61,364 bases of DNA, taken from positions 1-61,364 of the forward strand of contig CAIRCM010000200.1 of the NCBI GenBank assembly GCA_903877125.1, given 5' to 3'. The notes below the pieces were generated by a model. The model did not search any database, was not told the origin of the DNA, and saw nothing but the letters and a program-made list of their open reading frames with translations. Of the stretch, positions 1 through 61,364 are shown one piece after another; position 1 is the stretch's first letter; every line of letters starts with the position of its first letter. The position numbers and the translations under genes were made by a program. The stretch is from an uncultured Acetobacteraceae bacterium (GTDB taxonomy: Bacteria > Pseudomonadota > Alphaproteobacteria > Acetobacterales > Acetobacteraceae).

Positions 1-206
1 CACGCCTTGGTGTGATTCCACCTCCGGCGATCACGCTGGTGTTTGATCGCGTGATTCACGCCTTCGTGTGGTTCCACCTCCGGCGATCACGCTGGTGTTT
101 GATCGCGTGATTCACGCCTTCGTGTGGTTCCACCTCCGGCGATCACGCTGGTGTTTGATCGCGTGATTCACGCCTTGGTGTGATTCCACCTCCGGCGATC
201 ACGCTT
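1..206. repeat. 56-bp tandem repeat, at least 3.7 copies
   Basis: The motif CACGCCTT recurs at 1, 57, 113 and 169, giving a 56-bp period with only one or two substitutions between units (CTTGGTGTGATT against CTTCGTGTGGTT). The fourth unit stops near 206. The array begins at base 1, so it may continue to the left. Each unit contains GCGTGATTCACGC and ends in GGCGATCACGC, so GCGTGAT and ATCACGC can pair. Related single units occur near 11559, 15280 and 47443. There are no unique spacers, so this is not a CRISPR array. Confidence 0.9.
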
Positions 207-331
207 CGGCCACGAATTCACGCATTATTTTGCCGTAATCCCGGGCCAGCTTAGCATAACATCGTTGCCCGAGGCACTTTCGCGGTGCACAAGGGCAACA
301 GACTTTCCTCTGGCCACGCTGGGCATCGCGT

Positions 332-2209
332 ATGTCGGCACCTTCTGGCGATTCCACCTTGGCAGGCGTTTCGGACGCGGTGCCGCCGGGGGGTACTGCG
401 GCCGGGCAACAGAACAATAACGATACGAAACGGACAGGTGCGCGGCGGCACCGACGGCCGCTGAGCAACGTCATGCTGCATGCGCCCCATGTGCTGCGGG
501 CACTGGTGCGCACGGACGAGATCTGGCTGGTGTTGCTCGCGGCCTTCGCCGGGTTCTTTACCGGGTTCGCGGTCTGGCTCATGACCGAAGCGACGCAGCT
601 GATCCACCAGATACTGTTTCACATAGGACCGAACCAACGGCTGAGCGCGATGGTTGAACTCGACCGGTTTCGCACTGTCCTGGTGCCGACTGCCGGCGGA
701 TTGGCCCTGGGTCTGATCGGCCTGGTGATTGCCCGGTTTTATCGCCGCCGCACGGTCGATCCGATTGAGGCAAACGCCTTGTTCGGTGGCCGTATGTCGA
801 TGAACGGCAGCCTGATCGTCGTGTTGCAGACCATCATATCGAACGGTGTCGGTGCCTCCATCGGGTTGGAGGCCGGTTACACCCAGATCGGCGCGGCGAT
901 CGCATCCCGTTGGGGGCATGGGTTCCGGCTGCGCCGTAACGATTTGCGGCTGTTGGTCGGCTGTGGCGCCGCGGCGGCCATCGCCGGCGCCTTCAACGCG
1001 CCGTTGACCGGGGCGTTCTTCGCGTTCGAGGTGGTCATCGGCACCTATTCGCTGGGCACGTTCGCGCCGGTCGCGGTTTCCGCCATCGTTTCGATGGCCG
1101 TGGTGCATATGCTGGGCGGATCGCAGTTCGAACTCGAAGTGTTCGTGCCCACGCGGATCGAGGCGCTGGACTACATCCCGATTTTGGCGCTGGGGATGCT
1201 TTGCGCGCTGGTCGGGATCACGATCATGCGCGGCGTGACGTTGACCGAGGAGCTGTTTCGCAAGAGCCGTGTCGCGCCTTGGTTGCGGCCCGCGATCGGC
1301 GGACTGGCGGTGGGTGTGTTGGCGCTGTTCACCCCGGCGGTACTGTCATCGGGGCATGGGGCGCTGGGTGTCGTGTTCCAGGCGGATTATTCGCTTGGTT
1401 TTCTCATCGCGCTGGTGATCGCGAAGGCGCTGGCCTCGGCGATTTCCATCGGATCCGGCTTCCGCGGCGGTCTGTTTTTCGCATCGCTGTTTCTCGGCGC
1501 GCTGCTGGGCCGTGCGTTTGCCACCGCGATGGCCTTGATTACGACGGCGCATGCGGTATCGCCCGTCGTCTGTGCGTTGGTCGGCATGAGCGCGCTGGCC
1601 GTCGGGGTGATCGGCGGCCCGCTCACGATGGGCTTTCTGGCACTGGAGGCGACGGGCAGCCTGCCCATGACGGCCGCGGTGCTGGCGGCCTGCGTGGTGT
1701 CCGCGCTGACAGTGCGGCGGACCTTTGGCTACTCCTTCGCGACCTGGCGCTTTCATTTGCGCGGCGAGGCGATCCGCAGCGCCGTCGATATCGGCTGGAT
1801 GCGTACCCTGACGGTCGAGCGGATGATGCGCCGGGAAGTGCTGACCGTGCACGAGGATATGGAGGTCGCGGACTTCAAGCACGATTTCCCGCTGGGTGCC
1901 GCGACGATCGTCGTCGTGCTGGATGACAACGATCGCTACGTGGGCATCGTCCATCCCGCCGAAGTCCATGCGGACTCCGACGACCATCACCATGTGGACA
2001 TCATCAAACACCACCGGGACACGGTGCTGTTGCCGGGCATGACCATCAAGGAAGCGGTGGCGATGTTCGAAAATGCCGAAAGCGACGCGCTGGCCGTGGT
2101 GGACGGCGCCGAAACCCGCAAAGTCGTCGGATTGCTGACCGAGGCGCATGCGCTGCGCCGCTACAGCGAGGAACTCGACCGGCGGCGGCGGGAACTGTCC
2201 GGGGAATAG
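332..2209 (+). CDS. ClC-family chloride channel/transporter with C-terminal CBS region
   Basis: Polytopic inner-membrane protein of 625 aa that moves chloride, either as a channel or as a Cl-/H+ antiporter. The core shows the gating-glutamate segment as GASIGLEAGYTQIGAAI, a variant of the usual GREGP that keeps the Glu, then GAFFAFEVVIG and GSGFRGGLFFASLFLGALLG. After about residue 480 a soluble tail (TVERMMRREVLTVHEDMEV onward) looks like a CBS pair, a family trait for nucleotide sensing. The hydrophilic first 45 residues and the lack of a clear ribosome binding site leave the start uncertain; ATG 473 is an alternative. The gene stands alone upstream of the amidase operon. The exact ion mode is not decided by sequence. 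Confidence 0.9.
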   Translation: MSAPSGDSTLAGVSDAVPPGGTAAGQQNNNDTKRTGARRHRRPLSNVMLHAPHVLRALVRTDEIWLVLLAAFAGFFTGFAVWLMTEATQLIHQILFHIGPNQRLSAMVELDRFRTVLVPTAGGLALGLIGLVIARFYRRRTVDPIEANALFGGRMSMNGSLIVVLQTIISNGVGASIGLEAGYTQIGAAIASRWGHGFRLRRNDLRLLVGCGAAAAIAGAFNAPLTGAFFAFEVVIGTYSLGTFAPVAVSAIVSMAVVHMLGGSQFELEVFVPTRIEALDYIPILALGMLCALVGITIMRGVTLTEELFRKSRVAPWLRPAIGGLAVGVLALFTPAVLSSGHGALGVVFQADYSLGFLIALVIAKALASAISIGSGFRGGLFFASLFLGALLGRAFATAMALITTAHAVSPVVCALVGMSALAVGVIGGPLTMGFLALEATGSLPMTAAVLAACVVSALTVRRTFGYSFATWRFHLRGEAIRSAVDIGWMRTLTVERMMRREVLTVHEDMEVADFKHDFPLGAATIVVVLDDNDRYVGIVHPAEVHADSDDHHHVDIIKHHRDTVLLPGMTIKEAVAMFENAESDALAVVDGAETRKVVGLLTEAHALRRYSEELDRRRRELSGE

Positions 2210-2261
2210 TTGACCGTTGGCCGGACGCTGCCAGGATGGAGGGGAGTTTTCGGAGCCCGCC

Positions 2262-3656
2262 ATGTCCTCCCCCGCGTTGCTGCCCGTCCATCGCCTGTCC
2301 GCCGAAATCGAGGCCGGACGCCTGTCGCCGGTCGATCTGGTCGAGGATTGTCTGGGACGCACCGAACGGCTCGAACCGAAGCTGCATGCCTATGTTTCCG
2401 TGTATGCGGCTGAGGCTCGGCTGGCGGCGGAGGCCGCCGACAAGGCGATACGCGCCGGCCATCGGATCGGGCCGCTGCACGGGATTCCGATCGCGGTGAA
2501 AGACCTGGTTGAGATCGAGGGCAAGGTCGCGACCGGCGGCTCCGCCGCCTGGAAGCAGCGCGTGGCGACGCGGACGGCCACGCTCTACCGCAAGCTGATC
2601 GCGGCCGGCATGATCGTGCTGGGGAAAACCCATACGGTGGAGTTCGCCTATGGGGCGTGGGGCACGAACCAGCATCTTGGGACGCCCTGGAATCCCTGGG
2701 ATCCCGCGGTGCATCGTGCCCCCGGTGGGTCCAGCAGCGGAACCGGGGTCGCGGTCGGCGCGCGGCTGGCGCCCTGGGGAATCGGCACGGACACCGGCGG
2801 ATCGGTACGTGTCCCCGCGGCGTGGAACGGTCTTACCGGGCTAAAAACCACGATCGGGCGGATCAGCACGCATGGCGTGCTGCCGCTGAGCGGGACGTTG
2901 GACACGCCCGGCCCCATCGCACGTTGCGTGGAAGACGCCGCGACACTGTTCTGCGTGCTGCAAGGCGCCGACCCGCTCGACGCGCGCACACTCGGGCACA
3001 CCGATTGCGATCCTTGGCCAACGCTCCGGCGCGGCGTGAAAGGGCTGCGGCTGGGGCGTTTCCCGGGAACGGAGCGGGTGGGCGTCGATGCCGAGGTTCT
3101 GGCGGCCTACGACATCGCGGTCGACCGGTTGGCCGCGATGGGCGCCGATATCGTCGACGTGGCACTGCCTTTCCGCTGCCACGACCTGGGCCATGCCACG
3201 GGGCGGATCATTTCCGCCGAGGCCTATGCCATGCTCGCCGGCCTGGCGGAGGATGCCTCGGCACCTTTGGATGAAGCAGTGCGGCCCAGGGTGCTCGCCG
3301 GGGCGGCGATATCGTCGCGGGACTATCTGAACGCGCTGGCCGAACGGGACCGTTTGAAACAGGCCTATGCCGCGGCAACGCGCGATCTGGACGCGGTGCT
3401 GACGCCGACGATGATGACGCCGGCCATGCCGATCGCCAGTATCGATCAGTCCGGCAGTCCGGCGATGCTGGCGCGGTGGATCAATCTGCTGGAGCTGTGC
3501 GCCCTCGCGGTGCCCTGCGGCTTTTCGGCTGGGGGGCTGCCGCTGTCGCTGCAAATCGTCTGTCGCGGTTATGACGAGGCCATGGCATTGCGGATTGGCT
3601 GGGCATACCAAAACGCGACTGACTGGCATGAACGCATCCCGCCCATGGCGGCCTGA
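2262..3656 (+). CDS. amidase signature family enzyme
   Basis: Amide hydrolase of 464 aa with the Ser-cisSer-Lys triad of the amidase signature family. The catalytic Lys lies in IAVKDLVEIEG (Lys-80), followed by the Gly/Ser-rich segment GGSSSGTGVAVGA and GTDTGGSVRVPAAWNG. This start (MSSPALLP) matches family N-termini better than the upstream in-frame codon at 2217. The next gene, a ferredoxin reductase, begins 14 bp downstream, so the amidase is probably cotranscribed with the P450 system and may process its substrate or product; that link is inference. GatA itself is unlikely because gatB and gatC are absent nearby. Confidence 0.88.
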   Translation: MSSPALLPVHRLSAEIEAGRLSPVDLVEDCLGRTERLEPKLHAYVSVYAAEARLAAEAADKAIRAGHRIGPLHGIPIAVKDLVEIEGKVATGGSAAWKQRVATRTATLYRKLIAAGMIVLGKTHTVEFAYGAWGTNQHLGTPWNPWDPAVHRAPGGSSSGTGVAVGARLAPWGIGTDTGGSVRVPAAWNGLTGLKTTIGRISTHGVLPLSGTLDTPGPIARCVEDAATLFCVLQGADPLDARTLGHTDCDPWPTLRRGVKGLRLGRFPGTERVGVDAEVLAAYDIAVDRLAAMGADIVDVALPFRCHDLGHATGRIISAEAYAMLAGLAEDASAPLDEAVRPRVLAGAAISSRDYLNALAERDRLKQAYAAATRDLDAVLTPTMMTPAMPIASIDQSGSPAMLARWINLLELCALAVPCGFSAGGLPLSLQIVCRGYDEAMALRIGWAYQNATDWHERIPPMAA

Positions 3657-3670
3657 GGAGATGTTTATCC

Positions 3671-4903
3671 GTGAGCGATACAACCACAAGCGTCGTGATC
3701 GCTGGTGCCGGTCATGCCGGTGGCTCTGCCGCCGCGATGCTGCGCCAGCTTGGCTTTGCTGGCGCCATCACGCTGGTCGGGGACGAACCGATCCCGCCAT
3801 ATGAACGTCCGCCGCTGTCTAAGGCTTGGCTGAAAGGGGAAGCCTCGGCCGAAAGTCTCGCGCTGCGGCCGATGGAATTCTACACGACCGCCAATATCGA
3901 CCTGCGCTTGAACACGCGCGTCACCGGCATCGATCCGGCGGCGAAGACGGTGTCGCTCGGATCGGGCGAGACACTGTCATACGACTTCCTCATTCTGGCG
4001 CTTGGTGCCAGGGCGCGGCGCATTCCGCTGCCAGGGTTGGACCTGGATGGGGTGCTGGAACTGCGCACGGCCGCGGATGCCGACAAGCTGAAGGCGGCGC
4101 TCGGGCCGGGTAAGCGGCTGGCGGTGGTCGGCGGCGGCTATATCGGGCTGGAAGCGGCGGCCTCGGCCCGTGGCCTGGGCGCCGAAGCAACGATCATCGA
4201 GCGGGAAAGCCGGGTTCTGGCGCGCGTCGCCTGCCAGCAACTGTCGGATTTCTTCGAACGGTTCCACCGAGCGCAGGGCGTCACGATCGAGGTGTCGGCG
4301 GGTGTCGCGGCGTTGGAGGGCGTGGGTGGCAAAGTCACCGGCGTTCGCCTGTCGGACGGGCGGGTCATTCCCTGCGATGCCGCGCTGATTGGCGTCGGCG
4401 CGGTACCGAATGACGAGATTGCTCAGGCGGCGGGGCTCGCCTGCGATGGGGGTATCGTGGTGGACCTGTCCGCGCGGACGTCCGATCCGGCGATCTTCGC
4501 CATCGGTGACTGCACCAAGCGGCCTTTGCCGCTGTATGGCCGGACGATGCGGCTGGAGAGCGTGCCGAACGCGCTGGAGCAGGCCAAGCAGGCGGCCGCG
4601 GCGATCTACGGCCGTCCGCCGCCGCCGCCGGAGGTGCCGTGGTTCTGGTCCGATCAATACGATGTGCGTCTGCAGATCGCCGGCATCCCGTTCGATGCGA
4701 CGGAAATCGTGGTGCGCGGCGATATCGCCGCCGGCAAGTTCGCGCTTTTCCATTTGGCCGAGGATGGCCTGGTGCGGGCGGTGGAGGCGGTGAACGCGTC
4801 GACCGAGTTCATGGGCGGGCGGCGGATCATCCAGCGCGGAAAACGCCTGACAGCGGACCGTATTCGCGATATGGCGGTGACAATGCAGGAACTGGCGTCC
4901 TAG
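3671..4903 (+). CDS. FAD-dependent ferredoxin reductase (rhodocoxin/putidaredoxin reductase type)
   Basis: NAD(P)H:ferredoxin oxidoreductase of 410 aa. It has an N-terminal FAD dinucleotide fold (VVIAGAGHAGGSAAAMLR), the conserved PPYERPPLSKAWL segment, a second GxGxxG for NAD(P)H at LAVVGGGYIGLEAAASARG, and the FAD-binding AIFAIGDC motif near residue 280. The start is GTG, preceded by a GAGGAG-like ribosome binding site in the end of the amidase gene. It lies directly upstream of a 2Fe-2S ferredoxin and a P450, so it should feed electrons from NAD(P)H to that ferredoxin. Confidence 0.94.
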   Translation: MSDTTTSVVIAGAGHAGGSAAAMLRQLGFAGAITLVGDEPIPPYERPPLSKAWLKGEASAESLALRPMEFYTTANIDLRLNTRVTGIDPAAKTVSLGSGETLSYDFLILALGARARRIPLPGLDLDGVLELRTAADADKLKAALGPGKRLAVVGGGYIGLEAAASARGLGAEATIIERESRVLARVACQQLSDFFERFHRAQGVTIEVSAGVAALEGVGGKVTGVRLSDGRVIPCDAALIGVGAVPNDEIAQAAGLACDGGIVVDLSARTSDPAIFAIGDCTKRPLPLYGRTMRLESVPNALEQAKQAAAAIYGRPPPPPEVPWFWSDQYDVRLQIAGIPFDATEIVVRGDIAAGKFALFHLAEDGLVRAVEAVNASTEFMGGRRIIQRGKRLTADRIRDMAVTMQELAS

Positions 4904-4934
4904 CTGGCCATCACAGCAATAAAGGGAAACGAAC

Positions 4935-5261
4935 ATGCCGAAAATCACTTTCATAGAGCATAACGGCACGCCCCATACGGTCGAAGGCACGATTGGGCGG
5001 TCGGTCATGGAAGCGGCGGTGAACAACAATATTCGTGGCATCGACGCGGATTGCGGCGGCGAATGCGCCTGCGCGACATGCCATGTCTATATCGAACCGG
5101 AATGGCTGGGGAAGGTCGGCCTGCCAGCGGATGGGTCGCAGGAAGCATCCATGCTGAGCTTCGCGGCGGTAACGCAGCCTGACTCGCGGCTGTCCTGCCA
5201 GATCCAGATGACCGCTGAACTCGACGGACTGGTGGTCCGTATGCCGGAGGGCCAGCACTGA
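4935..5261 (+). CDS. 2Fe-2S ferredoxin, adrenodoxin/putidaredoxin type
   Basis: Small soluble electron carrier of 108 aa. The cluster ligands follow the C-x5-C-x2-C...C pattern: three cysteines in DCGGECACATCHVYIEPEW and the fourth in DSRLSCQIQM. The tail GLVVRMPEGQH is typical of P450-partner ferredoxins. A ribosome binding site (AAAGGGA) sits just upstream. It lies between its reductase and the P450, overlapping the P450 start by one base, so it should be the direct reductant of that P450. Confidence 0.95.
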   Translation: MPKITFIEHNGTPHTVEGTIGRSVMEAAVNNNIRGIDADCGGECACATCHVYIEPEWLGKVGLPADGSQEASMLSFAAVTQPDSRLSCQIQMTAELDGLVVRMPEGQH

Positions 5262-6517
5262 TGAACGCGCCCGTTCAATACCAGGCCGGTGGCGACGCAT
5301 GGTCGATTCCGCTGGACCAGATCGATGTCAGCGATCCCCTGCTGTACCAGAACGACGTGTACTATCCGTATTTCGAGCGGCTGCGGCGGGAAGACCCGGT
5401 GCACTATCGCAAGGACGGTCTGTACGGCGATTTCTGGTCGGTGACCAAGTTCAAGGACATCATGACGGTCGAAACGCATCCGGAGATCTACTCCTCGGAG
5501 GCGAAGCTGGGCGGCATCAGCATCACCGACCGGCCGATGAAATACCGCCGGTCGTCGTTTATCTCGATGGACCCGCCGCGCCACGACGAACAGCGCAAGG
5601 TCGTCAGTCCGATCGTCGCGCCGGCCAATCTGCAGAACATGTCCGGCATCATCCGCGAACGCGTGTGCCGGGTACTGGATGGGCTGCCGCGCAATGAGAC
5701 GTTCGACTGGGTGCAGCGCGTGTCGATTGAACTGACGACGCTGATGCTGACGACGCTGTTCGACTTCCCCGAGGAAGAACGGTCCAAGCTGACCTTCTGG
5801 TCTGACTGCGCGACTCAGGACGTCAATGCCGGCGGCGTGGTGGATTCCGAGGAAAAGCGGCTGGAAATCCTGACCGAAGCGCTGCGGACGTTCACCGCCA
5901 TGTGGCACGAACGCGCCGCTCGGCCCCCCGGGTTCGACCTGATTTCCATGCTCGCGCATGGGACGGCGACGAAGAATCTGGTCAACGATCCGATGGAGTT
6001 CCTGGGCAACCTGACCCTGCTGATCGTCGGCGGCAACGACACCACCCGCAATTCCATGAGCGGCGGGCTATGGGCGCTGTGCAAGAACCCTGACGAGTAC
6101 CGCAAGCTTTACGCCGATCCGTCGCTGGTCACGAGCGCGGTGCCGGAGATCATCCGCTGGCAGTCGCCGATCGTGCATATGCGCCGCACCGCGGTGGCGG
6201 ACGCCGAGCTGGGGGGCAGGCAGATCAAGGCCGGGGACAAGGTGTGCATGTGGTACATCTCGGGCAACCGCGATGAGGACAGCATCGACCGTCCCAACGA
6301 ATTCATCGTCGATCGCGCGCGTCCGCGGCACCATCTGTCGTTCGGCTTCGGGGTGCACCGCTGCGTCGGCAACCGGTTGGCCGAGATGCAGCTGATCATC
6401 CTCTGGGAGGAGATGCTGAAGCGGTTCCCGATGGTGGAACTGGTGGAGGAGCCGAAGCGGCTCTACTCCAACTTCATTCACGGCATCACGGAGATGAAGG
6501 TTCGGATTCCGGGGTAG
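5261..6517 (+). CDS. CYP153-type cytochrome P450 (alkane/fatty-acid terminal hydroxylase)
   Basis: Class I bacterial P450 of 418 aa. Landmarks are the substrate-site segment FISMDPPRHDEQRKVVSPIV, the oxygen-activation I-helix GGNDTTRNSMSGG, the ExxR helix EIIRW and the heme loop FGFGVHRCVGNRLAEMQ with Cys-368 as the thiolate ligand. These segments resemble the CYP153 family, whose characterised members omega-hydroxylate medium-chain alkanes, alcohols or fatty acids. The adjacent ferredoxin reductase and ferredoxin match the usual CYP153 operon. The subfamily call rests on motif recognition. The 3' end overlaps an opposite-strand gene by 32 bp. Confidence 0.9.
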   Translation: MNAPVQYQAGGDAWSIPLDQIDVSDPLLYQNDVYYPYFERLRREDPVHYRKDGLYGDFWSVTKFKDIMTVETHPEIYSSEAKLGGISITDRPMKYRRSSFISMDPPRHDEQRKVVSPIVAPANLQNMSGIIRERVCRVLDGLPRNETFDWVQRVSIELTTLMLTTLFDFPEEERSKLTFWSDCATQDVNAGGVVDSEEKRLEILTEALRTFTAMWHERAARPPGFDLISMLAHGTATKNLVNDPMEFLGNLTLLIVGGNDTTRNSMSGGLWALCKNPDEYRKLYADPSLVTSAVPEIIRWQSPIVHMRRTAVADAELGGRQIKAGDKVCMWYISGNRDEDSIDRPNEFIVDRARPRHHLSFGFGVHRCVGNRLAEMQLIILWEEMLKRFPMVELVEEPKRLYSNFIHGITEMKVRIPG

Positions 6518-6755
6518 GCGCATCCCGGAAATACGGCTCCACCTTGCCGCTGAGCTTCACGGTCATCGGGTTGCCGAAGCGGTCGCGTGCCTTGCCGGCG
6601 GCAACGCGGATCCAGCCTTCGCTGATGCAGTATTCCTCGACGTTGGTTTTCTCGGCGCCGTTGAACTTGATGCCGATGCCGCGTTCGAGCAGCGCCGCGT
6701 CGTGATGCGGGCTTTTGGGGTTGATGGCGAGGCGGTCGGGCAGGGTGTCGGTCAT
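6486..6755 (-). CDS. DUF3297 family protein
   Basis: Small protein of 89 aa (MTDTLPDRLAINPKSPHHDA at the N-terminus). It contains the DUF3297 core GIGIKFNGAEKTNVEEYCIS and a GWIRVAAGKARDRFGNPMTVK segment. Some databases label this family glutathione peroxidase, but no peroxidase active site is visible and the function is unknown. It is convergent with the P450 gene, and their 3' ends overlap by 32 bp. Upstream in-frame ATG codons extend far into another gene's antisense, so this start was chosen from family length. Confidence 0.88.
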   Translation of the reverse strand: MTDTLPDRLAINPKSPHHDAALLERGIGIKFNGAEKTNVEEYCISEGWIRVAAGKARDRFGNPMTVKLSGKVEPYFRDAPTPESEPSSP

Positions 6756-6872
6756 CTTGTCGGTCTCCGGCGGGCAAAGCGTTGGCAGTTCACTAAACAT
6801 CCGCGGGGGGCAATGGAAGCCTCCGCCTGTCCTGTGCCATAAACGCGTCAACGAACAGGGGGAACCGATCCA

Positions 6873-7934
6873 ATGATTCGCAGCATCGTGCGCGCTGGCG
6901 TGCTGCTCGTGCTGGCCATCGTGCCGGCGCGGGCGCAGACCATGCAGAACACCACCGTCTACGTGGTGAAGAACCTGCTCTCCACGCCCAATTTCGTCGC
7001 GCTGGAGAACGGGTACTGGGCCGAGCAGGGGCTGAACGTGCAGATCAAGATGACGGCGGGGGGGCGGATGGTGGTGCAGGCCCTGCAGGCCGGCGATGCC
7101 CAGTTCGGTCATGTCGCCATCAGCGGCACGCTGCCGATCGCGCGGGCCGGCGGCGACAAGCTGGTCGCGATCATGCCGTACTACAACGCGCCTGATTACA
7201 TGGGGAAGGCGTCGGCCTACGCCATCGTCGGCCGCAGGGATCGCGGGATCGACCCTGCCAACCCGGCGTCCATCCTGGGCAAGAAGATCGGCTTCACCGC
7301 CGGCACCGACGAATTCTACCTGCGGCAATGGTTCCGTCGGGAGAAGCTGGATATTTCCAAGGTCACGCTGGTCAGTGTGCTGGTGGAGGACATGCCGGTG
7401 ACCCTGTCGCAGGGTGTGGTCGATGCGACGGTGCCGTGGGAGCCGTATGGGTCGCAGACGATCCGGGAACTCGGGGCCAACGCGGCGGTCATGAGCCGTG
7501 GGGAAGCGGGGCTGATTTCCGACAATGTCGGCGTGGTCGTGAATGAGGACTGGCTGAAAAAGAATCCCGCTCTGGCGGAGAAATTCGCCACTGGCATTGC
7601 TCAGGCGGCGCAGTTCGTGCGGGAGCATCCGGTGGAAGCCGCGGAAATCGTCGGACGCTACCTGGATGGGCTGAATCAGGCGGATGCGCTTGAGGGGTTG
7701 AAGCACATGGTGTGGGATCCGCGGATTTCCGTTTGCACCGTGGAAGGCAGTATCCGCAGCGGCAACGGTCTGGCGAAAACCGGTCAGATCAAGATGAATC
7801 GCCCGTTTGAGAAAGCGGATTTCTACGATCTGTCGGTTTATCAGGCCGTGCTGTCCAAACATCCGGAATTCTTTACCGGTCTGCCGCCCCTGCCTGCCCG
7901 GGTCGAGGACTGCAAGGGTCCGTTAAGCGAATGA
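6873..7934 (+). CDS. NitT/TauT-type ABC transporter substrate-binding protein
   Basis: Periplasmic solute-binding protein of 353 aa with a cleavable signal peptide (MIRSIVRAGVLLVLAIVPARA, then QT). The mature part has the SsuA/THI5/NMT1-like fold: STPNFVALENGYWAEQGLNV, GGRMVVQALQAGDAQFGHV, and a later GKKIGFTAGTDEFYLRQW segment. The gene overlaps the ATPase gene by 4 bp in one operon with two permeases. The ligand cannot be told from sequence; relatives bind sulfonates, nitrate, pyrimidine precursors or aromatic acids. Confidence 0.92.
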   Translation: MIRSIVRAGVLLVLAIVPARAQTMQNTTVYVVKNLLSTPNFVALENGYWAEQGLNVQIKMTAGGRMVVQALQAGDAQFGHVAISGTLPIARAGGDKLVAIMPYYNAPDYMGKASAYAIVGRRDRGIDPANPASILGKKIGFTAGTDEFYLRQWFRREKLDISKVTLVSVLVEDMPVTLSQGVVDATVPWEPYGSQTIRELGANAAVMSRGEAGLISDNVGVVVNEDWLKKNPALAEKFATGIAQAAQFVREHPVEAAEIVGRYLDGLNQADALEGLKHMVWDPRISVCTVEGSIRSGNGLAKTGQIKMNRPFEKADFYDLSVYQAVLSKHPEFFTGLPPLPARVEDCKGPLSE

Positions 7935-8707
7935 GCGCGGACAAAATCGTTGTCTCCGGTTTTCGGCATTTCTTCCAGTCCGACAGCGGGAGGGTGCAGG
8001 CGACCGGCGAGATCGACGTGACCATTCGCGAAGGCGAGGTCGTGACGCTGGTTGGCCCCAGCGGCTGCGGCAAGACCACGCTGCTGAAGGCCATCGCCGG
8101 ATTTATCACACCGTCGGAGGGGCAAATCCTGTGCGACGGCAAACCGGTGCGCGGCCCGGGGCGGGAACGCGGTGTGGTGTTTCAGGAACTCGCGATTCTG
8201 CCCTGGCGGACGGTGCGGAAGAACATCGCGCACGGGCTGGAAATCGCGCATGTCCCGAAGGCGGAACGCGACCGGACGGTGGAGCGGCTGATCGGGCTGA
8301 TGAGCCTGAACGGGTTCGAGGACCGGTACCCGCACGAACTTTCCGGCGGGATGCGCCAGCGGGTGGCGGTTGCCCGAACCTGGGCGGCCGATCCGGATGT
8401 GATTTTGATGGACGAACCTTTCGCCGCCGTGGACGCGATGACGCGGTTGACGTTGCAGGAGGAGCTCGGGCGCCTGTGCGCGACGACGCACAAGACGGTG
8501 TTTTTCATTACGCACAGCGTGGAGGAGGCGGTATTCCTCGGGGATCGCGTGCTGGTGATGACCAAGCGGCCCGGAACGATCAAGGCGATGTTGGATGTGC
8601 CGCGGCCCGGCAAGGGCGGCCGGGATTGGGACAGTTTTACGGGCGATCCGGAGATGCGGGCGATTTCGGAGCAGGTGATGCATCTGGTGCACGCGGAGCG
8701 GGTGTGA
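7931..8707 (+). CDS. ABC transporter ATP-binding protein, SsuB/TauB type
   Basis: Cytoplasmic ATPase of 258 aa that powers the importer. Walker A is GPSGCGKTTLLK, the Q-loop is VFQELAILPWRTVR, the signature is LSGGMRQRVAVAR, Walker B is VILMDEPFAAVDAMTR and the switch His is in FFITHSVEEAVFLGDRV. The N-terminus is longer than usual, with FRHFFQSDSGRVQATGEIDV. ATGA overlap with the upstream binding-protein gene and a 4-bp gap to the first permease indicate translational coupling. Confidence 0.95.
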   Translation: MSADKIVVSGFRHFFQSDSGRVQATGEIDVTIREGEVVTLVGPSGCGKTTLLKAIAGFITPSEGQILCDGKPVRGPGRERGVVFQELAILPWRTVRKNIAHGLEIAHVPKAERDRTVERLIGLMSLNGFEDRYPHELSGGMRQRVAVARTWAADPDVILMDEPFAAVDAMTRLTLQEELGRLCATTHKTVFFITHSVEEAVFLGDRVLVMTKRPGTIKAMLDVPRPGKGGRDWDSFTGDPEMRAISEQVMHLVHAERV

Positions 8708-8711
8708 CGCG

Positions 8712-9479
8712 ATGACCCGTCATCTTCGCGATCTGCGGGTCCTGTTGCCGTTCGCCGTCCTCATTGCGATCTGGTGGGGGCTGAAGGACGGTTTCGGTAT
8801 TGCCGATAAGCTGTTGGTCGCGCCGCCGCAGGTCTGGAGCGCGTTCGGGACCCTGATCACGCACGGCATCCTGGCGGAATATGCGGCCACCAGCCTGAGC
8901 ATGATCGGCATCGCGACGCTGATATCCTTCGTCATTGGCGTGCCCCTGGGTTTCGCGGTTGGCACCAACCGTTATGCGGCGCGGTCGCTGGAAGGATTCC
9001 TGCGGTATTTGCAGGGTATTTCCGGCATCGCCTGGTTGCCGCTGGCGATATTGTGGTTCGGATTTACCCATACCACGACGCTTGTCATCGTGATTTATAC
9101 GCTGATCGTGCCGATCATTTTCAACACCATGACCGGCGTGCGGGCGATCCCGGAGAATTACGTTCTGGCCTTGGGTTCCCTCGGTGCCAGCCGGTTGCGG
9201 ATCGTCACCGACGTATACTTTCCCGGGGCGTTGCCAAGCATCGTGGTGGGGACCCGGCTGGGGATGGGATACGGTTGGCGGGCGCTGATCGCGTCGGAAA
9301 TGCTGGTGCGGCAGGGCGGCCTTGGGGATTTGATCTTCGGCGCCCGGACCTTCAACCAGATCGACCGTATCATGGTGGGTATGGTCGTGATCGGCACGCT
9401 TTATATCGTGGTGGATCGCCTGCTGGTGCAGCCGGCGGAAACGATGACCCTCGCGCGCTGGGGAGTGCTGCGGAAATGA
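8712..9479 (+). CDS. ABC transporter permease, first subunit
   Basis: Inner-membrane permease of 255 aa in the BPD_transp_1 family with about six transmembrane helices. The EAA loop appears as ALGSLGASRLRIVTDVYFPGALPSIVVG near residues 150-180. It overlaps the second permease gene by 4 bp. Having two different permease genes rather than one homodimeric subunit is less common for SsuC/TauC-type importers and suggests a heterodimeric channel. Confidence 0.92.
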   Translation: MTRHLRDLRVLLPFAVLIAIWWGLKDGFGIADKLLVAPPQVWSAFGTLITHGILAEYAATSLSMIGIATLISFVIGVPLGFAVGTNRYAARSLEGFLRYLQGISGIAWLPLAILWFGFTHTTTLVIVIYTLIVPIIFNTMTGVRAIPENYVLALGSLGASRLRIVTDVYFPGALPSIVVGTRLGMGYGWRALIASEMLVRQGGLGDLIFGARTFNQIDRIMVGMVVIGTLYIVVDRLLVQPAETMTLARWGVLRK

Positions 9480-10258
9480 TGGGTCGTATCGCCTGGAAGC
9501 TGCTGCCGGCCGCGCCGGCACTGATCGTTCTGTTCGCGTGGTGGGTCTACTGGACGATCGTGCAGCCGCCACCGTCGGTTATTCCTTCCATTTTGGATGT
9601 GGTGCGCACGGGCGCCGAGCTGGCGTTCGGCGGGCGGCTGGCGGGGGATATCGTTGCGAGTATGGGGCGGCTGCTGGGCGGTGTCGCGTTCGGGATGGTC
9701 ACCGGCATGATCGCTGGGTTCATCGCTGGACTTTGGCGGCCGGTCGCTGATTTCTTCAATCCGCTGGTGGTGTTTTTCAACGCGATCTCCGGGATCGTGT
9801 GGTTGCCGTTGGTGATCGGGTGGTTGGGGGTCGGGAACGCGTTGGCGACGTTCCTGATCTGGAACACGGTGTTCTTCATCATCTTCCAGAACACCGTTCT
9901 TGGTATCCAGTTGGTACCCGAAGTTTTGGAACAGGGCGTGCGGTCCCTGGGCGGCGGACGGTGGGAGACCATCCGATCCGTCACGCTGCCGGGGGCGCTG
10001 CCGTATATTCTGTCCGGCGTGCGTTCCGGTCTCGGGTTCGGGTGGCGGGCGTTGATCGCGGCGGAGCTGGTGGGGGCGACCACCGGCCTCGGGCAGCTGA
10101 TTTTCAGCGGTTCGGAATACCACCGCGCCGACATCATCATTTTCGGGGCGTTGCTGATTGGGGCGATTGCCATGCTGATGGACCGCTGGCTGCTGGCGCC
10201 GATCGAGCGGCGGACGGTGGTGCGCTGGGGCCTCGTCGCCGCCAGCCGGGGGCGCTGA
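9476..10258 (+). CDS. ABC transporter permease, second subunit
   Basis: Second BPD_transp_1 permease of 260 aa, paralogous to its upstream neighbour. The EAA loop is SLGGGRWETIRSVTLPGALP, followed by YILSGVRSGLGFGWRALIAAELVG. The start lies at the ATGATG that overlaps the previous stop (4-bp overlap from 9476; the second ATG at 9479 is equally possible). It shares the ATPase and binding protein upstream, so the transporter is probably SBP plus an ATPase dimer plus a permease heterodimer. Confidence 0.92.
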   Translation: MMGRIAWKLLPAAPALIVLFAWWVYWTIVQPPPSVIPSILDVVRTGAELAFGGRLAGDIVASMGRLLGGVAFGMVTGMIAGFIAGLWRPVADFFNPLVVFFNAISGIVWLPLVIGWLGVGNALATFLIWNTVFFIIFQNTVLGIQLVPEVLEQGVRSLGGGRWETIRSVTLPGALPYILSGVRSGLGFGWRALIAAELVGATTGLGQLIFSGSEYHRADIIIFGALLIGAIAMLMDRWLLAPIERRTVVRWGLVAASRGR

Positions 10259-10261
10259 GCG

Positions 10262-10579
10262 ATGCGTGGAGCATGGTTGCGGTTGTTGTTGGGCGCGACA
10301 CTGATCCTGGCGTGTCTGTTCGGACAGGATGTCGCGGGATGGGCGACGTCCGGGGGCAAGGTGGCGCCGGCGTTGCTGGAAGCGAAAGCGCCGGTGAACG
10401 TGGTCGTCGTATTGGATTTCACACCCGAGCGTTTCCATAACGAGCGGCTGGCGCTGTACGGGGTGTTCGCTGGGCGGGACAAGAGCGTGAACCGCATCAA
10501 GCTTCGGCAGGTCTCCCCCGAGAAGCTTCGCCAGCTTGGGAACCTGATCTGGGTGGCTCGGGTCGAGCCGATAAGGTGA
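10262..10579 (+). CDS. small exported hypothetical protein at the end of the ABC operon
   Basis: Protein of 105 aa whose family I do not recognise. Residues 1-26 (MRGAWLRLLLGATLILACLF...) look like a signal peptide or N-terminal anchor. The rest is soluble and predicted alpha/beta (APVNVVVVLDFTPERFHNER, then VSPEKLRQLGNLIWVARVE). It starts 3 bp after the second permease stop, so it is very likely cotranscribed and may be a periplasmic accessory of the importer. No cysteine pair or lipobox is obvious. Confidence 0.65.
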   Translation: MRGAWLRLLLGATLILACLFGQDVAGWATSGGKVAPALLEAKAPVNVVVVLDFTPERFHNERLALYGVFAGRDKSVNRIKLRQVSPEKLRQLGNLIWVARVEPIR

Positions 10580-10621
10580 GCGTGCGGTATCGTTCGTGCC
10601 AGGGAGCGGATGCGGGCAGGT

Positions 10622-11464
10622 TCAAACCGTACGGCGCTGTTTGAGGCGCACGACGAGCCACACCGGCAGGGTTACCAACAGGCATAGGCCGCTCACCCCG
10701 GCGATCACGTAGTAGACCGTGAGATCGGCTTTCGCGTCGGTATCGAGCACGTAGACGGTCTGCGCCATGAAATACCCGCGCCGTTCGTATTCGGTGCGGA
10801 CCATACCGGGTAATCCGTCGGTGAAGATGGCGCCGGTTTGCTTGATGGCGAAGGGTGGGGTGCCTGGTTGGTAGAGCCGATTGCTGTAAACGTCGGTGTG
10901 GGGTTTGAGGAAAAACGACACGGGTTCGCCGGGTCGCCAGTCGGGGGCGGTGACGGGGATGTACGTCTCGGATGTCATGCTCCCCCCGACGCTTTTCCGG
11001 AACACGAGAATGGCATCGGTCTGGGCGATACCGGTCAGTTCGATATGCCGGCTGGTGGGGGAGCTGGGGTGGGCGAGGTCGATGACCTCGAAAGTCTTGG
11101 GTGTGCGCCCGTTTACGTAGCCAAGGATCCCGGCCGCCGTACCCGTTAGCAGGGCAATCCCGGCGATCGCGGCGAGCAGGCGGTCGGGACTGACGGACAG
11201 GCCCCAGGTGGGGCGGCCGAGCAGGAAATAGGGGACGGTGTTGGGGCGGATGATGTTGACGATCAGCAGCGGGGCGTTCACGGCGATGAGCGGCGCCGCG
11301 ATCAGCGCAATGAGGGTCGCGCGTTCGCGGTAGGATCCGAACTGCCGCAGTTCCCACTCCGCGAGCCACTGCCAGGCACCGGTGTAGGTGTACCAGCCTG
11401 AGAGCAGGTAGGCGAACCAGACGACCATCAGGGCGGGTGGCAGGAACTTGAGCAGGTTTTTCAT
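10622..11464 (-). CDS. hypothetical membrane protein with periplasmic domain
   Basis: Protein of 280 aa from the ATG at 11464 (MKNLLKFLPPALMVVWFAYL). Three transmembrane helices lie in the first 120 residues, followed by a soluble region of about 130 residues (from GRTPKTFEVIDLAHPSSPTS through DVYSNRLYQPGTPPFAIKQ) and a last helix (YYVIAGVSGLCLLVTLPVWL) with a basic tail LKQRRTV. The layout resembles proteins that present a periplasmic loop, but no family was recognised. An upstream in-frame start at 11518 would place the N-terminus inside the repeat element and is unlikely. The 3' end converges on the small exported gene. Confidence 0.7.
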   Translation of the reverse strand: MKNLLKFLPPALMVVWFAYLLSGWYTYTGAWQWLAEWELRQFGSYRERATLIALIAAPLIAVNAPLLIVNIIRPNTVPYFLLGRPTWGLSVSPDRLLAAIAGIALLTGTAAGILGYVNGRTPKTFEVIDLAHPSSPTSRHIELTGIAQTDAILVFRKSVGGSMTSETYIPVTAPDWRPGEPVSFFLKPHTDVYSNRLYQPGTPPFAIKQTGAIFTDGLPGMVRTEYERRGYFMAQTVYVLDTDAKADLTVYYVIAGVSGLCLLVTLPVWLVVRLKQRRTV

Positions 11465-11512
11465 TGCCGCGGTACCTATGCTCACCGCTTCGGTAACAGC
11501 AACCTGCTTTTT

Positions 11513-11583
11513 GAGCACGATGGGGTCGGGTTGGCCCTATCGTGCTCTATCAATCTTTGTTTGATCGCGTGATTCACGCTGCC
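11513..11583. repeat. dispersed palindromic intergenic element, copy A (truncated)
   Basis: Contains an imperfect inverted repeat GAGCACGATGGGG...CCCTATCGTGCTC (11513-11547), then ATCTTTGTTTGATCGCGTGATTCACGC. The same order occurs at 15232-15331 and 47394-47494. Here the distal module ending in GGCGATCACG is missing, so this copy is 3'-truncated. It lies between the starts and ends of two unrelated genes. Confidence 0.85.
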
Positions 11584-11634
11584 GTCCGTCGCGGCGAGCG
11601 CTGCCACGGCGGACGGGACCATTGGTGGCCTGGT

Positions 11635-12009
11635 TCAGCCGCCGCCGCCGGAGAGCGGCGTGAATGCATATGTCGGCATCGCCGCGATCATTGCCGCGGT
11701 GGTGTGGGGCATCATCACTGCTGTCTTGTCGATCGAGATGTGGCTGATCGGTGCGGCGACCATCCTGGATCCAGTCGATAGAATAACGATCGGCTCGCTG
11801 GCGCCGGCTTTTACCATGATATCGACAATGGTGCCGAGTTTCTGGCCGTTGTCGTCGTTGACGGCGAGGCCGATCAACTTGCTGGCGCGCATGGTATGGT
11901 CAGCCATGACAATGGCATAGGAGCCGGTCAGATTTTGCGCTTGGACCGGGGTGCCCGCCACGGCGAATGTTACGGCCGCGAGTGCGGCGACGGCGATCAA
12001 TTTCATCAT
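11635..12009 (-). CDS. exported PRC-barrel domain protein
   Basis: Small periplasmic protein of 124 aa. A signal peptide (MMKLIAVAALAAVTFAVAGTPVQA, then QN) is followed by a PRC-barrel-like core: MRASKLIGLAVNDDNGQKLG, TIVDIMVKAGASEPIVILST, then an extended tail. PRC barrels occur in RimM and photosynthetic reaction centres; short exported versions are common in Acetobacteraceae and their role is unknown. A good ribosome binding site (GGAGAG) precedes the start. The gene stands alone, followed by repeat copy A. Confidence 0.8.
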   Translation of the reverse strand: MMKLIAVAALAAVTFAVAGTPVQAQNLTGSYAIVMADHTMRASKLIGLAVNDDNGQKLGTIVDIMVKAGASEPIVILSTGSRMVAAPISHISIDKTAVMMPHTTAAMIAAMPTYAFTPLSGGGG

Positions 12010-12190
12010 GTTGCTCTCCTGGGATCGGTGGACAATATCGGTCGATACCGTGCGTGCGTCTTTGCTTCGGACATCCAGTCCTATGCTGTCGGTATCGATA
12101 CTTTGTCTGCCGAGGAGCCCGGGTATTACATGTATTACGGATTATTTATAAAATCGTCTTTCGGCTGGTCATTCCGCGATCCGTCAGGTG

Positions 12191-12784
12191 TTACGACGCC
12201 CGCCGCCCGCGCAACGCGGCGGCCAGGGTCCCGTCGTCCAGCACGTCCAACGCCCCGCCGATCGGGACACCCTGTCCCACCCGTGTGATGGTTACATTCA
12301 ATGGCCGCAACCGGTCCGTGAGCCAATGGGCCGTGGTCGCGCCGTCCACTGTCGCGCCGAGGGCCAGGATCACCTCTCGCACATTGCCGCCCTCGATCCG
12401 GGCCAGCAGCGGCGAGACATTCAGATCCTCCGGCCCGATTCCGTTCAGCGCGGACAGGGTGCCGCCGAGCACGTGGTAGAGGCCTCGCAGGATGGAGGCC
12501 CGTTCCAATGCCCAGAGATCGCCGACACCCTCCACCACGCAGACGATCGACCGGTCGCGATGCGGGTCGGTGCAGATCGAACAGGGGTCGCTGCTGTCGA
12601 GGTTGCCGCACTCGCGACATGGTTTGACGGCACGCGCGGCCTCGGCCAGTGCGGTGGCGAGGGGCAGCATGCGGGTTTCCGGCTGTTGCAGCATCTTCAG
12701 CGCGGCACGACGCGCGCTGCGCGGGCCCATGCCGGGGAGGCGGGACAGCAGGCCGATCAGCCGGTCGATCTCAGGGCCGCCCAT
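12191..12784 (-). CDS. recR: recombination protein RecR
   Basis: Protein of 197 aa that works with RecF/RecO in daughter-strand gap repair. Visible are the HhH region (LIGLLSRLPGMGPRSARRAA), the four-Cys zinc finger CRECGNLDSSDPCSICTD, and the Toprim domain (IVCVVEGVGDLWALERASIL, then YHVLGGTLSALNGIGPEDL). Length is normal for the family. Its start overlaps the ybaB stop by one base, the last gene in the conserved dnaX-ybaB-recR operon. Confidence 0.97.
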   Translation of the reverse strand: MGGPEIDRLIGLLSRLPGMGPRSARRAALKMLQQPETRMLPLATALAEAARAVKPCRECGNLDSSDPCSICTDPHRDRSIVCVVEGVGDLWALERASILRGLYHVLGGTLSALNGIGPEDLNVSPLLARIEGGNVREVILALGATVDGATTAHWLTDRLRPLNVTITRVGQGVPIGGALDVLDDGTLAAALRGRRAS

Positions 12785-13107
12785 CAGAACGGGAGTTTCA
12801 TTCCCGCAGGCAGGTTCAGGCCGCCGGTGAGTTTTTGCATTTCGGCCTTGTTGGTGGCGTCTGCCTTGGCGCGGGCGTCGCGATGGGCCGCCACTATCAG
12901 GTCTTGCAGCATTTCGGCGTCGGCGGGGTCGACGATCTTAGGATCGATCTGAATCCGGCGCATGTCGCCTTTGCCGTTCAGGGTGATGCGGACCATGCCG
13001 GCACCGGACTCGCCCTCGATTTCCATGGTTTCGAGGCGGGCCTGCATTTCCTCCATTTTGGATTGCATCTGCGATGCCTGCTTCATCAGGCCGGCGAGGT
13101 TTTTCAT
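12784..13107 (-). CDS. YbaB/EbfC family nucleoid-associated protein
   Basis: DNA-binding protein of 107 aa. The sequence [20 protein letters not shown] and the later [20 protein letters not shown] segment match the YbaB/EbfC fold, a dimer that binds DNA and shapes the nucleoid. It lies between dnaX (4-bp overlap) and recR (1-bp overlap), the standard arrangement. Confidence 0.96.
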
Positions 13108-14945
13108 GCGTCAATCTCCCAGGGAGAAGAGGAATCGTCATAGAGCTCCGCATCAGGCGGGGCGAAGTCGGGGATATCGGGTTCGCCGAGCGGGACTTCG
13201 GCGGGTAGACCGTAGCGGTCGGTGTTGGCGTCGTGGACTGATTCCAACCGGGCGCCGGGAAACGCCGCGAGGATCGCGCGGACCAACGGGTGTTCGGCGG
13301 CAGTGTTGCGGCGAGCGGTATCGGCGGCGTTGCGCTGTTCGGCGAGGGTCGGCTCCCCCGTTTCGCGGGAGATTGCGACCGTCCAGCGGGTGTGGGTGGC
13401 TTCCTGCAGCAGGGCGGCGAGCCGGGACGGCAGATCGCGCGGGGCGTCGGGGTCCTGGCGCCACTCGATCACCGGCGGGGCGAAGCGCACGAGATGCACG
13501 GAATGCAGCAGGTGGGCGTGCAAGGTCGGTTCGCGGCGGGTTTCGACGTAGGCCGCGACTTCCCGGAAGCTCGACAGACGCGGTGCGTTGTTCGGTTCCG
13601 CCATGGTCATTGGCGCGCCGTTCGCGACCGCGCGGGTGCCTCCGCCGGATGGGCCGGGTGCGGTTGGTTGCGGCGTTGTGGTGGCGGTGGATAGCAGGCG
13701 GCGGGCCAGGTCCCCGGGTGTGGGCATGTCCGAGACGTGGCAGAGGCGGATCAACACCATCTCGGCCGCGGCGCGCCGGTCGGGGGCGGTTTCGACCTCC
13801 GCCACGCCTTTGAGCAGCATCTGCCAGGCCCGGGCCAGGGCCGGGACGGTCAGGCGATCGGCGATTTCGGCGCCGCGTGTGCGCTCGGCTTCCGGGAGTT
13901 CCGGGCTTTCGCGCAAGCCGGGGATCGATTTGAGGCGGGTGACGGTGTGCAGCAGTTCCAGCAGGTCTTGCAGCACGGTGCCCAGATCGGCACCGCGTTC
14001 ATGGGCGCGGTCGGTGATCGCGAGGGCTGCGGCGGGCTTGCCGCCCATCACCGCCTCCATCAGGTCGAACACCGCGTCGCGGTCGGCGAGGCCGAGCATG
14101 TCGGCGACCTGGGCGGTGGTGATCGCCCCCTCGGCCTGCGCCATCGCCTGATCGAGGATCGACAATCCGTCGCGCACGGAGCCGTCGGCGGCTCGGGCGA
14201 TCAGGTCGAGGGCGGCGGGTTCGACCTGGACGTTTTCCTTTTCCGAGATGCGGGCGAAGTGGGCGTGCAGTTCGGCGACGCGGACGCGGCGAAGGGAGAA
14301 GCTTTGGCAGCGCGACAGGACGGTGACCGGGACTTTGCGGATTTCCGTTGTCGCGAAGACGAATTTGACGTGCGGCGGGGGTTCTTCAAGGGTTTTCAGC
14401 AGCGCGTTGAAGGCGTTGCGGGAGAGCATGTGGACTTCGTCGATGACGAAGACCTTGGCGCGTGCCTGCATGGGGCGGAAGCGTGTTGCCTCGATGATTT
14501 CGCGGACGTCGTCGACGCCGGTGCGGGACGCGGCATCCATCTCGATCACGTCGGGGTGGCGGTCGGCGAGGATGCCGACGCAGTTGGAGCAGACGCCGCA
14601 GGGGTCGGCTGTTGGGCCTCCGGTTCCATCGGGGCCGGTGCAGTTCAGGGCGCGGGCGATGATTCGGGCGGTCGTGGTTTTACCGACGCCTCGGACGCCG
14701 GTGAGCATGAAGGCGTGGGCGACGCGGCCGGCGGCGAAGGCGTTGCGCAGGATGCGCACCATCGATTCCTGGCCGATCAGGTCGTCAAACGTGGTGGGGC
14801 GGTATTTTCGTGCGAGGACCCGATAGGGTGTGGCGTGGATGGGTTCGGGCGCGGGAGGGGTATCGCCGAACAGTCCCGGCCCTTCCATGGGTGGCGGGGG
14901 GAGTTCGTCCTGGGGTGGATCGTCGTCCTGGAACAGGCCGGACAT
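13104..14945 (-). CDS. dnaX: DNA polymerase III subunits gamma/tau
   Basis: Clamp-loader ATPase of 613 aa. The AAA+ core has Walker [14 protein letters not shown] (residues 83-90 for the P-loop), a four-Cys zinc module within [20 protein letters not shown], the Walker B region [20 protein letters not shown] and an SRC arginine finger in [12 protein letters not shown]. The C-terminal third is proline- and acid-rich and should be the tau-specific part. First gene of the dnaX-ybaB-recR operon, with the SRP RNA about 100 bp upstream. I did not identify a programmed frameshift site for gamma. Confidence 0.97.
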
Positions 14946-15049
14946 GCGGGGCGCTACCTGGCCGCGGCGGCGGCTGTTCGTTTATCGGTTTTGAGCGGTC
15001 GATTCACGGCTCCGGCCATTTCGCCTTCGCCGATCGCACGCTCGGGGGT

Positions 15050-15146
15050 GGGAGATCGGCCATCGACCCGAGCGTGGGCTCACCGTGGCTGCTTCCTTCC
15101 GGACCTGACCGGGGTAGACGAGGCGCCCGTCCGCCGCCGACCTCCC
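15050..15146 (-). ncRNA. ffs: signal recognition particle RNA, 4.5S type
   Basis: The minus strand carries the universal SRP core GGTCAGGTCCGGAAGGAAGC followed by AGCC, the asymmetric loop and GGAA tetraloop of domain IV, at 15087-15110. The ends GGGAGGTCGGC and GCCGATCTCCC pair (one G-U), defining a hairpin RNA of about 97 nt. It would bind Ffh and target membrane proteins. Placement directly upstream of dnaX is common in alphaproteobacteria. The ends come from the terminal pairing and could shift by a few bases. Confidence 0.95.
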
Positions 15147-15231
15147 GCGGTGTGCTTAGCATGTGTTGGGGGGGTGGGGGCAAGGTGGGGTTCGTTCGGT
15201 CGCTATGGGACCGGACGTTTGGCTCGGAGTT

Positions 15232-15331
15232 TAGAGCACGATAGGGTCAAGTTGAGCCTATCGTGGTCTATAACTCTTTGTTTGATCGCGTGATTCACGC
15301 CGCCGTGTGGTTCCACCTCTGGCGATCACGC
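15232..15331. repeat. dispersed palindromic intergenic element, copy B (complete)
   Basis: Inverted repeat TAGAGCACGATAGGGTCA / TGAGCCTATCGTGGTCTA (15232-15270), then CTTTGTTTGATCGCGTGATT and a distal module GTGTGGTTCCACCTCTGGCG ending in ATCACGC. This is the full-length form of the element also seen near 11.5 and 47.4 kb, and its second half is the unit tandemly repeated at 1-206. It fills the gap between the SRP RNA gene and the DUF29 pair. Confidence 0.88.
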
Positions 15332-15366
15332 CCTAGACCGAGCCGAGCGCCGAGGCCCGTTATGGG

Positions 15367-15840
15367 TCAGGATTCTGGCGGCGCGGCCAGCATCGCTTCC
15401 AGCACCTCGGGTTCCTCGGTCAGTAATTGATCCAATGTAAATGGGCAGGATTGGGGGAGGATGCGGGGTAGGCGGCCATCGTATTTCGCGCGCTTCAAAG
15501 GTTTGAGTGCCGCGGCGAACACCTGATCGGCATCCAGTTGTCGCCGCATGGACGGTGTGAAACGCCGCTGCGCTTCTCCCTGGAACACCGCCGTCTCGAC
15601 CCGCCAGTGATCCACGGCCGCGCTGTCGGGCCAGCCGCTAGTCTTCAACAGATGCAGCAGCGTCAGCGTGAGGAAGCTTTCGACCGAGCGCAGTTCCGAA
15701 ATGCCCACGTCTTCGATCTCCTCGACCACGCGGTCCCAATCGACGTTGTTGACCCGTTCCCCGCGCGCGACCTGTCGCAGCAGATTGGCCTGCTGTTCGG
15801 ACCATAGGAAGACATCGCGGTGGTAGAGATCGTCCGGCAT
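15367..15840 (-). CDS. DUF29 family protein (copy 2 of a tandem pair)
   Basis: Cytoplasmic protein of 157 aa in DUF29. It has the family signature LYHRDVFLWSEQQANLLRQV and DWDRVVEEIEDVGISELRSV, then a helical body. No catalytic residues or function are known. It follows its paralogue by 3 bp, and the first 50 residues are nearly identical in the two while the C-terminal halves have diverged. Probable operon of two genes formed by tandem duplication. Confidence 0.9.
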   Translation of the reverse strand: MPDDLYHRDVFLWSEQQANLLRQVARGERVNNVDWDRVVEEIEDVGISELRSVESFLTLTLLHLLKTSGWPDSAAVDHWRVETAVFQGEAQRRFTPSMRRQLDADQVFAAALKPLKRAKYDGRLPRILPQSCPFTLDQLLTEEPEVLEAMLAAPPES

Positions 15841-15843
15841 GGT

Positions 15844-16317
15844 TCAGGATTCCGGCGGGGCGGTCAGCAGCGCTTCCAGCGCGGCTCGGGGTTCCGAAAG
15901 AAGTGCATCCAACGAGAACGGGCAAATGTCGGGCCAGGACTGGGGCGGCTGCCCGTCGTAGTCGATACCGTCAAGTTCGTCCCGAGCACGCAGATAGATA
16001 CGCGGGACGTCGAGTCTCTGCCGCATCGACGGGGCGAATCTTTCTTGAAGGCCCGATTGGAACCCCGAGATTTCTCCGCGCCAGTGCGTTAGCGACGGGC
16101 TGTCCGGCCAGCCCCGTACCTTCAAAAGATGCACGATCATAAGTCGGAGGTGCGCCCGGACCGCGTTCAGTTCCGAAATGCCCACGTCTTCGATTTCCTC
16201 GACCACGCGGTCCCAGTCGAGGTTGTTGATCCGTTCCCCGCGCGCTACCTGTCGCAGCAGGGCGGCCTGCTGTTCGGACCAGAGGAGGATGTCGCGGTGG
16301 TAGAGGTCGTCCGGCAT
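15844..16317 (-). CDS. DUF29 family protein (copy 1 of a tandem pair)
   Basis: Paralogue of the downstream gene, also 157 aa, starting MPDDLYHRDILLWSEQQAAL. The block WDRVVEEIEDVGISEL is shared exactly with its partner, while the central region (AHLRLMIVHLLKVRGWPD) and C-terminus differ. Equal length and the 3-bp spacing indicate tandem duplication without loss. Function unknown. Confidence 0.9.
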   Translation of the reverse strand: MPDDLYHRDILLWSEQQAALLRQVARGERINNLDWDRVVEEIEDVGISELNAVRAHLRLMIVHLLKVRGWPDSPSLTHWRGEISGFQSGLQERFAPSMRQRLDVPRIYLRARDELDGIDYDGQPPQSWPDICPFSLDALLSEPRAALEALLTAPPES

Positions 16318-16697
16318 GGTTCAGATGGTAGCAGAACGGCCGGGCTTGTTCCACAACGGTATCCGGTATGGGGGCGTGGGTTGGTTGACGGTCCGTTAAC
16401 GAGCCGCGCTGGCGTTGCCCTGAAGTGGTGCTGCCCGCAGTTACGCCGGATTCGAAGGCTGGGGAGCCTCCAGCGCTTCAACTTATTGGTGGATGGGTGT
16501 CTTTCCGGGATATCGGTCGGCTATCCGATAGCTATCGGGAGCCAGCCTCAGGAATGACGGGAGATGCTGACCGACCGAGGCGTTCGGCGGCCACCTCCCC
16601 ATGGCCATTGTCGTCGCTGGGTCGCAGCTGCACGTCGGGCAGAAAAATTCTATGACGCCCCCTGCCGCGACGGGGGTCTCGCTTTGGTGTGCCCGGA
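16318..16697. other. 380-bp intergenic region with a palindrome
   Basis: No gene was recognised here. The one structured element is the sequence GGCTATCCGATAGCTATCGG with GAGCC after it (16519-16543), whose core CCGATAGCTATCGG is a perfect 14-bp palindrome. The same core is found inside the inverted repeat at 34863-34911. Confidence 0.6.
16519..16543. repeat. TATCCGATA-family palindrome, copy 1
   Basis: Perfect palindrome CCGATAGCTATCGG at 16525-16538, with outer pairing GGCT/AGCC. It shares this core with the longer inverted repeat upstream of rsmG and is similar to the short element before the flavin reductase gene. It lies between a DUF29 gene and a DUF4345 gene. Confidence 0.75.
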
Positions 16698-17114
16698 TTA
16701 AGTGGTTGGAGGCGAGGCCAGACGAATTTGCCAAAGACACAACAACGGCGTGACAACCAGCTCCATCCCCACGGCTGCGATCATCGGCGTGGATGGGGTG
16801 CCGACGAACAGCCATCCCGCCAGCCGCGCCAATCCGCCGATGACCACCAGAAACGTCAGCGCCCGGACAATCGGTCCGTGCCGTTCGATGCTCGGCACCA
16901 TTCCCCAGAACAGCAGCCCGATCCCGAGCAGCAGGCCGGAGAGGTAGCGCACATGGCTGTCCAGGTCGGTGGTCCCGGCACCCCCGGCCATGCCGCCACC
17001 CACGATCATGCCGGCCAGTCCGGTGGACACAGGGACGAGTCCGGCGATCAGGACCGCGCCTTGCAGCGCCCGCCGTTCGATGACGTGCCGAGGGTTGATA
17101 TTTCTGTGTCGCAT
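16698..17114 (-). CDS. DUF4345-like small membrane protein
   Basis: Protein of 138 aa from the ATG at 17114. It has four hydrophobic segments: LQGAVLIAGLVPVSTGLAGM, YLSGLLLGIGLLFWGMV, IVRALTFLVVIGGLARLAGW and PMIAAVGMELVVTPLLCLW, with the DUF4345 pattern of an early loop ending DSHVRYLSG. Function unknown. The start codon lies inside the left arm of a 17-bp inverted repeat, and no ribosome binding site is apparent; a TTG at 17150 in the right arm is an alternative start. Confidence 0.75.
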   Translation of the reverse strand: MRHRNINPRHVIERRALQGAVLIAGLVPVSTGLAGMIVGGGMAGGAGTTDLDSHVRYLSGLLLGIGLLFWGMVPSIERHGPIVRALTFLVVIGGLARLAGWLFVGTPSTPMIAAVGMELVVTPLLCLWQIRLASPPTT

Positions 17115-17162
17115 GTCGGTTGATACGGGCGGCGTGTTCCGCTGGATCAACCGACATGCGAC
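17108..17162. repeat. 17-bp perfect inverted repeat, possible terminator or operator
   Basis: Arms GTCGCATGTCGGTTGAT (17108-17124) and ATCAACCGACATGCGAC (17146-17162) are exact reverse complements around a 21-nt loop. It lies 9 bp past the stop of the BKACE gene and covers the start of the DUF4345 gene, both on the minus strand. No T-run follows, so a Rho-independent terminator is possible but not classical; sequestering the DUF4345 start is another option. Confidence 0.7.
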
Positions 17163-17170
17163 GCCGCGTA

Positions 17171-18097
17171 TCAGAACCCGACGCGATCCCCGCCCTTCAG
17201 CTTCAGGATTTCCCGGGCCTCGGCCGGGGTGGCGATTTCCAGGCTGAGGTCTTCGAGGATGCGCTTGATCTTCGCCACCTGTTGGGCGTTGGACACCGCG
17301 AGCTCGCCCTTGCCGATGTACAGGCTGTCTTCCAGCCCGACGCGGACGTTGCCGCCGTGGATGCCGGCCATGGTGGTGAAGGCCATCTGGTGACGGCCGG
17401 CGGCGAGGACGGACCAGACGTACTGGTCGCCGAACAGTTTGTCGGCGGTTTCGCGGGCGAACAGCAGGTTGCGCGGGTCGGCGCCGATGCCACCGGTGAT
17501 GCCGAAGATCGACTGCACGAACAGCGGCGGCTCCACGATGCCGCGGTCGAGGCAGTAGGCCAGGTTATAGAGATGGCCGATGTCGTAGCACTCGAACTCG
17601 AACCGCGTGCCGTGGCCCTTGCCGAGGCGTTCGACGATGTTCTCGATGTCCTTGAAGGTGTTGCGGAAGATGAAGTTATCGGTGGCGTCGAGGTAGGGCT
17701 TCTCCCAGTCGTATTTCCACTTGGTGATGCGGTTGCCGGCCTGGGAGATGTTGAAGTTCATGCTGCCCATGTTGAGGCTGCACATTTCCGGGCTGGCCTG
17801 GATACCGGCGGCGAGGCGTTCTTCCAGCGTCATGCCCAGGCCGCCGCCGGTGGTGATGTTGATCACGGCGTCGGTGTTCTGCTTGATCCGCGGCAGGAAC
17901 TGCATGAACAGGGCCGGGTCGGGCGATGGGCGGCCGTCGTTCGGGTCGCGCGCGTGCAGATGGATGATGGCGGCGCCGGCTTCCGCGGCCTCGATGGAGG
18001 ATTTCGCGATTTCCTCGGGCGTGATCGGCAGATAGGGCGACATGCTGGGGGTGTGGATGCCGCCGGTGACGGCGCAGGAGATGATGACTTTGGCCAT
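17171..18097 (-). CDS. BKACE family beta-keto acid cleavage enzyme (DUF849)
   Basis: Enzyme of 308 aa related to 3-keto-5-aminohexanoate cleavage enzyme, which condenses a beta-keto acid with acetyl-CoA to give acetoacetate and a new acyl-CoA. The zinc-binding segment IIHLHARDPNDGRPSPD and the early SCAVTGGIHTPSMSPYLPIT motif are clear, as is GIHGGNVRVGLEDSLYIGKG near the C-terminus. The start MAKVIISC was chosen from the family N-terminus. The substrate within this multi-specific family cannot be assigned. It is divergent from the PEP-CTERM gene. Confidence 0.92.
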   Translation of the reverse strand: MAKVIISCAVTGGIHTPSMSPYLPITPEEIAKSSIEAAEAGAAIIHLHARDPNDGRPSPDPALFMQFLPRIKQNTDAVINITTGGGLGMTLEERLAAGIQASPEMCSLNMGSMNFNISQAGNRITKWKYDWEKPYLDATDNFIFRNTFKDIENIVERLGKGHGTRFEFECYDIGHLYNLAYCLDRGIVEPPLFVQSIFGITGGIGADPRNLLFARETADKLFGDQYVWSVLAAGRHQMAFTTMAGIHGGNVRVGLEDSLYIGKGELAVSNAQQVAKIKRILEDLSLEIATPAEAREILKLKGGDRVGF

Positions 18098-18212
18098 GAT
18101 GGCGGTTCCTCGATGGTGCGACGGGGGGAAGATGCACCAAGGATGCGGTCTTGTCATGCGGCGATGGATGTGTCGTAAATGGAGTCGGCGTCGATAATAT
18201 TGGGGGGTTGTA

Positions 18213-18905
18213 ATGCATAAGTTGCTGCCGGCGGCTGCGGTCGTGGCCCTTGTCTTTGGCACAGCGCCGGTCGGCGCGACGGTTGTAAACGGTAGTTTCG
18301 GTGGAACGGTGACCTACGCTTCCGGCGATTTCAATGGTTTGTTCGGCACTTCGGGCTCGGCTATCGGCACGGCGATCACTGGGACGTTTCGTTACGATAC
18401 CGCCAATCTCAATGCGCCATCGCCAACTTGCCCCGTCGATTGCGCGGCTTGGGGCTCCACCGACGGCTCGATGGCGCCCGGCGCATTGACCATCACCGAG
18501 ACCATTAATGGGATTACGCTGAGTTGGAACGGCGCCTATTATAATGGCCTGTTGCTTGCTTACAGCTCCAGCGGTGGCGGTTGGCCGTACAACTATTTGC
18601 ACCAGGCGTTCGAGATTGTATCGGAGCAATCGACATCCTTCGGAAACGGCACCAATGCCACCCAGCTCAATATCGGTACGCTCGACAATACAGCGTCGAT
18701 CGTCAATCCCGCGCTCGATCCGGCCGGTCCGTTCAACCTGCAGGCGCTCCAGTTCAGCAACGCCGGCTCGTCGTGGAACACGCCGACATCGACCGTGCAA
18801 TGGAATTTTCAGGTCGATACCATCGATGCACCGGAACCCGCGACATTCGGCTCGTTCGCCGTCGGCCTCGCGGCTTTGGGGGCGTTGCGCCGACGCCGCG
18901 GTTAG
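18213..18905 (+). CDS. PEP-CTERM sorting-domain protein
   Basis: Exported protein of 230 aa with an N-terminal signal peptide (MHKLLPAAAVVALVFGTAPVGA), a Ser/Thr/Gly/Asn-rich beta-type body, and the tripartite tail PEPATFGSFAVGLAALGALR followed by RRRG. In known systems the PEP motif is cut by an exosortase and the protein goes to the cell surface or matrix. No exosortase gene is in this window. The 3' end overlaps hldE by 4 bp on the opposite strand. The passenger domain was not recognised. Confidence 0.88.
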   Translation: MHKLLPAAAVVALVFGTAPVGATVVNGSFGGTVTYASGDFNGLFGTSGSAIGTAITGTFRYDTANLNAPSPTCPVDCAAWGSTDGSMAPGALTITETINGITLSWNGAYYNGLLLAYSSSGGGWPYNYLHQAFEIVSEQSTSFGNGTNATQLNIGTLDNTASIVNPALDPAGPFNLQALQFSNAGSSWNTPTSTVQWNFQVDTIDAPEPATFGSFAVGLAALGALRRRRG

Positions 18906-20350
18906 GCCCTGATCCGAGCCAGCGTTGCCGTGGTCGAATGCCCCGGCAACAGCTTGGCCAGCACGACCTTACCGCCCCAGCCGCGCAGCAGATCGGCGCC
19001 GACGACTTGTTCCAGGGTGTAATCGGCGCCTTTGACCAGGACGTCCGGCCGCAGGGCCTCGATCAATCGTTCCGGCGTATCTTCGTCGAACATGCAGACG
19101 AGATCGACGCAGCCAAGGCTCGCCAGCACGGCGGCCCGAGCGGCACCGGGTTGCACCGGGCGGGTGTCGCCTTTGAGGCGTTGGACGCTGGCGTCGGAGT
19201 TCAGGCCGACGATCAGCTTGTCGCACTGCTCGCGGGCCTGCTCCAGGAGGTGCACATGGCCGGGGTGCAGCAGATCGAAGCAGCCATTGGTGAAGCCGAC
19301 TTTCCAGCCGCGACGGCGCCAGCGTTCGGCTTGCTCGACCGTTGCCTCATGGTCCGCGATTTTGCGCAGGACGCTGAACTGGGGGGACAGCGCGTGGAGG
19401 AAATCGGCCTCCCGCACGACGGCGTTGCCGGTCTTGCCGACTGACAGGCCGGCGGCGAGGTTGGCCAGCCGCGCCGCGATGGGCATTGGCAGTTTGGCGG
19501 CGATGGCGGCCGCCAGTGTGGCCAGCGCTGTATCGCCGGCGCCGGAGGTGTCGTGCACCACGGGCGCCTCGGCCGGGAAATGGAGGACGCCGTTGCTGTC
19601 CACCAGGGTCATGCCGTCATTGCCCCGGGTGACGACGACGGCGCCGAAACGGTAACGGGTGCGCAGGGCGATGGCGGCGGCGACGATCTGGGCCTCATCC
19701 CCGGTGGGCATGCCGGTGGCGGCGGCGAGTTCCGGGCGGTTGGGCATCACCACGTCTGCCCCGGCATAGCGGGCAAAATCCGATCCGCGGGGGTCGACGA
19801 TCACTGGGCGGCCGACGCGCCTGGCATTCGCGACCAGCTCGGCCGGGACCGTGCCGGCCAATACGCCCTTGCCGTAATCGGACAGCACGGTGACCGATGT
19901 TGCCGCCATCGCATCGCCGGCGATCCGAACCAGTCGCTCGGCGAGTTTGGGATGAATCGGGTCGGTCTGTTCGCGATCCGTGCGGATGAGCTGCTGGCCG
20001 GAGGCGATGAAGCGGGTTTTCAGCGTTGTGGTGCGGCTGCCCTGCTCCTGCAGCCAGGGTTCGACGCCGGGCTGGCCGCCGACCAGACCGGTCAGTTCCG
20101 ATCCCGCCGCATCGTCGCCGACCACCGAGATCAGCGCGACCGCGGCGCCGAGCGCGGTCAGATTGCGCACGACATTGCCGGCGCCGCCGGGCTGTTCGAC
20201 CTCCCGCTCGACCGTGAGGATGGGGACGGGGGCTTCGACGCTGATGCGGTGGACGGAGCCGTAGGTATAACGATCCAGCATGACGTCGCCGATGACCAGC
20301 ACACTTGCATGTGCCAGTGCTTTGATATGGTCGGGCGTTATCGGGTCCAT
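18902..20350 (-). CDS. hldE: bifunctional D-glycero-beta-D-manno-heptose-7-phosphate kinase / 1-phosphate adenylyltransferase
   Basis: Two-domain enzyme of 482 aa making ADP-heptose for the LPS inner core. The N-terminal PfkB-type kinase shows VLVIGDVMLDRYTYG, VEQPGGAGNVVRNLTALGA and the catalytic DTSGAGDTALATLAA. The C-terminal nucleotidyltransferase begins at VGFTNGCFDLLHPGHVHLLE with the HxGH motif and later KGADYTLEQVVGADLL. The start MDPITPDH gives the usual length; an upstream ATG at 20386 adds 12 residues. It follows a metallophosphatase gene with a 49-bp gap. Confidence 0.96.
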   Translation of the reverse strand: MDPITPDHIKALAHASVLVIGDVMLDRYTYGSVHRISVEAPVPILTVEREVEQPGGAGNVVRNLTALGAAVALISVVGDDAAGSELTGLVGGQPGVEPWLQEQGSRTTTLKTRFIASGQQLIRTDREQTDPIHPKLAERLVRIAGDAMAATSVTVLSDYGKGVLAGTVPAELVANARRVGRPVIVDPRGSDFARYAGADVVMPNRPELAAATGMPTGDEAQIVAAAIALRTRYRFGAVVVTRGNDGMTLVDSNGVLHFPAEAPVVHDTSGAGDTALATLAAAIAAKLPMPIAARLANLAAGLSVGKTGNAVVREADFLHALSPQFSVLRKIADHEATVEQAERWRRRGWKVGFTNGCFDLLHPGHVHLLEQAREQCDKLIVGLNSDASVQRLKGDTRPVQPGAARAAVLASLGCVDLVCMFDEDTPERLIEALRPDVLVKGADYTLEQVVGADLLRGWGGKVVLAKLLPGHSTTATLARIRA

Positions 20351-20399
20351 CGAGTGTGGCGTAACGCGACCGCAATCCGGTTGCAAGAAACCGTTGCCG

Positions 20400-21116
20400 T
20401 CAGACCTGCAAAAATCCGATCTTGTCGGCTTCGAGAATGGCGCAGGTCAGCACCCCGCCCATCACCGCCCCGGTATCGATCCCGATCCGGTTGGCGCGGA
20501 TCGCCGGCTCGCGGATCGGGGTGTGGCCGTGCACGATCACCGCGCCATGGTCTTTTTTGGACGACAGAAACGGCTCCCGGATCCATAGGAGATCGTCGAC
20601 CTTCTGCGCTTCCAGCGGCACATCGGGGCGGACGCCGGCATGGACGAAGAAATAGGGGCCGACGCGGTGGGTTGTCGCCAGACCGCGCAGGAAGGCCTGA
20701 TGCGGAAACGGGATCATGGTGGGCCACATCAACTGCGGCACGCCCCGGTCGATCCGCCAACTGAGCAGCGATTCCGCGCCGCCGTTGCGCGACCAGTGCA
20801 CTGCGTCCTCCACTTTCCCCGAGCTGATGGCGTTGATCATCATTTCCTCGTGGTTGCCCAGGAGGTTGACGACGGTGGCGCCGGGCACGTCGGGGCCCTT
20901 CGTCAGCAGATCGACGACCTCGGCCGAGTCAGGGCCGCGATCGACGTAATCGCCGAGGTGGATCAGGGTGCATGCGTCTACCGGACGTGCGGCGATGTCC
21001 TCGGCGATGGCGATGTGGAGGGTCTGAAGCTGTTCCAGGCAGCCGTGGATATCGCCGATCGCGTAAACGCGCTGGCCTTCGGGCAGTGTCGCGGGGGCGG
21101 AGACAAATTCGGTCAT
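20400..21116 (-). CDS. calcineurin-like metallophosphatase, PrpA/ApaH-like
   Basis: Cytoplasmic dimetal phosphoesterase of 238 aa. The metal-binding blocks appear in order: YAIGDIHGCLEQL, LIHLGDYVDRGPDS, VNLLGNHEEMM, FFVHAGVRPDVPL and VIVHGHTPIREP. These match the bacterial Ser/Thr protein phosphatase and diadenosine tetraphosphatase group. Substrate not assignable. It is upstream of hldE on the same strand and may be cotranscribed with it. The start MTEFVSAP is preferred over an ATG 39 bp upstream. Confidence 0.9.
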   Translation of the reverse strand: MTEFVSAPATLPEGQRVYAIGDIHGCLEQLQTLHIAIAEDIAARPVDACTLIHLGDYVDRGPDSAEVVDLLTKGPDVPGATVVNLLGNHEEMMINAISSGKVEDAVHWSRNGGAESLLSWRIDRGVPQLMWPTMIPFPHQAFLRGLATTHRVGPYFFVHAGVRPDVPLEAQKVDDLLWIREPFLSSKKDHGAVIVHGHTPIREPAIRANRIGIDTGAVMGGVLTCAILEADKIGFLQV

Positions 21117-21470
21117 GACCGGTGGAATATCGGCGTATTCGCGGTTGGGCGGCAAGCAGGATTGTCACGGGCTTGCCCCATACATAACCGAAGTCGTGGC
21201 GCCGGCCGCGCCAGCCGTGTATCCTGCGAACGACATCCGGCAACCGCGGTCATTGTGCCGGCCCGGATCGAGGGGGCGGGCGTGCTCGACGTGGAAGGTC
21301 TGGCGGGGGTGACGGTCCCGGTCGCGGCGGTGTTTGCGTAGGATTGACGCGCAGCGGGCCGAAGGGCTTGTCCCGTTCGAACCCCGGTCTGGGTGTTCGG
21401 CCGCTGTCGTGCGAATTCCCTTCCGCACTCCCCCTCGCCGTCGAACCGGTCTGTCCTGTAGGATAGTCCC
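21117..21470. other. 354-bp divergent intergenic region, nothing recognised
   Basis: The region between the divergent metallophosphatase and ppk genes. I see no gene, hairpin or repeat I can support. It should hold the promoters of both flanking operons, but no clear -35/-10 pair or Pho box stands out. Confidence 0.5.
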
Positions 21471-23693
21471 ATGAGCATGCCCCAGAATGCGTTGGAATCC
21501 GCTACCGACGAAGACCTGACCGTCGGCGCACACGAGCCCGAGGATCGCGGGATCACCTTGGAAAGTCCCGAACGGTTCATCAACCGGGAATTGTCCTGGC
21601 TCGACTTCAATCACCGCGTCGTCGAGGAGGCGGAAAATCCCCGCCATCCCCTGCTGGAACGGGTGCGCTTCCTTTCGATCAGCGCCTCGAATCTGGATGA
21701 GTTCTACTCCGTGCGCGTCGCCGGGTTGGTCAATCAGGCGAAGGCCGGGGGGATGCATGTGTCGTCCGACGGACGTTCGGCGGCACAGCAGCTGGCGGAA
21801 ATAAAAACCCGGTCGTCGGCGCTGTTGAAGGATCAGCAGCGCGTCTGGCGCGAACTCGCGGGGTTGTTGCGCAAAAAGGGCATCGAGGTGTGCAAGCCCT
21901 CGGCCCTGAGCGCCGAGGACAGGGCATGGCTCGACGCCTGGTTCATGGAGCGGATTTTTGCCGTGATCACCCCGCTCGCGGTCGATCCGGCGCATCCGTT
22001 CCCGTTCATCCCGAACATGGGCCTGGTGATGGTCCTGATGCTGCAGCGGGCCGAGGACGGCATGGTCATGCGAGGCCTGTTGCCGCTGCCGAACCAGGTC
22101 GAACGGTTCGTGCGCCTGCCCGGTGCTCCCGGTGCGCCGATCCGGTTCGTGCAGCTGGAAGATTTGGTGTTCATGTTCCTCGACCGGGTATTTCCTGGCT
22201 TCGAGGTCACCGGCAAAGGCAGCTTCCGGATCATCCGCGATACCGACGTCGAATTCGAGGAAGAGGCCGAGGACCTTGTCCGGTCCTACGAAAGCGCGCT
22301 GAAACGCCGCCGGCGCGGGGTGGTGATCCATCTGGAGATCGAGACGAACATGCCCGCCGGGCTGCGCGATTTCGTCATCGACAAGCTGGATGCCGAGCCG
22401 GATGAGATTCATGTGCAGGATGGGCTGTTGGCACCGGGAGACCTGCGGCAGCTCATCGTCGCCGATCGCCCCGATCTGTTGTTTCCGCCTTACACGCCGC
22501 GGTTTCCGGAACGCATTCGCGACTTCGGCGGCGACTGCTTCGCCGCGATCCGCGCGAAGGACATCGTCGTCCATCACCCTTATGAAAGCTTCGATGTCGT
22601 GGTGCAGTTTCTGCGTCAGGCCGCGCAGGACCCGAATGTCATCGCGGTCAAGCAGACCCTGTACCGCACCAGTCGCGACAGCCCCATCGTCAAGGCGCTG
22701 ATCGAGGCAGCGGAGGCGGGCAAATCCGTGACCGCCATGGTCGAATTGCGTGCCCGCTTCGACGAGGAGGCCAATATTCGCCTCGCCCGGTCCATGGAAG
22801 CCGCCGGCGTGCAGGTTGTCTTCGGGTTCACTGAACTGAAAACCCACGCCAAACTCTCGCTGGTCGTTCGGCGGGAGGCCGTGGGCATCCGGTCCTACGC
22901 GCATTTCGGCACCGGCAACTACCACCCGATCACCGCGCGCATTTACACCGATCTGAGCTTCTTCACCTCCGACCCCGCGTTGACCCGCGACGCCGCGCGG
23001 CTGTTCAACTTCATGACCGGCTATGCCAAGCCCGAACGGATGGAGGAGATCGGCTTCAGCCCGCTGACCACCCGGGACATTCTGCTGGACCTGATCCAGA
23101 AGGAGATCGGCTTCGCCAAGGCCGGCCGCCCGGCCCAGGTCTGGATCAAGCTGAACAGTCTGGTGGACCGGCGGCTGATCGACGCTTTGTACGAAGCGTC
23201 GATGGCCGGGGTGAAAATCACGGCCGTGGTGCGCGGCATCTGTTGCCTCCGCCCGGGCGTGCCGGGCCTTTCGGAAACGATCAAGGTGAAGTCGATCGTC
23301 GGTCGTTTTCTGGAGCACAGCCGTATTTTCGCGTTCGGGAATGGCCATGGCCTCCCCAGCCGGCACGCGAAGGTCTACATCAGCTCCGCCGACTGGATGG
23401 AGCGCAATCTGGATTGGCGGGTCGAGACCCTGGTGCCCATTCACACCCCGACCGTTCACGCCCAGATACTGGACCAAATCATGGCCACAAATATCCGCGA
23501 TACGCTGCAATCCTGGGATTTGCGGGCCGATGGGGTCTGGAAGCGGGTGGCCGCGGGACGGCGTCCGGTGTCGGCCCATGACTATTTCATGACCAACCCC
23601 TCCCTCTCCGGCCGCGGTTCGGCGCTGCACGAAGCGCCGTTGCCCGCGCCATTTCTGGCGGCGCGCCGTCAGGACCGGGTGAATCAGGACTGA
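21471..23693 (+). CDS. ppk: polyphosphate kinase 1
   Basis: Enzyme of 740 aa that reversibly makes polyphosphate from ATP. The N-terminal domain starts [20 protein letters not shown] with [18 protein letters not shown]. The catalytic core has the autophosphorylated His-459 in [17 protein letters not shown], then [20 protein letters not shown]; the last domain has [20 protein letters not shown] with RVE following. Full length and intact. The exopolyphosphatase gene begins 4 bp downstream, so synthesis and breakdown are cotranscribed. Confidence 0.97.
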
Positions 23694-23697
23694 TCCG

Positions 23698-25209
23698 ATG
23701 CCTTATGCTCCCCCCGCCAGCCTGCCACGCCGGGGGGTTGTGGACCTCGGCTCCAACTCCGTGCGTCTGGTCGTCTACGAGGGCGACAGCCGCAATCCGA
23801 TGCCTATTTTTAATGAAAAGGCGGTGCCGCGTCTTGGCCTTGGTCTGCAATCCAGCGGGCGGTTGAACGAGGAAGGGGTGAGCCGTGCGCTGCTGGTGAT
23901 GCGGCGGTACTACCTGATCGCGAAGGCGATGGGGGCCGACCCGTTCGAGGTCCTTGCCACTGCCGCCGTGCGCGACGCCTCCAACGGTGCCGATTTCGTC
24001 GCTCGGCTGCAGGACCGGATGCCGGGCGTGCCGATCCGGATCATTTCGGGGCAGGTGGAAGCCGAACATTCTGCCGACGGGCTGTTGTGCGGCATTCCCG
24101 ACGCGGATGGCATCCTGGCCGATATCGGCGGTGGCTCGATGGAGGTCGTGCGGCTGATCCGGGGGGTGCGCGATGTGTCCCAATCGCTGTCCCTGGGGGT
24201 CATCCGGCTGGCGGATCGGTCGGGGAATAACCTGGAGGTTGCGCAAAAGAAGGTCGAGGCTGATCTGGCGACCGTGCCCTGGCTCAAGGACGGCGCCGGC
24301 CGAAGCCTTTACGTGGTCGGCGGTGCATGGCGGGCACTCGCGCGCATACAGATGGCGCGCGACGCCTACCCGTTGCTGATGGTGCACAATTACCGGCTGA
24401 CTGCCGCGGCCGCCCGCGATCTGACCAACCTGGTGGCTGCCGCACCGTTGCGCGTGCTGGAACGCATGGAAGGCGCGCCCAAGCGCCGGTTGGAAGATCT
24501 CCCGTACGCCGCGATCGCGCTGCGTCGGCTGCTCCGCGTGACTGGCGCCAACCAGGTCGTGTTCAGCGCCAGCGGCCTGCGCGAAGGCTGGTTCATGCGG
24601 CATATGCCGGATTCGATCCGCGACCAGGACCCCTTGCTCGCCGCCTGCCAGGAGATGGCACGGCGTTTCGGACGCGACCCGTCGATGCCCGAGGCGCTGT
24701 TCGATTGGACCAGCCCGCTGTTTCCACGGGAAACGGCGGAGGAACGGCGGTTGCGCCTCGCGGCCTGCTGGGTGTCGGATATCGGCAGCCACGACCACCC
24801 GGAGTATCGCGCCGAACAGGCGTTTCAGGCGGTGCTTTGGCAGTCAGGGGTGGGATTCGATCACCCAACGCGTGCCTATCTCGGGCTGACGGTCGCGCTG
24901 CGCTATGAGGTTGTGGCCGACGCCCCGTTCCTGTCCCCCGCCCGGCATCTGCTGGACGGGGCGGCCATCGCTCGGGCCGAGACGTTGGGGAAGGCGCTGC
25001 GTCTGGCCTACACCCTGTCGGCGGGGACGCCGGATTTACTGGGTGGGACCAATCTGCGCATCCAAAAGGGGCGTTTGATCCTGCGCCTGGAAGAGGACCA
25101 CGGCGTGTTCGCCGGCGACGCGGTGACCCGGCGGCTGACCCGATTGGGGGAGGCGTTGGGGCTGGAGGTCGCGACGGAGACGGCGGTTCAGCGGCGGGCG
25201 GCGGAGTAG
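23698..25209 (+). CDS. ppx: exopolyphosphatase, Ppx/GppA family
   Basis: Enzyme of 503 aa that releases terminal phosphate from polyphosphate or converts pppGpp to ppGpp. It has the ASKHA phosphate-binding motif RGVVDLGSNSVRLVVYEG, the conserved EVLATAAVRDASNGADF, a second motif ADIGGGSMEVVRL and a C-terminal HD-like helical region. Paired with ppk in an operon, which supports the polyphosphate role. Its 3' end lies 6 bp from that of the convergent flhG gene. Confidence 0.93.
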   Translation: MPYAPPASLPRRGVVDLGSNSVRLVVYEGDSRNPMPIFNEKAVPRLGLGLQSSGRLNEEGVSRALLVMRRYYLIAKAMGADPFEVLATAAVRDASNGADFVARLQDRMPGVPIRIISGQVEAEHSADGLLCGIPDADGILADIGGGSMEVVRLIRGVRDVSQSLSLGVIRLADRSGNNLEVAQKKVEADLATVPWLKDGAGRSLYVVGGAWRALARIQMARDAYPLLMVHNYRLTAAAARDLTNLVAAAPLRVLERMEGAPKRRLEDLPYAAIALRRLLRVTGANQVVFSASGLREGWFMRHMPDSIRDQDPLLAACQEMARRFGRDPSMPEALFDWTSPLFPRETAEERRLRLAACWVSDIGSHDHPEYRAEQAFQAVLWQSGVGFDHPTRAYLGLTVALRYEVVADAPFLSPARHLLDGAAIARAETLGKALRLAYTLSAGTPDLLGGTNLRIQKGRLILRLEEDHGVFAGDAVTRRLTRLGEALGLEVATETAVQRRAAE

Positions 25210-25215
25210 GGGGCG

Positions 25216-25962
25216 CTAGCCTGCCAATCCCTGCGCCACGACCTCGATATCTCCCGACGCCTGGCACACCGGATGCCGCGTCAGCAACGGAACCTGCCGC
25301 CGGATCGCATCCCGCACTTTGTCGTCCCGGCGGACGATCCCGGCGAGCCTCGGTTCGAACCGCAGAAACGTCGAACAGGCGCGGCGGAGGGTGAAATAGG
25401 TCCGCTCGCCTGCCGCCTGGGTGGACACCATGTTGACCACCACGCGCGCATCGCCCAGCGGCCTGTCCAGCCGGTGCAGCTTCAAGACGGCATAGGCATC
25501 GGTGAGGCTGGTCGGCTCCTCCGTGGCTAGTACCAACAGGATATCGGATAGCGATGCCATACGCCGGACCGCACGTTCCACCCCCGCGCCCAGATCGATC
25601 AGCACGTCGTCGTACCCCGCCGATCCACAGCGTGGCATGGCCAGCGCCGCTTCCAGTTGTGCGGGGTCGAGGTCGGCCATGGCCCCGGTGCCCGAGCGGC
25701 CGGCGAGGATGTCGAATTGGCAATCGGGGTGGCGGACCACGGCGCCGGCCAGCGACACGCTGCCATCCAGCACCGAACCCAAATCGAACGCCGGCATCAG
25801 GCCGAGTTGTACGTCGATATTGGCGAGGCCGAAATCGGCGTCGAACAGCAGCACCCGCCGTCCAAGACGGGACAAGGCATCGGCCAGGGTGATCGCGAGC
25901 CAAGTCTTGCCGACTCCCCCTTTGCCGGATGCGATGGCGATCAGGCGCGGGTCACGGGGCAT
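25216..25962 (-). CDS. flhG: FlhG/YlxH MinD-like ATPase, flagellar number regulator
   Basis: P-loop ATPase of 248 aa. Deviant Walker A is IASGKGGVGKTWLAITLADA, followed by LLFDADFGLANIDVQLGL and a switch region with VLIDLGAGVERAV. Known FlhG proteins antagonise FlhF to limit flagellar number and placement. Its start overlaps the flhF stop by 11 bp. It lacks the usual extended N-terminal FliA/FlrA-interaction motif, so the regulatory reach may be reduced. Last gene of the flagellar operon. Confidence 0.88.
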   Translation of the reverse strand: MPRDPRLIAIASGKGGVGKTWLAITLADALSRLGRRVLLFDADFGLANIDVQLGLMPAFDLGSVLDGSVSLAGAVVRHPDCQFDILAGRSGTGAMADLDPAQLEAALAMPRCGSAGYDDVLIDLGAGVERAVRRMASLSDILLVLATEEPTSLTDAYAVLKLHRLDRPLGDARVVVNMVSTQAAGERTYFTLRRACSTFLRFEPRLAGIVRRDDKVRDAIRRQVPLLTRHPVCQASGDIEVVAQGLAG

Positions 25963-26821
25963 GGTGGGGTGTTCCGATTTGCATCAGGCGGGCGGCGAGA
26001 AAGGCGGCGGTCAGCGGCACCAGACCATTGGCGGCGCCCGGACCGATCCCGGCTTCGGCCAGTGGGAGGTGCGCTGCTTCGGCTGCGGCCAGAATGCCGC
26101 CGAGGCGCCGGGCGATATCCAGCCGTGTCGCCACCAGGAAGGCAGCCCCGGCCGCTGCGAAACTCAGGGCGAGATCGGCGGATTCGTTCGGATCGAGGCC
26201 GGCGGGCAGTACGAGGGCAATGGCGCCACCAACGGCCGAGGCCTGGCTGCGCAGGCGGTCGGATTGCGCGGGGTCGAACGGATCGATGCCGGGTGTATCG
26301 ATCAGCATCGGCGATCCGTCGCGCGGCGCGGCGCGGGACAGTGCAAGCGGTTCGGATGCCTCGGTCAGCGGCAGGTGCAGCAGGCGCGTGAGCGCGAGCA
26401 GCTGTTCGGTCGCACCTGCCTTGGCGTCGTCGGTGGTGACGATCGTCGGGCGTTGGCCGGCCAGCGTCAGGCGAGTGGCGAGGCGCACGACGGTCAAGGT
26501 CTTGCCCGCGCCCGGTGGCCCGGCAAGCAGCAGGGGGCGATTGGCGAGCGGCAGGGTGCTGAAAGTGAGGAGGCGATCGAGGGTATGGGCAAAGTCGCCG
26601 CCGGCCAGCGCTGCACGCATCGTCGCGGGGACTGCGTGATAGCTCAGCATGTCGGCATGGCCGCGCGCCGGGAGGGGCGTCGCCGGCTCAAGGGCCGCGG
26701 TCAGTTCCACCCCTTCGTACCACCGGCGGGTGTTGAGGATCAGGGCCTCCGACCCCAGCTCCGCGCGCACCAGCGCCATCGCCTGGGGGACCGTCGCGGC
26801 GCGGTAAAGCTTCAGGCGCAT
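25952..26821 (-). CDS. flhF: FlhF-like SRP-type GTPase (short form)
   Basis: GTPase of 289 aa. The N-terminus MRLKLYRAATVPQAMALVRA with LGSEALILNTRRW is typical of FlhF. The NG domain has the P-loop LLLAGPPGAGKTLTVVRLA, MLIDTPGIDPFD as the DxxG region and VATRLD as the TKLD-type specificity motif. Known FlhF marks the pole for flagellum assembly. It is shorter than many FlhF proteins because the middle B domain is reduced. It lies between flhA and flhG, as expected. Confidence 0.9.
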   Translation of the reverse strand: MRLKLYRAATVPQAMALVRAELGSEALILNTRRWYEGVELTAALEPATPLPARGHADMLSYHAVPATMRAALAGGDFAHTLDRLLTFSTLPLANRPLLLAGPPGAGKTLTVVRLATRLTLAGQRPTIVTTDDAKAGATEQLLALTRLLHLPLTEASEPLALSRAAPRDGSPMLIDTPGIDPFDPAQSDRLRSQASAVGGAIALVLPAGLDPNESADLALSFAAAGAAFLVATRLDIARRLGGILAAAEAAHLPLAEAGIGPGAANGLVPLTAAFLAARLMQIGTPHHAP

Positions 26822-26852
26822 GCGATACCGCCGACATGCGACAGGCCTGCCG

Positions 26853-28937
26853 TCATATCGACCCCACCGTGCGGATACGGACCTTCGGGAATATTTCCAT
26901 CTGCGACAGCACCGGCGTGCCGGGGCGGAACCGCTCGACGATCGCGCGCACATGCCCGCGGATCGTGCCGCTCGTCAGCAGGACCGGCGCTTCCCCAGCC
27001 GCGGCGGCGGGGTCGAACGCGGTGCGCAGCGCCTGCATGAAGGTCTGCAATTTGCTGGGGGCCATTGCCAACTGCCGATCTTCGGCCGGGCCGGTCAGGG
27101 CTTCCAGGAACGCGGCCTCCCATTCCGGCGACAGGGTGATCAGCGGAATGAAACCCTGTGGCCCCACATGCGAATCGCTGATCTGGCGCGCGAGCCGGAT
27201 GCGCACATGGGCCACGATCGCCGGAATGGACCGGATGGTGCCCCCGCAAGCTTCCTGCACCCCCTCCAGGATCGTCGAGAGATCGCGCACCGACACGCGC
27301 TCGGACAGCAGCGACTGCAACACCCGCTGGATACCGCCGACGGTGATCTGGGATGGCACGAGGTCGGCGACGAGCTTCTGCTGTTCGCGCGGCAGTTTGT
27401 CCAAAAGCTTCTGCGTTTCGGCGTGGGACAGGAGTTCGGCGACGTTTTCCCGCACCAGCTCCGTCAGGTGCGTGGTCAGCACGCTGGGCGGGTCGACGAC
27501 GGTGCAGCCGCGGAACATCGCCTCGTCCTTCAGATCGGGCTCGATCCACAGGGCCGGCAGTCCGAAGGACGGTTCGCGCGTTTCCTCCCCGGCCAGCGCC
27601 GGGGTGGCACCACTCGGGTCCATCGCCAGCAGCAGGGTGGGGCGCAGTTCGCCCTTGCCGGCCTCGATTTCCTTGATCCGTACGACGTATTCGTTCGCTG
27701 CCAGCTGCATGTTGTCCTGGATGCGGACCGGCGGCAGGACGAACCCCATCTCCTGTGCGATCGCGCGCCGCAAGCCCTTGATCTGCTCGGTCAACCGTGG
27801 CGTGTCGCCGCCGGCCAAAGACAGCAGCCCATAGCCAAGCTCCAGCCGGATCATATCCATGCGCAACGAATCGGCGATCGGCGGTTCCAGCGGGATGGGC
27901 ACCGGCTCCGGCGCATCCAGAGCGGGGGGCGGGTTTTTGTAGCGCAGCCAGGCCCCGCCGCCGGCCAGTCCGGCCAAGGCGAGGAACGGCAGCATCGGCA
28001 GCCCGGGCATCAGTGCCAATACGATGGCCGCACCCGACGCCATCGCCAGCGGCTTCGGATTGCCGCCCAACTGTCGCATCATCGCGACGTCGGCGGAACC
28101 CTCGGTGCCGCCCTTGGTCACCACGATGCCGGCGGCGGTGGAGACCAGCAGCGACGGGATCTGCGACACCAGCCCGTCGCCGGCGGTCAGGGTGGTGAAG
28201 GTGGCGGCGGCTTCGGCGAATGGCATACCGTGCCGGATCACGCCGATCAGCAGCCCGCCAATGATGTTGATCACGGTGATCAGCAGCGCGGCGATGGCGT
28301 CCCCGCGCACGAACTTCGCCGCACCGTCCATCGCGCCGTAGAATCCGCTTTCCTCCTCCAGATCCTTGCGACGGCGACGGGCGATCTTCTCGTCGATCAG
28401 CCCCGCGGACAGATCGGCATCGATCGCCATCTGCTTGCCCGGCATCGCGTCCAGGCTGAACCGAGCGGCAACTTCGGCGATGCGGCCGGAGCCTTTGGTG
28501 ATGACCATGAAATTCACCACCAGCAGGATGCAGAACACGATCAGGCCGATCACCACATCCCCACCCATGAGGAACCCGCCAAACGCCGCGACCACGTGGC
28601 CGGCGGCGGTGGGGCCTTCGTTACCCTGGGACAGGATCAAGCGGGTGGTGGCGACGTTCAGCGACAGCCGCAGCAAAGTGGTCAGCAGCAGCAAGGTCGG
28701 GAAACTGGTGAAGTCCAAGGGACGGCGGAGGAACAGCGCCACCATCAGCACCAGCACCGCCGCCGTGATCGACAGCGCCAGGCCCATGTCCAGCAGCACG
28801 GTGGGCAGCGGCACCACGAGCACCGAAAGCAGCGCGACGACACCCAAGGCCAGCCCGATGTCACTGCCCGGCGCGTAGCGGCGCAGCCGGTCGGTCAGCC
28901 CGGGCAGCATCGTGGCGAGGGAGGCAGCGCCGGCCAT
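26853..28937 (-). CDS. flhA: flagellar type III export protein FlhA
   Basis: Export-gate subunit of 694 aa with about eight transmembrane helices in the first 320 residues. The conserved FHIPEP-type loop includes VVNFMVITKGSGRIAEVAAR, ARFSLDAMPGKQMAIDADLS and the motif near GLIDEKIARRRRKDLEEESG. The cytoplasmic C-terminal half (from about residue 340) docks export chaperones. Length and order are normal. It lies 4 bp downstream of flbD. Confidence 0.96.
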   Translation of the reverse strand: MAGAASLATMLPGLTDRLRRYAPGSDIGLALGVVALLSVLVVPLPTVLLDMGLALSITAAVLVLMVALFLRRPLDFTSFPTLLLLTTLLRLSLNVATTRLILSQGNEGPTAAGHVVAAFGGFLMGGDVVIGLIVFCILLVVNFMVITKGSGRIAEVAARFSLDAMPGKQMAIDADLSAGLIDEKIARRRRKDLEEESGFYGAMDGAAKFVRGDAIAALLITVINIIGGLLIGVIRHGMPFAEAAATFTTLTAGDGLVSQIPSLLVSTAAGIVVTKGGTEGSADVAMMRQLGGNPKPLAMASGAAIVLALMPGLPMLPFLALAGLAGGGAWLRYKNPPPALDAPEPVPIPLEPPIADSLRMDMIRLELGYGLLSLAGGDTPRLTEQIKGLRRAIAQEMGFVLPPVRIQDNMQLAANEYVVRIKEIEAGKGELRPTLLLAMDPSGATPALAGEETREPSFGLPALWIEPDLKDEAMFRGCTVVDPPSVLTTHLTELVRENVAELLSHAETQKLLDKLPREQQKLVADLVPSQITVGGIQRVLQSLLSERVSVRDLSTILEGVQEACGGTIRSIPAIVAHVRIRLARQISDSHVGPQGFIPLITLSPEWEAAFLEALTGPAEDRQLAMAPSKLQTFMQALRTAFDPAAAAGEAPVLLTSGTIRGHVRAIVERFRPGTPVLSQMEIFPKVRIRTVGSI

Positions 28938-28941
28938 CGTC

Positions 28942-30255
28942 TCAGGCCGCCATCGGGGGTGGGGGGATCGGCATGCCCTGGGCGGCGTAGTCCTTCAGCT
29001 TGTTCCGCAGTGCCCGGATCGAGATGCCCAGAATGGTCGCGGCATGGGTGCGGTTGCCCAGCGTGCGGCCGACGGTTTCGATGATCAGATCGCGCTCGAC
29101 CTCATCCATGCGCCGGCCGACCAGTCCCGCGATACCGCCGGTCGGGGCCGGTGCGGCCGGTGGGCCGAGTTCGACCGCGTCCACCCCGATCTCCTTCCCT
29201 TCGGCGAGCAGCACGGCGCGGTGGATCGTGTTTTCCAGCTCCCGCACGTTACCGCGCCAGGCGTGCGCGGTCAGTCGCATGATCGCGGCCTGGGAGACGG
29301 GGCGGTAGGGCAGGCCGTTCACATCGGCGTATTTGCGGGCGAAGTGTTCGGATAGCGCGGCGATGTCGCCGGGGCGTTCGCGCAGGCTGGGGACAGCGAG
29401 GGAAACAACGTTCAGGCGGAAATACAGATCCTCCCGGAACCGTCCGGCGCGTGCTTCGGCCAGCAGATCGCGGTTGGTCGTGGCGAGAATGCGGACGTTG
29501 ACCTTCACCGGCGTATCCCCGCCGACCCGATCGATTTCGCGTTCCTGCAATGCGCGCAGGAGCTTTGCCTGTAGCCGCACATCCATTTCCGAGATTTCGT
29601 CCAGCAGCAGGGTGCCGCCCTGCGCTGCCTCGAATTTGCCGATGCGGCGGGCCAAGGCGCCGGAGAAGGCGCCTTTTTCGTGTCCGAACAGTTCGGATTC
29701 CAGCAGGTTTTCGGGGATCGCGGCGCAGTTCAACGCCACGAACGGGCCTTGGCAGCGGCGGGACCTTCGATGGATATGGCGAGCCAGAACCTCCTTGCCG
29801 GTGCCGGACTCGCCGGAAATCAGCACCGACGCTTCGGATTTCGCCACCTGTTCGGCGCGGCGCACGGCGGCGGCCATGACGGGGTCGGTGACGATCAAGG
29901 CGTGGCTTTCGCCCGACGCGGCTTCCAGGATCGCGGCGATCAGGTCTGGGTCTGGCGGCAGCGGCAGAAACTCCCGCGCGCCGGCCTGGATCGCGCGCAC
30001 GGCGGCGTCCGGATCGTCGTTCGTGCCGCAGGCCACGACCGGGATCGCGATGCGTTCGCGGGCGATGGCGCGGACCACGGACCCGACGTCCTGGCTCAAT
30101 TCGCATAATACGAGATCGAGCTTGGCATCTGCCCGCAACCGCGACATCGCCCGATCGGCATTGTCCGCCTGATCGAGCTTCGCACCCCGGGCGATGGCAA
30201 TCCGAGCCGCCTCCCCAAGGTCGCCGGCCAGCGATCCGATGATCAGGACCTTCAT
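28942..30255 (-). CDS. flbD: FlbD-type sigma-54-dependent flagellar regulator
   Basis: Transcription activator of 437 aa. A receiver-like domain (1-115) is followed by a sigma-54 AAA+ domain with Walker A GESGTGKE (148-155), a GAFSGA loop (195-200, variant of GAFTGA) and GGTLLLDEISEMDVRLQAKL, then a Fis-type HTH (THAATILGISIRALRNKLKD). The phospho-Asp site is replaced (Glu-52 in LVLCELSQD), as expected for phosphorylation-independent FlbD, which in Caulobacter is controlled by FliX. It should switch on class III flagellar genes. It overlaps fliN by 4 bp. Confidence 0.92.
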   Translation of the reverse strand: MKVLIIGSLAGDLGEAARIAIARGAKLDQADNADRAMSRLRADAKLDLVLCELSQDVGSVVRAIARERIAIPVVACGTNDDPDAAVRAIQAGAREFLPLPPDPDLIAAILEAASGESHALIVTDPVMAAAVRRAEQVAKSEASVLISGESGTGKEVLARHIHRRSRRCQGPFVALNCAAIPENLLESELFGHEKGAFSGALARRIGKFEAAQGGTLLLDEISEMDVRLQAKLLRALQEREIDRVGGDTPVKVNVRILATTNRDLLAEARAGRFREDLYFRLNVVSLAVPSLRERPGDIAALSEHFARKYADVNGLPYRPVSQAAIMRLTAHAWRGNVRELENTIHRAVLLAEGKEIGVDAVELGPPAAPAPTGGIAGLVGRRMDEVERDLIIETVGRTLGNRTHAATILGISIRALRNKLKDYAAQGMPIPPPPMAA

Positions 30256-30569
30256 GATTGCGCTCTGTCGGCCTTCACGATTTCGGTCATGGTCACGCCC
30301 AGGCGGTTGTCGTCGACCATCACGACCTCACCGCGCGCGACGAGGCGGTTGTTGACGTAGATGTCGATCGCCTCGCCCAGTTTGCGGTCCAGCTCCACGA
30401 CCGCGCCGCGCCCGAGTTTCAGCAGTTGCGCGACCTGCATGGTGGTTTTGCCCAGCACCGCCGAGAGCGTGACCGGGATGTCGTACACCGCTTCGAGTTC
30501 GCGTGCCGAACGGGGCGCGGCGGTGTCGACGGGATCGGCGAGTTCGGCGAGTTCCATCTCAGTCGACAT
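30252..30569 (-). CDS. fliN: flagellar motor switch protein FliN
   Basis: C-ring component of 105 aa. The SpoA/FliN domain is clear: AVYDIPVTLSAVLGKTTMQV, LLKLGRGAVVELDRKLGEAI and DIYVNNRLVARGEVVMVDDN, then RLGVTMTEIVK. With FliG and FliM it forms the rotor switch; fliM is not in the window. It overlaps fliH upstream by 11 bp and flbD downstream by 4 bp. Confidence 0.96.
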   Translation of the reverse strand: MSTEMELAELADPVDTAAPRSARELEAVYDIPVTLSAVLGKTTMQVAQLLKLGRGAVVELDRKLGEAIDIYVNNRLVARGEVVMVDDNRLGVTMTEIVKADRAQS

Positions 30570-31212
30570 TTTCGGTTTCCTTCGCGGTTTGGCGTGCGGC
30601 GTTCAGCAGGCCGGCTGGGGCCAACACGTTCTCGATGTCCGCCCACAACCGGGCGGTGTCGCGACTGGCATTGCCCGAACGCCAGGCGATGCGGATGTCG
30701 CCCTCGGGCACGGAATCCGTTGGCACGATGCGCACGCGGTCGAGCACCTCGGGATCCAGCGTGGCGATTTCCTCCGACAACGCCTCGGTCACATGCGGGC
30801 TGGCGCGGATGGTGATCGTCGATTCGGTATGCAAATGCGGCACCACCGCCCGCACGATGGCTCGCAATTCGGTGTCCGCGTGGCGCGCGCACAGGGCCGG
30901 GAAAGCGGTGGCGAAAGCGTCCATCAGCAGACATGCGAGGGATTCGGCGGTTTCCTCGGCGATCGTTCTGACGTCTTCCCGCGCTGTCTGGAGGCTTTCC
31001 GCGATGGTGAGCAAGGCGTGGCGAGCGAGGGAGGCGGTGATGCCATCTGCCTCCGCCAATCCCGCTTCATGGCCTTCGCGCATCGCCTCGGCGCGCGCGG
31101 CCTGCAATTGCTCGGCGGTGTAGACCGGTTCGAGCGGTTCTGGCGTTGGCGGGGGTTCCGGGGCCTTGGGGCGATCGAAGTCCTCCGCGAAAATCCGGTT
31201 GGTCCAGCTCAT
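30559..31212 (-). CDS. fliH: FliH/FlbE-like flagellar assembly protein
   Basis: Cytoplasmic protein of 217 aa in the FliH position of the Caulobacter-type operon (FlbE there). It begins [15 protein letters not shown], has a proline-rich linker (PKAPEPPPTPEPLEPVYTAE) and a helical alanine-rich stretch (QAARAEAMREGHEAGLAEAD), then the FliH C-terminal domain with VRIVPTDSVPEGDIRIAW. It should regulate the FliI export ATPase, although fliI is not in this window. Sequence similarity is weak; the call rests on context and the C-terminal motif. Confidence 0.85.
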   Translation of the reverse strand: MSWTNRIFAEDFDRPKAPEPPPTPEPLEPVYTAEQLQAARAEAMREGHEAGLAEADGITASLARHALLTIAESLQTAREDVRTIAEETAESLACLLMDAFATAFPALCARHADTELRAIVRAVVPHLHTESTITIRASPHVTEALSEEIATLDPEVLDRVRIVPTDSVPEGDIRIAWRSGNASRDTARLWADIENVLAPAGLLNAARQTAKETENVD

Positions 31213-32216
31213 CAGTAGATGACCTCCTCATCCTTGCCGGCGGAGATTTCGATCTGGCCCTGGGCGGCGAGTTCTTTCGCCAGGAGCACGATGCCGCCCT
31301 GGGCCTCGTCGACGTCGCGCAGTTTGACTGGCCCCAGGCCCTCCATGTCGTCGCGCAGCATCTTCGCCGCGCGTTCCGACAGGTTGGACATGAACAGTTC
31401 GCGGATTTTCTCCGACGCACCTTTCAGGGCGATCGGCAGCTTGTCCTTCTCGATCGATCGCAGCAGGGTCTGGATCGACTGGCCGGACAGGCGCTGGAGA
31501 TCGTCGAAGGTGAACATCAGCGATTTGATGCGTTCGGAGGCGTCGCGGTTGCGTTCCTCCAGCCCGTTGAGGAACCGGGTTTCGGCTTGCCGGTCGAGGT
31601 TGTTGAAAATGTCGGCCATCAGCTCGTGCGCGTCGCGCCGGGCGCTGCGGGCGAGGTTGGACATGAACTCGGCGCGCAGGGTCTTTTCCACGCCGTCCAG
31701 GACGTCTTTCTGGACCGTCTCCATGCGCAACATCCGCATGACCACTTCCATGGCGAAGGAATCGGGCAGGAGTGTCAAAACCCGAGCGGAATGTTCCGGC
31801 TTCACTTTTGACAGCACGACCGCCACGGTCTGCGGATATTCATTCTTCAGGTAGTTCGCCAGCACGTCTTCGCTGACGTTGCCCAGTTTGTCCCACATGG
31901 TGCGGCCGGCGGGACCGCGGATTTCCTCCATGATCTGAACGGCCCGGTCCCGTGGCAGGGCTTTCATCAACAACGTCTCGGTTGTTTCGAAGCTGCCATT
32001 GAGTGCGCCGGTCGCGCCCATGCCTTCCATGAATTCGCCGCACACTTTTTCGACCGTTTCGGATCGGATGGTGCCCAACTGCGCCATGGCGGAGGAGATT
32101 TCCTTGATCTCGTCTTCGTGCATCATGCCGAAGAGTCGACTGCAATGTTCCTCGCCCAGCGCGAGCATCATCACCGCCGCACGTTCCGCGCCGCGCATGT
32201 TCCGAGGGTCAGCCAT
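31212..32216 (-). CDS. fliG: flagellar motor switch protein FliG
   Basis: Rotor protein of 334 aa that couples FliF to the C-ring and the stator. Visible are the N-terminal FliF-binding part, [20 protein letters not shown] in the middle domain, and the C-terminal torque domain with [20 protein letters not shown] and [20 protein letters not shown], followed by [14 protein letters not shown]. Intact and of normal length. It overlaps fliF by 8 bp and fliH by 1 bp. Confidence 0.97.
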
Positions 32217-33846
32217 TGTCGCGTGCCATCCAGCCGCGAATGATGTTCAGCGAGGCGCTGGGATGTTTCTCGACCATGTCGGACAGTTTTCGCAGCGACG
32301 AAGCGCGCATCTGTCCTTCGATCTGAGCGATATCGACCATGCTTTCCTCCTCCGCCGGGCCGGTCAGCATCGCGGTGTTTCCGCCCGCGGGTCCTGCGAT
32401 GGCGGGCGCTCCCGGCCCGGGTCCGGTCGCCGCGGCGATCGCGTTTGGGATTCCCGCGGTTGCCGGCGCCAAAGCGGTGATTCCCTTGACCATCGGGCGC
32501 AGCACCAGCAGCAGGGCGAGCAGCCCGATGATGCCGATCAAGGCGGTTTGTGCGAGGTTCATCAGGTCCGGTTTGTCGAGCCTGATGCCCAACAGGCCGC
32601 CGTTGTCCGCCGGGCCGTTGTCGGCCTCTACAAAGCGCATGCTGGTCACTGTCACCTGATCGCCGCGCTTGTCGTCGAAGCCGATCGCGGTTTTCACCAA
32701 GGCGGTGATCCGGTCGAGATCGGCGGCCGGAAGCGGCTGCGAGACCTTCTTGTCGTCCAGCGTGCCGTCGACCATCACCGCGAGGCTGATGCGATCGATC
32801 TGTGGCTGCTCGCGGATCAGGGTGCGGACGGTCTTGCCGATTTCGTAGTTGGTGGTTTCCTCCTGCCGCGATTCCTGCGATCCGGCGCCGGGCGGTGCCG
32901 CCGCGTCGGCATTCGGCAGATTGTTCTGCACCGTCACCGCGCCGCTGGGTTCGGTGGTCTTGTTTGTCGATGTTACCGTCTGGGTGCTCCGCGGCACCTG
33001 GCCGTCGGGGCTGTAGGTTTCCTGTGTTTCGTTCACCCGGTCGTAGTTCATGCGCACGGTAGCCTCAGCCCGAGCGTGGCCGGGCCCAAGGCTGCGTTCG
33101 AGCATTTCCTCGACCGCGCGTGACAGGCGCAGTTCGGTGGCTCGGCGTTGTTCGTCGGCGGTGGCGGCCGCCGCGATTTGTCCGACCGGCTGGCCGGCGC
33201 GGGCGAGCAGATCGCCACGGGAGTCGACCACGGCGATATTCGTGGGCTTCAGCCCTGGGACCGCGGCGGCGACGAGGTTGAGAATGGCCTGCACACCCTC
33301 CCGATCCAGTCGCTGGGCGCCGGCCATGGTGAGCATGATGCTCGCCTGGGCGTCCTGCTGGTCGCGGGCGAAGGGTTCGCGGTGCGGCAGCACCAGGTGG
33401 ACGCGCACCCCGCGGATGCCTCGTATCGCTTTGATGGTTCTGCCGATTTCGCCTTCCAGCGCGCGGGTTTCGTTGATTTTCTGCTGAAATTCGGTGAAGG
33501 CCAGGCCGTCGCCGCGATCGAACAGTTCGTAGCCGACCGATCCGCCGGCCGGCAGACCGTCCCGGGCGAGGTTCATGCGCGCGTCGGCCACCTGATCGAC
33601 GGGGACCAGGATTTGGGTGCCGTTCGACACCAGTCGGTAGGGGATGTGTTTTTGGGTCGGTTTTTCGACGATCTGCGCGGAGTCCCGCAGGTCGAGATCG
33701 GCATAGAGCAGCGCCATCTGGCCGCTGCCGCCGGACCCTCGCAGCACCATCACCGCGAGCAATGCCAACAGACCGACCGCCACCGCGGCCATGGCGGCGA
33801 GGCGGGCGGTACCCAGTGCTTTCAGCCCTTCCAGCAAGGGCATCAT
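32209..33846 (-). CDS. fliF: flagellar MS-ring protein FliF
   Basis: Inner-membrane ring protein of 545 aa and first gene of the flagellar operon. The first transmembrane helix is [20 protein letters not shown], followed by RBM domains ([40 protein letters not shown]) and a second helix [20 protein letters not shown]. The C-terminal tail ends [16 protein letters not shown], the FliG-binding region. The start MMPLLEG was chosen for family length; an ATG 72 bp upstream adds a non-conserved extension. A CtrA box lies 66 bp upstream of this start. Confidence 0.95.
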
Positions 33847-33911
33847 GGCGTGTTGGCCGTCATTGCGTCGGTCGGTCCCTCGGTGTCCGGGAACAGACTG
33901 ACGCAAAGGGG

Positions 33912-33926
33912 TTAACAAACCGTTAA
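33912..33926. promoter_or_regulatory. CtrA box upstream of fliF (TTAA-N7-TTAA)
   Basis: TTAACAAACCGTTAA is an exact match to the symmetric CtrA consensus TTAA-N7-TTAA, 66 bp upstream of the fliF start. In Caulobacter, CtrA activates the class II flagellar operons including fliF. Its position in the only intergenic gap before a Caulobacter-type fliF operon supports direct CtrA control; no ctrA gene is in the window. Confidence 0.8.
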
Positions 33927-33951
33927 GACGGGGCGTTTTTTTTCGGGGTGC

Positions 33952-34320
33952 TTACTTCTTCACGTCTTTTTCCCGATCGCGCAGCTGCGGCACGGGCAGT
34001 TGCAGGAACGCGGCGTAATCGTAGACCGTCTCATCTTCCTGATTCCAGCACACGTAGCCCCGGCAATCGTTCGGCCGCGCCTCGTAGACGCCGCAGAGCC
34101 GGTCGGTGGTGAGGAATTGGCAGGTCTTGTAGCCCGACTTGATCCGCTTTTCCCCTTTTCGGGTGGTCTCGACGATGTGCTTCGTCTCGAACGCCGGCAC
34201 GGCGAGGTTCAGATGCTTGGCCAGTCGGCGGATGTCGTCCCGGCTGACCCGCACATATCCTGCCATGCGGCAGCACAGGCTTGGGCATTTCAGACAATCG
34301 AGCCTTGGATGATCAGGCAT
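33952..34320 (-). CDS. YkgJ-type cysteine cluster protein
   Basis: Small protein of 122 aa with the CxxCxxxCC cluster near the start (CLKCPSLCCRMAGYVRVS), then CQFLTTDRLCGVYEARPNDC and RGYVCW. This family (CxxCxxCC, UPF0153) is thought to bind Zn or Fe-S; its role is unknown. It overlaps the MaoC-like gene by 8 bp, so the two form an operon, and it ends about 25 bp before the CtrA box of fliF. Confidence 0.9.
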   Translation of the reverse strand: MPDHPRLDCLKCPSLCCRMAGYVRVSRDDIRRLAKHLNLAVPAFETKHIVETTRKGEKRIKSGYKTCQFLTTDRLCGVYEARPNDCRGYVCWNQEDETVYDYAAFLQLPVPQLRDREKDVKK

Positions 34321-34783
34321 TCACGGGCGTTCGGGTGCGGATCAGATTCATTGGACGCATCGTCAGGACCGTTTCATCGTGCTGGTTCAACACCTCCACG
34401 AGTGCGTGCACGAGGCCCCGATCGGGTTTCGTGCGCGACCTCCTGGCTTCGGTCACGGTGGCGCGCACCCGCAGCGTATCCCCAGGGCGGACCGGGCGGG
34501 GCCAGCGGAGTTCGTCGATCCCGGGGGAGGCGAGGCCGTTTTTCGGCAGATAGTGTTCGGTGAACATCTTCATCATCACGCCCACGGTGTGCCAGCCGCT
34601 GGCAATGATGCCGCCGGTGGGTCCGGCCGCGGCGATGGCCGGATCGACATGCATATCCTGCGGGTCGTACTGCCGCGCGAAGGCGATGATATCCGCCTGC
34701 GTCATGGTGACGGTGCCGAATTCGAACACCGCGCCGACGGGGTAATCCTCGAACCTGCGGTCCTCGGGGTTGGTTGGAAGCAT
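34313..34783 (-). CDS. MaoC-like hot-dog dehydratase
   Basis: Protein of 156 aa with the MaoC hot-dog fold: EDYPVGAVFEFGTVTMTQAD, IIAFARQYDPQDMHVDPAIA and GIIASGWHTVGVMMKMFTEH, the last carrying the hydratase-2 His. Such enzymes hydrate enoyl-CoA or similar thioesters. The start MLPTNPEDRRFEDYP was chosen from homologue length; the upstream ATG at 34837 is unlikely. Substrate unknown. It is divergent from rsmG. Confidence 0.88.
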   Translation of the reverse strand: MLPTNPEDRRFEDYPVGAVFEFGTVTMTQADIIAFARQYDPQDMHVDPAIAAAGPTGGIIASGWHTVGVMMKMFTEHYLPKNGLASPGIDELRWPRPVRPGDTLRVRATVTEARRSRTKPDRGLVHALVEVLNQHDETVLTMRPMNLIRTRTPVNA

Positions 34784-34862
34784 GGATGGCGCCCTGTTGC
34801 TGGCGCTTCGGCTAACATGCGATATGGGTCCTGACAACGCGATACGGGATGGATATCGGATA

Positions 34863-34911
34863 GCCTGTTGGATATCCGATATTTCCGATAGCTATCGGAT
34901 ATCCAACAGGC
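34863..34911. repeat. 19-bp perfect inverted repeat of the TATCCGATA family
   Basis: Arms GCCTGTTGGATATCCGATA (34863-34881) and TATCGGATATCCAACAGGC (34893-34911) are exact reverse complements with an 11-nt loop. The loop and right arm include CCGATAGCTATCGG, the palindrome also found at 16525. It lies 17 bp before the rsmG start, in the gap to the divergent MaoC-like gene. It could be a REP-type element or an operator; no T-run follows. Confidence 0.85.
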
Positions 34912-34928
34912 TTCGGGGTGCAAGGACG

Positions 34929-35507
34929 ATGGACGGGGGCGTCGCCGAGAAACTCAACGCTTTGCACGCGCTGCTGGCCAATTGGAACGGATTGAAGGGC
35001 TTCGTCAGCCGGGCGGATTTCGCGGCACTTTGGCCGCGGCATGTGGAGGATTCCCTCCAGATGGTGCCGTTGATCGGCTCCGGCACGACGACCGCGATCG
35101 ACATCGGATCGGGGGCCGGCTTCCCGGGGCTGATCGTGGCGATGGCGGGCGGCGTGCACGTCGATCTGTTTGAATCCAACAAGCAGAAGGCGGCGTTTCT
35201 GCGGGAGGCGATCCGGGTCACCGGCGCACCGGCCGCCGTCCACGCGATGCGGATCGAGGAGGCGCGCATCCCGCCGGCTCCTTTGATCACTGCCCGCGGG
35301 GTTTCGGCCCTGCCGCTGTTGCTCGCCTCGGCCGAAGCGATGCTGGCCGAGGGCGGCTGCTGTCTCTTCCACAAGGGCGCCGGTTTCGAGGCCGAGGTCG
35401 CGGCCGCTCGGCGGACCTGGGCGATGCGGGTGGAACGGATACCGAGCCGGACGGGGGAGGGTGGCGTGATTCTGCGGCTGTCCGGCCTGCGGCGTATCAG
35501 AAAGTGA
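34929..35507 (+). CDS. rsmG: 16S rRNA (guanine527-N7)-methyltransferase RsmG
   Basis: SAM-dependent methyltransferase of 192 aa acting on the 30S subunit. It has the GidB hallmark AIDIGSGAGFPGLIVAMAGG, then HVDLFESNKQKAAFLREAIR and ITARGVSALPLLLASAEAML. The start ATG at 34929 (MDGGVAEKLNALHALL) follows an inverted repeat; the longer in-frame extension from 34770 runs through that repeat and is rejected. Usual neighbours mnmG, parA and parB are absent. Its 3' end overlaps the convergent acyl-CoA-dehydrogenase-like pseudogene by 11 bp. Confidence 0.94.
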   Translation: MDGGVAEKLNALHALLANWNGLKGFVSRADFAALWPRHVEDSLQMVPLIGSGTTTAIDIGSGAGFPGLIVAMAGGVHVDLFESNKQKAAFLREAIRVTGAPAAVHAMRIEEARIPPAPLITARGVSALPLLLASAEAMLAEGGCCLFHKGAGFEAEVAAARRTWAMRVERIPSRTGEGGVILRLSGLRRIRK

Positions 35508-36678
35508 ACAAGGGTCGGTCGGGTTTGCGGCCGAGCAGCACTTGACCCACGGTCTCGAAATGTTCCGGGTGGCCCTGGATCTGCTGGGTGACCGAATTGA
35601 TGTCGCGGAACCGCCGTTCGAACGGGCGCGAGGCAAAAATGGCCATGGCTCCGGCCGCTTCGTACAGGGTGGCGACCACCTGCTTGGCCGACTGGATCGC
35701 GAAGGTGGACGCCATGCGGATCGACACCAGTTCGTCCTGGGTCAGATGGCCGCGTTTGCGGGCCTCGGCCCAGGCGTCGGAGACGGCGACCAGGAGGTAG
35801 GTACGGGCGGCGCGAAGGCGGGCTTCATTCCAGCCGACGTGGGATTACATCACGTGATTGTCGGCGCGGCTGCGACTGCCGCCCCGGGGGATGGCGCCCG
35901 CGGCTTCCGTGACGAACGCGGTCATGACGGTTCGGGCGATGCCGAGTGCGATACCGGCGAAGCTGCCGGCGTAAAGCGTGCTGGGGGTGAAGGCATAGAG
36001 TTCGCCGGTGACCCTTAGTTTCGCGGACCCGTCGCGTTTCATCGTATAGGCCTCGGGGACGAACAGATCCTTGACCGTGTAGCTGTCGCTGCCGGTGCCG
36101 CGCAGACCCATGGTGAACCAGGTGTCCGTCACCTCGGCCTCGGCTTTGCGGAAAAACATGGTTGCGCTGAGCGGTTTTCCGTCGATGCCCAGTCGTTTGG
36201 TGCCGTTGGGCTCGATCACCGGCACATGGCATCCCAACCAGGTAGCCAGCCGTGATCCACTGGCGAACTGAACGCTACCAGATACGCGATAGCCGCCTGG
36301 TACCACTTTGGCTTCGCCGGGTCCCGGCCCCCAGGCCAAAATCCCGGTATCGGGACCGAAAATATCCTTTACGACCGAAGGTTCCAGATATGCGGCGGTC
36401 AGTGCACAGATATTGGTCTGCCCGACGCACCAGGCGGTGCTGGCATCGTGGCTGGCAATTTCCTCGATCACCTGGATGAGGGATGGAGGGTCCAGTTCCG
36501 CTCCGCTATAGTCCACGGGTTGCACCAAGCGGAACAGGCCGTGTTCGCGCAGGGCGGCGAACAGGGAAGCCGGGAGGTTGCGCGAACGATCGATCTCCTC
36601 GGCGGCGGCATCGATCGCGGGCCCGAGGCCGCGCGCTCGTTGCAGGTAGTCGGTTCCTTTCGAACTCAGGGTATCCAT
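35497..36678 (-). pseudogene. acyl-CoA-dehydrogenase-like flavin monooxygenase, interrupted by an in-frame TAA
   Basis: A 393-codon reading frame of the HsaA/DszC-like acyl-CoA dehydrogenase group is broken by a single TAA at 35845-35847. The upstream part (277 aa) holds QTNICALTAAYLEP and TWFTMGLRGTGSDSYTVKDL. The same frame continues after the stop with SHVGWNEARLRAARTYLLVA and, from 35727, MSIRMASTFAIQSAKQVVAT to its natural stop at 35497. Homologues usually have Gln at this place, so CAA to TAA is the likely mutation. All else is intact, suggesting recent decay, though a sequencing error or readthrough cannot be excluded. Confidence 0.85.
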
Positions 36679-37255
36679 GGCGCGTCCGATTCAACTAGGT
36701 GGGCTGCAATCATCGGCCGGGGGTGCGTCGGGTTCAACCCGGGTGGTCCGCAACCCAAGGCCACGCCGAGCGATTGGGCGATATCTGGGCATCGCGGTGG
36801 GCTGCCTGGCGCTTGCCGGCGCGGTGGCGGCGGGTGTCTGGGCCTATCCCCGTTATCTCGGCGGCAACAAGACCTGCCTGCTCCCGTCCCCCACGGCACC
36901 CGGTACGCGGGTCACCATTGGAACCTCTGGCGAGCCTCTGGCCGTGGTTTACGGGCAGTTGGCAATCCTGGAGCAGACAACGAACCCGATCCGCTTCAGG
37001 GTGATACCCTCGAACATCGAGATCCGCGACGTTCACTATGCAGGACAGTTGATCGGCGCGACGGCGATCCCGGAGCAGGGCACGTTCAGGATACTGAAGG
37101 TGAACGGCAAATCGTTTCCGCTGCACGGTACCGCGATCGAGGGCGGGTGCGTCAACCTGCGCGGCCCGGGCAAGGCGATCCTGTTGTTTTCGAACTCGTT
37201 CTCCCCGACCGCGGCGTTGGTGGTGACGCCGGATCAGATGAAGTGGTTCGAATAG
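36677..37255 (+). CDS. hypothetical membrane-anchored protein
   Basis: Protein of 192 aa with a basic cytoplasmic N-terminus (VVRNPRPRRAIGRYLG), one transmembrane helix (IAVGCLALAGAVAAGVWAYP) and a periplasmic domain of about 135 residues with two cysteines (KTCLLPSP and EGGCVNLRG). No family recognised. Its ATG shares bases with the ATG of the divergent pseudogene on the other strand (36676-36679), so its promoter would lie within that gene; a GTG start further in is possible. Confidence 0.6.
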   Translation: MARPIQLGGLQSSAGGASGSTRVVRNPRPRRAIGRYLGIAVGCLALAGAVAAGVWAYPRYLGGNKTCLLPSPTAPGTRVTIGTSGEPLAVVYGQLAILEQTTNPIRFRVIPSNIEIRDVHYAGQLIGATAIPEQGTFRILKVNGKSFPLHGTAIEGGCVNLRGPGKAILLFSNSFSPTAALVVTPDQMKWFE

Positions 37256-37261
37256 GCGGGG

Positions 37262-38059
37262 CTACAACGCCAATTCGACACAGACCGGCACATGGTCCGA
37301 TCCCTTTTCCCAGTCGCGGGCATGCACCAGGACGGTGTGTTCCCGCAGAGCCTCGCGCAGATCCGGCGTGACCCAGATGTGATCGAGGCGGCGACCGCGG
37401 TTGGCAACCTTCCAGTCGCGGTTCCGGTATGACCACCACGTGTAAAGCTTCTGATCCGACGGAACAAAGTGCCGCAGCGCGTCGTAGAATCCGGCGTTCA
37501 ACCAGGCCGTCAGTCCCTCGGTTTCCGGCGGTGTGTGGCTGACGACACCCAGCAATTGCTTGTGGCTCCAGACGTCGTGTTCCAGGGGGGCGATATTCAG
37601 ATCGCCAACCAGAACCGCGCGCTTCAGGCCAGAGCGGGCGGCGAACCAGTTGCGGGTTTCGGCGATGAAATCCAGCTTGTGGCCGTATTTCGGGTTTTTC
37701 TCGCGATCCGGCTCATCGCCGCCGGCGGGGACGTAGAAATCGTGCAGCTCGATCGGCCCGCCCGGCGCGTCCAGCGACACGACGATATGCCGGCAGTCGC
37801 CTTTGCCGCACCAATCCGGCGCGATATCCAGCCGTTCGATCGGGTGGCGGGAAAGGATCGCGACCCCATTGTAGCCCTTCATGCCTTGAAAGGCGAAGTG
37901 TGGATAACCCAGTTCCTGGATTCCCGCCGCGGGGAACAGATCGTTCGGGACCTTGGTTTCCTGCAGGCAGATCACGTCGGGGTTCAAGTCCCCGACGAGA
38001 TCTTTCAGCAAACCCAACCGCAGGCGGAGGGAATTGATGTTCCAGGTGGCGATCCGCAT
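37262..38059 (-). CDS. xth: exodeoxyribonuclease III
   Basis: AP endonuclease/exonuclease of 265 aa for base-excision repair. Endonuclease-exonuclease-phosphatase motifs appear in order: [86 protein letters not shown] and the final KGSDHVPVCVEL with the catalytic His. Its start overlaps the upstream FAH-family gene by one base. It is convergent with the hypothetical membrane protein. Confidence 0.95.
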   Translation of the reverse strand: MRIATWNINSLRLRLGLLKDLVGDLNPDVICLQETKVPNDLFPAAGIQELGYPHFAFQGMKGYNGVAILSRHPIERLDIAPDWCGKGDCRHIVVSLDAPGGPIELHDFYVPAGGDEPDREKNPKYGHKLDFIAETRNWFAARSGLKRAVLVGDLNIAPLEHDVWSHKQLLGVVSHTPPETEGLTAWLNAGFYDALRHFVPSDQKLYTWWSYRNRDWKVANRGRRLDHIWVTPDLREALREHTVLVHARDWEKGSDHVPVCVELAL

Positions 38060-38709
38060 CAGACGACGCGGCAGCGGATGGTGCCGACACCCTCAACGAC
38101 GCCTTCCATGACGTCGCCCTTTTTCACCGCGGCCACACCCTCGGGCGTGCCGGAATAGATCAGGTCGCCGGGCGCCAGTTCGACGAGGCCGGAGAGGTAG
38201 GAAATGGTTTCCGACACGCTCCAGATCAGCATCGACAGGTCGGACGTCTGGGTGACCTTGCCGTTCACTTTCAGCTCGATCAGGCCCTTGGCGGGATGCC
38301 CGCACTTGGTCGCCGGCACGATCGCGCGATCGGTGCGGACTTCCTTCTTGGCCTGATTCTGGATGTCGCGGCGGGTCATATCCAGGCCGCAGGCATAGCC
38401 ATAGACGTGGTTCAGCGCGCCATCGACCGGGATGTCCTTGCCGCCGGTTCCGATCGCGACGACCATTTCCATCTCGTGATGCAGGTCCTTGGTCTGCGAC
38501 GGATAGGGCATGTCCGCGTCATTCAGCACCAGCGCATCGGCGGGTTTCATGAAGAAGAACGGCGGCTCCCGATCCGGATCGCTGCCCATCTCGCGCGCAT
38601 GGGCGGCGTAGTTACGGCCAACGCAGAAGACGCGGCGGACAGGGAATTCACCGCCGCCCACAACGGGGACGGACACGGTGGCGGGCGGGGGAATGACGTA
38701 ATCGGCCAT
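38059..38709 (-). CDS. fumarylacetoacetate hydrolase family protein
   Basis: Enzyme of 216 aa in the FAH family. The fold is shown by [30 protein letters not shown], the metal ligand region [20 protein letters not shown] and the C-terminal [18 protein letters not shown]. Relatives are acylpyruvases, fumarylpyruvate hydrolases or oxaloacetate decarboxylases; the acylpyruvase group is most likely from its length. Cotranscribed with xth. Confidence 0.92.
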
Positions 38710-38810
38710 TGAAGCGATCCCGGGGCTTGAGGAGGCGATGGCCGGTCATACAAGCCCGGCGGGTTCGGCGAAAGAGCGGGAGCACGATACGGAAGGCGGT
38801 CACCGACGGC

Positions 38811-38830
38811 TATCCGATATCCAACGGATA
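38811..38830. repeat. TATCCGATA-family short inverted repeat
   Basis: TATCCGATATCCAACGGATA contains TATCCG and CGGATA as an inverted pair and shares GATATCCAAC with the arms of the element upstream of rsmG. It ends on the first base of the flavin reductase start codon (38830). Confidence 0.65.
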
Positions 38831-39510
38831 TGCACACATCCATCGAACCCGGCATCCTGTATTTCGGCACGCCCGTCGTTTTGATCTCCACGATCAATCC
38901 CGACGGTTCGGCCAACCTCGCGCCGATGTCCTCGGCCTTTTGGCTGGGATGGCGGTGTGTCCTGGGCCTCGCGGCGATGTCGCGAACGCCCCAGAACATG
39001 ATCCGCACCGGCGAATGCGTGCTCAATCTGCCGTCCGCGGATCTGGTGTCGATGGTCGATCGGCTGGCACTGACCACCGGGTCCGACCCGGTGCCCGAGG
39101 GCAAGGTGCGCCGCGGGTATTGGCATGAGGCGGACAAATTCGGCCGTTCCGGCTTCACGCAGATGGCGTCGGAGACGGTATTGGCACCGCGGGTGCGGGA
39201 ATGCCCGGTCCAGATGGAGGCGGCTGTCGAAGCCGTGCATGGTATGGCCGAGGACGATCCCGCCCAGCACGGCAGCCGCAATATGATCGAGGTCCGTATC
39301 AAGCGGGTGCATGTCGATCCCGGTATCCTGATGGATGGGCACGCGAACCGCATCGACCCCGACAAATGGCGGCCGTTGATCCTGAGTTTTCAGGAGTTCT
39401 ATGGGTTGTCGGGGAAGTTGCATCCCTCCACGCTGGGGACCATTCCCGAGGCACTGTATCGCGGGCCGGATATCGACCGAGCGCGCTCGGAGATTGCTGT
39501 GGCGCACTGA
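38830..39510 (+). CDS. flavin reductase-like (FMN-binding) domain protein
   Basis: Flavoprotein of 226 aa. The split-barrel FMN-binding motif is seen in YFGTPVVLISTINPDGSANL, APMSSAFWLGWRCVLGLAAM, and RTPQNMIRTGECVLNLPSAD. Such proteins supply reduced flavin or act as flavin oxidoreductases. The start lies immediately after the short palindrome and lacks a clear ribosome binding site. Its 3' end is followed by a 76-bp gap before the hydrolase gene. Partner unknown. Confidence 0.88.
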   Translation: MHTSIEPGILYFGTPVVLISTINPDGSANLAPMSSAFWLGWRCVLGLAAMSRTPQNMIRTGECVLNLPSADLVSMVDRLALTTGSDPVPEGKVRRGYWHEADKFGRSGFTQMASETVLAPRVRECPVQMEAAVEAVHGMAEDDPAQHGSRNMIEVRIKRVHVDPGILMDGHANRIDPDKWRPLILSFQEFYGLSGKLHPSTLGTIPEALYRGPDIDRARSEIAVAH

Positions 39511-39586
39511 CCGTGCCGTTGCCCCTTGGCGGGGTAGCCCGGAAGGTCATAACCTTCGGCCTTATCCTCGCAACCAGGGAACTCAT

Positions 39587-40618
39587 ATGCCGGCGTGGCC
39601 AACTCAACACGGTGTTTTCGACGCGGGCGATGTGACGCTCCAGTCCGGCGCTGTCCTTCGCGATGCGCGACTGTCGTGGAAGGCCCATGGCACGCTGTCC
39701 CCGGCCCGTGACAACGTGATTGTCTATCCCACGAGCTACGGTGCTCAGCACCCCGACCTGGAATGGTTGATCGGCCCCGATGGCGTGCTCGACCCCACCC
39801 GATGGTTCATCGTTATTCCCGACATGTTCGGCAACGGCCTGTCCTCCTCGCCCGCCGACACCGAGCACTACCCGACCCTGGTCACTGTGCATGACAACGT
39901 CACGGTGCAGCGTCAGGCGCTTGCGAAGCTGTTCGGCATCGACCGCATCGCCTGTGTCTATGGTTGGTCGATGGGCGCCCTCCAGGCTTACCATTGGGCC
40001 GCGCTGTTTCCGGATGCGGTCGAGCGCATCGTGGTGAACTGCGGCGTCGCGCGCACCGCCATCCACAACCAGGTTTTCCTGCGTGGGCTGATGGCCACCC
40101 TGGAAGCGGCCCCCGAACACGTCGGCAATGGCCGGTTTTCCGCCGAACCCAAAGCCGCGAAACGGGCTTTCGGCCGCATCTACGCGGGCTGGGCGCTCAG
40201 CCAGGATTTCTACCGCGAGCAACGGCACCTCGGCACTGGCCCGACGCCCAACCTGGGCGCCCCCGACTTGGAAACCTTCCTGCGCACCGATTGGGAGGAT
40301 CGCTTCGGCGCCCGCCCCGCCGCCAATCTCCATGCGCAACTCCGCACCTGGGACGCGGCGGACATCAGCGCCAACGCCCTCTACGATGGCGACCTGCAAG
40401 CTGCCCTTCAGGCGATCGGAGCGCAGGTGCTTTTGATGCCTGGATCGACCGATCTTTATTTCCGTGTCGCCGATAACGAGGCCGAACTGCCCTTCCTGCG
40501 CCACGCCGCCCTGCGCCCGATCCCCAGCATCTGGGGCCACCGCGCGGGCAACCCCGTCCCGAACCCCGAGGACACGCGGTTCGTCAAGGACGCCGTACGA
40601 GCCTGGCTGGACCGCTAA
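39587..40618 (+). CDS. alpha/beta hydrolase, MetX-like
   Basis: Protein of 343 aa related to homoserine O-acetyltransferases but not the true MetX, which is encoded at 56709. The nucleophile elbow is ACVYGWSMGALQAYHWAALF, an Asp is in LMPGSTDLYFRVADNEAELP and the His in PSIWGHRAGNP. The MetX hallmarks GGSMGGMQ and DKGHDAFL are altered, so another acyl substrate is likely. A start at 39401 in the same frame is rejected because it lies within the previous gene. Confidence 0.86.
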   Translation: MPAWPTQHGVFDAGDVTLQSGAVLRDARLSWKAHGTLSPARDNVIVYPTSYGAQHPDLEWLIGPDGVLDPTRWFIVIPDMFGNGLSSSPADTEHYPTLVTVHDNVTVQRQALAKLFGIDRIACVYGWSMGALQAYHWAALFPDAVERIVVNCGVARTAIHNQVFLRGLMATLEAAPEHVGNGRFSAEPKAAKRAFGRIYAGWALSQDFYREQRHLGTGPTPNLGAPDLETFLRTDWEDRFGARPAANLHAQLRTWDAADISANALYDGDLQAALQAIGAQVLLMPGSTDLYFRVADNEAELPFLRHAALRPIPSIWGHRAGNPVPNPEDTRFVKDAVRAWLDR

Positions 40619-40661
40619 ACCGCACCTGAAACGCGGCTGCGAACGGCCTTGCGTGCGCCCT

Positions 40662-40685
40662 ATATTTCTGCCAAACTGGAAATAT
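40662..40685. promoter_or_regulatory. probable ArsR operator overlapping the start of arsR-arsC
   Basis: ATATTTC (40662-40668) and GAAATAT (40679-40685) are an exact inverted repeat 10 nt apart. The right arm covers the start codon of the fusion gene (ATG at 40684). AT-rich inverted repeats of this size are typical ArsR operators, so binding here would block transcription or translation start of the operon. Confidence 0.65.
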
Positions 40686-41547
40686 GGAAGCAACACAGGC
40701 CGCAACCGCGTTCGCCGCACTGTCCGTGGACACGAGACTGAACCTCGTCCGCCTTCTGATGGCGGAGGGTGCCAGCGGACTCGCGGCCGGCGAACTCGCC
40801 AGCCGCCTGGGTTTGCCGGCCTCGACGACTTCGTTTCACCTCGCGGCGCTGGAACGGGCGGGACTGACCCAATCGACCCGTCATGGACGCCAGATCGTTC
40901 ACGCCGTGCGGATCGCCGGCATACGGGCACTGCTGGGTTTTCTGACGGAAACCTGTTGCGGCGGCCGCCCCGAACTGTGCGGCGACATCGCCCGGCTGCT
41001 CCCGCCCTTACCGCAAGAGGACCGATCCATGACCCCGGCTTTCAACGTGCTGTTCCTGTGCACCCATAACGCGGCGCGTTCCATCATGGCCGAAGCGATC
41101 CTTGCCAGGATTGGCCATGGCCGGTTCCATGCGTGGTCCGCGGGGTCCGACCCCAGCCCCGAACCAAACCCCGAGGTGCTGCAAAAGCTCCGGGTGCTAG
41201 GGCACGACACAAGCAACCTCCGTTCGAAATCCTGGCACGAATTCACCGGACCCAGCGCGCCGCGGATGGATTTCGTCATCACGCTTTGCGACACGCCGGA
41301 CGGCCAGGATTGCCCCGATTTCGGGAGTCTCGCCGTCACCGCCGCCTGGCCGTTGCCCGACCCGGCGAAATTCTTCGGCAGTCCGGTCGAACGGACCGCG
41401 TTGTTGAACGAGATTTACGCCAGCCTGCGGCGGCGTATCGAGATTCTGGCGGCGCTGCCATTTGCCTCGCTCGATCGTATCGCACTCAAGTCGCGGCTCG
41501 ACGAACTCGCAACCAGTGGATTACCCGCAATCGCAGGAGGGCGTTGA
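40684..41547 (+). CDS. ArsR-family repressor fused to an LMW-PTP-type arsenate reductase
   Basis: A single frame of 287 aa joins two usually separate proteins. Residues 1-100 are an ArsR winged helix ([30 protein letters not shown]) ending in a CC pair (Cys-91/92 in [11 protein letters not shown]) for As(III). Residues 116-287 are arsenate reductase with the phosphate loop CTHNAARS (nucleophile Cys-126). A ribosome binding site-like AGAGGA at 41016-41021 precedes ATG 41029 by 7 nt, so free ArsC of 172 aa may also be made. First gene of an operon with GAPDH and arsJ. Confidence 0.93.
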
Positions 41548-41548
41548 C

Positions 41549-42592
41549 ATGCGCGTCGGAATCAATGGGATGGGGCGCATCGGTCGCCTGGCGGTCCGAG
41601 CGGCGATGGGGGGTGTGTGGCGGGCGCCGGAGGATCCGCGCGGCGGCAACCGTCTCGACATCGTGCATGTCAACGAACACAAGGGCGGCGCGGCGACGGC
41701 GGCGCATCTGTTGGAGTTCGACAGTATCCACGGGCGCTGGCGGGAGCATTTCGATGTGGAGGACAACAGCGCCATCCGCGTCGGCAACCACCGGATCGGC
41801 TTCAGCGACGCACCGACCGCCGACGGTGTCCCTTGGGGCGATCTGGGCTGCGACATCGTGCTGGAATGCACCGGGAAGTTTCTGAAGAACGAACAACTCG
41901 ACGGCTACTTCAAGCGCGGTGTCAAAACCGTGATCGTCGCCGCACCGGTCAAGGAGCCGAACGCGCTCAACCTCGTGGTCGGTGTCAACGATCACCTCTA
42001 CGAACCCGGGGAACACCGGCTGCTGACGGCGGCGTCCTGCACGACGAACTGTCTCGCCCCGGTGGTGAAGGTGCTGCATGAAACCATCGGTATCCGGCAC
42101 GGTCAGATCACGACGATTCACGACCCGACGAACACCAATGTCGTGATCGACGCTCCGCACAAGGATCTCCGCCGGGCACGGTCGGCGATGCTGTCGCTGC
42201 AACCGACGACGACGGGCAGCGCGACGGCGATCACGCTGATCTATCCGGAACTCAAGGGTAAATTGAACGGCCACGCGGTGCGCGCGCCGGTGCTGAACGC
42301 CAGCCTGACGGATTGCGTGTTCGAGATGAAACGTCCGGTCACGGTCTCCGAGGTCAACGAGCTCTTCCGTGTCGCCGCCGAGGGCCCGCTTGCCGGCATC
42401 CTTGGCTACGAGACGCGTCCTTTGGTTTCGGCCGATTACGCCAACGACACGCGCAGCGCGATCGTGGATGCCCCCAGCACCATGGTGACCGACGAGACCC
42501 TGCTCAAGGTCTATGCCTGGTATGACAACGAAATGGGGTACGCCTGTCGCATGGTCGATCTCGCGAACATCGTGATCGGCAGGGCCGCGTAA
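41549..42592 (+). CDS. ArsJ-associated glyceraldehyde-3-phosphate dehydrogenase
   Basis: GAPDH of 347 aa. NAD-binding start [20 protein letters not shown], catalytic [19 protein letters not shown] and the C-terminal [18 protein letters not shown]. In known ars operons this GAPDH uses arsenate in place of phosphate to make 1-arseno-3-phosphoglycerate, which ArsJ exports. It starts one base after the arsR-arsC stop and abuts arsJ, which supports this role rather than central glycolysis. An in-frame upstream ATG at 41462 lies within arsC and is rejected. Confidence 0.94.
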
Positions 42593-43818
42593 TGGCTGGG
42601 GTGCGTAATTTCGCGATCGTGACGGCGAGCTATTGGGGCTTCACCCTCACCGATGGTGCGATCCGGATGCTGGTGCTGCTGCATTTCTACAGCCTCGGCT
42701 ACACCCCGTTCATGCTTGCCTTCCTGTTTCTGCTCTATGAAACGGCGGGCATTTTCGCGAATCTTGGCGGCGGCTGGCTCGCCGCCCGGTTTGGCATTCC
42801 GCGTATGCTGATGACCGGGCTGTCGTTGCAGATCGCCGGATTGCTGCTGCTGTCCGCGCTTAACCCGACCTGGAGCACGACCCTCTCGGTTGCTTGGGTC
42901 GTCGCCGCGCAAGGCGTTGCCGGGGTCGCGAAGGACTTCACCAAGACCGCCTCCAAATCCGCGATCAAGGCGACGTCCGAGGGTGGATCGGGCCAATTGT
43001 TCAAGTGGGTCGCGTGGTTCACCGGTTCCAAGAATGCGATGAAGGGCTTTGGCTTCTTCTTTGGTGGCCTGCTGCTTGAAACCCTCGGCTTCCGTGGCGC
43101 CCTCTGGCTGATGGCCGGACTGCTCGGCGTCGTTCTGGCAAACATCGCCCTCTGCCTGCCGCGCGAACTCGGCAAGGCCAAGGCGTCCAAGTCGTTTCAG
43201 GAACTGTTCGCCAAATCGCGCGCCGTCAATCTGATGGCGGCGGCACGCATCTTTCTCTTTGGATCGCGCGACGTATGGTTCGTCGTCGGCCTGCCGGTTT
43301 TTCTCTACAGCCAGAACTGGCACTATATGGAGGTGGCGGGTTTCGTCGCCGCCTGGACGATTGGCTACGGCCTGATCCAGGCGATCGCGCCGTCGGTTGT
43401 TCGGCGCAGCGCGGATGGACTGTCGCGTGAGGTTCCGGAAGCCCGGTTGTGGGGGGTGGCCCTGACCGCGATTCCGGTCGCTCTCGCTCTGGCCCTAGAT
43501 CACTCGGGGATCGCGCGGCCTGATTTGCTGATCACCGTTGGGCTGTGCGTGTTCGGGTTCGCCTTCGCGGTGATTTCATCGCTGCATTCGTACCTGATCC
43601 TCGCCTACGCTGGCTCCAAGAAAGCGGCCGAAGACGTTGGCTTCTACTATGCCGCCAACGCCGGCGGCCGTCTGCTCGGCATTTTGCTGTCCGGCGCGCT
43701 GGCCGGCTGGGGCGGTATCGCGGCCTGCCTGTGGGGGTCGGCGATCATGCTCACGGTGTGTCTGGGGATCACTTTCATGCTGCCATCGGTGAGAACGCAA
43801 CAGCCGATACCCGCATAA
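42592..43818 (+). CDS. arsJ: organoarsenical efflux MFS permease ArsJ
   Basis: Major facilitator of 408 aa with about 11-12 transmembrane helices (FAIVTASYWGFTLTDGAIRM at the start). Typical ArsJ segments are QGVAGVAKDFTKTASKSAIK and GQLFKWVAWFTGSKNAMKGF. It should extrude 1-arseno-3-phosphoglycerate, which then breaks down outside to arsenate. The start overlaps the GAPDH stop by one base. Third gene of the operon. Confidence 0.94.
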   Translation: MAGVRNFAIVTASYWGFTLTDGAIRMLVLLHFYSLGYTPFMLAFLFLLYETAGIFANLGGGWLAARFGIPRMLMTGLSLQIAGLLLLSALNPTWSTTLSVAWVVAAQGVAGVAKDFTKTASKSAIKATSEGGSGQLFKWVAWFTGSKNAMKGFGFFFGGLLLETLGFRGALWLMAGLLGVVLANIALCLPRELGKAKASKSFQELFAKSRAVNLMAAARIFLFGSRDVWFVVGLPVFLYSQNWHYMEVAGFVAAWTIGYGLIQAIAPSVVRRSADGLSREVPEARLWGVALTAIPVALALALDHSGIARPDLLITVGLCVFGFAFAVISSLHSYLILAYAGSKKAAEDVGFYYAANAGGRLLGILLSGALAGWGGIAACLWGSAIMLTVCLGITFMLPSVRTQQPIPA

Positions 43819-43913
43819 TACCCGTGCGGCTTGCAGGGACGAACCGGATCGAGAGGTCGCCCGTTACGAATCTACAAGAAAACCTTTTCGATACGCGGCG
43901 CAGGGGGGCGACC

Positions 43914-43954
43914 TTGACACTGGGTGACGATATGATATCTCCATATCTATGGAG
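43914..43954 (+). promoter_or_regulatory. arsR promoter and ArsR operator
   Basis: A consensus -35 TTGACA (43914-43919) is followed 16 nt later by TATCTC (43936-43941), a weak -10. The perfect inverted repeat CTCCATA-TC-TATGGAG (43939-43954) covers the -10 and the start codon (ATG at 43949). Transcription from this pair would begin at about the A of the ATG, so the mRNA may be leaderless; no ribosome binding site is visible. Confidence 0.6.
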
Positions 43955-44278
43955 AAATCGATTGTCATCGGCGCCCTCTCGGCCCTCGCGCAGGATACCC
44001 GGCTCGATATCTATCGCATGCTGGTCCAGGCAGGCCCGGACGGGCTCGCGGCGGGACGGATCGGGGAGCAACTGGGTTTGCCGTCGGCGACGCTAGCGTT
44101 CCATCTCAAGGAACTGAAAAACGCGCGGCTGGCGCACTGCACCCGCCACGGCCGCTCGCAGATCTATGCCGCCGAATACGACACGATGAACGGGCTGCTG
44201 GCGTACCTGACGGAAAACTGCTGCGGCAACGCCAGCACCAACTGCCAGCCCACCACCCATGCCGTAAAGGACTCCTGA
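43949..44278 (+). CDS. arsR: ArsR-family As(III)-responsive repressor
   Basis: Winged-helix repressor of 109 aa: LSALAQDTRLDIYRMLVQAG, GLPSATLAFHLKELKNARLA and RHGRSQIYAAEY. The C-terminal Cys pair in LTENCCGNASTNC is a likely As(III) site and matches the pair in the ArsR half of the upstream fusion. It is followed 3 bp later by arsM. It should repress this second ars operon through the palindrome overlapping its own start. Confidence 0.93.
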   Translation: MEKSIVIGALSALAQDTRLDIYRMLVQAGPDGLAAGRIGEQLGLPSATLAFHLKELKNARLAHCTRHGRSQIYAAEYDTMNGLLAYLTENCCGNASTNCQPTTHAVKDS

Positions 44279-44281
44279 ACC

Positions 44282-45112
44282 ATGCCCGATACCCGCATCG
44301 ACGCTGTCGCGATCAAGGAAATGGTCCGAGCCCGCTACGGCGGCATCGCGGCCGGCACCACCGCGTCCTGCTGCGCGCCCTCAACCGCCGCCGAACCCGA
44401 TGCCGGCGATCAGGCCCGGGAGATGGGCTACACGGCCGAGGAACTCGCCGCCGTGCCTGACGGTGCGAATCTCGGCCTTGGCTGCGGCAATCCGCAGGCC
44501 ATTGCGGGGATGCGGCCGGGGGAGGTCGTGCTCGATCTCGGCAGTGGGGCGGGGTTCGATTGCCTGCTTGCGGCGCGCCAGGTCGGCCCGTCCGGCCATG
44601 TGATCGGCGTCGACATGACGCACGAGATGCTGAAAAAGGCCCGCGAGAACGCCGCCAAGGTGGGTGCGGGGAACGTCGAATTCCGCCTCGGCGATCTCGA
44701 GCATTTGCCTGTCGCCGACAATACTGCCGACGTGATCCTGTCGAACTGCGTGATCAACCTCGTCCCTGACAAACCCCAGGTGTTCCGCGAAGCGTTCCGT
44801 GCGTTGAAGCCGGGCGGAAGACTGGCGATTTCCGATGTGGTGAACATGAAGCCGCTGACCCCCGACCTCGCCGGGGATCCGGCGCTCCTGTGCGGCTGCG
44901 TGGCCGGCGCCGCCCCCGCGCTGGAAGTGGAGGCATGGCTCCAGGCGGCCGGCTTTGCCGATGTGCGCGTGACCGTGAAACCCGAAAGCCGCGATCTCGT
45001 CGCAAGCTGGGCACCGGGGCGCGGGATCGAGGACTACGTCGCCTCCGCGATCATCGAGGCGCGCAAGCCGCTGCCGGGCGAAGTCTGCTGTGCCCCGAGC
45101 TGCTGCGCATGA
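44282..45112 (+). CDS. arsM: arsenite S-adenosylmethionine methyltransferase
   Basis: Cytosolic enzyme of 276 aa that methylates As(III). SAM-binding motif VVLDLGSGAGFDCLLAARQV, then GHVIGVDMTHEMLKKARENA. The conserved ArsM cysteines are seen in NLGLGCGNP, ILSNCVINLVPDKPQVF and LLCGCVAGAAPALE. Extra Cys pairs are at the N-terminus (TASCCAPST) and the C-terminus (VCCAPSCCA), which may bind As(III). The stop overlaps the acr3 start. Confidence 0.95.
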   Translation: MPDTRIDAVAIKEMVRARYGGIAAGTTASCCAPSTAAEPDAGDQAREMGYTAEELAAVPDGANLGLGCGNPQAIAGMRPGEVVLDLGSGAGFDCLLAARQVGPSGHVIGVDMTHEMLKKARENAAKVGAGNVEFRLGDLEHLPVADNTADVILSNCVINLVPDKPQVFREAFRALKPGGRLAISDVVNMKPLTPDLAGDPALLCGCVAGAAPALEVEAWLQAAGFADVRVTVKPESRDLVASWAPGRGIEDYVASAIIEARKPLPGEVCCAPSCCA

Positions 45113-46143
45113 AGCCAGCGATGAATCTGTTCGAGCGTTTCCTGACGCTTTGGGTCGCGCTGTGCATCGTCGCCGGCGTCGTTCTGGGCCGAGCGATCCC
45201 AGGGCTGTTCCATGCGCTGGGAAACGCGACGGTCGCGCAGGTCAATCTCCCCGTCGCGGTGCTGGTCTGGCTGATGATCGTGCCGATGCTGCTCAAGATC
45301 GATCCGGCAGCCCTGCGGGAAGTGGGCCAGCATTGGCGTGGCATCGCGGCCACGGTCGGCGTCAATTGGCTGGTCAAACCCTTCTCGATGGCGTTGCTCG
45401 GCTGGCTTTTCATCTCCCATCTGTTCCGGCCTTACCTGCCAGCCGAACAGATCGACAGCTACATCGCCGGGCTGATCCTGCTGGCGGCGGCGCCCTGCAC
45501 CGCGATGGTGTTCGTCTGGTCCAATCTCGTGGAGGGGGAGCCGCATTTCACCCTGTCGCAGGTGGCGCTCAACGACGCGATCATGGTCGTGGCCTTCGCG
45601 CCGATCGTGGCGCTGCTGCTGGGCCTGTCGTCGATCACCGTGCCATGGGACACGCTTTTGCTGTCCGTGCTCCTCTACATCGTCGTGCCGGTCGCCGTGG
45701 CGCAGCTTTGGCGGCGGTTGGTCATGACGCGCGGCGGCGCGGCGGCTTTGTCCGGCCTGCTGAGCAAGCTGGGGCCGCTTTCGTTGTCGGCATTGCTCCT
45801 GACGCTCGTGCTGCTGTTCGGTCTGCAAGGTGAGCAGATCACCCGTCAGCCACTCGTGATCGTGATGCTGGCGGTGCCGATCCTGATCCAGGTCTACTTC
45901 AACGCCGGCCTGGCTTATTGGCTCAACCGCCAACTCGGGGTCGAGTGGTGTGTGGCCGGGCCTTCCGCGCTGATCGGCGCCAGCAACTTCTTCGAGCTTG
46001 CGGTCGCGACCGCGATCGTTCTGTTCGGATTCCAGTCCGGCGCTGCGCTCGCGACGGTCGTCGGTGTGCTGGTCGAAGTGCCGGTTATGCTGTCCGTGGT
46101 TCACATCGTCCGCCGTTCGCGGCCTTGGTACGAACGGGGATGA
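45109..46143 (+). CDS. acr3: ACR3-family arsenite efflux transporter
   Basis: Inner-membrane As(III) carrier of 344 aa with about ten helices. Family motifs are VLVWLMIVPMLLKIDPAALR, GVNWLVKPFSMALLGWLF, the conserved Cys in LLAAAPCTAMVFVWSNLVEG and ASNFFELAVATAIVLFGFQS. The start overlaps the arsM stop by 4 bp (ATGA); an ATG 12 bp downstream is also possible. Both neighbours overlap it, so arsM, acr3 and the MFS gene are translationally coupled. Confidence 0.95.
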   Translation: MKPAMNLFERFLTLWVALCIVAGVVLGRAIPGLFHALGNATVAQVNLPVAVLVWLMIVPMLLKIDPAALREVGQHWRGIAATVGVNWLVKPFSMALLGWLFISHLFRPYLPAEQIDSYIAGLILLAAAPCTAMVFVWSNLVEGEPHFTLSQVALNDAIMVVAFAPIVALLLGLSSITVPWDTLLLSVLLYIVVPVAVAQLWRRLVMTRGGAAALSGLLSKLGPLSLSALLLTLVLLFGLQGEQITRQPLVIVMLAVPILIQVYFNAGLAYWLNRQLGVEWCVAGPSALIGASNFFELAVATAIVLFGFQSGAALATVVGVLVEVPVMLSVVHIVRRSRPWYERG

Positions 46144-47354
46144 CGCCGCCGCTGCCCGGCAGCAAGGCTTTCGTGCGCGCGATCGTTCTCGCTCAGGTGC
46201 TGACGCAGATCGGCGCCTTCGCCCTGCCTGCTTTGTTGCCTGGTTTTATCGCGCGCTGGAGTTTGTCCGGGACCGAGGCTGGGTGGTTGGTCGGGGTTTT
46301 CTTCGCGGCCTATGTCGTCGCCGTACCGGTGCTGCTGGCGCTGACGGACCGACTGCCGGCGCGGCACGTCTATCTGCTGGGTGCGGGCTGCACCGCGATT
46401 TCGCACTTCGGGTTCGCGTTGCTGGCGGATGGCTTCTGGTCCGGCCTCATTTTTCGGGCGCTTGCCGGGATCGGCTGGGCTGGGGCTTACATGCCGGGTC
46501 TCAAAGCGATCGCCGATCCGCTGGAGGGCACCGCCCAATCGCGGGCTGTTTCATTGCATGCCGCGGGTGTCGGCATATCCGGTGCCGCATCGTTCGTGGT
46601 TGCTGGCATCATGGCGTCGGTTGCCGGGCCGACCGCCGCGTTTTTGTTGGGTGGGATCGCGGCGTGCTGTGCCTTTCTGATCGCCGGCTTTGTCATGCCT
46701 GCCCGACTGCCGCGCCGAGCGAATGCGCCCGCGCCGGCGGCGCTGCTGGATTTTCGGCCAGTCATCCGGAATCGCGCGGCCATGGCCTGGATTGCCGGCT
46801 ACACCGCACACACCTGGGAGCTTGCCGTTTTGAGGGCCTTGGGTGTGACATTTCTTGCGATGGCAATCGCGCGCAATGGCGCGCCGCCCGGGCTTCCCGA
46901 ACCAACGGCCCTTTTCACCGCCGCGGGGCTCGCGGGCGTCGCTGTGTCGGTGACCGGCAATGAACTGGCGCAACGTTTCGGCCGTTTACGGCTGGTCACA
47001 GTCGCGATTTCTGCGGCGGCCTTGCTCTCGGTGCTGGCCGGCATGAGCGCGGCGCTATCCGCAACGGTTGCCGCGCTTGTGGTGGTGCTGTGGAACATGA
47101 CGATCTATCTCGACAGTTCGGCGCTCACGGCCGGCACCGTTCAGGCGGCCGATCCTGCCCGTCGCGGCGCCACCATGGGGTTGCACAGCATGTGCGGTTA
47201 CGCGGGTGGATTTGTCGGGCCTCTCGTGGTCGGGATTGCGCTCGACAGCTTCGGCCGCGATACCGTCATCGGCTGGAGCATCGGTTTTGGACATGCCGCC
47301 GTCGTGACGCTGCTGGCGCTTTGGATGCTCAGGCGGTTGTCGGCGTCGGCATGA
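46140..47354 (+). CDS. MFS transporter of the ars operon
   Basis: Major facilitator of 404 aa with 12 predicted helices (LAQVLTQIGAFALPALLPGF at the start, ALTDRLPARHVYLLGAGC as the cytoplasmic A-motif region). It overlaps acr3 by 4 bp, so it belongs to the arsenic operon, but its substrate is unknown; organoarsenicals or other drugs are possible. It is followed by repeat element copy C. Confidence 0.86.
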   Translation: MTPPLPGSKAFVRAIVLAQVLTQIGAFALPALLPGFIARWSLSGTEAGWLVGVFFAAYVVAVPVLLALTDRLPARHVYLLGAGCTAISHFGFALLADGFWSGLIFRALAGIGWAGAYMPGLKAIADPLEGTAQSRAVSLHAAGVGISGAASFVVAGIMASVAGPTAAFLLGGIAACCAFLIAGFVMPARLPRRANAPAPAALLDFRPVIRNRAAMAWIAGYTAHTWELAVLRALGVTFLAMAIARNGAPPGLPEPTALFTAAGLAGVAVSVTGNELAQRFGRLRLVTVAISAAALLSVLAGMSAALSATVAALVVVLWNMTIYLDSSALTAGTVQAADPARRGATMGLHSMCGYAGGFVGPLVVGIALDSFGRDTVIGWSIGFGHAAVVTLLALWMLRRLSASA

Positions 47355-47494
47355 TGCGCGTCGCCGTGTGATTCCACCTCTGGCGATCACGCTATAGAGC
47401 ACGATCGGGTCAAGTTGACCCAATCGTGCTCTATAAATCTTTGTTTGATCGCGTGATTCACGCCGCCGTGTGATTCCACCTCTGGCGATCACGC
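47355..47494. repeat. dispersed palindromic intergenic element, copy C (extended)
   Basis: A long inverted repeat ATAGAGCACGATCGGGTCA / TGACCCAATCGTGCTCTAT (47394-47434, one mismatch, 3-nt loop) is followed by GTTTGATCGCGTGATTCACG and a distal module ending GGCGATCACGC (47494). A second distal module (GTGTGATTCCACCTCTGGCG) lies before the hairpin at 47367-47393. It fills the gap between the convergent MFS and VanZ-like genes, where it could end transcription from both sides. Confidence 0.88.
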
Positions 47495-47495
47495 G

Positions 47496-48941
47496 CTAGA
47501 AATTCTCGACCTCCGCGTCAGGCGTCGATTTCACCGTCGCTTCCCGCAGGCGCGCTGCCGCCGCACGTTCCCGCCATCCGAGCCCGTGGGCCGTTACGCG
47601 CACCAAGCGGGGCAGGGTGATTGCCTCCAACATGTGCCAGACGCTGGGCATGAGCTTCGCGGTCAGCAATGCCGTGAAGGCCGCGACGGCGATGTCGTTC
47701 ACATCGCCTTGCAGGCCTGGACGGAAGAAGCGGCACGCCTCTACCGCCGTGGCCAACAACAACGCCCAGCAGAATGCCCAATGGGGCCGAATGCCGCGAG
47801 CCCAGGCCAACAGCCCCAAGGGGGCGTACATCACGAGATGAGCCACGATATTCTTTGCCGCGGCGGCTTTTGTTACAATATAAAGATTGAACAGCGGTAA
47901 CAGGCCGAGGGGATAGAGCGCGGCGATCGCGTCGTCCAAGCTCAGCCAATGTCGGGACACCAGGCCGTTCACGCTTGCCAGCAACACCAGGTAGATCGGT
48001 ACCGGAAGCAGCGACCATCGCGCCAGTTGCCGGTGCAGTGCCGCGGGGTCGCGGCGAATGATCCAAGGCATGATCCAGATGCCGACCATCATGCCAACGA
48101 CGCGTACCGCCAACGCTATCAGGGTCGGTGTGCCGCTCAGCAACAGGCAGTTCAGCAGAAATACCGCTGTTTGCCATGCCAAACCGTGCATCATCGCATG
48201 ACCGAACATCCGGTTGCGGCTGCGCGGCGCCAGGACCATCAGCACCCCGAACGGCACCAGGGCTAGTCCGCTGGCGATCAATACCATCGCCTGGACGATG
48301 CGTGGGCGCCCTGCCCCGGGCATCGCGAACAGCAGGCTGGGTACCTGATCCAGCCGCGTCGCCAGATCGTCCCAACTCAACGCGAAGTCGAGCGGCATCA
48401 GGATGAAGATGGATATTCCCACCGCATAAACGATCAGTATCGTCCGCAGCGTCTCGCGCGCCCCGCCTGCCCGGCGCCATGCCAGTCGCACCAGGTGAGC
48501 ATGGCTCAACGCGAACAGCGCGATCCCGATGGTTGCCCCCAGAACCTGCGCCACCATGTAGTTGAGCGTGACCGTGCGCGGCGGGAAATAGAGCTGAGCA
48601 TATTTCATCCCCAGTACGAACGCCGCACTCAGCAACAGGGCCAGCAGAAAGGTGACAGGACCGGCGCCCTTGCGCGGTGCCATCACCGCGGTCAGGAGGA
48701 AGCCGAACGGCACCAGCATGGACAGATTGCCCATCCAGTCCGCGCGCTGATCCGACCCGTTTTCGACCCAGACCGAAGTCCTCGTTACGAAGGTTTGCCA
48801 CGCCGTATCCGCATCGAGCGGCACGTAGTGCATGCCGGTCGGCCCGACGATCGTGCTGGCATAGGCGATCGTGACCGCGACCAGCAGCAGCCAGGGCAGG
48901 AAGCGGATGTTCGGAAATCGTGTCTGACGCCGATCCGGCAT
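47496..48941 (-). CDS. double VanZ-like membrane protein
   Basis: Integral membrane protein of 481 aa with about 12-13 helices. A VanZ-like unit is seen near residues 60-150 (WMGNLSMLVPFGFLLTAVMA, PRTVTLNYMVAQVLGATIGI) and again near 355-440 (NIVAHLVMYAPLGLLAWARG, ACRFFRPGLQGDVNDIAVAA). VanZ proteins confer teicoplanin tolerance or accompany exopolysaccharide and exosortase systems; here the role is unknown. The stop lies 2 bp from repeat copy C. It follows the aminotransferase by gene order only, being convergent with the ars operon. Confidence 0.85.
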   Translation of the reverse strand: MPDRRQTRFPNIRFLPWLLLVAVTIAYASTIVGPTGMHYVPLDADTAWQTFVTRTSVWVENGSDQRADWMGNLSMLVPFGFLLTAVMAPRKGAGPVTFLLALLLSAAFVLGMKYAQLYFPPRTVTLNYMVAQVLGATIGIALFALSHAHLVRLAWRRAGGARETLRTILIVYAVGISIFILMPLDFALSWDDLATRLDQVPSLLFAMPGAGRPRIVQAMVLIASGLALVPFGVLMVLAPRSRNRMFGHAMMHGLAWQTAVFLLNCLLLSGTPTLIALAVRVVGMMVGIWIMPWIIRRDPAALHRQLARWSLLPVPIYLVLLASVNGLVSRHWLSLDDAIAALYPLGLLPLFNLYIVTKAAAAKNIVAHLVMYAPLGLLAWARGIRPHWAFCWALLLATAVEACRFFRPGLQGDVNDIAVAAFTALLTAKLMPSVWHMLEAITLPRLVRVTAHGLGWRERAAAARLREATVKSTPDAEVENF

Positions 48942-48945
48942 GGCG

Positions 48946-50322
48946 TCAGTTCCCCCGCACCGCCGCCCAGGTATCGTCCAACGCCCGGGTCAGTCGCGCC
49001 GCGATCTCATCGATTTCCGCCTCGGTCACGATAAGCGGCGGCGAGAACGCGACCCGGTCGCCGATCAGCCGGGCGATCAGCCCGTGTTCGCGCGCATACC
49101 GGTCCACCATCGCGCCAACCTTCCGAGCGGGGTCGAACAGCGCCCGCGTCGCCTTGTCGGCCACCAACTCGATCCCGACGATCATGCCGACGCCGCGCAC
49201 CTCGCCCACCAGAGGATGATCGATCAGCCGGCCCAGGGTCTGCTGCAAGTACGGTCCGACGCGTTGGACATGCCCGATCATGTCCATCTCGTCGTAGATT
49301 TTGAGTGTTTCCATCGCGACCGCCGTGGTCACGGGGTGCCCGGCATAGGTGAATCCGTGCGCGAAATTCCCGAGCTTGCGGCTTTCGTCCAGCATTGCCT
49401 CGAACACGCGCTGATTGATCAGGGTGGCCGAGATCGGCTGCATCCCCGCCGACAGGGCCTTGGCGCAGGAAATCATGTCGGGTTTCAGATCGTAGGTCTG
49501 CGACCCCCACATGTTCCCCGTCCGCCCGAACCCGCAGATGACCTCATCGGCGATGAACAGCAGATCGTATTTTCGGATGACCGCCTGCATCTTTTCCCAG
49601 TAAGTCCGCGGCGGCGGCAGCCCGCCCCCCGCGCCCATCACCGGCTCGCCGATGAACGCGCCGACCGTGTCCGGGCCCTCCCGCAGAATCAGGTCCTCGA
49701 ACGCGGCTGCCAGTCTTGTCGCGTACTGTTCCTCACTCTCCCCGTCCTGGTGGTCGCGGTAGTAGTGGGGATATTCGGTATGGAAGAACCCGGGATACGG
49801 CAGCCCGAAATCGGCATGCATGTCGGCTTTCCCCGACGCGCTGATCGAGGTCCCGGTGCTCCCATGGTACCCCATCTTCCGCCCGATGATCTTCCGCTTT
49901 CCCGGCTTCCCGATCGCCGCGTGATAGTACCAGACCAGCTTGATCGCGGTGTCGTTCGCTTCCGATCCCGAGCATTGAAACAGCACCTTGCTCATCGGTA
50001 CCGGCGCGATGGACAGGAGTTTTTCGGCCAGATCGACCCCGTTCTCGTTCGTCGTGCCGCGGTACAGATGGTAGTAGCCCAGCTTCCGCATCTGCTCGTA
50101 AGCGACCCGAGCCAGTCGTTCCGAGGCATATCCAAGCGAGGCGCACCAAAGCCCGGCTGCTGCGTCGAGATACTCCTTCCCGCTGTCGTCGGTGACGAAG
50201 CATCCGCGCCCCGCGCCGATCACCAGCGGCCCTTCGGCCAGATGCGTGACGAGGTTGGTCTGCGGATGCACGATCGAGGCGATATCGCGTGCCTGGACCG
50301 AATTGGGGGCGAGGTATGTCAT
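48946..50322 (-). CDS. class III PLP-dependent aminotransferase
   Basis: Enzyme of 458 aa, omega-amino acid:pyruvate type. Cofactor and substrate motifs are [17 protein letters not shown], the long loop [20 protein letters not shown], the PLP lysine in [20 protein letters not shown], and [20 protein letters not shown]. The start at 50322 ([10 protein letters not shown]) has a GGGAGA ribosome binding site 7 nt upstream. Substrate could be a diamine, beta-alanine or similar amine. The gene ends 4 bp before the start of the VanZ-like gene, which follows it on the same strand. Confidence 0.9.
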
Positions 50323-50395
50323 CGGCATTCTCCCGGTTTGGCTCGGCAGCTTAAACCTCGTTGACAGGGTTAGGCAGGGGGATAGGCTCCGCCGC

Positions 50396-51262
50396 ATGGA
50401 AGAAATGCACAAGGTCAACCTGCATCTGGTTTCCGATGCCACGGGCGAAACCCTGAACGCTCTCGCGCGCGCGACGATCGTGCAGTTCAAGCACGCCGAC
50501 GTCGTGCATCACCGCTGGAACATGATCCGCACCCGCTTCCAGCTCCATCGCGTGATCGAGGGGATCGAGGCCGAACCCGGCCCGGTTCTGTCCACCATCG
50601 TCGACCAGGGTCTGCGCGCCGAGCTGGAGAAAATCTGCCAACAGCGGAATCTGCCGATCGTGAACGTCCTCGATCCCGTGCTGACCATGCTCCAGGAGTA
50701 TATCGGCGAACAGGCGATTGCCCGCCCCGGCCAGCAATACGTCATGAACAACGACTATTTCCGCCGCATCGATGCCATGCACTACGTGCTCGCCCACGAC
50801 GACGGGCAGGCCCACACCAACCTCGCCGAGGCCGACGTGATCCTCGTCGGCGTTTCGCGCAGTTCCAAAACGCCGACCTGCTTTTATCTCGCCAACCGCG
50901 GGATCAAGGCGGCCAACGTTCCCCTGGTTCCCGGCGCGCCCGACGTTCCCGGCCTCGCCAACCCGCGCTGCCCGGTGATTGGCCTGACGCTCGACGACAG
51001 CGCGCTCATCGAAATCCGCCGCCACCGCCTGAAACTGATCGGTGCCACCGGCGCGGCCGGGTTCGCCCGCCAGGGTGGGACCGAATACGTGGACGAGGAC
51101 GCGGTGAAGAAGGAACTCCTCTGGGCACGCCGTCTTTGCACCAGCAACGGCTGGCCGGTCATCGACGTCACCCGCCGGTCCATCGAGGAGACCGCCGCGA
51201 CCGTCCTCCAACTGATGGAAGCATGGCACCGCCGGCGTGAAAAAACCGCCGCACCCCTGTGA
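50396..51262 (+). CDS. pyruvate, water dikinase / PPDK regulatory protein (DUF299)
   Basis: Bifunctional kinase/phosphorylase of 288 aa that turns PEP synthase or PPDK off and on by threonine phosphorylation. Motifs: [20 protein letters not shown], the P-loop-like [40 protein letters not shown] and [23 protein letters not shown] at 50361 and TAGGCT at 50383 could give a nearly leaderless mRNA; no ribosome binding site is visible. ATG 50405 is an alternative start. It is divergent from the aminotransferase. Confidence 0.92.
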
Positions 51263-51345
51263 TTTTAGAAAAGATTCGCTTGCGCGGCGCGGAATAACCG
51301 CGTCACACTCCTGCTGTCTTCAACCAACTGAAAGGAGGTGATCCA

Positions 51346-51411
51346 GTGTCTCATTGTTCCTTGGCGTCCCATGTTGTGGCTCGGATCGCCGGCGCGAACG
51401 CGACGGCGTAG
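51346..51411 (+). CDS. 21-codon mini-ORF with an exceptional ribosome binding site
   Basis: GTG-started ORF encoding MSHCSLASHVVARIAGANATA. It is preceded by GAAAGGAGGTGATCCAG (51330-51346), 17 nt exactly complementary to the expected 3' end of alphaproteobacterial 16S rRNA, far beyond a normal Shine-Dalgarno. Spacing from GGAGG to GTG is 7 nt, ideal for initiation. It lies between the PPDK-regulator gene and tag, followed by a palindrome and a strong hairpin. A leader peptide or regulatory sRNA is more likely than an enzyme. Homologues could not be checked here. Confidence 0.55.
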   Translation: MSHCSLASHVVARIAGANATA

Positions 51412-51420
51412 ATTACCCCG

Positions 51421-51478
51421 GTCCGATATCGGACAGTCATAAACAATGCTCGGGTCTCGGGGGTCACCTCGGGACCCG
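51421..51478. promoter_or_regulatory. palindrome plus strong hairpin between mini-ORF and tag
   Basis: GTCCGATATCGGAC (51421-51434) is a perfect 14-bp palindrome. It is followed by CGGGTCTCGGGG (51451-51462) and CCTCGGGACCCG (51467-51478), a 12-bp stem (two G-U pairs if RNA) with a 4-nt loop. The sequence after it is AATTGTATT, not a T-run, so it is a weak candidate terminator; the pair may act as an attenuator for tag, which starts 22 bp downstream. Confidence 0.55.
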
Positions 51479-51499
51479 AATTGTATTCAGGGGGATAGT

Positions 51500-52045
51500 A
51501 TGACCCGCTGCAAATGGGCCGAAGGCGCTGACGCCGCCATGCAGGCCTATCACGACACCGAATGGGGCATTCCCGAGCACGACGATACCAAACTATTCGA
51601 AATGCTGACGCTGGAGGGCGCGCAAGCCGGCTTGTCCTGGCGAACGGTGCTGATGCGTCGCGATGCCTACCGGGAGGCCTACCACGGCTTCGACATCGAA
51701 CGTGTTGCCGCCATGACCGACGCCGCGCTTGAATTGCTCCTGACCAGTTCGGGCCTGATCCGCAACCGGCTGAAGATCTATTCCGTGCGCGACAATGCCC
51801 GGGCGGCGCTGGCCCTTGGCGGCTTGAACGATTTCCTGTGGGGCCTTGTGCCCGGTGCCCCCATCGTGAACCGCTGGACGGCTTCGTCCCAGGTGCCGGC
51901 GACGACCCCTGCTTCGGACGCCATGAGCAAGACGTTACGCAAACGCGGATTTCGGTTTGTGGGCTCGACGATCTGTTACGCGTTCATGCAGGCGACGGGG
52001 ATGGTGGACGACCATTTGACGACGTGTTTCCGGTGTCGTTCGTAA
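51500..52045 (+). CDS. tag: DNA-3-methyladenine glycosylase I
   Basis: Base-excision repair enzyme of 181 aa. It has the Tag signature MTRCKWAEGADAAMQAYHDT, EWGIPEHDDTKLFEMLTLEG, AQAGLSWRTVLMRRDAYREA and GFRFVGSTICYAFMQATGMV with DDHL. The start ATG 51500 follows AGGGGGAT; the longer ORF from 51446 runs through the hairpin and is rejected. It removes N3-methyladenine from DNA. Confidence 0.95.
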   Translation: MTRCKWAEGADAAMQAYHDTEWGIPEHDDTKLFEMLTLEGAQAGLSWRTVLMRRDAYREAYHGFDIERVAAMTDAALELLLTSSGLIRNRLKIYSVRDNARAALALGGLNDFLWGLVPGAPIVNRWTASSQVPATTPASDAMSKTLRKRGFRFVGSTICYAFMQATGMVDDHLTTCFRCRS

Positions 52046-52330
52046 ACGGCTGGGACTGTCCCCAACGGTGGGACCGATCGGATCTAAAACGTCAGGGTCG
52101 GACAGGCCGGGCGATAACTTGGGCCGGGGCCACCGCGTGCCTATTGAGAAACGAATCCAGCGCAGATGGCGGGTTGCCCAGCCCCCTGCCCCGTGCCGCG
52201 ATCGGTAGCGCTGTTTCGCACAGAGAACACGGAGAAAGATGAAGCCACAGAGGCCGCCGAAACCGGCACAGACCTCGCATCGGTCGAGGTTAACAATGCC
52301 CGATGAGTGGAACCCGTCAAGAAAAGACCT

Positions 52331-52492
52331 CCATTGCCCATCCTCCTCGGCAGGCTGGGATACAGGCCCCTCCCGCAATGACGACCGTCGCTCGGGCGGG
52401 CGGTTGAGCCAGTTGCGCCGTCTGTTGACCAACGAGGTCGAATCCCAGCACGGCCGCATCCTGGTCAGGTTGTTTCAGGACCTCAACGCCAT
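52331..52492 (+). pseudogene. remnant of a TIR gene, partial copy of the downstream TIR protein
   Basis: Bases 52374-52492 align without gaps to 52752-52870 inside the TIR gene, with about 13 mismatches in 119 bp (RSGGRLSQLRRLLTNE, FQDLNA). The sequence before it (52331 onward, CCATTGCCCAT...) also matches the region before the intact TIR gene (52653 onward), so the upstream sequence was copied too, but about 50 bp holding the start codon are missing. The homology ends abruptly near the palindrome at 52512. Not functional. Confidence 0.82.
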
Positions 52493-52511
52493 GCACCGGC
52501 CTGCCACCCCT

Positions 52512-52540
52512 CGTCATCCCGGCGCATGCCGGGACCCACG
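52512..52540. repeat. REP-like palindrome, left copy
   Basis: The 29-nt sequence CGTCATCCCGGCGCATGCCG plus GGACCCACG is identical to 54284-54312. The core CCCGGC-GCAT-GCCGGG folds as a hairpin. The two copies lie on either side of the TIR gene, in the same orientation. Confidence 0.8.
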
Positions 52541-52709
52541 ACTGGCGGCGCCTCGGACCTCGATCGTCATGCGAGAAACACGGTCTGTCGCTCACACCGA
52601 ACGCCATCGGAGCCTTCCGTTTCGCCGACTGTTCGCCCGCCCAGCCGCACCCCCATTGCCCATACCCCCCGCCACGCTAGGATAGAACCTCCTCTCGCAA
52701 CGGTCCCGC

Positions 52710-54149
52710 ATGTCCGACGTCCTGCCCCCCATCGGTTTCTGGAGCTATGCCCGCGATGACGACCGCCGCTCCGGCGGCCGCCTGAGCCAATTGCGCCGCC
52801 TGTTGACCAACGAGATCGAATCCCAGCACGGCCGCATCAAGGTCACGCTGTTTCAGGACCTCAACGCCATCGACTACGGCGAGCTATGGCAATCCAAGAT
52901 CGAGGAAGCATTGGCCCAATGCTCCTTCCTGATCCCCATCCTCACCCCCGGCTTCTTTCAAAGCGAATGGTGCTGCCGCGAAGTTCTTTTCTTTCTCGAA
53001 CGCGAGAAGCAGCTTGGCCGAGGCAGCCTGATATTCCCGATCTCCTGGGTGAAAACCGACCCCGAGGACGCCGCGCACGCCTGGTCGCGGGATGTCTGGG
53101 ACCATATGCTCAAGGTCCAGACGGTGTGCCTGACCCCCTGGCGACATTACCCGCTCGACAGCACGCTGGACGTTCTGTCGCGGCTGTCCGATCTCGCGGG
53201 GACGATCAAGGCGGCGTTGCGCCGGCCCGTACGGTCGCTGCCGCCGGCCCCCATCGTCCCGCCGCCACCTCCCCCGCCCCCTCAGGAGCCGCCGCGTCCG
53301 GTATCTGCACCTGCGCGGCCTCGGCCCATCGTCGCCCCACCTCCCCCGCCACCGCCACCGCCGAAACCCGCCTGGGCCTCGGCGATCGGCACCGACCAGT
53401 TCGGCGACTGGGCCGACATCGCCGTGCCCGCCGCGAACGGGAAAATCGTCACCCAGCGGCTGCGGGCGATCCCCTCGGGCAAGTTCCGCATGGGCTCGCC
53501 GGACACCGAGGAAGGCCGGTTCGGCGACGAAGGTCCGGTGCACGAGGTCGCTATAAGTCAGGGCTTCTGGCTGTTCGACACCCCCTGCACCCAGGAACTC
53601 TGGCAAGGCGTCATGGGCAAGAACCCGAGTATGTTCAAAGGCCCGAAGCGCCCGGTCGAAAAGGTGAATATCGCCGACATCGCCGAATTTCTGACCGCGC
53701 TCGACGGCCTTATGCCGGGACTCGGCTTGACGCTGCCGTCGGAGGCGCAATGGGAATATGCCTGTCGCGCCGGCACGTCCGGTCCCAACTACGCCAAGCC
53801 CGGCCAGTCCCTGGGCGACATCGCCTGGTACACCGAAAACAGCGGCGGAACGACCCACGATGTGAAGGGCAAGGCCCCGAACGACTGGGGCCTCTACGAC
53901 ATGCTCGGCAATGTCTGGGAATGGTGCGCCGACGGCTGGGTCGACAATTACAAGGGCGCCCCGACCGACGGCTCCGCCCGCCCAGCGGACGGCCCGGCAG
54001 ACCGGGCGTTCCGCGGCGGGTCCTGGTTCGTCGGCGCGCGGAGCGTGCGAGCGGCGTGCCGCGACGACGGCGATCCGTCCTACCCGAACGACTACCTCGG
54101 CTTTCGCAGCCTCGGCTTTCGCTGCGCCCGAGTTCGGAACAGCGACTAG
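52710..54149 (+). CDS. TIR domain plus formylglycine-enzyme/C-lectin-like fold protein, possible DGR target
   Basis: Protein of 479 aa. Residues 1-165 are a TIR domain with SYARDD and SEWCCREVLFF; Glu-91 fits the NADase catalytic residue. A polyproline linker (about 175-225) leads to an FGE-sulfatase fold (about 236-477): FRMGSPDTEEGRFGDEGPVH, LTLPSEAQWEYACRAGTS, YDMLGNVWEWCADGW and RGGSWFVGARSVRAACR. The cysteine pair of true FGE is absent, so this is a binding domain, not an enzyme. The end resembles a DGR variable repeat. Likely role: sensing a ligand and triggering NAD+ loss or signalling, possibly in phage defence; inference. Confidence 0.85.
   Translation: MSDVLPPIGFWSYARDDDRRSGGRLSQLRRLLTNEIESQHGRIKVTLFQDLNAIDYGELWQSKIEEALAQCSFLIPILTPGFFQSEWCCREVLFFLEREKQLGRGSLIFPISWVKTDPEDAAHAWSRDVWDHMLKVQTVCLTPWRHYPLDSTLDVLSRLSDLAGTIKAALRRPVRSLPPAPIVPPPPPPPPQEPPRPVSAPARPRPIVAPPPPPPPPPKPAWASAIGTDQFGDWADIAVPAANGKIVTQRLRAIPSGKFRMGSPDTEEGRFGDEGPVHEVAISQGFWLFDTPCTQELWQGVMGKNPSMFKGPKRPVEKVNIADIAEFLTALDGLMPGLGLTLPSEAQWEYACRAGTSGPNYAKPGQSLGDIAWYTENSGGTTHDVKGKAPNDWGLYDMLGNVWEWCADGWVDNYKGAPTDGSARPADGPADRAFRGGSWFVGARSVRAACRDDGDPSYPNDYLGFRSLGFRCARVRNSD
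54015..54122 (+). other. candidate variable repeat of a diversity-generating-retroelement target
   Basis: In the segment following GGSW (Trp-439), residues 440-442, 445, 450, 452-454, 457-458 and 460-462 sit where DGR targets of the GGSWNNNARNxRxANR type vary. Their 13 codons (TTC GTC GGC AGC TGC GAC; GAC GGC TCC TAC AAC GAC; TAC) all end in C, as expected if AAC codons were mutated at A. The invariant codons between them end in all four bases. CCTCGGCTTTCGC is repeated at 54095-54107 and 54110-54122. No template repeat was found in the window. Confidence 0.45.
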
Positions 54150-54158
54150 CGGAGCGCA

Positions 54159-54247
54159 GGCTCGGCGGGGGCGCAGGCGGACCCGACCTGGCGCAGCGAA
54201 GCGCGGAGCGCCGCAAGCGGGAGGGCCGCCAGCGCCCCCGCCGAGCC
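54159..54247. repeat. 16-bp perfect inverted repeat just after the TIR gene
   Basis: GGCTCGGCGGGGGCGC (54159-54174) and GCGCCCCCGCCGAGCC (54232-54247) are exact reverse complements around 57 nt of GC-rich sequence that itself holds small inverted repeats. It begins 10 nt past the TIR stop. It could be a transcription terminator or, if the DGR reading is right, the cruciform that DGR targets carry after the variable repeat. The loop is longer than in known DGR hairpins. Confidence 0.75.
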
Positions 54248-54283
54248 GGAGCGGAGCGGGTTACCGCGGCAGTACCCGCCCCC

Positions 54284-54312
54284 CGTCATCCCGGCGCATG
54301 CCGGGACCCACG
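54284..54312. repeat. REP-like palindrome, right copy
   Basis: Identical over 29 nt to 52512-52540 and in the same orientation, with the hairpin core CCCGGC-GCAT-GCCGGG. The rest of the 409-bp gap between the TIR gene and the amidohydrolase shows nothing else I can assign. Confidence 0.8.
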
Positions 54313-54558
54313 CCTTTGTTCCCGCAAGGAAAAGCGTGAATGGCGGCATGCGTCGCCGACATTGCGTCGGGGACCATCGCGCCAAGGCCTCGCGGGTGAA
54401 AACCAGCCTCCGGCCCCTCCACGCCGGCCTCTTCGTGTTTTCGTGCCTTTCAGTTGAATTCAACAGTCTGTTCCCAGGCCGGAACGCCCTGCTGGCGACC
54501 AGCCCGCACCCATGCCAAACTCCCTCGTCATGACCCCATAGAAAACAGGACCCCCCAG

Positions 54559-55977
54559 ATGCGCAACACCGAAGAAATCTGGCAGAAAATCGACGCCCAT
54601 CAGGACGAGTTCATCGCTTTGTCCGACCGCGTCTGGGAAATCCCCGAACTCTGCTACGGCGAGTTCCAATCCTGCGCAGAGCACACCGCGATGCTCGAAG
54701 CCCAGGGTTTCCGGGTGACCAAGAATGTCGCCGGCATCCCCACCGCGGTTGTGGGCGAGGCCGGCGAAGATGGCCCGGTCATCGCCATCCTCGGCGAATA
54801 CGACGCGCTGCCCGGGCTGTCGCAGGAAGCCGGCGTCGCCGAACAGCGCCCCCTCCCCGGCAACGGTTACGGCCATGGTTGCGGGCACAACCTGCTCGGT
54901 TCCGCTTCTCTGCTCGCGGCGACGGCGGTCAAGGAATACATGGCCGAACATGGCATCAAAGGCCGGGTTCGCTACTACGGCTGCCCGGCCGAGGAGGGCG
55001 GGGCCGCCAAAGGCTTCATGGTCCGTGCCGGCGCCTTCGCCGATGTGGACATCGCGATATCCTGGCACCCTTCCTCGTTTTCCGGCGTATGGGAACCCGC
55101 GTCGCTCGCGAACACCCGCATCGATTTTTCCTTCACCGGCCGCGCCTCGCACGCTGCCGCTTCCCCGCATCTCGGCCGCAGCGCGCTCGACGCGTTGGAA
55201 CTCATGAGTGTCGGCGTCAACTACATGCGCGAGCACATGCCGTCCGACGCGCGCGTTCATTCCGCGATTCTGGATGCTGGCGGCATCGCGCCCAACGTGG
55301 TGCAGGCCTTCGCCAAGGTGCGCTATCTGATACGGGCACGCAATCTCCCCGAACTGAACCAGCTGATCGGGCGGGTGAAGAAAATCGCGGAGGGCGCCGC
55401 GCTGATGACCGAAACGACCGTGCAGATGCAGACGATCAGCGCGGTATCGAACCTGCTGGGCAACACCCCGCTGGAGAAAGCGCTGCACGACAATCTGTCC
55501 CGGCTCGGCGCTCCGCCTTACGACGATCTCGATCGCGCCCGCGCCGCCGAATTTCAGGCGACATTGTCCGAGGAAGATATCGAAAGCTCGTACCGCCGGG
55601 CCGGCATGCCGTACAAGCCGGGTGTTCCGTTGTGCAACGAAATCGTTCCGCTGGATGCCAAGACCGCGCCGATGATGGGGTCCACCGACGTTGGCGACGT
55701 CAGCTGGGCGGTGCCGACCGTGCAGGCGCGCGGATCGGTTTATGCGATCGGCACGCCGGGCCATTCCTGGCAGCTCACCGCGCAGGGCAAGCTGCCGGCC
55801 GCGCATAAGGGCATGGTGCATGTGGCGAAGGTCATGGCCGGCACCGCGCTGGATGCTTTGCAGGACGAAACCCTGATTGCGCGAGCCAAGGCGGACCATC
55901 AGGCGCGGGTCGCGAGAACACCGTATGTGTGCCCGATCCCTGACGACGTGGAACCGCCGATCCAGATGTCGGCCTGA
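54559..55977 (+). CDS. M20 family amidohydrolase, AbgB-like
   Basis: Metallopeptidase-fold enzyme of 472 aa. Metal-binding motifs are IAILGEYDALPGLSQEAGVA, NGYGHGCGHNLLGSASLLAA (metal-ligand His in HGCGHN) and PAEEGGAAKGFMVRAGAF; the dimerisation domain has TGRASHAAASPHLGRSALDA, and GSTDVGDVSWAVPTVQA carries the last ligand region. Relatives hydrolyse p-aminobenzoyl-glutamate or N-acyl amino acids. The start MRNTEEIW was chosen from family length; the longer ORF from 54454 is unlikely. Substrate unknown. Confidence 0.92.
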   Translation: MRNTEEIWQKIDAHQDEFIALSDRVWEIPELCYGEFQSCAEHTAMLEAQGFRVTKNVAGIPTAVVGEAGEDGPVIAILGEYDALPGLSQEAGVAEQRPLPGNGYGHGCGHNLLGSASLLAATAVKEYMAEHGIKGRVRYYGCPAEEGGAAKGFMVRAGAFADVDIAISWHPSSFSGVWEPASLANTRIDFSFTGRASHAAASPHLGRSALDALELMSVGVNYMREHMPSDARVHSAILDAGGIAPNVVQAFAKVRYLIRARNLPELNQLIGRVKKIAEGAALMTETTVQMQTISAVSNLLGNTPLEKALHDNLSRLGAPPYDDLDRARAAEFQATLSEEDIESSYRRAGMPYKPGVPLCNEIVPLDAKTAPMMGSTDVGDVSWAVPTVQARGSVYAIGTPGHSWQLTAQGKLPAAHKGMVHVAKVMAGTALDALQDETLIARAKADHQARVARTPYVCPIPDDVEPPIQMSA

Positions 55978-56073
55978 TATTTCCGGCCGATACCGCCGTG
56001 CAGCCTCGGGAAACCGGCCCCGAGGTTCTGCCGGCGGAAACGGCTGGGCTTCAATTCCGCGGAAGATGGCGCG

Positions 56074-56712
56074 TCAGGCCCGCCGCAGCACGAAAAGGCC
56101 CTGCTCGCCGAACAGGTTCGCCAGCCGTCGGAACCGCCGCCAAGGTCCTCGTTGCCCGGCGTCGTCGACTGCCAGCCAAGTCTCCACGACGTAGCCCTCG
56201 GTCTCGCACAGATCGAAGAAATCCCGGATCGTGCAGGGATGGATATTCGGCGTTTCATGCCAAGGCCGGGACCACGTCGCGGTCATTGGCATCCGGCCGG
56301 TCCACAGCAACTGCCAGCGCACCAGCCAGTGCCCGAAATTCGGGAAGCTCACCACTGCCCTTGTGCCGATGCGGAGCATCTGGCGCAGCACCGCCCGCGG
56401 CTGCTCCACGGCCTGCAACGTCCGCGACAGCACCACATAGTCGAACGCCGCGTCCGGATAGTGCGCCAGATCGAGATCGGCATCCCCATGCATCACCGGC
56501 AATCCATGCGCGACCGCATGCGTCACTTCTGCCATGTCGATCTCGATGCCCCGGGCATCGCAGCCTTTCTCGGTGAACAGTTTGTCGATCAGTGCGCCAT
56601 CGCCGCAGCCGATATCCAAGACGCGCGATCCCGGGGCGATCGTGCGCGCGATCAGTTCCAGGTCCAGCCGCATGTTTTTGGCGACGAAGCGCACCGGATC
56701 GTGCGTGCTCAC
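56074..56712 (-). CDS. metW: methionine biosynthesis protein MetW
   Basis: SAM-methyltransferase-like protein of 212 aa. Motif I is [17 protein letters not shown], then [20 protein letters not shown] and [20 protein letters not shown]. MetW partners MetX and is needed for full activity of the acetyltransferase in several bacteria. It overlaps the metX stop by 4 bp and is the second gene of the pair. Confidence 0.96.
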
Positions 56713-57869
56713 GCTGTCAGCCCCGCATGCATCGCGCAGCCGCGCAGGAACCCGGCCAGTGTCCGATGGAAATCCGGCTCGTCCAGCAAGAACGCGTCAT
56801 GTCCTTTGTCGGTCGGGAATTCCACGAACGACACGTTCGCCCCGGCACGGTTCAGCGCCCGAGCGATGGAACGGCTTTCGGCCGTTGGATAGAGCCAGTC
56901 GGAGGAAAACGAGGCCAGCAGGAACCGCGTCTTCGATCCCCGGAACGCGTTCGCCAGATCCCCACCGTAATCCGCCGCCAGATCGAAATAATCGCAGGCT
57001 CGGGTAATCGTCAGGTAAGCATTGGCGTCGAAACGTTGAACGAAGATGCTGCCCTGGTGTCGCAGGTAGCTTTCGACCTCGAACATTTCGCCGAACAGGG
57101 CCAGCACTTCGGCGCTGTCCTTTCGGGCGCCCTGTAGCCGCCGGCCGAACTTCCGGGTCAGCGCCTCTTCCGACAGGTACGTGATGTGGGCGCACATCCG
57201 AGCCACCGCGAGGCCGCGCGCCGGAATGCTGCCGTCCCGCCAGTACTGGCCGTTATGCCAGTTCGGGTCGGCGAAGATCGCCTGCCGCCCGACTTCGTTG
57301 AAGGCGATATTCTGGGCTGAGTGATACGCCGCCGTCGCGATTGGCAAAGCGGCGAATACCGCATCGGGATAGGTTGCCGCCCATTGCAGCACCTGCATCC
57401 CGCCCATGGACCCGCCGATCGCGGCGAACAGCCGTTTGATCCCCAAATGGTCGATCAGCTGCTTTTGCGCCCGCACCATGTCGCGGATCGTCACTGGCGG
57501 AAAATCCGTGCCCCACCGCTCACCCGACCCATCTTCCTTGATGCTCCGGGCGCCGGTGCTGCCCATGCAGCCGCCGAGAACGTTGACCCCGATGACGAAG
57601 AAGCGGTTCGTATCCACTGGCCGCCCGGGCCCCACGACCTGGTCCCACCAGCCGGGTTTCCCGGTGACCGGGCTTTCCTCGGCGACGTACTGATCACCGG
57701 TCAAAGCATGGCAGACCAGCACTGCGTTCGACCGCTCGCTGTTCAGCGTCCCATAGGTCCTGAACGCCACGGTATGGCTCGGGAGCGTCACCCCGCAATC
57801 CAGCACGATACCATCGTCGAACGTGACGCTGGTATGGGCGATATCGGTGAGCGCTGGGGTCTGATCCAT
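56709..57869 (-). CDS. metX: homoserine O-acetyltransferase
   Basis: Alpha/beta-hydrolase enzyme of 386 aa that acylates homoserine for methionine synthesis. Family blocks: [40 protein letters not shown], the nucleophile elbow [20 protein letters not shown] and [20 protein letters not shown] with the catalytic His. The start MDQTPAL gives normal length; an upstream ATG adds a non-conserved tail. Overlapping metW supports the acetyltransferase call. It is divergent from the chorismate mutase operon. Confidence 0.96.
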
Positions 57870-57980
57870 GGCGGCCTTTGCATAGGACGCGGACCGGCGG
57901 CTCGCAACCTCGTTCCGCTGAAAGGGTTTGCAGGGCGGTGGGCATCCGGTATGGGAACATCCTTTCAAACACGCGGACCG

Positions 57981-58859
57981 ATGCCAAATTCAGCCCCCGA
58001 TATCGAGGCTTCCGCCGCCGAGGATGACTGGCGGACGCAAGCCGTACCCGACCTGTCCAAGCTCCGTGCCGAGCTGGACCGAATCGACAACACGATCCAC
58101 GATCTGCTGATCGAACGGGCGGGAATCGTCGAGAAGGTCGCGCAAGCCGGCAAACCCGCCGCCTTCCGTCCCGGGCGGGAGGCCGACATCGTTCGTCGCC
58201 TTGTCGCGCGTCATACGGGCCACCTGCCACCCCGCACCCTGTTCCGCATGTGGCGGGAATTGCTGGCCGGCACCACTGGCATGCAGGCCAAGGTCACCGT
58301 CGCGGTATGCGATGCCGGCAATGCCGGTTTGACTTCCCTGGCGCGCGAGCATTTCGGCACCGGGACCGCGCTTCGCGCGCATACCAGCCCGGCGCAGGCG
58401 CTCAACGATGTGTCGTCCGGTGCCGCCACGGTCGCCGTCCTGCCTTTGCCGACAGATGCCGACAACACCCGCGACGATTGGTGGGCGACCCTCGCGAATC
58501 GCGTCCCCCGGCTGTTCGTGATCGCGCGCCTGCCGTTCTGGACCGAAGGACAGCCCAGCACGCAGGCCCTGGTCGTCGCCACCGCAGCCCCCGACGCCAG
58601 CGCCGCCGACCGATCCTATCTGGTGGTGGAGCTGGATAACGACGTCAGCCGCGACCGTCTGTCGCACGGCCTGACCGCGTCGGGCCTGCATCCCAGCGCG
58701 ATCCTGCTGCGGCGCGACGCCGGGACCGCTTCGGCATTGATCGAGGTCGCGGGCTTTCTTGCCGACAACGACCCTCGCCTCCTCGCCCTTCGCGCCGTCG
58801 TCCGTCACCCCGCCGTGCTCGGCGCCTATGCCGAACCGATCCAACGGGAGCCGTCATGA
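57981..58859 (+). CDS. chorismate mutase (AroQ) with degenerate prephenate-dehydratase-like region
   Basis: Protein of 292 aa. Residues 25-105 are an AroQ chorismate mutase: [31 protein letters not shown] and [17 protein letters not shown]. The rest resembles a P-protein dehydratase fold ([38 protein letters not shown]) but the TRF motif is absent, so dehydratase activity is doubtful; a regulatory role is possible. ATG 57951 is an in-frame alternative start. First gene of an aromatic/histidinol-type operon; overlaps hisC by 4 bp. Confidence 0.88.
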
Positions 58860-59944
58860 CAACCGGCCCATCCCCTCGCCCCGAAATCCTGCGGATCCAC
58901 CCTTATGTCGCGGGTGAATCCTCGGTCGCTGGCGTGAATCGTACGATCAAACTGTCGTCCAACGAAGGCGCCTTCGGCATTCCGCCCGCCGCCCGCAAGG
59001 CAATCGAGGACGCGGTTGGCGAAACCTACCGTTATCCGGACGGCGGCGCCGAAGCATTGCACGCCGCCCTTGGCAAACGCTGGGGACTCGACCCCGCGCG
59101 CATCGTCTGCGGTGCCGGATCGGACGACCTGCTGTATCAGCTCTGCCTGTCTTACGGCGGCGCGGGCCGCGACATCGTGATGTCGGCGCATGGTTTCACC
59201 ATCTATGAAATCGCCGGCACCTACGCCGGCAGCCGGGTCATCAAGGTCCCCGAACGCAACCTTTGCACCGACCTCGATGCGATGCTGGCCGCGGTGACGG
59301 ATGCGACTCGGCTGGTGTTCATCGCCAACCCGAACAACCCCACCGGCTCGATGCTCTCCGCTGCTGAAGTGGCGCGCTTCCGCCAGCGGTTGCCGGAGCA
59401 TGTGCTGTTGGTGATCGACGCGGCCTACGCCGAATATGTCGACCGGGACGATTACGATGCCGGCGCTTCGCTGGTCGACACGTCGGGCAACACCGTTATG
59501 ACCCGGACGTTCTCCAAGATGTTCGGCCTCGCCGGGCTGCGGGTCGGCTGGTGCTACGCGCCGCCGGCCGTCGCCAGCGTGCTGAACCGGGTGCGCGGCA
59601 CTTTCAACGTCTCCGTCCTTGGGCAGGCCGCGGCCATTGCGTCCCTGTCCGACCCGCATTGGGTGGACCAGTGCAAGGCGCACAACACAAAATATCGCCA
59701 GATCATGACCGACAGCCTGCGCGCTGCCGGCATCAAGGTCTGGCCAAGCGTGGGCAATTTCGTGCTGGCGGATTTCGAAAGCGTGGACCGAGCCAATGCC
59801 GCCGACGCCTTCCTGCGTACCCGGGGCATTATCGTGCGAAAGGTCGGCCCATACGGATTGCCGCACTGCTTGCGCATCACCATCGGCACCGCCGAGGAAA
59901 CCAACATGTTGATCGACGGTTTGATGGCGTTCGCCCATGGCTGA
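58856..59944 (+). CDS. hisC: histidinol-phosphate/aromatic aminotransferase HisC
   Basis: PLP enzyme of 362 aa. It shows [60 protein letters not shown], the PLP lysine in [20 protein letters not shown] and [20 protein letters not shown]. Fold type I HisC enzymes act on histidinol phosphate and often on aromatic 2-oxo acids. Placement between chorismate mutase and tyrA suggests transamination in phenylalanine/tyrosine synthesis. Overlaps tyrA by 8 bp. Confidence 0.94.
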
Positions 59945-60824
59945 CCCGCTCTTTAAGCGCCTGACGTTCCTTGGCATCGGCCTGATCGGTTCGTCGGTCG
60001 CCCGCATTGCCCGCGAGCGTAAGGACATCGCCGGCGAAATCGTGGTCAATGCCCGCACCCAGGCAACCCTCGACCGGGTGATGGAACTTGGCTTCGCCGA
60101 TCGGGTTGAACTTGACCCCGCCGAGGCGGTCAAGGGCGCCGACTGCGTGATGCTTTGCGCCCCGGTTGGGGCCTTCGCCAGCCTTGCCGAACGGATTGCC
60201 CCGTTCCTCGCGCCTGGTGCGGTGCTGACCGACGTCGGGTCCACCAAGCAATCCGTCATTCGCGACATTGGCCCGCTGGTGCCCGCCGGTGTGCATTTCG
60301 TGCCTGCCCATCCCGTCGCCGGGACCGAGTATTCCGGCCCCGATGCGGGGTTCACGACCTTGTTCCAGGGCCGCTGGACCTTGCTCACCCCGCCCGCCGG
60401 CACCGACGAAGCGGCGGTTGAAAAAATCGCCGAACTGTGGCGGCGGTGCGGGTCGATGGTGGAAAGGATGGAGGCTGGGCATCATGACCGCGTCCTCGCC
60501 ATCGTTTCCCACCTCCCGCATCTCATTGCATTCACCATTTGCGGCACGGCCGACGATCTGGGCAACGAGAGCCGGCAGGAGGTGGTGAATTTCGCCGCCT
60601 CCGGCTTTCGGGATTTCACCCGCATCGCGGCGTCCGACCCTGTCATGTGGCGCGATATTTTCCTGAACAACCGGGAAGCGGTGTTGGAGATGTTGCAACG
60701 CTTCATGGAGGACGCCCAGGCCATGGCCCGAGCGATCCGCTGGGGCGACGCGCCGTATATCGAGGATAAGGTGGAGCGCGGCCGGAAGATCCGCCGGAGT
60801 TTGATCGAGACGAAGCAGGCGTAA
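59937..60824 (+). CDS. tyrA: prephenate/arogenate dehydrogenase
   Basis: NAD(P)-dependent enzyme of 295 aa. The Rossmann start is [20 protein letters not shown], followed by [40 protein letters not shown] and [20 protein letters not shown]. It completes the tyrosine branch begun by the upstream chorismate mutase and aminotransferase. Prephenate versus arogenate preference is not visible. Last gene of the operon. Confidence 0.94.
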
Positions 60825-61199
60825 ACGGCACGGTGTCCCTCGATCGCCAAGGATTTTTGGGGGTCGGCGAGAAGGGCCTAACGCAGATAAGAAAGGCGAT
60901 GGCGCTAAGCACGCGGATATCGGCTGTGCGTTCCCTGCTTTCGACAGGTGGCGGCTCATTTTCATGAAAGAGATTGACGCGCGAGGAAAATAAGGATGCT
61001 GAATTCGAATAATGCCAAGCGTTCTCCAGGCGTCTGATTGCGCTGCATGTTCGGAATCGGCCTATCCTCCCAATCCGTCACCGACTGCTTCGCGCCCAGA
61101 ACAGACGGCGCGCGATGGGAGTTTCTGACTCGGGAGCGTACATGCGGACGGCCCCGCGCGATGGCAGGGTTATGGTCGTGGGCGTGGTGGGCCTGGGTG
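60825..61199. other. 375-bp intergenic region, nothing recognised
   Basis: No ORF, hairpin or repeat stands out between tyrA and the partial gene at the right edge. Confidence 0.5.
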
Positions 61200-61364
61200 T
61201 CAGCTCGGGGCGATTGCCGGCATGGGGGCCGGCGGCGGCTCGCCGATGAGGAGGCCGAGCGCCTGGCGCACGGCGGGTGCTCGCAGGTCCCGCCAGTCCC
61301 AGTGCCAGGTTTCCGGGCGGCGGTCGCGCTGTTGCTCGAAGGATTTTTCCCGGCGGGCGCGCAC
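61200..61364 (-). CDS. C-terminal end of a gene running off the window
   Basis: The minus strand is open from the window edge to a TGA at 61200-61202. The visible 54 residues include EKSFEQQRDRRPETWHWDWR and DLRAPAVRQALGLLIGEPPP, ending PAPMPAIAPS. The family was not recognised; the proline-rich end looks like a natural C-terminus. It may begin at or beyond the edge. Confidence 0.45.
   Translation of the reverse strand: MRARREKSFEQQRDRRPETWHWDWRDLRAPAVRQALGLLIGEPPPAPMPAIAPS

Follow-up and report, generated by a model that had tools for sequence, protein, structure and literature searches.

Does the FGE-type domain of a TIR protein end in a variable repeat (VR) of a diversity-generating retroelement (DGR) and, if so, where are the template repeat (TR) and the reverse transcriptase (RT) that wrote it? 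The question is raised by a gene on a 61,364-nt stretch of DNA from an uncultured Acetobacteraceae bacterium (hereafter the window), which an original prediction, made from the letters of the sequence, had taken for a remote DGR target.

Architecture of the TIR–FGE protein

The features of the locus are collected in Table 1. A Pfam search of the window protein returned TIR_2 at residues 41–119 (35.5 bits; cut-off 28) and FGE-sulfatase at residues 254–466 (131.4 bits; cut-off 23.3), and no NTPase domain anywhere in the 479 residues. The AlphaFold2 model has a mean pLDDT of 89.7 and a pTM of 0.61, with block means of 51–82 in the linker region (residues 171–220). The TIR fold was matched in the structure comparison of this model, TIR relatives ranking low in the list because the FGE domain fills it. 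We take E91 to occupy the place of the catalytic glutamate of TIR NADases; its column holds Glu in 43 of 57 aligned rows, some of which are FGE-only proteins.

In catalytic formylglycine-generating enzymes, two active-site cysteines stand between GGS and the RxxxR motif. This pair is missing in the window protein, which reads FVGARSV at that place, and among the motif columns only that of residue 450 holds more than five cysteines (10 of 58 rows). The nearest PDB sequence to the FGE domain is the DGR variable protein TvpA (2y3c), which is also the joint-nearest fold in the structure search of the model. The inferred VR lies within the FGE fold near the 3′ end of the gene and stops 17 nt short of the end of the ORF, and the 15-bp duplication is missing at the protein level in the two closest homologues of the window protein.

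Table 1. Features of the TIR–FGE locus (positions in the window)
Feature	Position	Strand	Basis or remark
TIR–FGE gene	52710–54149	+	479-aa ORF; profile matches, AlphaFold2 model
N-terminal TIR domain	52725–53225	+	E91 within SEWCCRE
Proline-rich linker	53226–53372	+	sequence; lower model confidence
FGE / C-type-lectin-fold domain	53469–54107	+	
Variable repeat (span inferred: RGGSW through the 16-nt end)	54012–54132	+	comparison with congener VRs
Stretch with 13 variable (x) codons	54027–54095	+	codon analysis
Variable codon blocks	54027–54035, 54042–54044, 54057–54059, 54063–54071, 54078–54083, 54087–54095	+	
15-bp tandem duplication with one difference	54096–54125 (54096–54110 / 54111–54125)	+	directly after the last x codon
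Putative homing (IMH-like) 16-mer TTTCGCTGCGCCCGAG	54117–54132	+	encodes F R C A R, with one further base
Shortened second copy of the TIR start, without FGE	52371–52493	+	query residues 14–54, 85% identical

Variable positions and the 16-nt end of the repeat

The motif GGSW-3x-AR-x-VRAA-x-R-3x-DP-2x-P-3x-LGFR was located at 54015–54107. The claim that all 13 x codons end in C, with mixed third bases in the codons between them, was confirmed: the x codons are TTC, GTC, GGC, AGC, TGC, GAC, GAC, GGC, TCC, TAC, AAC, GAC and TAC (13/13), and of the remaining 19 codons of the RGGSW–LGFR stretch 7 end in C, with 8.4 expected. When the encoded residues and the codon preferences of 10 neighbouring genes (3571 codons) are taken into account, the all-C set has P = 0.0017, codon P values of this kind being somewhat generous because the positions were chosen after they had been seen. 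Sliding this 13-position spacing along those 10 genes gave an all-C set at 1 of 3261 offsets, and along the window gene at 1 of 448, namely the motif itself.

The tests in relatives are independent of the window gene's own codons. In 120 homologues among the matches listed (of 7905 matching), mean entropy is 3.33 bits at the 12 alignable x positions and 1.45 bits at 187 other FGE positions (P 6e-8). The residues without any NNC codon (K, Q, E, M and W) are scarce at x in the same set, making up 48 of 1407 residues there and 4449 of 22138 at other positions, a bias that AAC-like template codons would produce. Pairwise comparison of the window protein with P0002, P0003, P0004 and P0007 gave differences at 8/12, 11/12, 9/12 and 10/12 x positions and at 35/228, 36/227, 82/228 and 86/225 positions of the remaining FGE domain, respectively (Fisher 1.7e-4, 6e-8, 0.009 and 0.003). 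The exact motif spacing of the window recurs at 42 sites in the genus, 35 of them in long frames or TIR genes. At these 35, 346 of 455 x codons end in C (258.6 expected) as do 315 of 665 frame codons (307.6 expected); the expectation applies the window's codon use to all species, VR subtypes are mixed and x may not correspond exactly. Nearly all the comparative tests mark this segment as a DGR variable repeat.

At the DNA level the end of the repeat is nearly fixed. In 27 aligned GFRC ends, one of which is the TR of genome G027, the codons TTT, CGC and CGA are each found in 27/27 and GCC in 26/26, one sequence having Val in its place; the fifth codon is TGC in 14 and TGT in 13. Third bases are thus invariant in four of the five codons. 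Across 82 conserved columns the mean third-base diversity is 0.44, and no column besides these four is at zero. The 16-mer TTTCGCTGCGCCCGAG (last base A or G) occurs in 32 copies in 14 of 33 genus genomes, the reversed control in 2, and 30 of the 32 copies sit at VR or TR ends. The exceptions are G023:C87 and G010:C96, the latter with stops in its translation. Tagged VRs were found in 13 genomes, and a TR of this type in two only (G009 and G027). Nearly fixed and shared with TRs of the type, the 16-mer is the putative homing site of the VR. A BPP-1-like hairpin after the VR is described for phage DGRs in the consulted part of PMC3240598. Within 60 nt after the window VR there is no stem of at least 6, and such stems follow 4 of 28 VRs and TRs, with 2.18 expected; the hairpin, not being enriched with matched VRs included, is no mark of this group.

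VR frames also evolve in concert. Over 21 pairs within genomes, synonymous identity averages 0.92 in the frame and 0.56 in the remainder of these domains; over 296 pairs between genomes the two values are 0.67 and 0.51. In G021, an assembly 99% complete in about 90 contigs, it reaches 1.00: four VRs on three contigs have 0 of 51 frame bases variable, and of 25 variable sites within x codons 23 fall at codon positions 1 and 2. G010 is an exception to the pattern (0.43 in the frame, 0.46 in the rest), and the difference is small in G008 (0.71/0.65), in one G027 pair (0.82/0.72) and in G024 (0.87/0.72). The homogeneity within genomes is explained by a shared template acting in trans; such a template was not found in the assemblies of G021 and G032.

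Templates, writers and remote targets

The source assembly comprises 5,154,967 bases in 231 contigs and is 97.94% complete, the window being C200:1-61364. A genome-wide search for a DGR RT, Avd and template repeats, as the original prediction had proposed, found all three. Contig C39 carries, in this order, a TIR–FGE target (TIR_2 55.1 bits, FGE 185.5), Avd (NF033474 108.7 bits, cut-off 80; PF22296 also above cut-off), an RT (RVT_1 match at C39:24312) and a TR, which differs from its own VR at 14 sites over 120 bp, all at TR adenines (chance 3e-11). This DGR is canonical, and of another subtype than the window VR. A second pair consists of a TR near the start of C41 and a VR near the end of C143, with 13/13 differences at adenines over 114 bp; the two contigs face each other at their ends, so that a contig break splits the pair. 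Its RT was not found in the assembly, presumably because the assembly breaks there. C41 (L148 1–28) opens, some 150 bp ahead of the TR, with a G run followed by a C run, likely an assembly artefact or hard-to-read DNA beside the DGR. C26 and C52 carry further TIR–FGE genes whose ends resemble VRs, and the genome holds one VR of the window's type.

A template for that VR would have AAC-like codons in the GGSW…LGFR frame and the 3′ end TTTCGCTGYGCCCGAR. BLAST, a 60-nt pattern that left the x bases free and tolerated at most 3 mismatches, and template-like 40-aa queries found none in the 5.15-Mb, 231-contig assembly, so the predicted template repeat matching 54010–54122 was not borne out there. 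The only templates seen, the TRs of C39 and C41, were rejected for the window VR, from which they differ at 38 and 54 non-adenine sites out of 120. Even the closest of the sites compared as templates departs from the window VR at 24/120 non-adenine sites in an ungapped alignment, a figure partly owed to the duplication. An RT of the type found in G009 and on contig L262 (see below) is likewise missing from the source assembly, in which the one RT found, that of C39, shares no more than 35% identity with the RT of the DGR type that has the window's VR end. The absence of a cognate TR makes a DGR target somewhat less likely but is weak evidence, because contigs break beside or inside the DGR RT both here and in G007.

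Among the 33 genus genomes the C39 RT finds matches at 1e-15 in 10, several of them distant RTs, and Avd exceeds its cut-off in 5. Remote targets are found in congeners. In G031 a single TR on C16 fits three VRs on three contigs with 0 non-adenine differences over 117–123 bp: its local VR and two remote TIR–FGE targets, on C29 (17 adenine differences over 123 bp) and C28 (14 over 117 bp). One TR in G009 fits two VRs with 0 non-adenine differences over 129 bp. The G027 TR differs from a TIR–FGE gene on another contig, the top-scoring relative of the window protein in one of the searches, at 14 adenines and 3 other sites over 121 bp, and from a second remote gene at 14 and 4; it does not fit the neighbouring gene (21 and 14) or two further tagged VRs (17 and 16, 21 and 13). 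The proposal that the window gene is a remote target is thus upheld in part, since TIR–FGE genes are such targets in G031 and, with 3 non-adenine changes, in G027; the part of it that calls for a cognate TR is not. As to what had been named as speaking against the prediction, no cognate TR was found in the assembly, and variability at x is clearly far above that of the rest. The five tagged VRs of G027 (L187–L191) form two frame sub-families, two of them being near the assembled TR, which suggests a second, unseen template.

Several congeners show what are probably decaying DGRs. Avd matches below the cut-off occur at G021:C12, G021:C5, G006:C70 and G032:C30, the last with a stop, and no close DGR RT was found in these three genomes (G006 gave two weak matches; the match at G032:C99 was left out of account). 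The RT match of G027 is split into two pieces in different open frames. At G021:C46 (L264) a TIR–FGE gene is followed by an RT gene, which was rejected as the missing writer, its RVT_1 score and its sequence reading, by eye, as a group II-type maturase; the RVT_1 match at G032:C314 reads, again by eye, as group II-type.

A search with the 16-mer led to two IMG/VR contigs, L262 and L263 (4.6 and 4.5 kb; viral by database label), which are identical over 4523 bp, VRs included. L262 encodes an RT (RVT_1 44.6 bits, cut-off 29.6) that is 64% identical to the G009 RT, and a TR with three VRs in FGE genes, at 9–12 adenine and 0–1 non-adenine differences over 106 bp. The translated TR equals the window at 18 of 19 frame residues from RGGSW to LGFR, the 16-mer is exact, and non-adenine differences between this TR and the window VR number 10 of 84. 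L262 carries a complete metagenome DGR of the window's type. RTs of named phages (93 matching records) and plasmids (132), all below 60% identity, were discarded as candidates for the missing writer. A protein-pattern scan of viral contigs gave no RT relative, a weak result as the scan missed the L262 RT (64% identical), and a second pattern had no match on these contigs. FGE TR/VR pairs are present in 12 of 80 named loci of the genome_contigs collection and the exact 16-mer in 1, so that FGE targets are widespread and the 16-mer looks largely group-specific.

Past and continuing rewriting, and relation to known systems

In our judgement, which is not a computed value, the window gene is very probably a TIR–FGE sensor whose VR was written in trans by a DGR, as in congeners, and we have equally little doubt that this VR was rewritten in the past. 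For continued rewriting of this particular copy the chances appear even. The intact x codons and 16-mer, the open frame, the DGRs in the genome and the assembly break at a DGR point to a live copy. Pointing away from it are the missing TR, the duplication beside the 16-mer, a Pro codon in the frame where the G009, G027 and L262 templates have Arg, and the single sequence: the identical window protein on 5 contigs, which may not be independent, amounts to one sequence with no VR variant recorded.

The VR might therefore be a frozen relic, written by a DGR since lost, in a TIR sensor now of fixed specificity. This reading, which is nested in our preferred one and denies current rewriting only, falls just short of an even chance. 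It accounts for the failure to find a TR and a matching RT in the assembly, and it is in line with the decay of DGRs in the genus (sub-threshold Avd in G021, G006 and G032; the G027 RT in pieces). The duplication and the change from Arg to Pro count in its favour as well, because homing should erase both unless the template has them. There is also a precedent: in Treponema denticola, where TvpA belongs to a system with remote targets, some isolates retain targets without RT or TR, according to the accessible part of PMC4891356. However, all x codons of the window gene still end in C, its frame is open and its 16-mer intact, and the contig breaks at DGR RTs here and in G007 could hide a writer. 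Moreover, G021 has four VRs without a single variable frame base although RT and TR were not found there, and a missing TR is thus not the same as long-dead homing.

Far less can be said for an ordinary FGE-fold protein, with loops varying under selection, C-ending codons owed to a GC-rich genome and no DGR, which we regard as very improbable. GGSW, RxxxR and GFR are general conservation of the FGE family, visible in the 2y3c alignment, and neighbouring genes use C more often than any other third base (in 1520 of 3581 codons, counting stops). Yet the codon pattern remains significant after correction for codon use, residues lacking an NNC codon are scarce at x, the rare codons TTT and CGA are fixed after the VR, the L262 TR is near-identical in its frame and the nearest PDB sequence is TvpA. 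That FGE paralogues exchanged tracts by gene conversion or recombination, instead of being altered by mutagenic reverse transcription, is hardly credible: such exchange too could homogenize frame bases within genomes, but shuffled paralogue tracts would not spare third positions, the identical G021 frames differ at x almost wholly at codon positions 1 and 2, and actual TRs explain the same picture in G009, G031 and L262.

We accordingly favour, with considerable confidence, a compact TIR–FGE sensor-effector with a trans-written VR. The TIR domain would serve as the alarm output, probably NAD-consuming or nucleotide-signalling, and the proline-rich linker would tie it to the FGE-type C-lectin domain. 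A mutagenic reverse transcriptase would copy a template repeat located at another site, with random changes at adenines, and the resulting cDNA would take the place of the VR, anchored at its 16-nt end; one template may serve several scattered sensor genes. Binding of a ligand, from a phage or another invader, to the diversified face would then activate the TIR domain, which would be compatible with a part in defence against phages. TIR NADase effectors such as SPARTA act in defence; unlike SPARTA, the window protein has neither Argonaute nor APAZ, its recognition part being a DGR-type lectin domain.

Remote or orphan DGR targets and DGR-diversified conflict sensors have already been published, to go by the available parts of PMC7517822, PMC4891356, PMC10907252 and PMC7159879. 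Remote variable proteins of cyanobacteria are described in passages of PMC7517822 as having a C-terminal C-lectin domain, a VR away from RT and TR and dispersed paralogues, with TIR-like domains among the less common ones. The window protein resembles them in these respects; it differs from what is given there in its taxon and in the direct TIR–FGE fusion, and its group differs in the G031 remote matches without non-adenine change (117–123 bp) and in the near-fixed 16-nt VR end in 13 of 33 genomes. Thiohalocapsa PB-PSB1 has DGR-diversified putative antigen sensors in putative conflict systems (PMC10907252, as far as its accessible text goes), sharing with our case an FGE/CLec VR domain, several DGRs per genome and TIR among the effector domains. 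Those are ternary systems with STAND NTPase or MoxR/VMAP, whereas here sensor and TIR are joined in one 479-aa protein. The T. denticola TvpA match differs in having no TIR domain and in its host group.

In the portions of the open-access literature consulted, neither a direct TIR–FGE fusion named as a DGR target nor a fixed VR-end tag across species was found, and open-access searches returned no paper joining DGR with Acetobacteraceae, or DGR with TIR_2 and FGE-sulfatase. Remote DGR variable proteins are known, then, and what is new is the compact TIR–FGE fusion and the dispersed battery with a conserved VR-end tag. The purpose of cellular DGRs is for the most part unsettled. The antigen-sensor idea could hardly take a simpler form than a single protein that joins a TIR effector to a DGR-written binding face, and one gene suffices for testing it. 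The near-fixed VR end, in turn, offers a handle on remote or orphan targets overlooked by RT-centred surveys; the survey of PMC8144416 itself states, in the part available, that its approach would miss remote targets. It also raises the question of whether the 16-nt tag alone is enough to attract homing.

More tentatively, and as a possibility we would not yet back, one error-prone template might rewrite a dispersed battery of TIR–FGE and other FGE genes in trans throughout the genus, via the fixed 16-nt tag, as a stock of TIR alarms prepared in advance. Writer and targets would be partly separable, RT and TR being lost, gained or borne by elements that assemble poorly, and genomes would keep tagged, rewritable sensors even without a resident writer, the window gene among them.

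The surroundings of the gene hold two further features. The shortened TIR start, which lies a short way upstream of the intact gene, is by its sequence apparently the remnant of a second TIR gene. In addition, a 25-bp palindrome-like repeat, TCATCCCGGCGCATGCCGGGACCCA, flanks the TIR–FGE gene on the same strand at 52514–52538 and 54286–54310.
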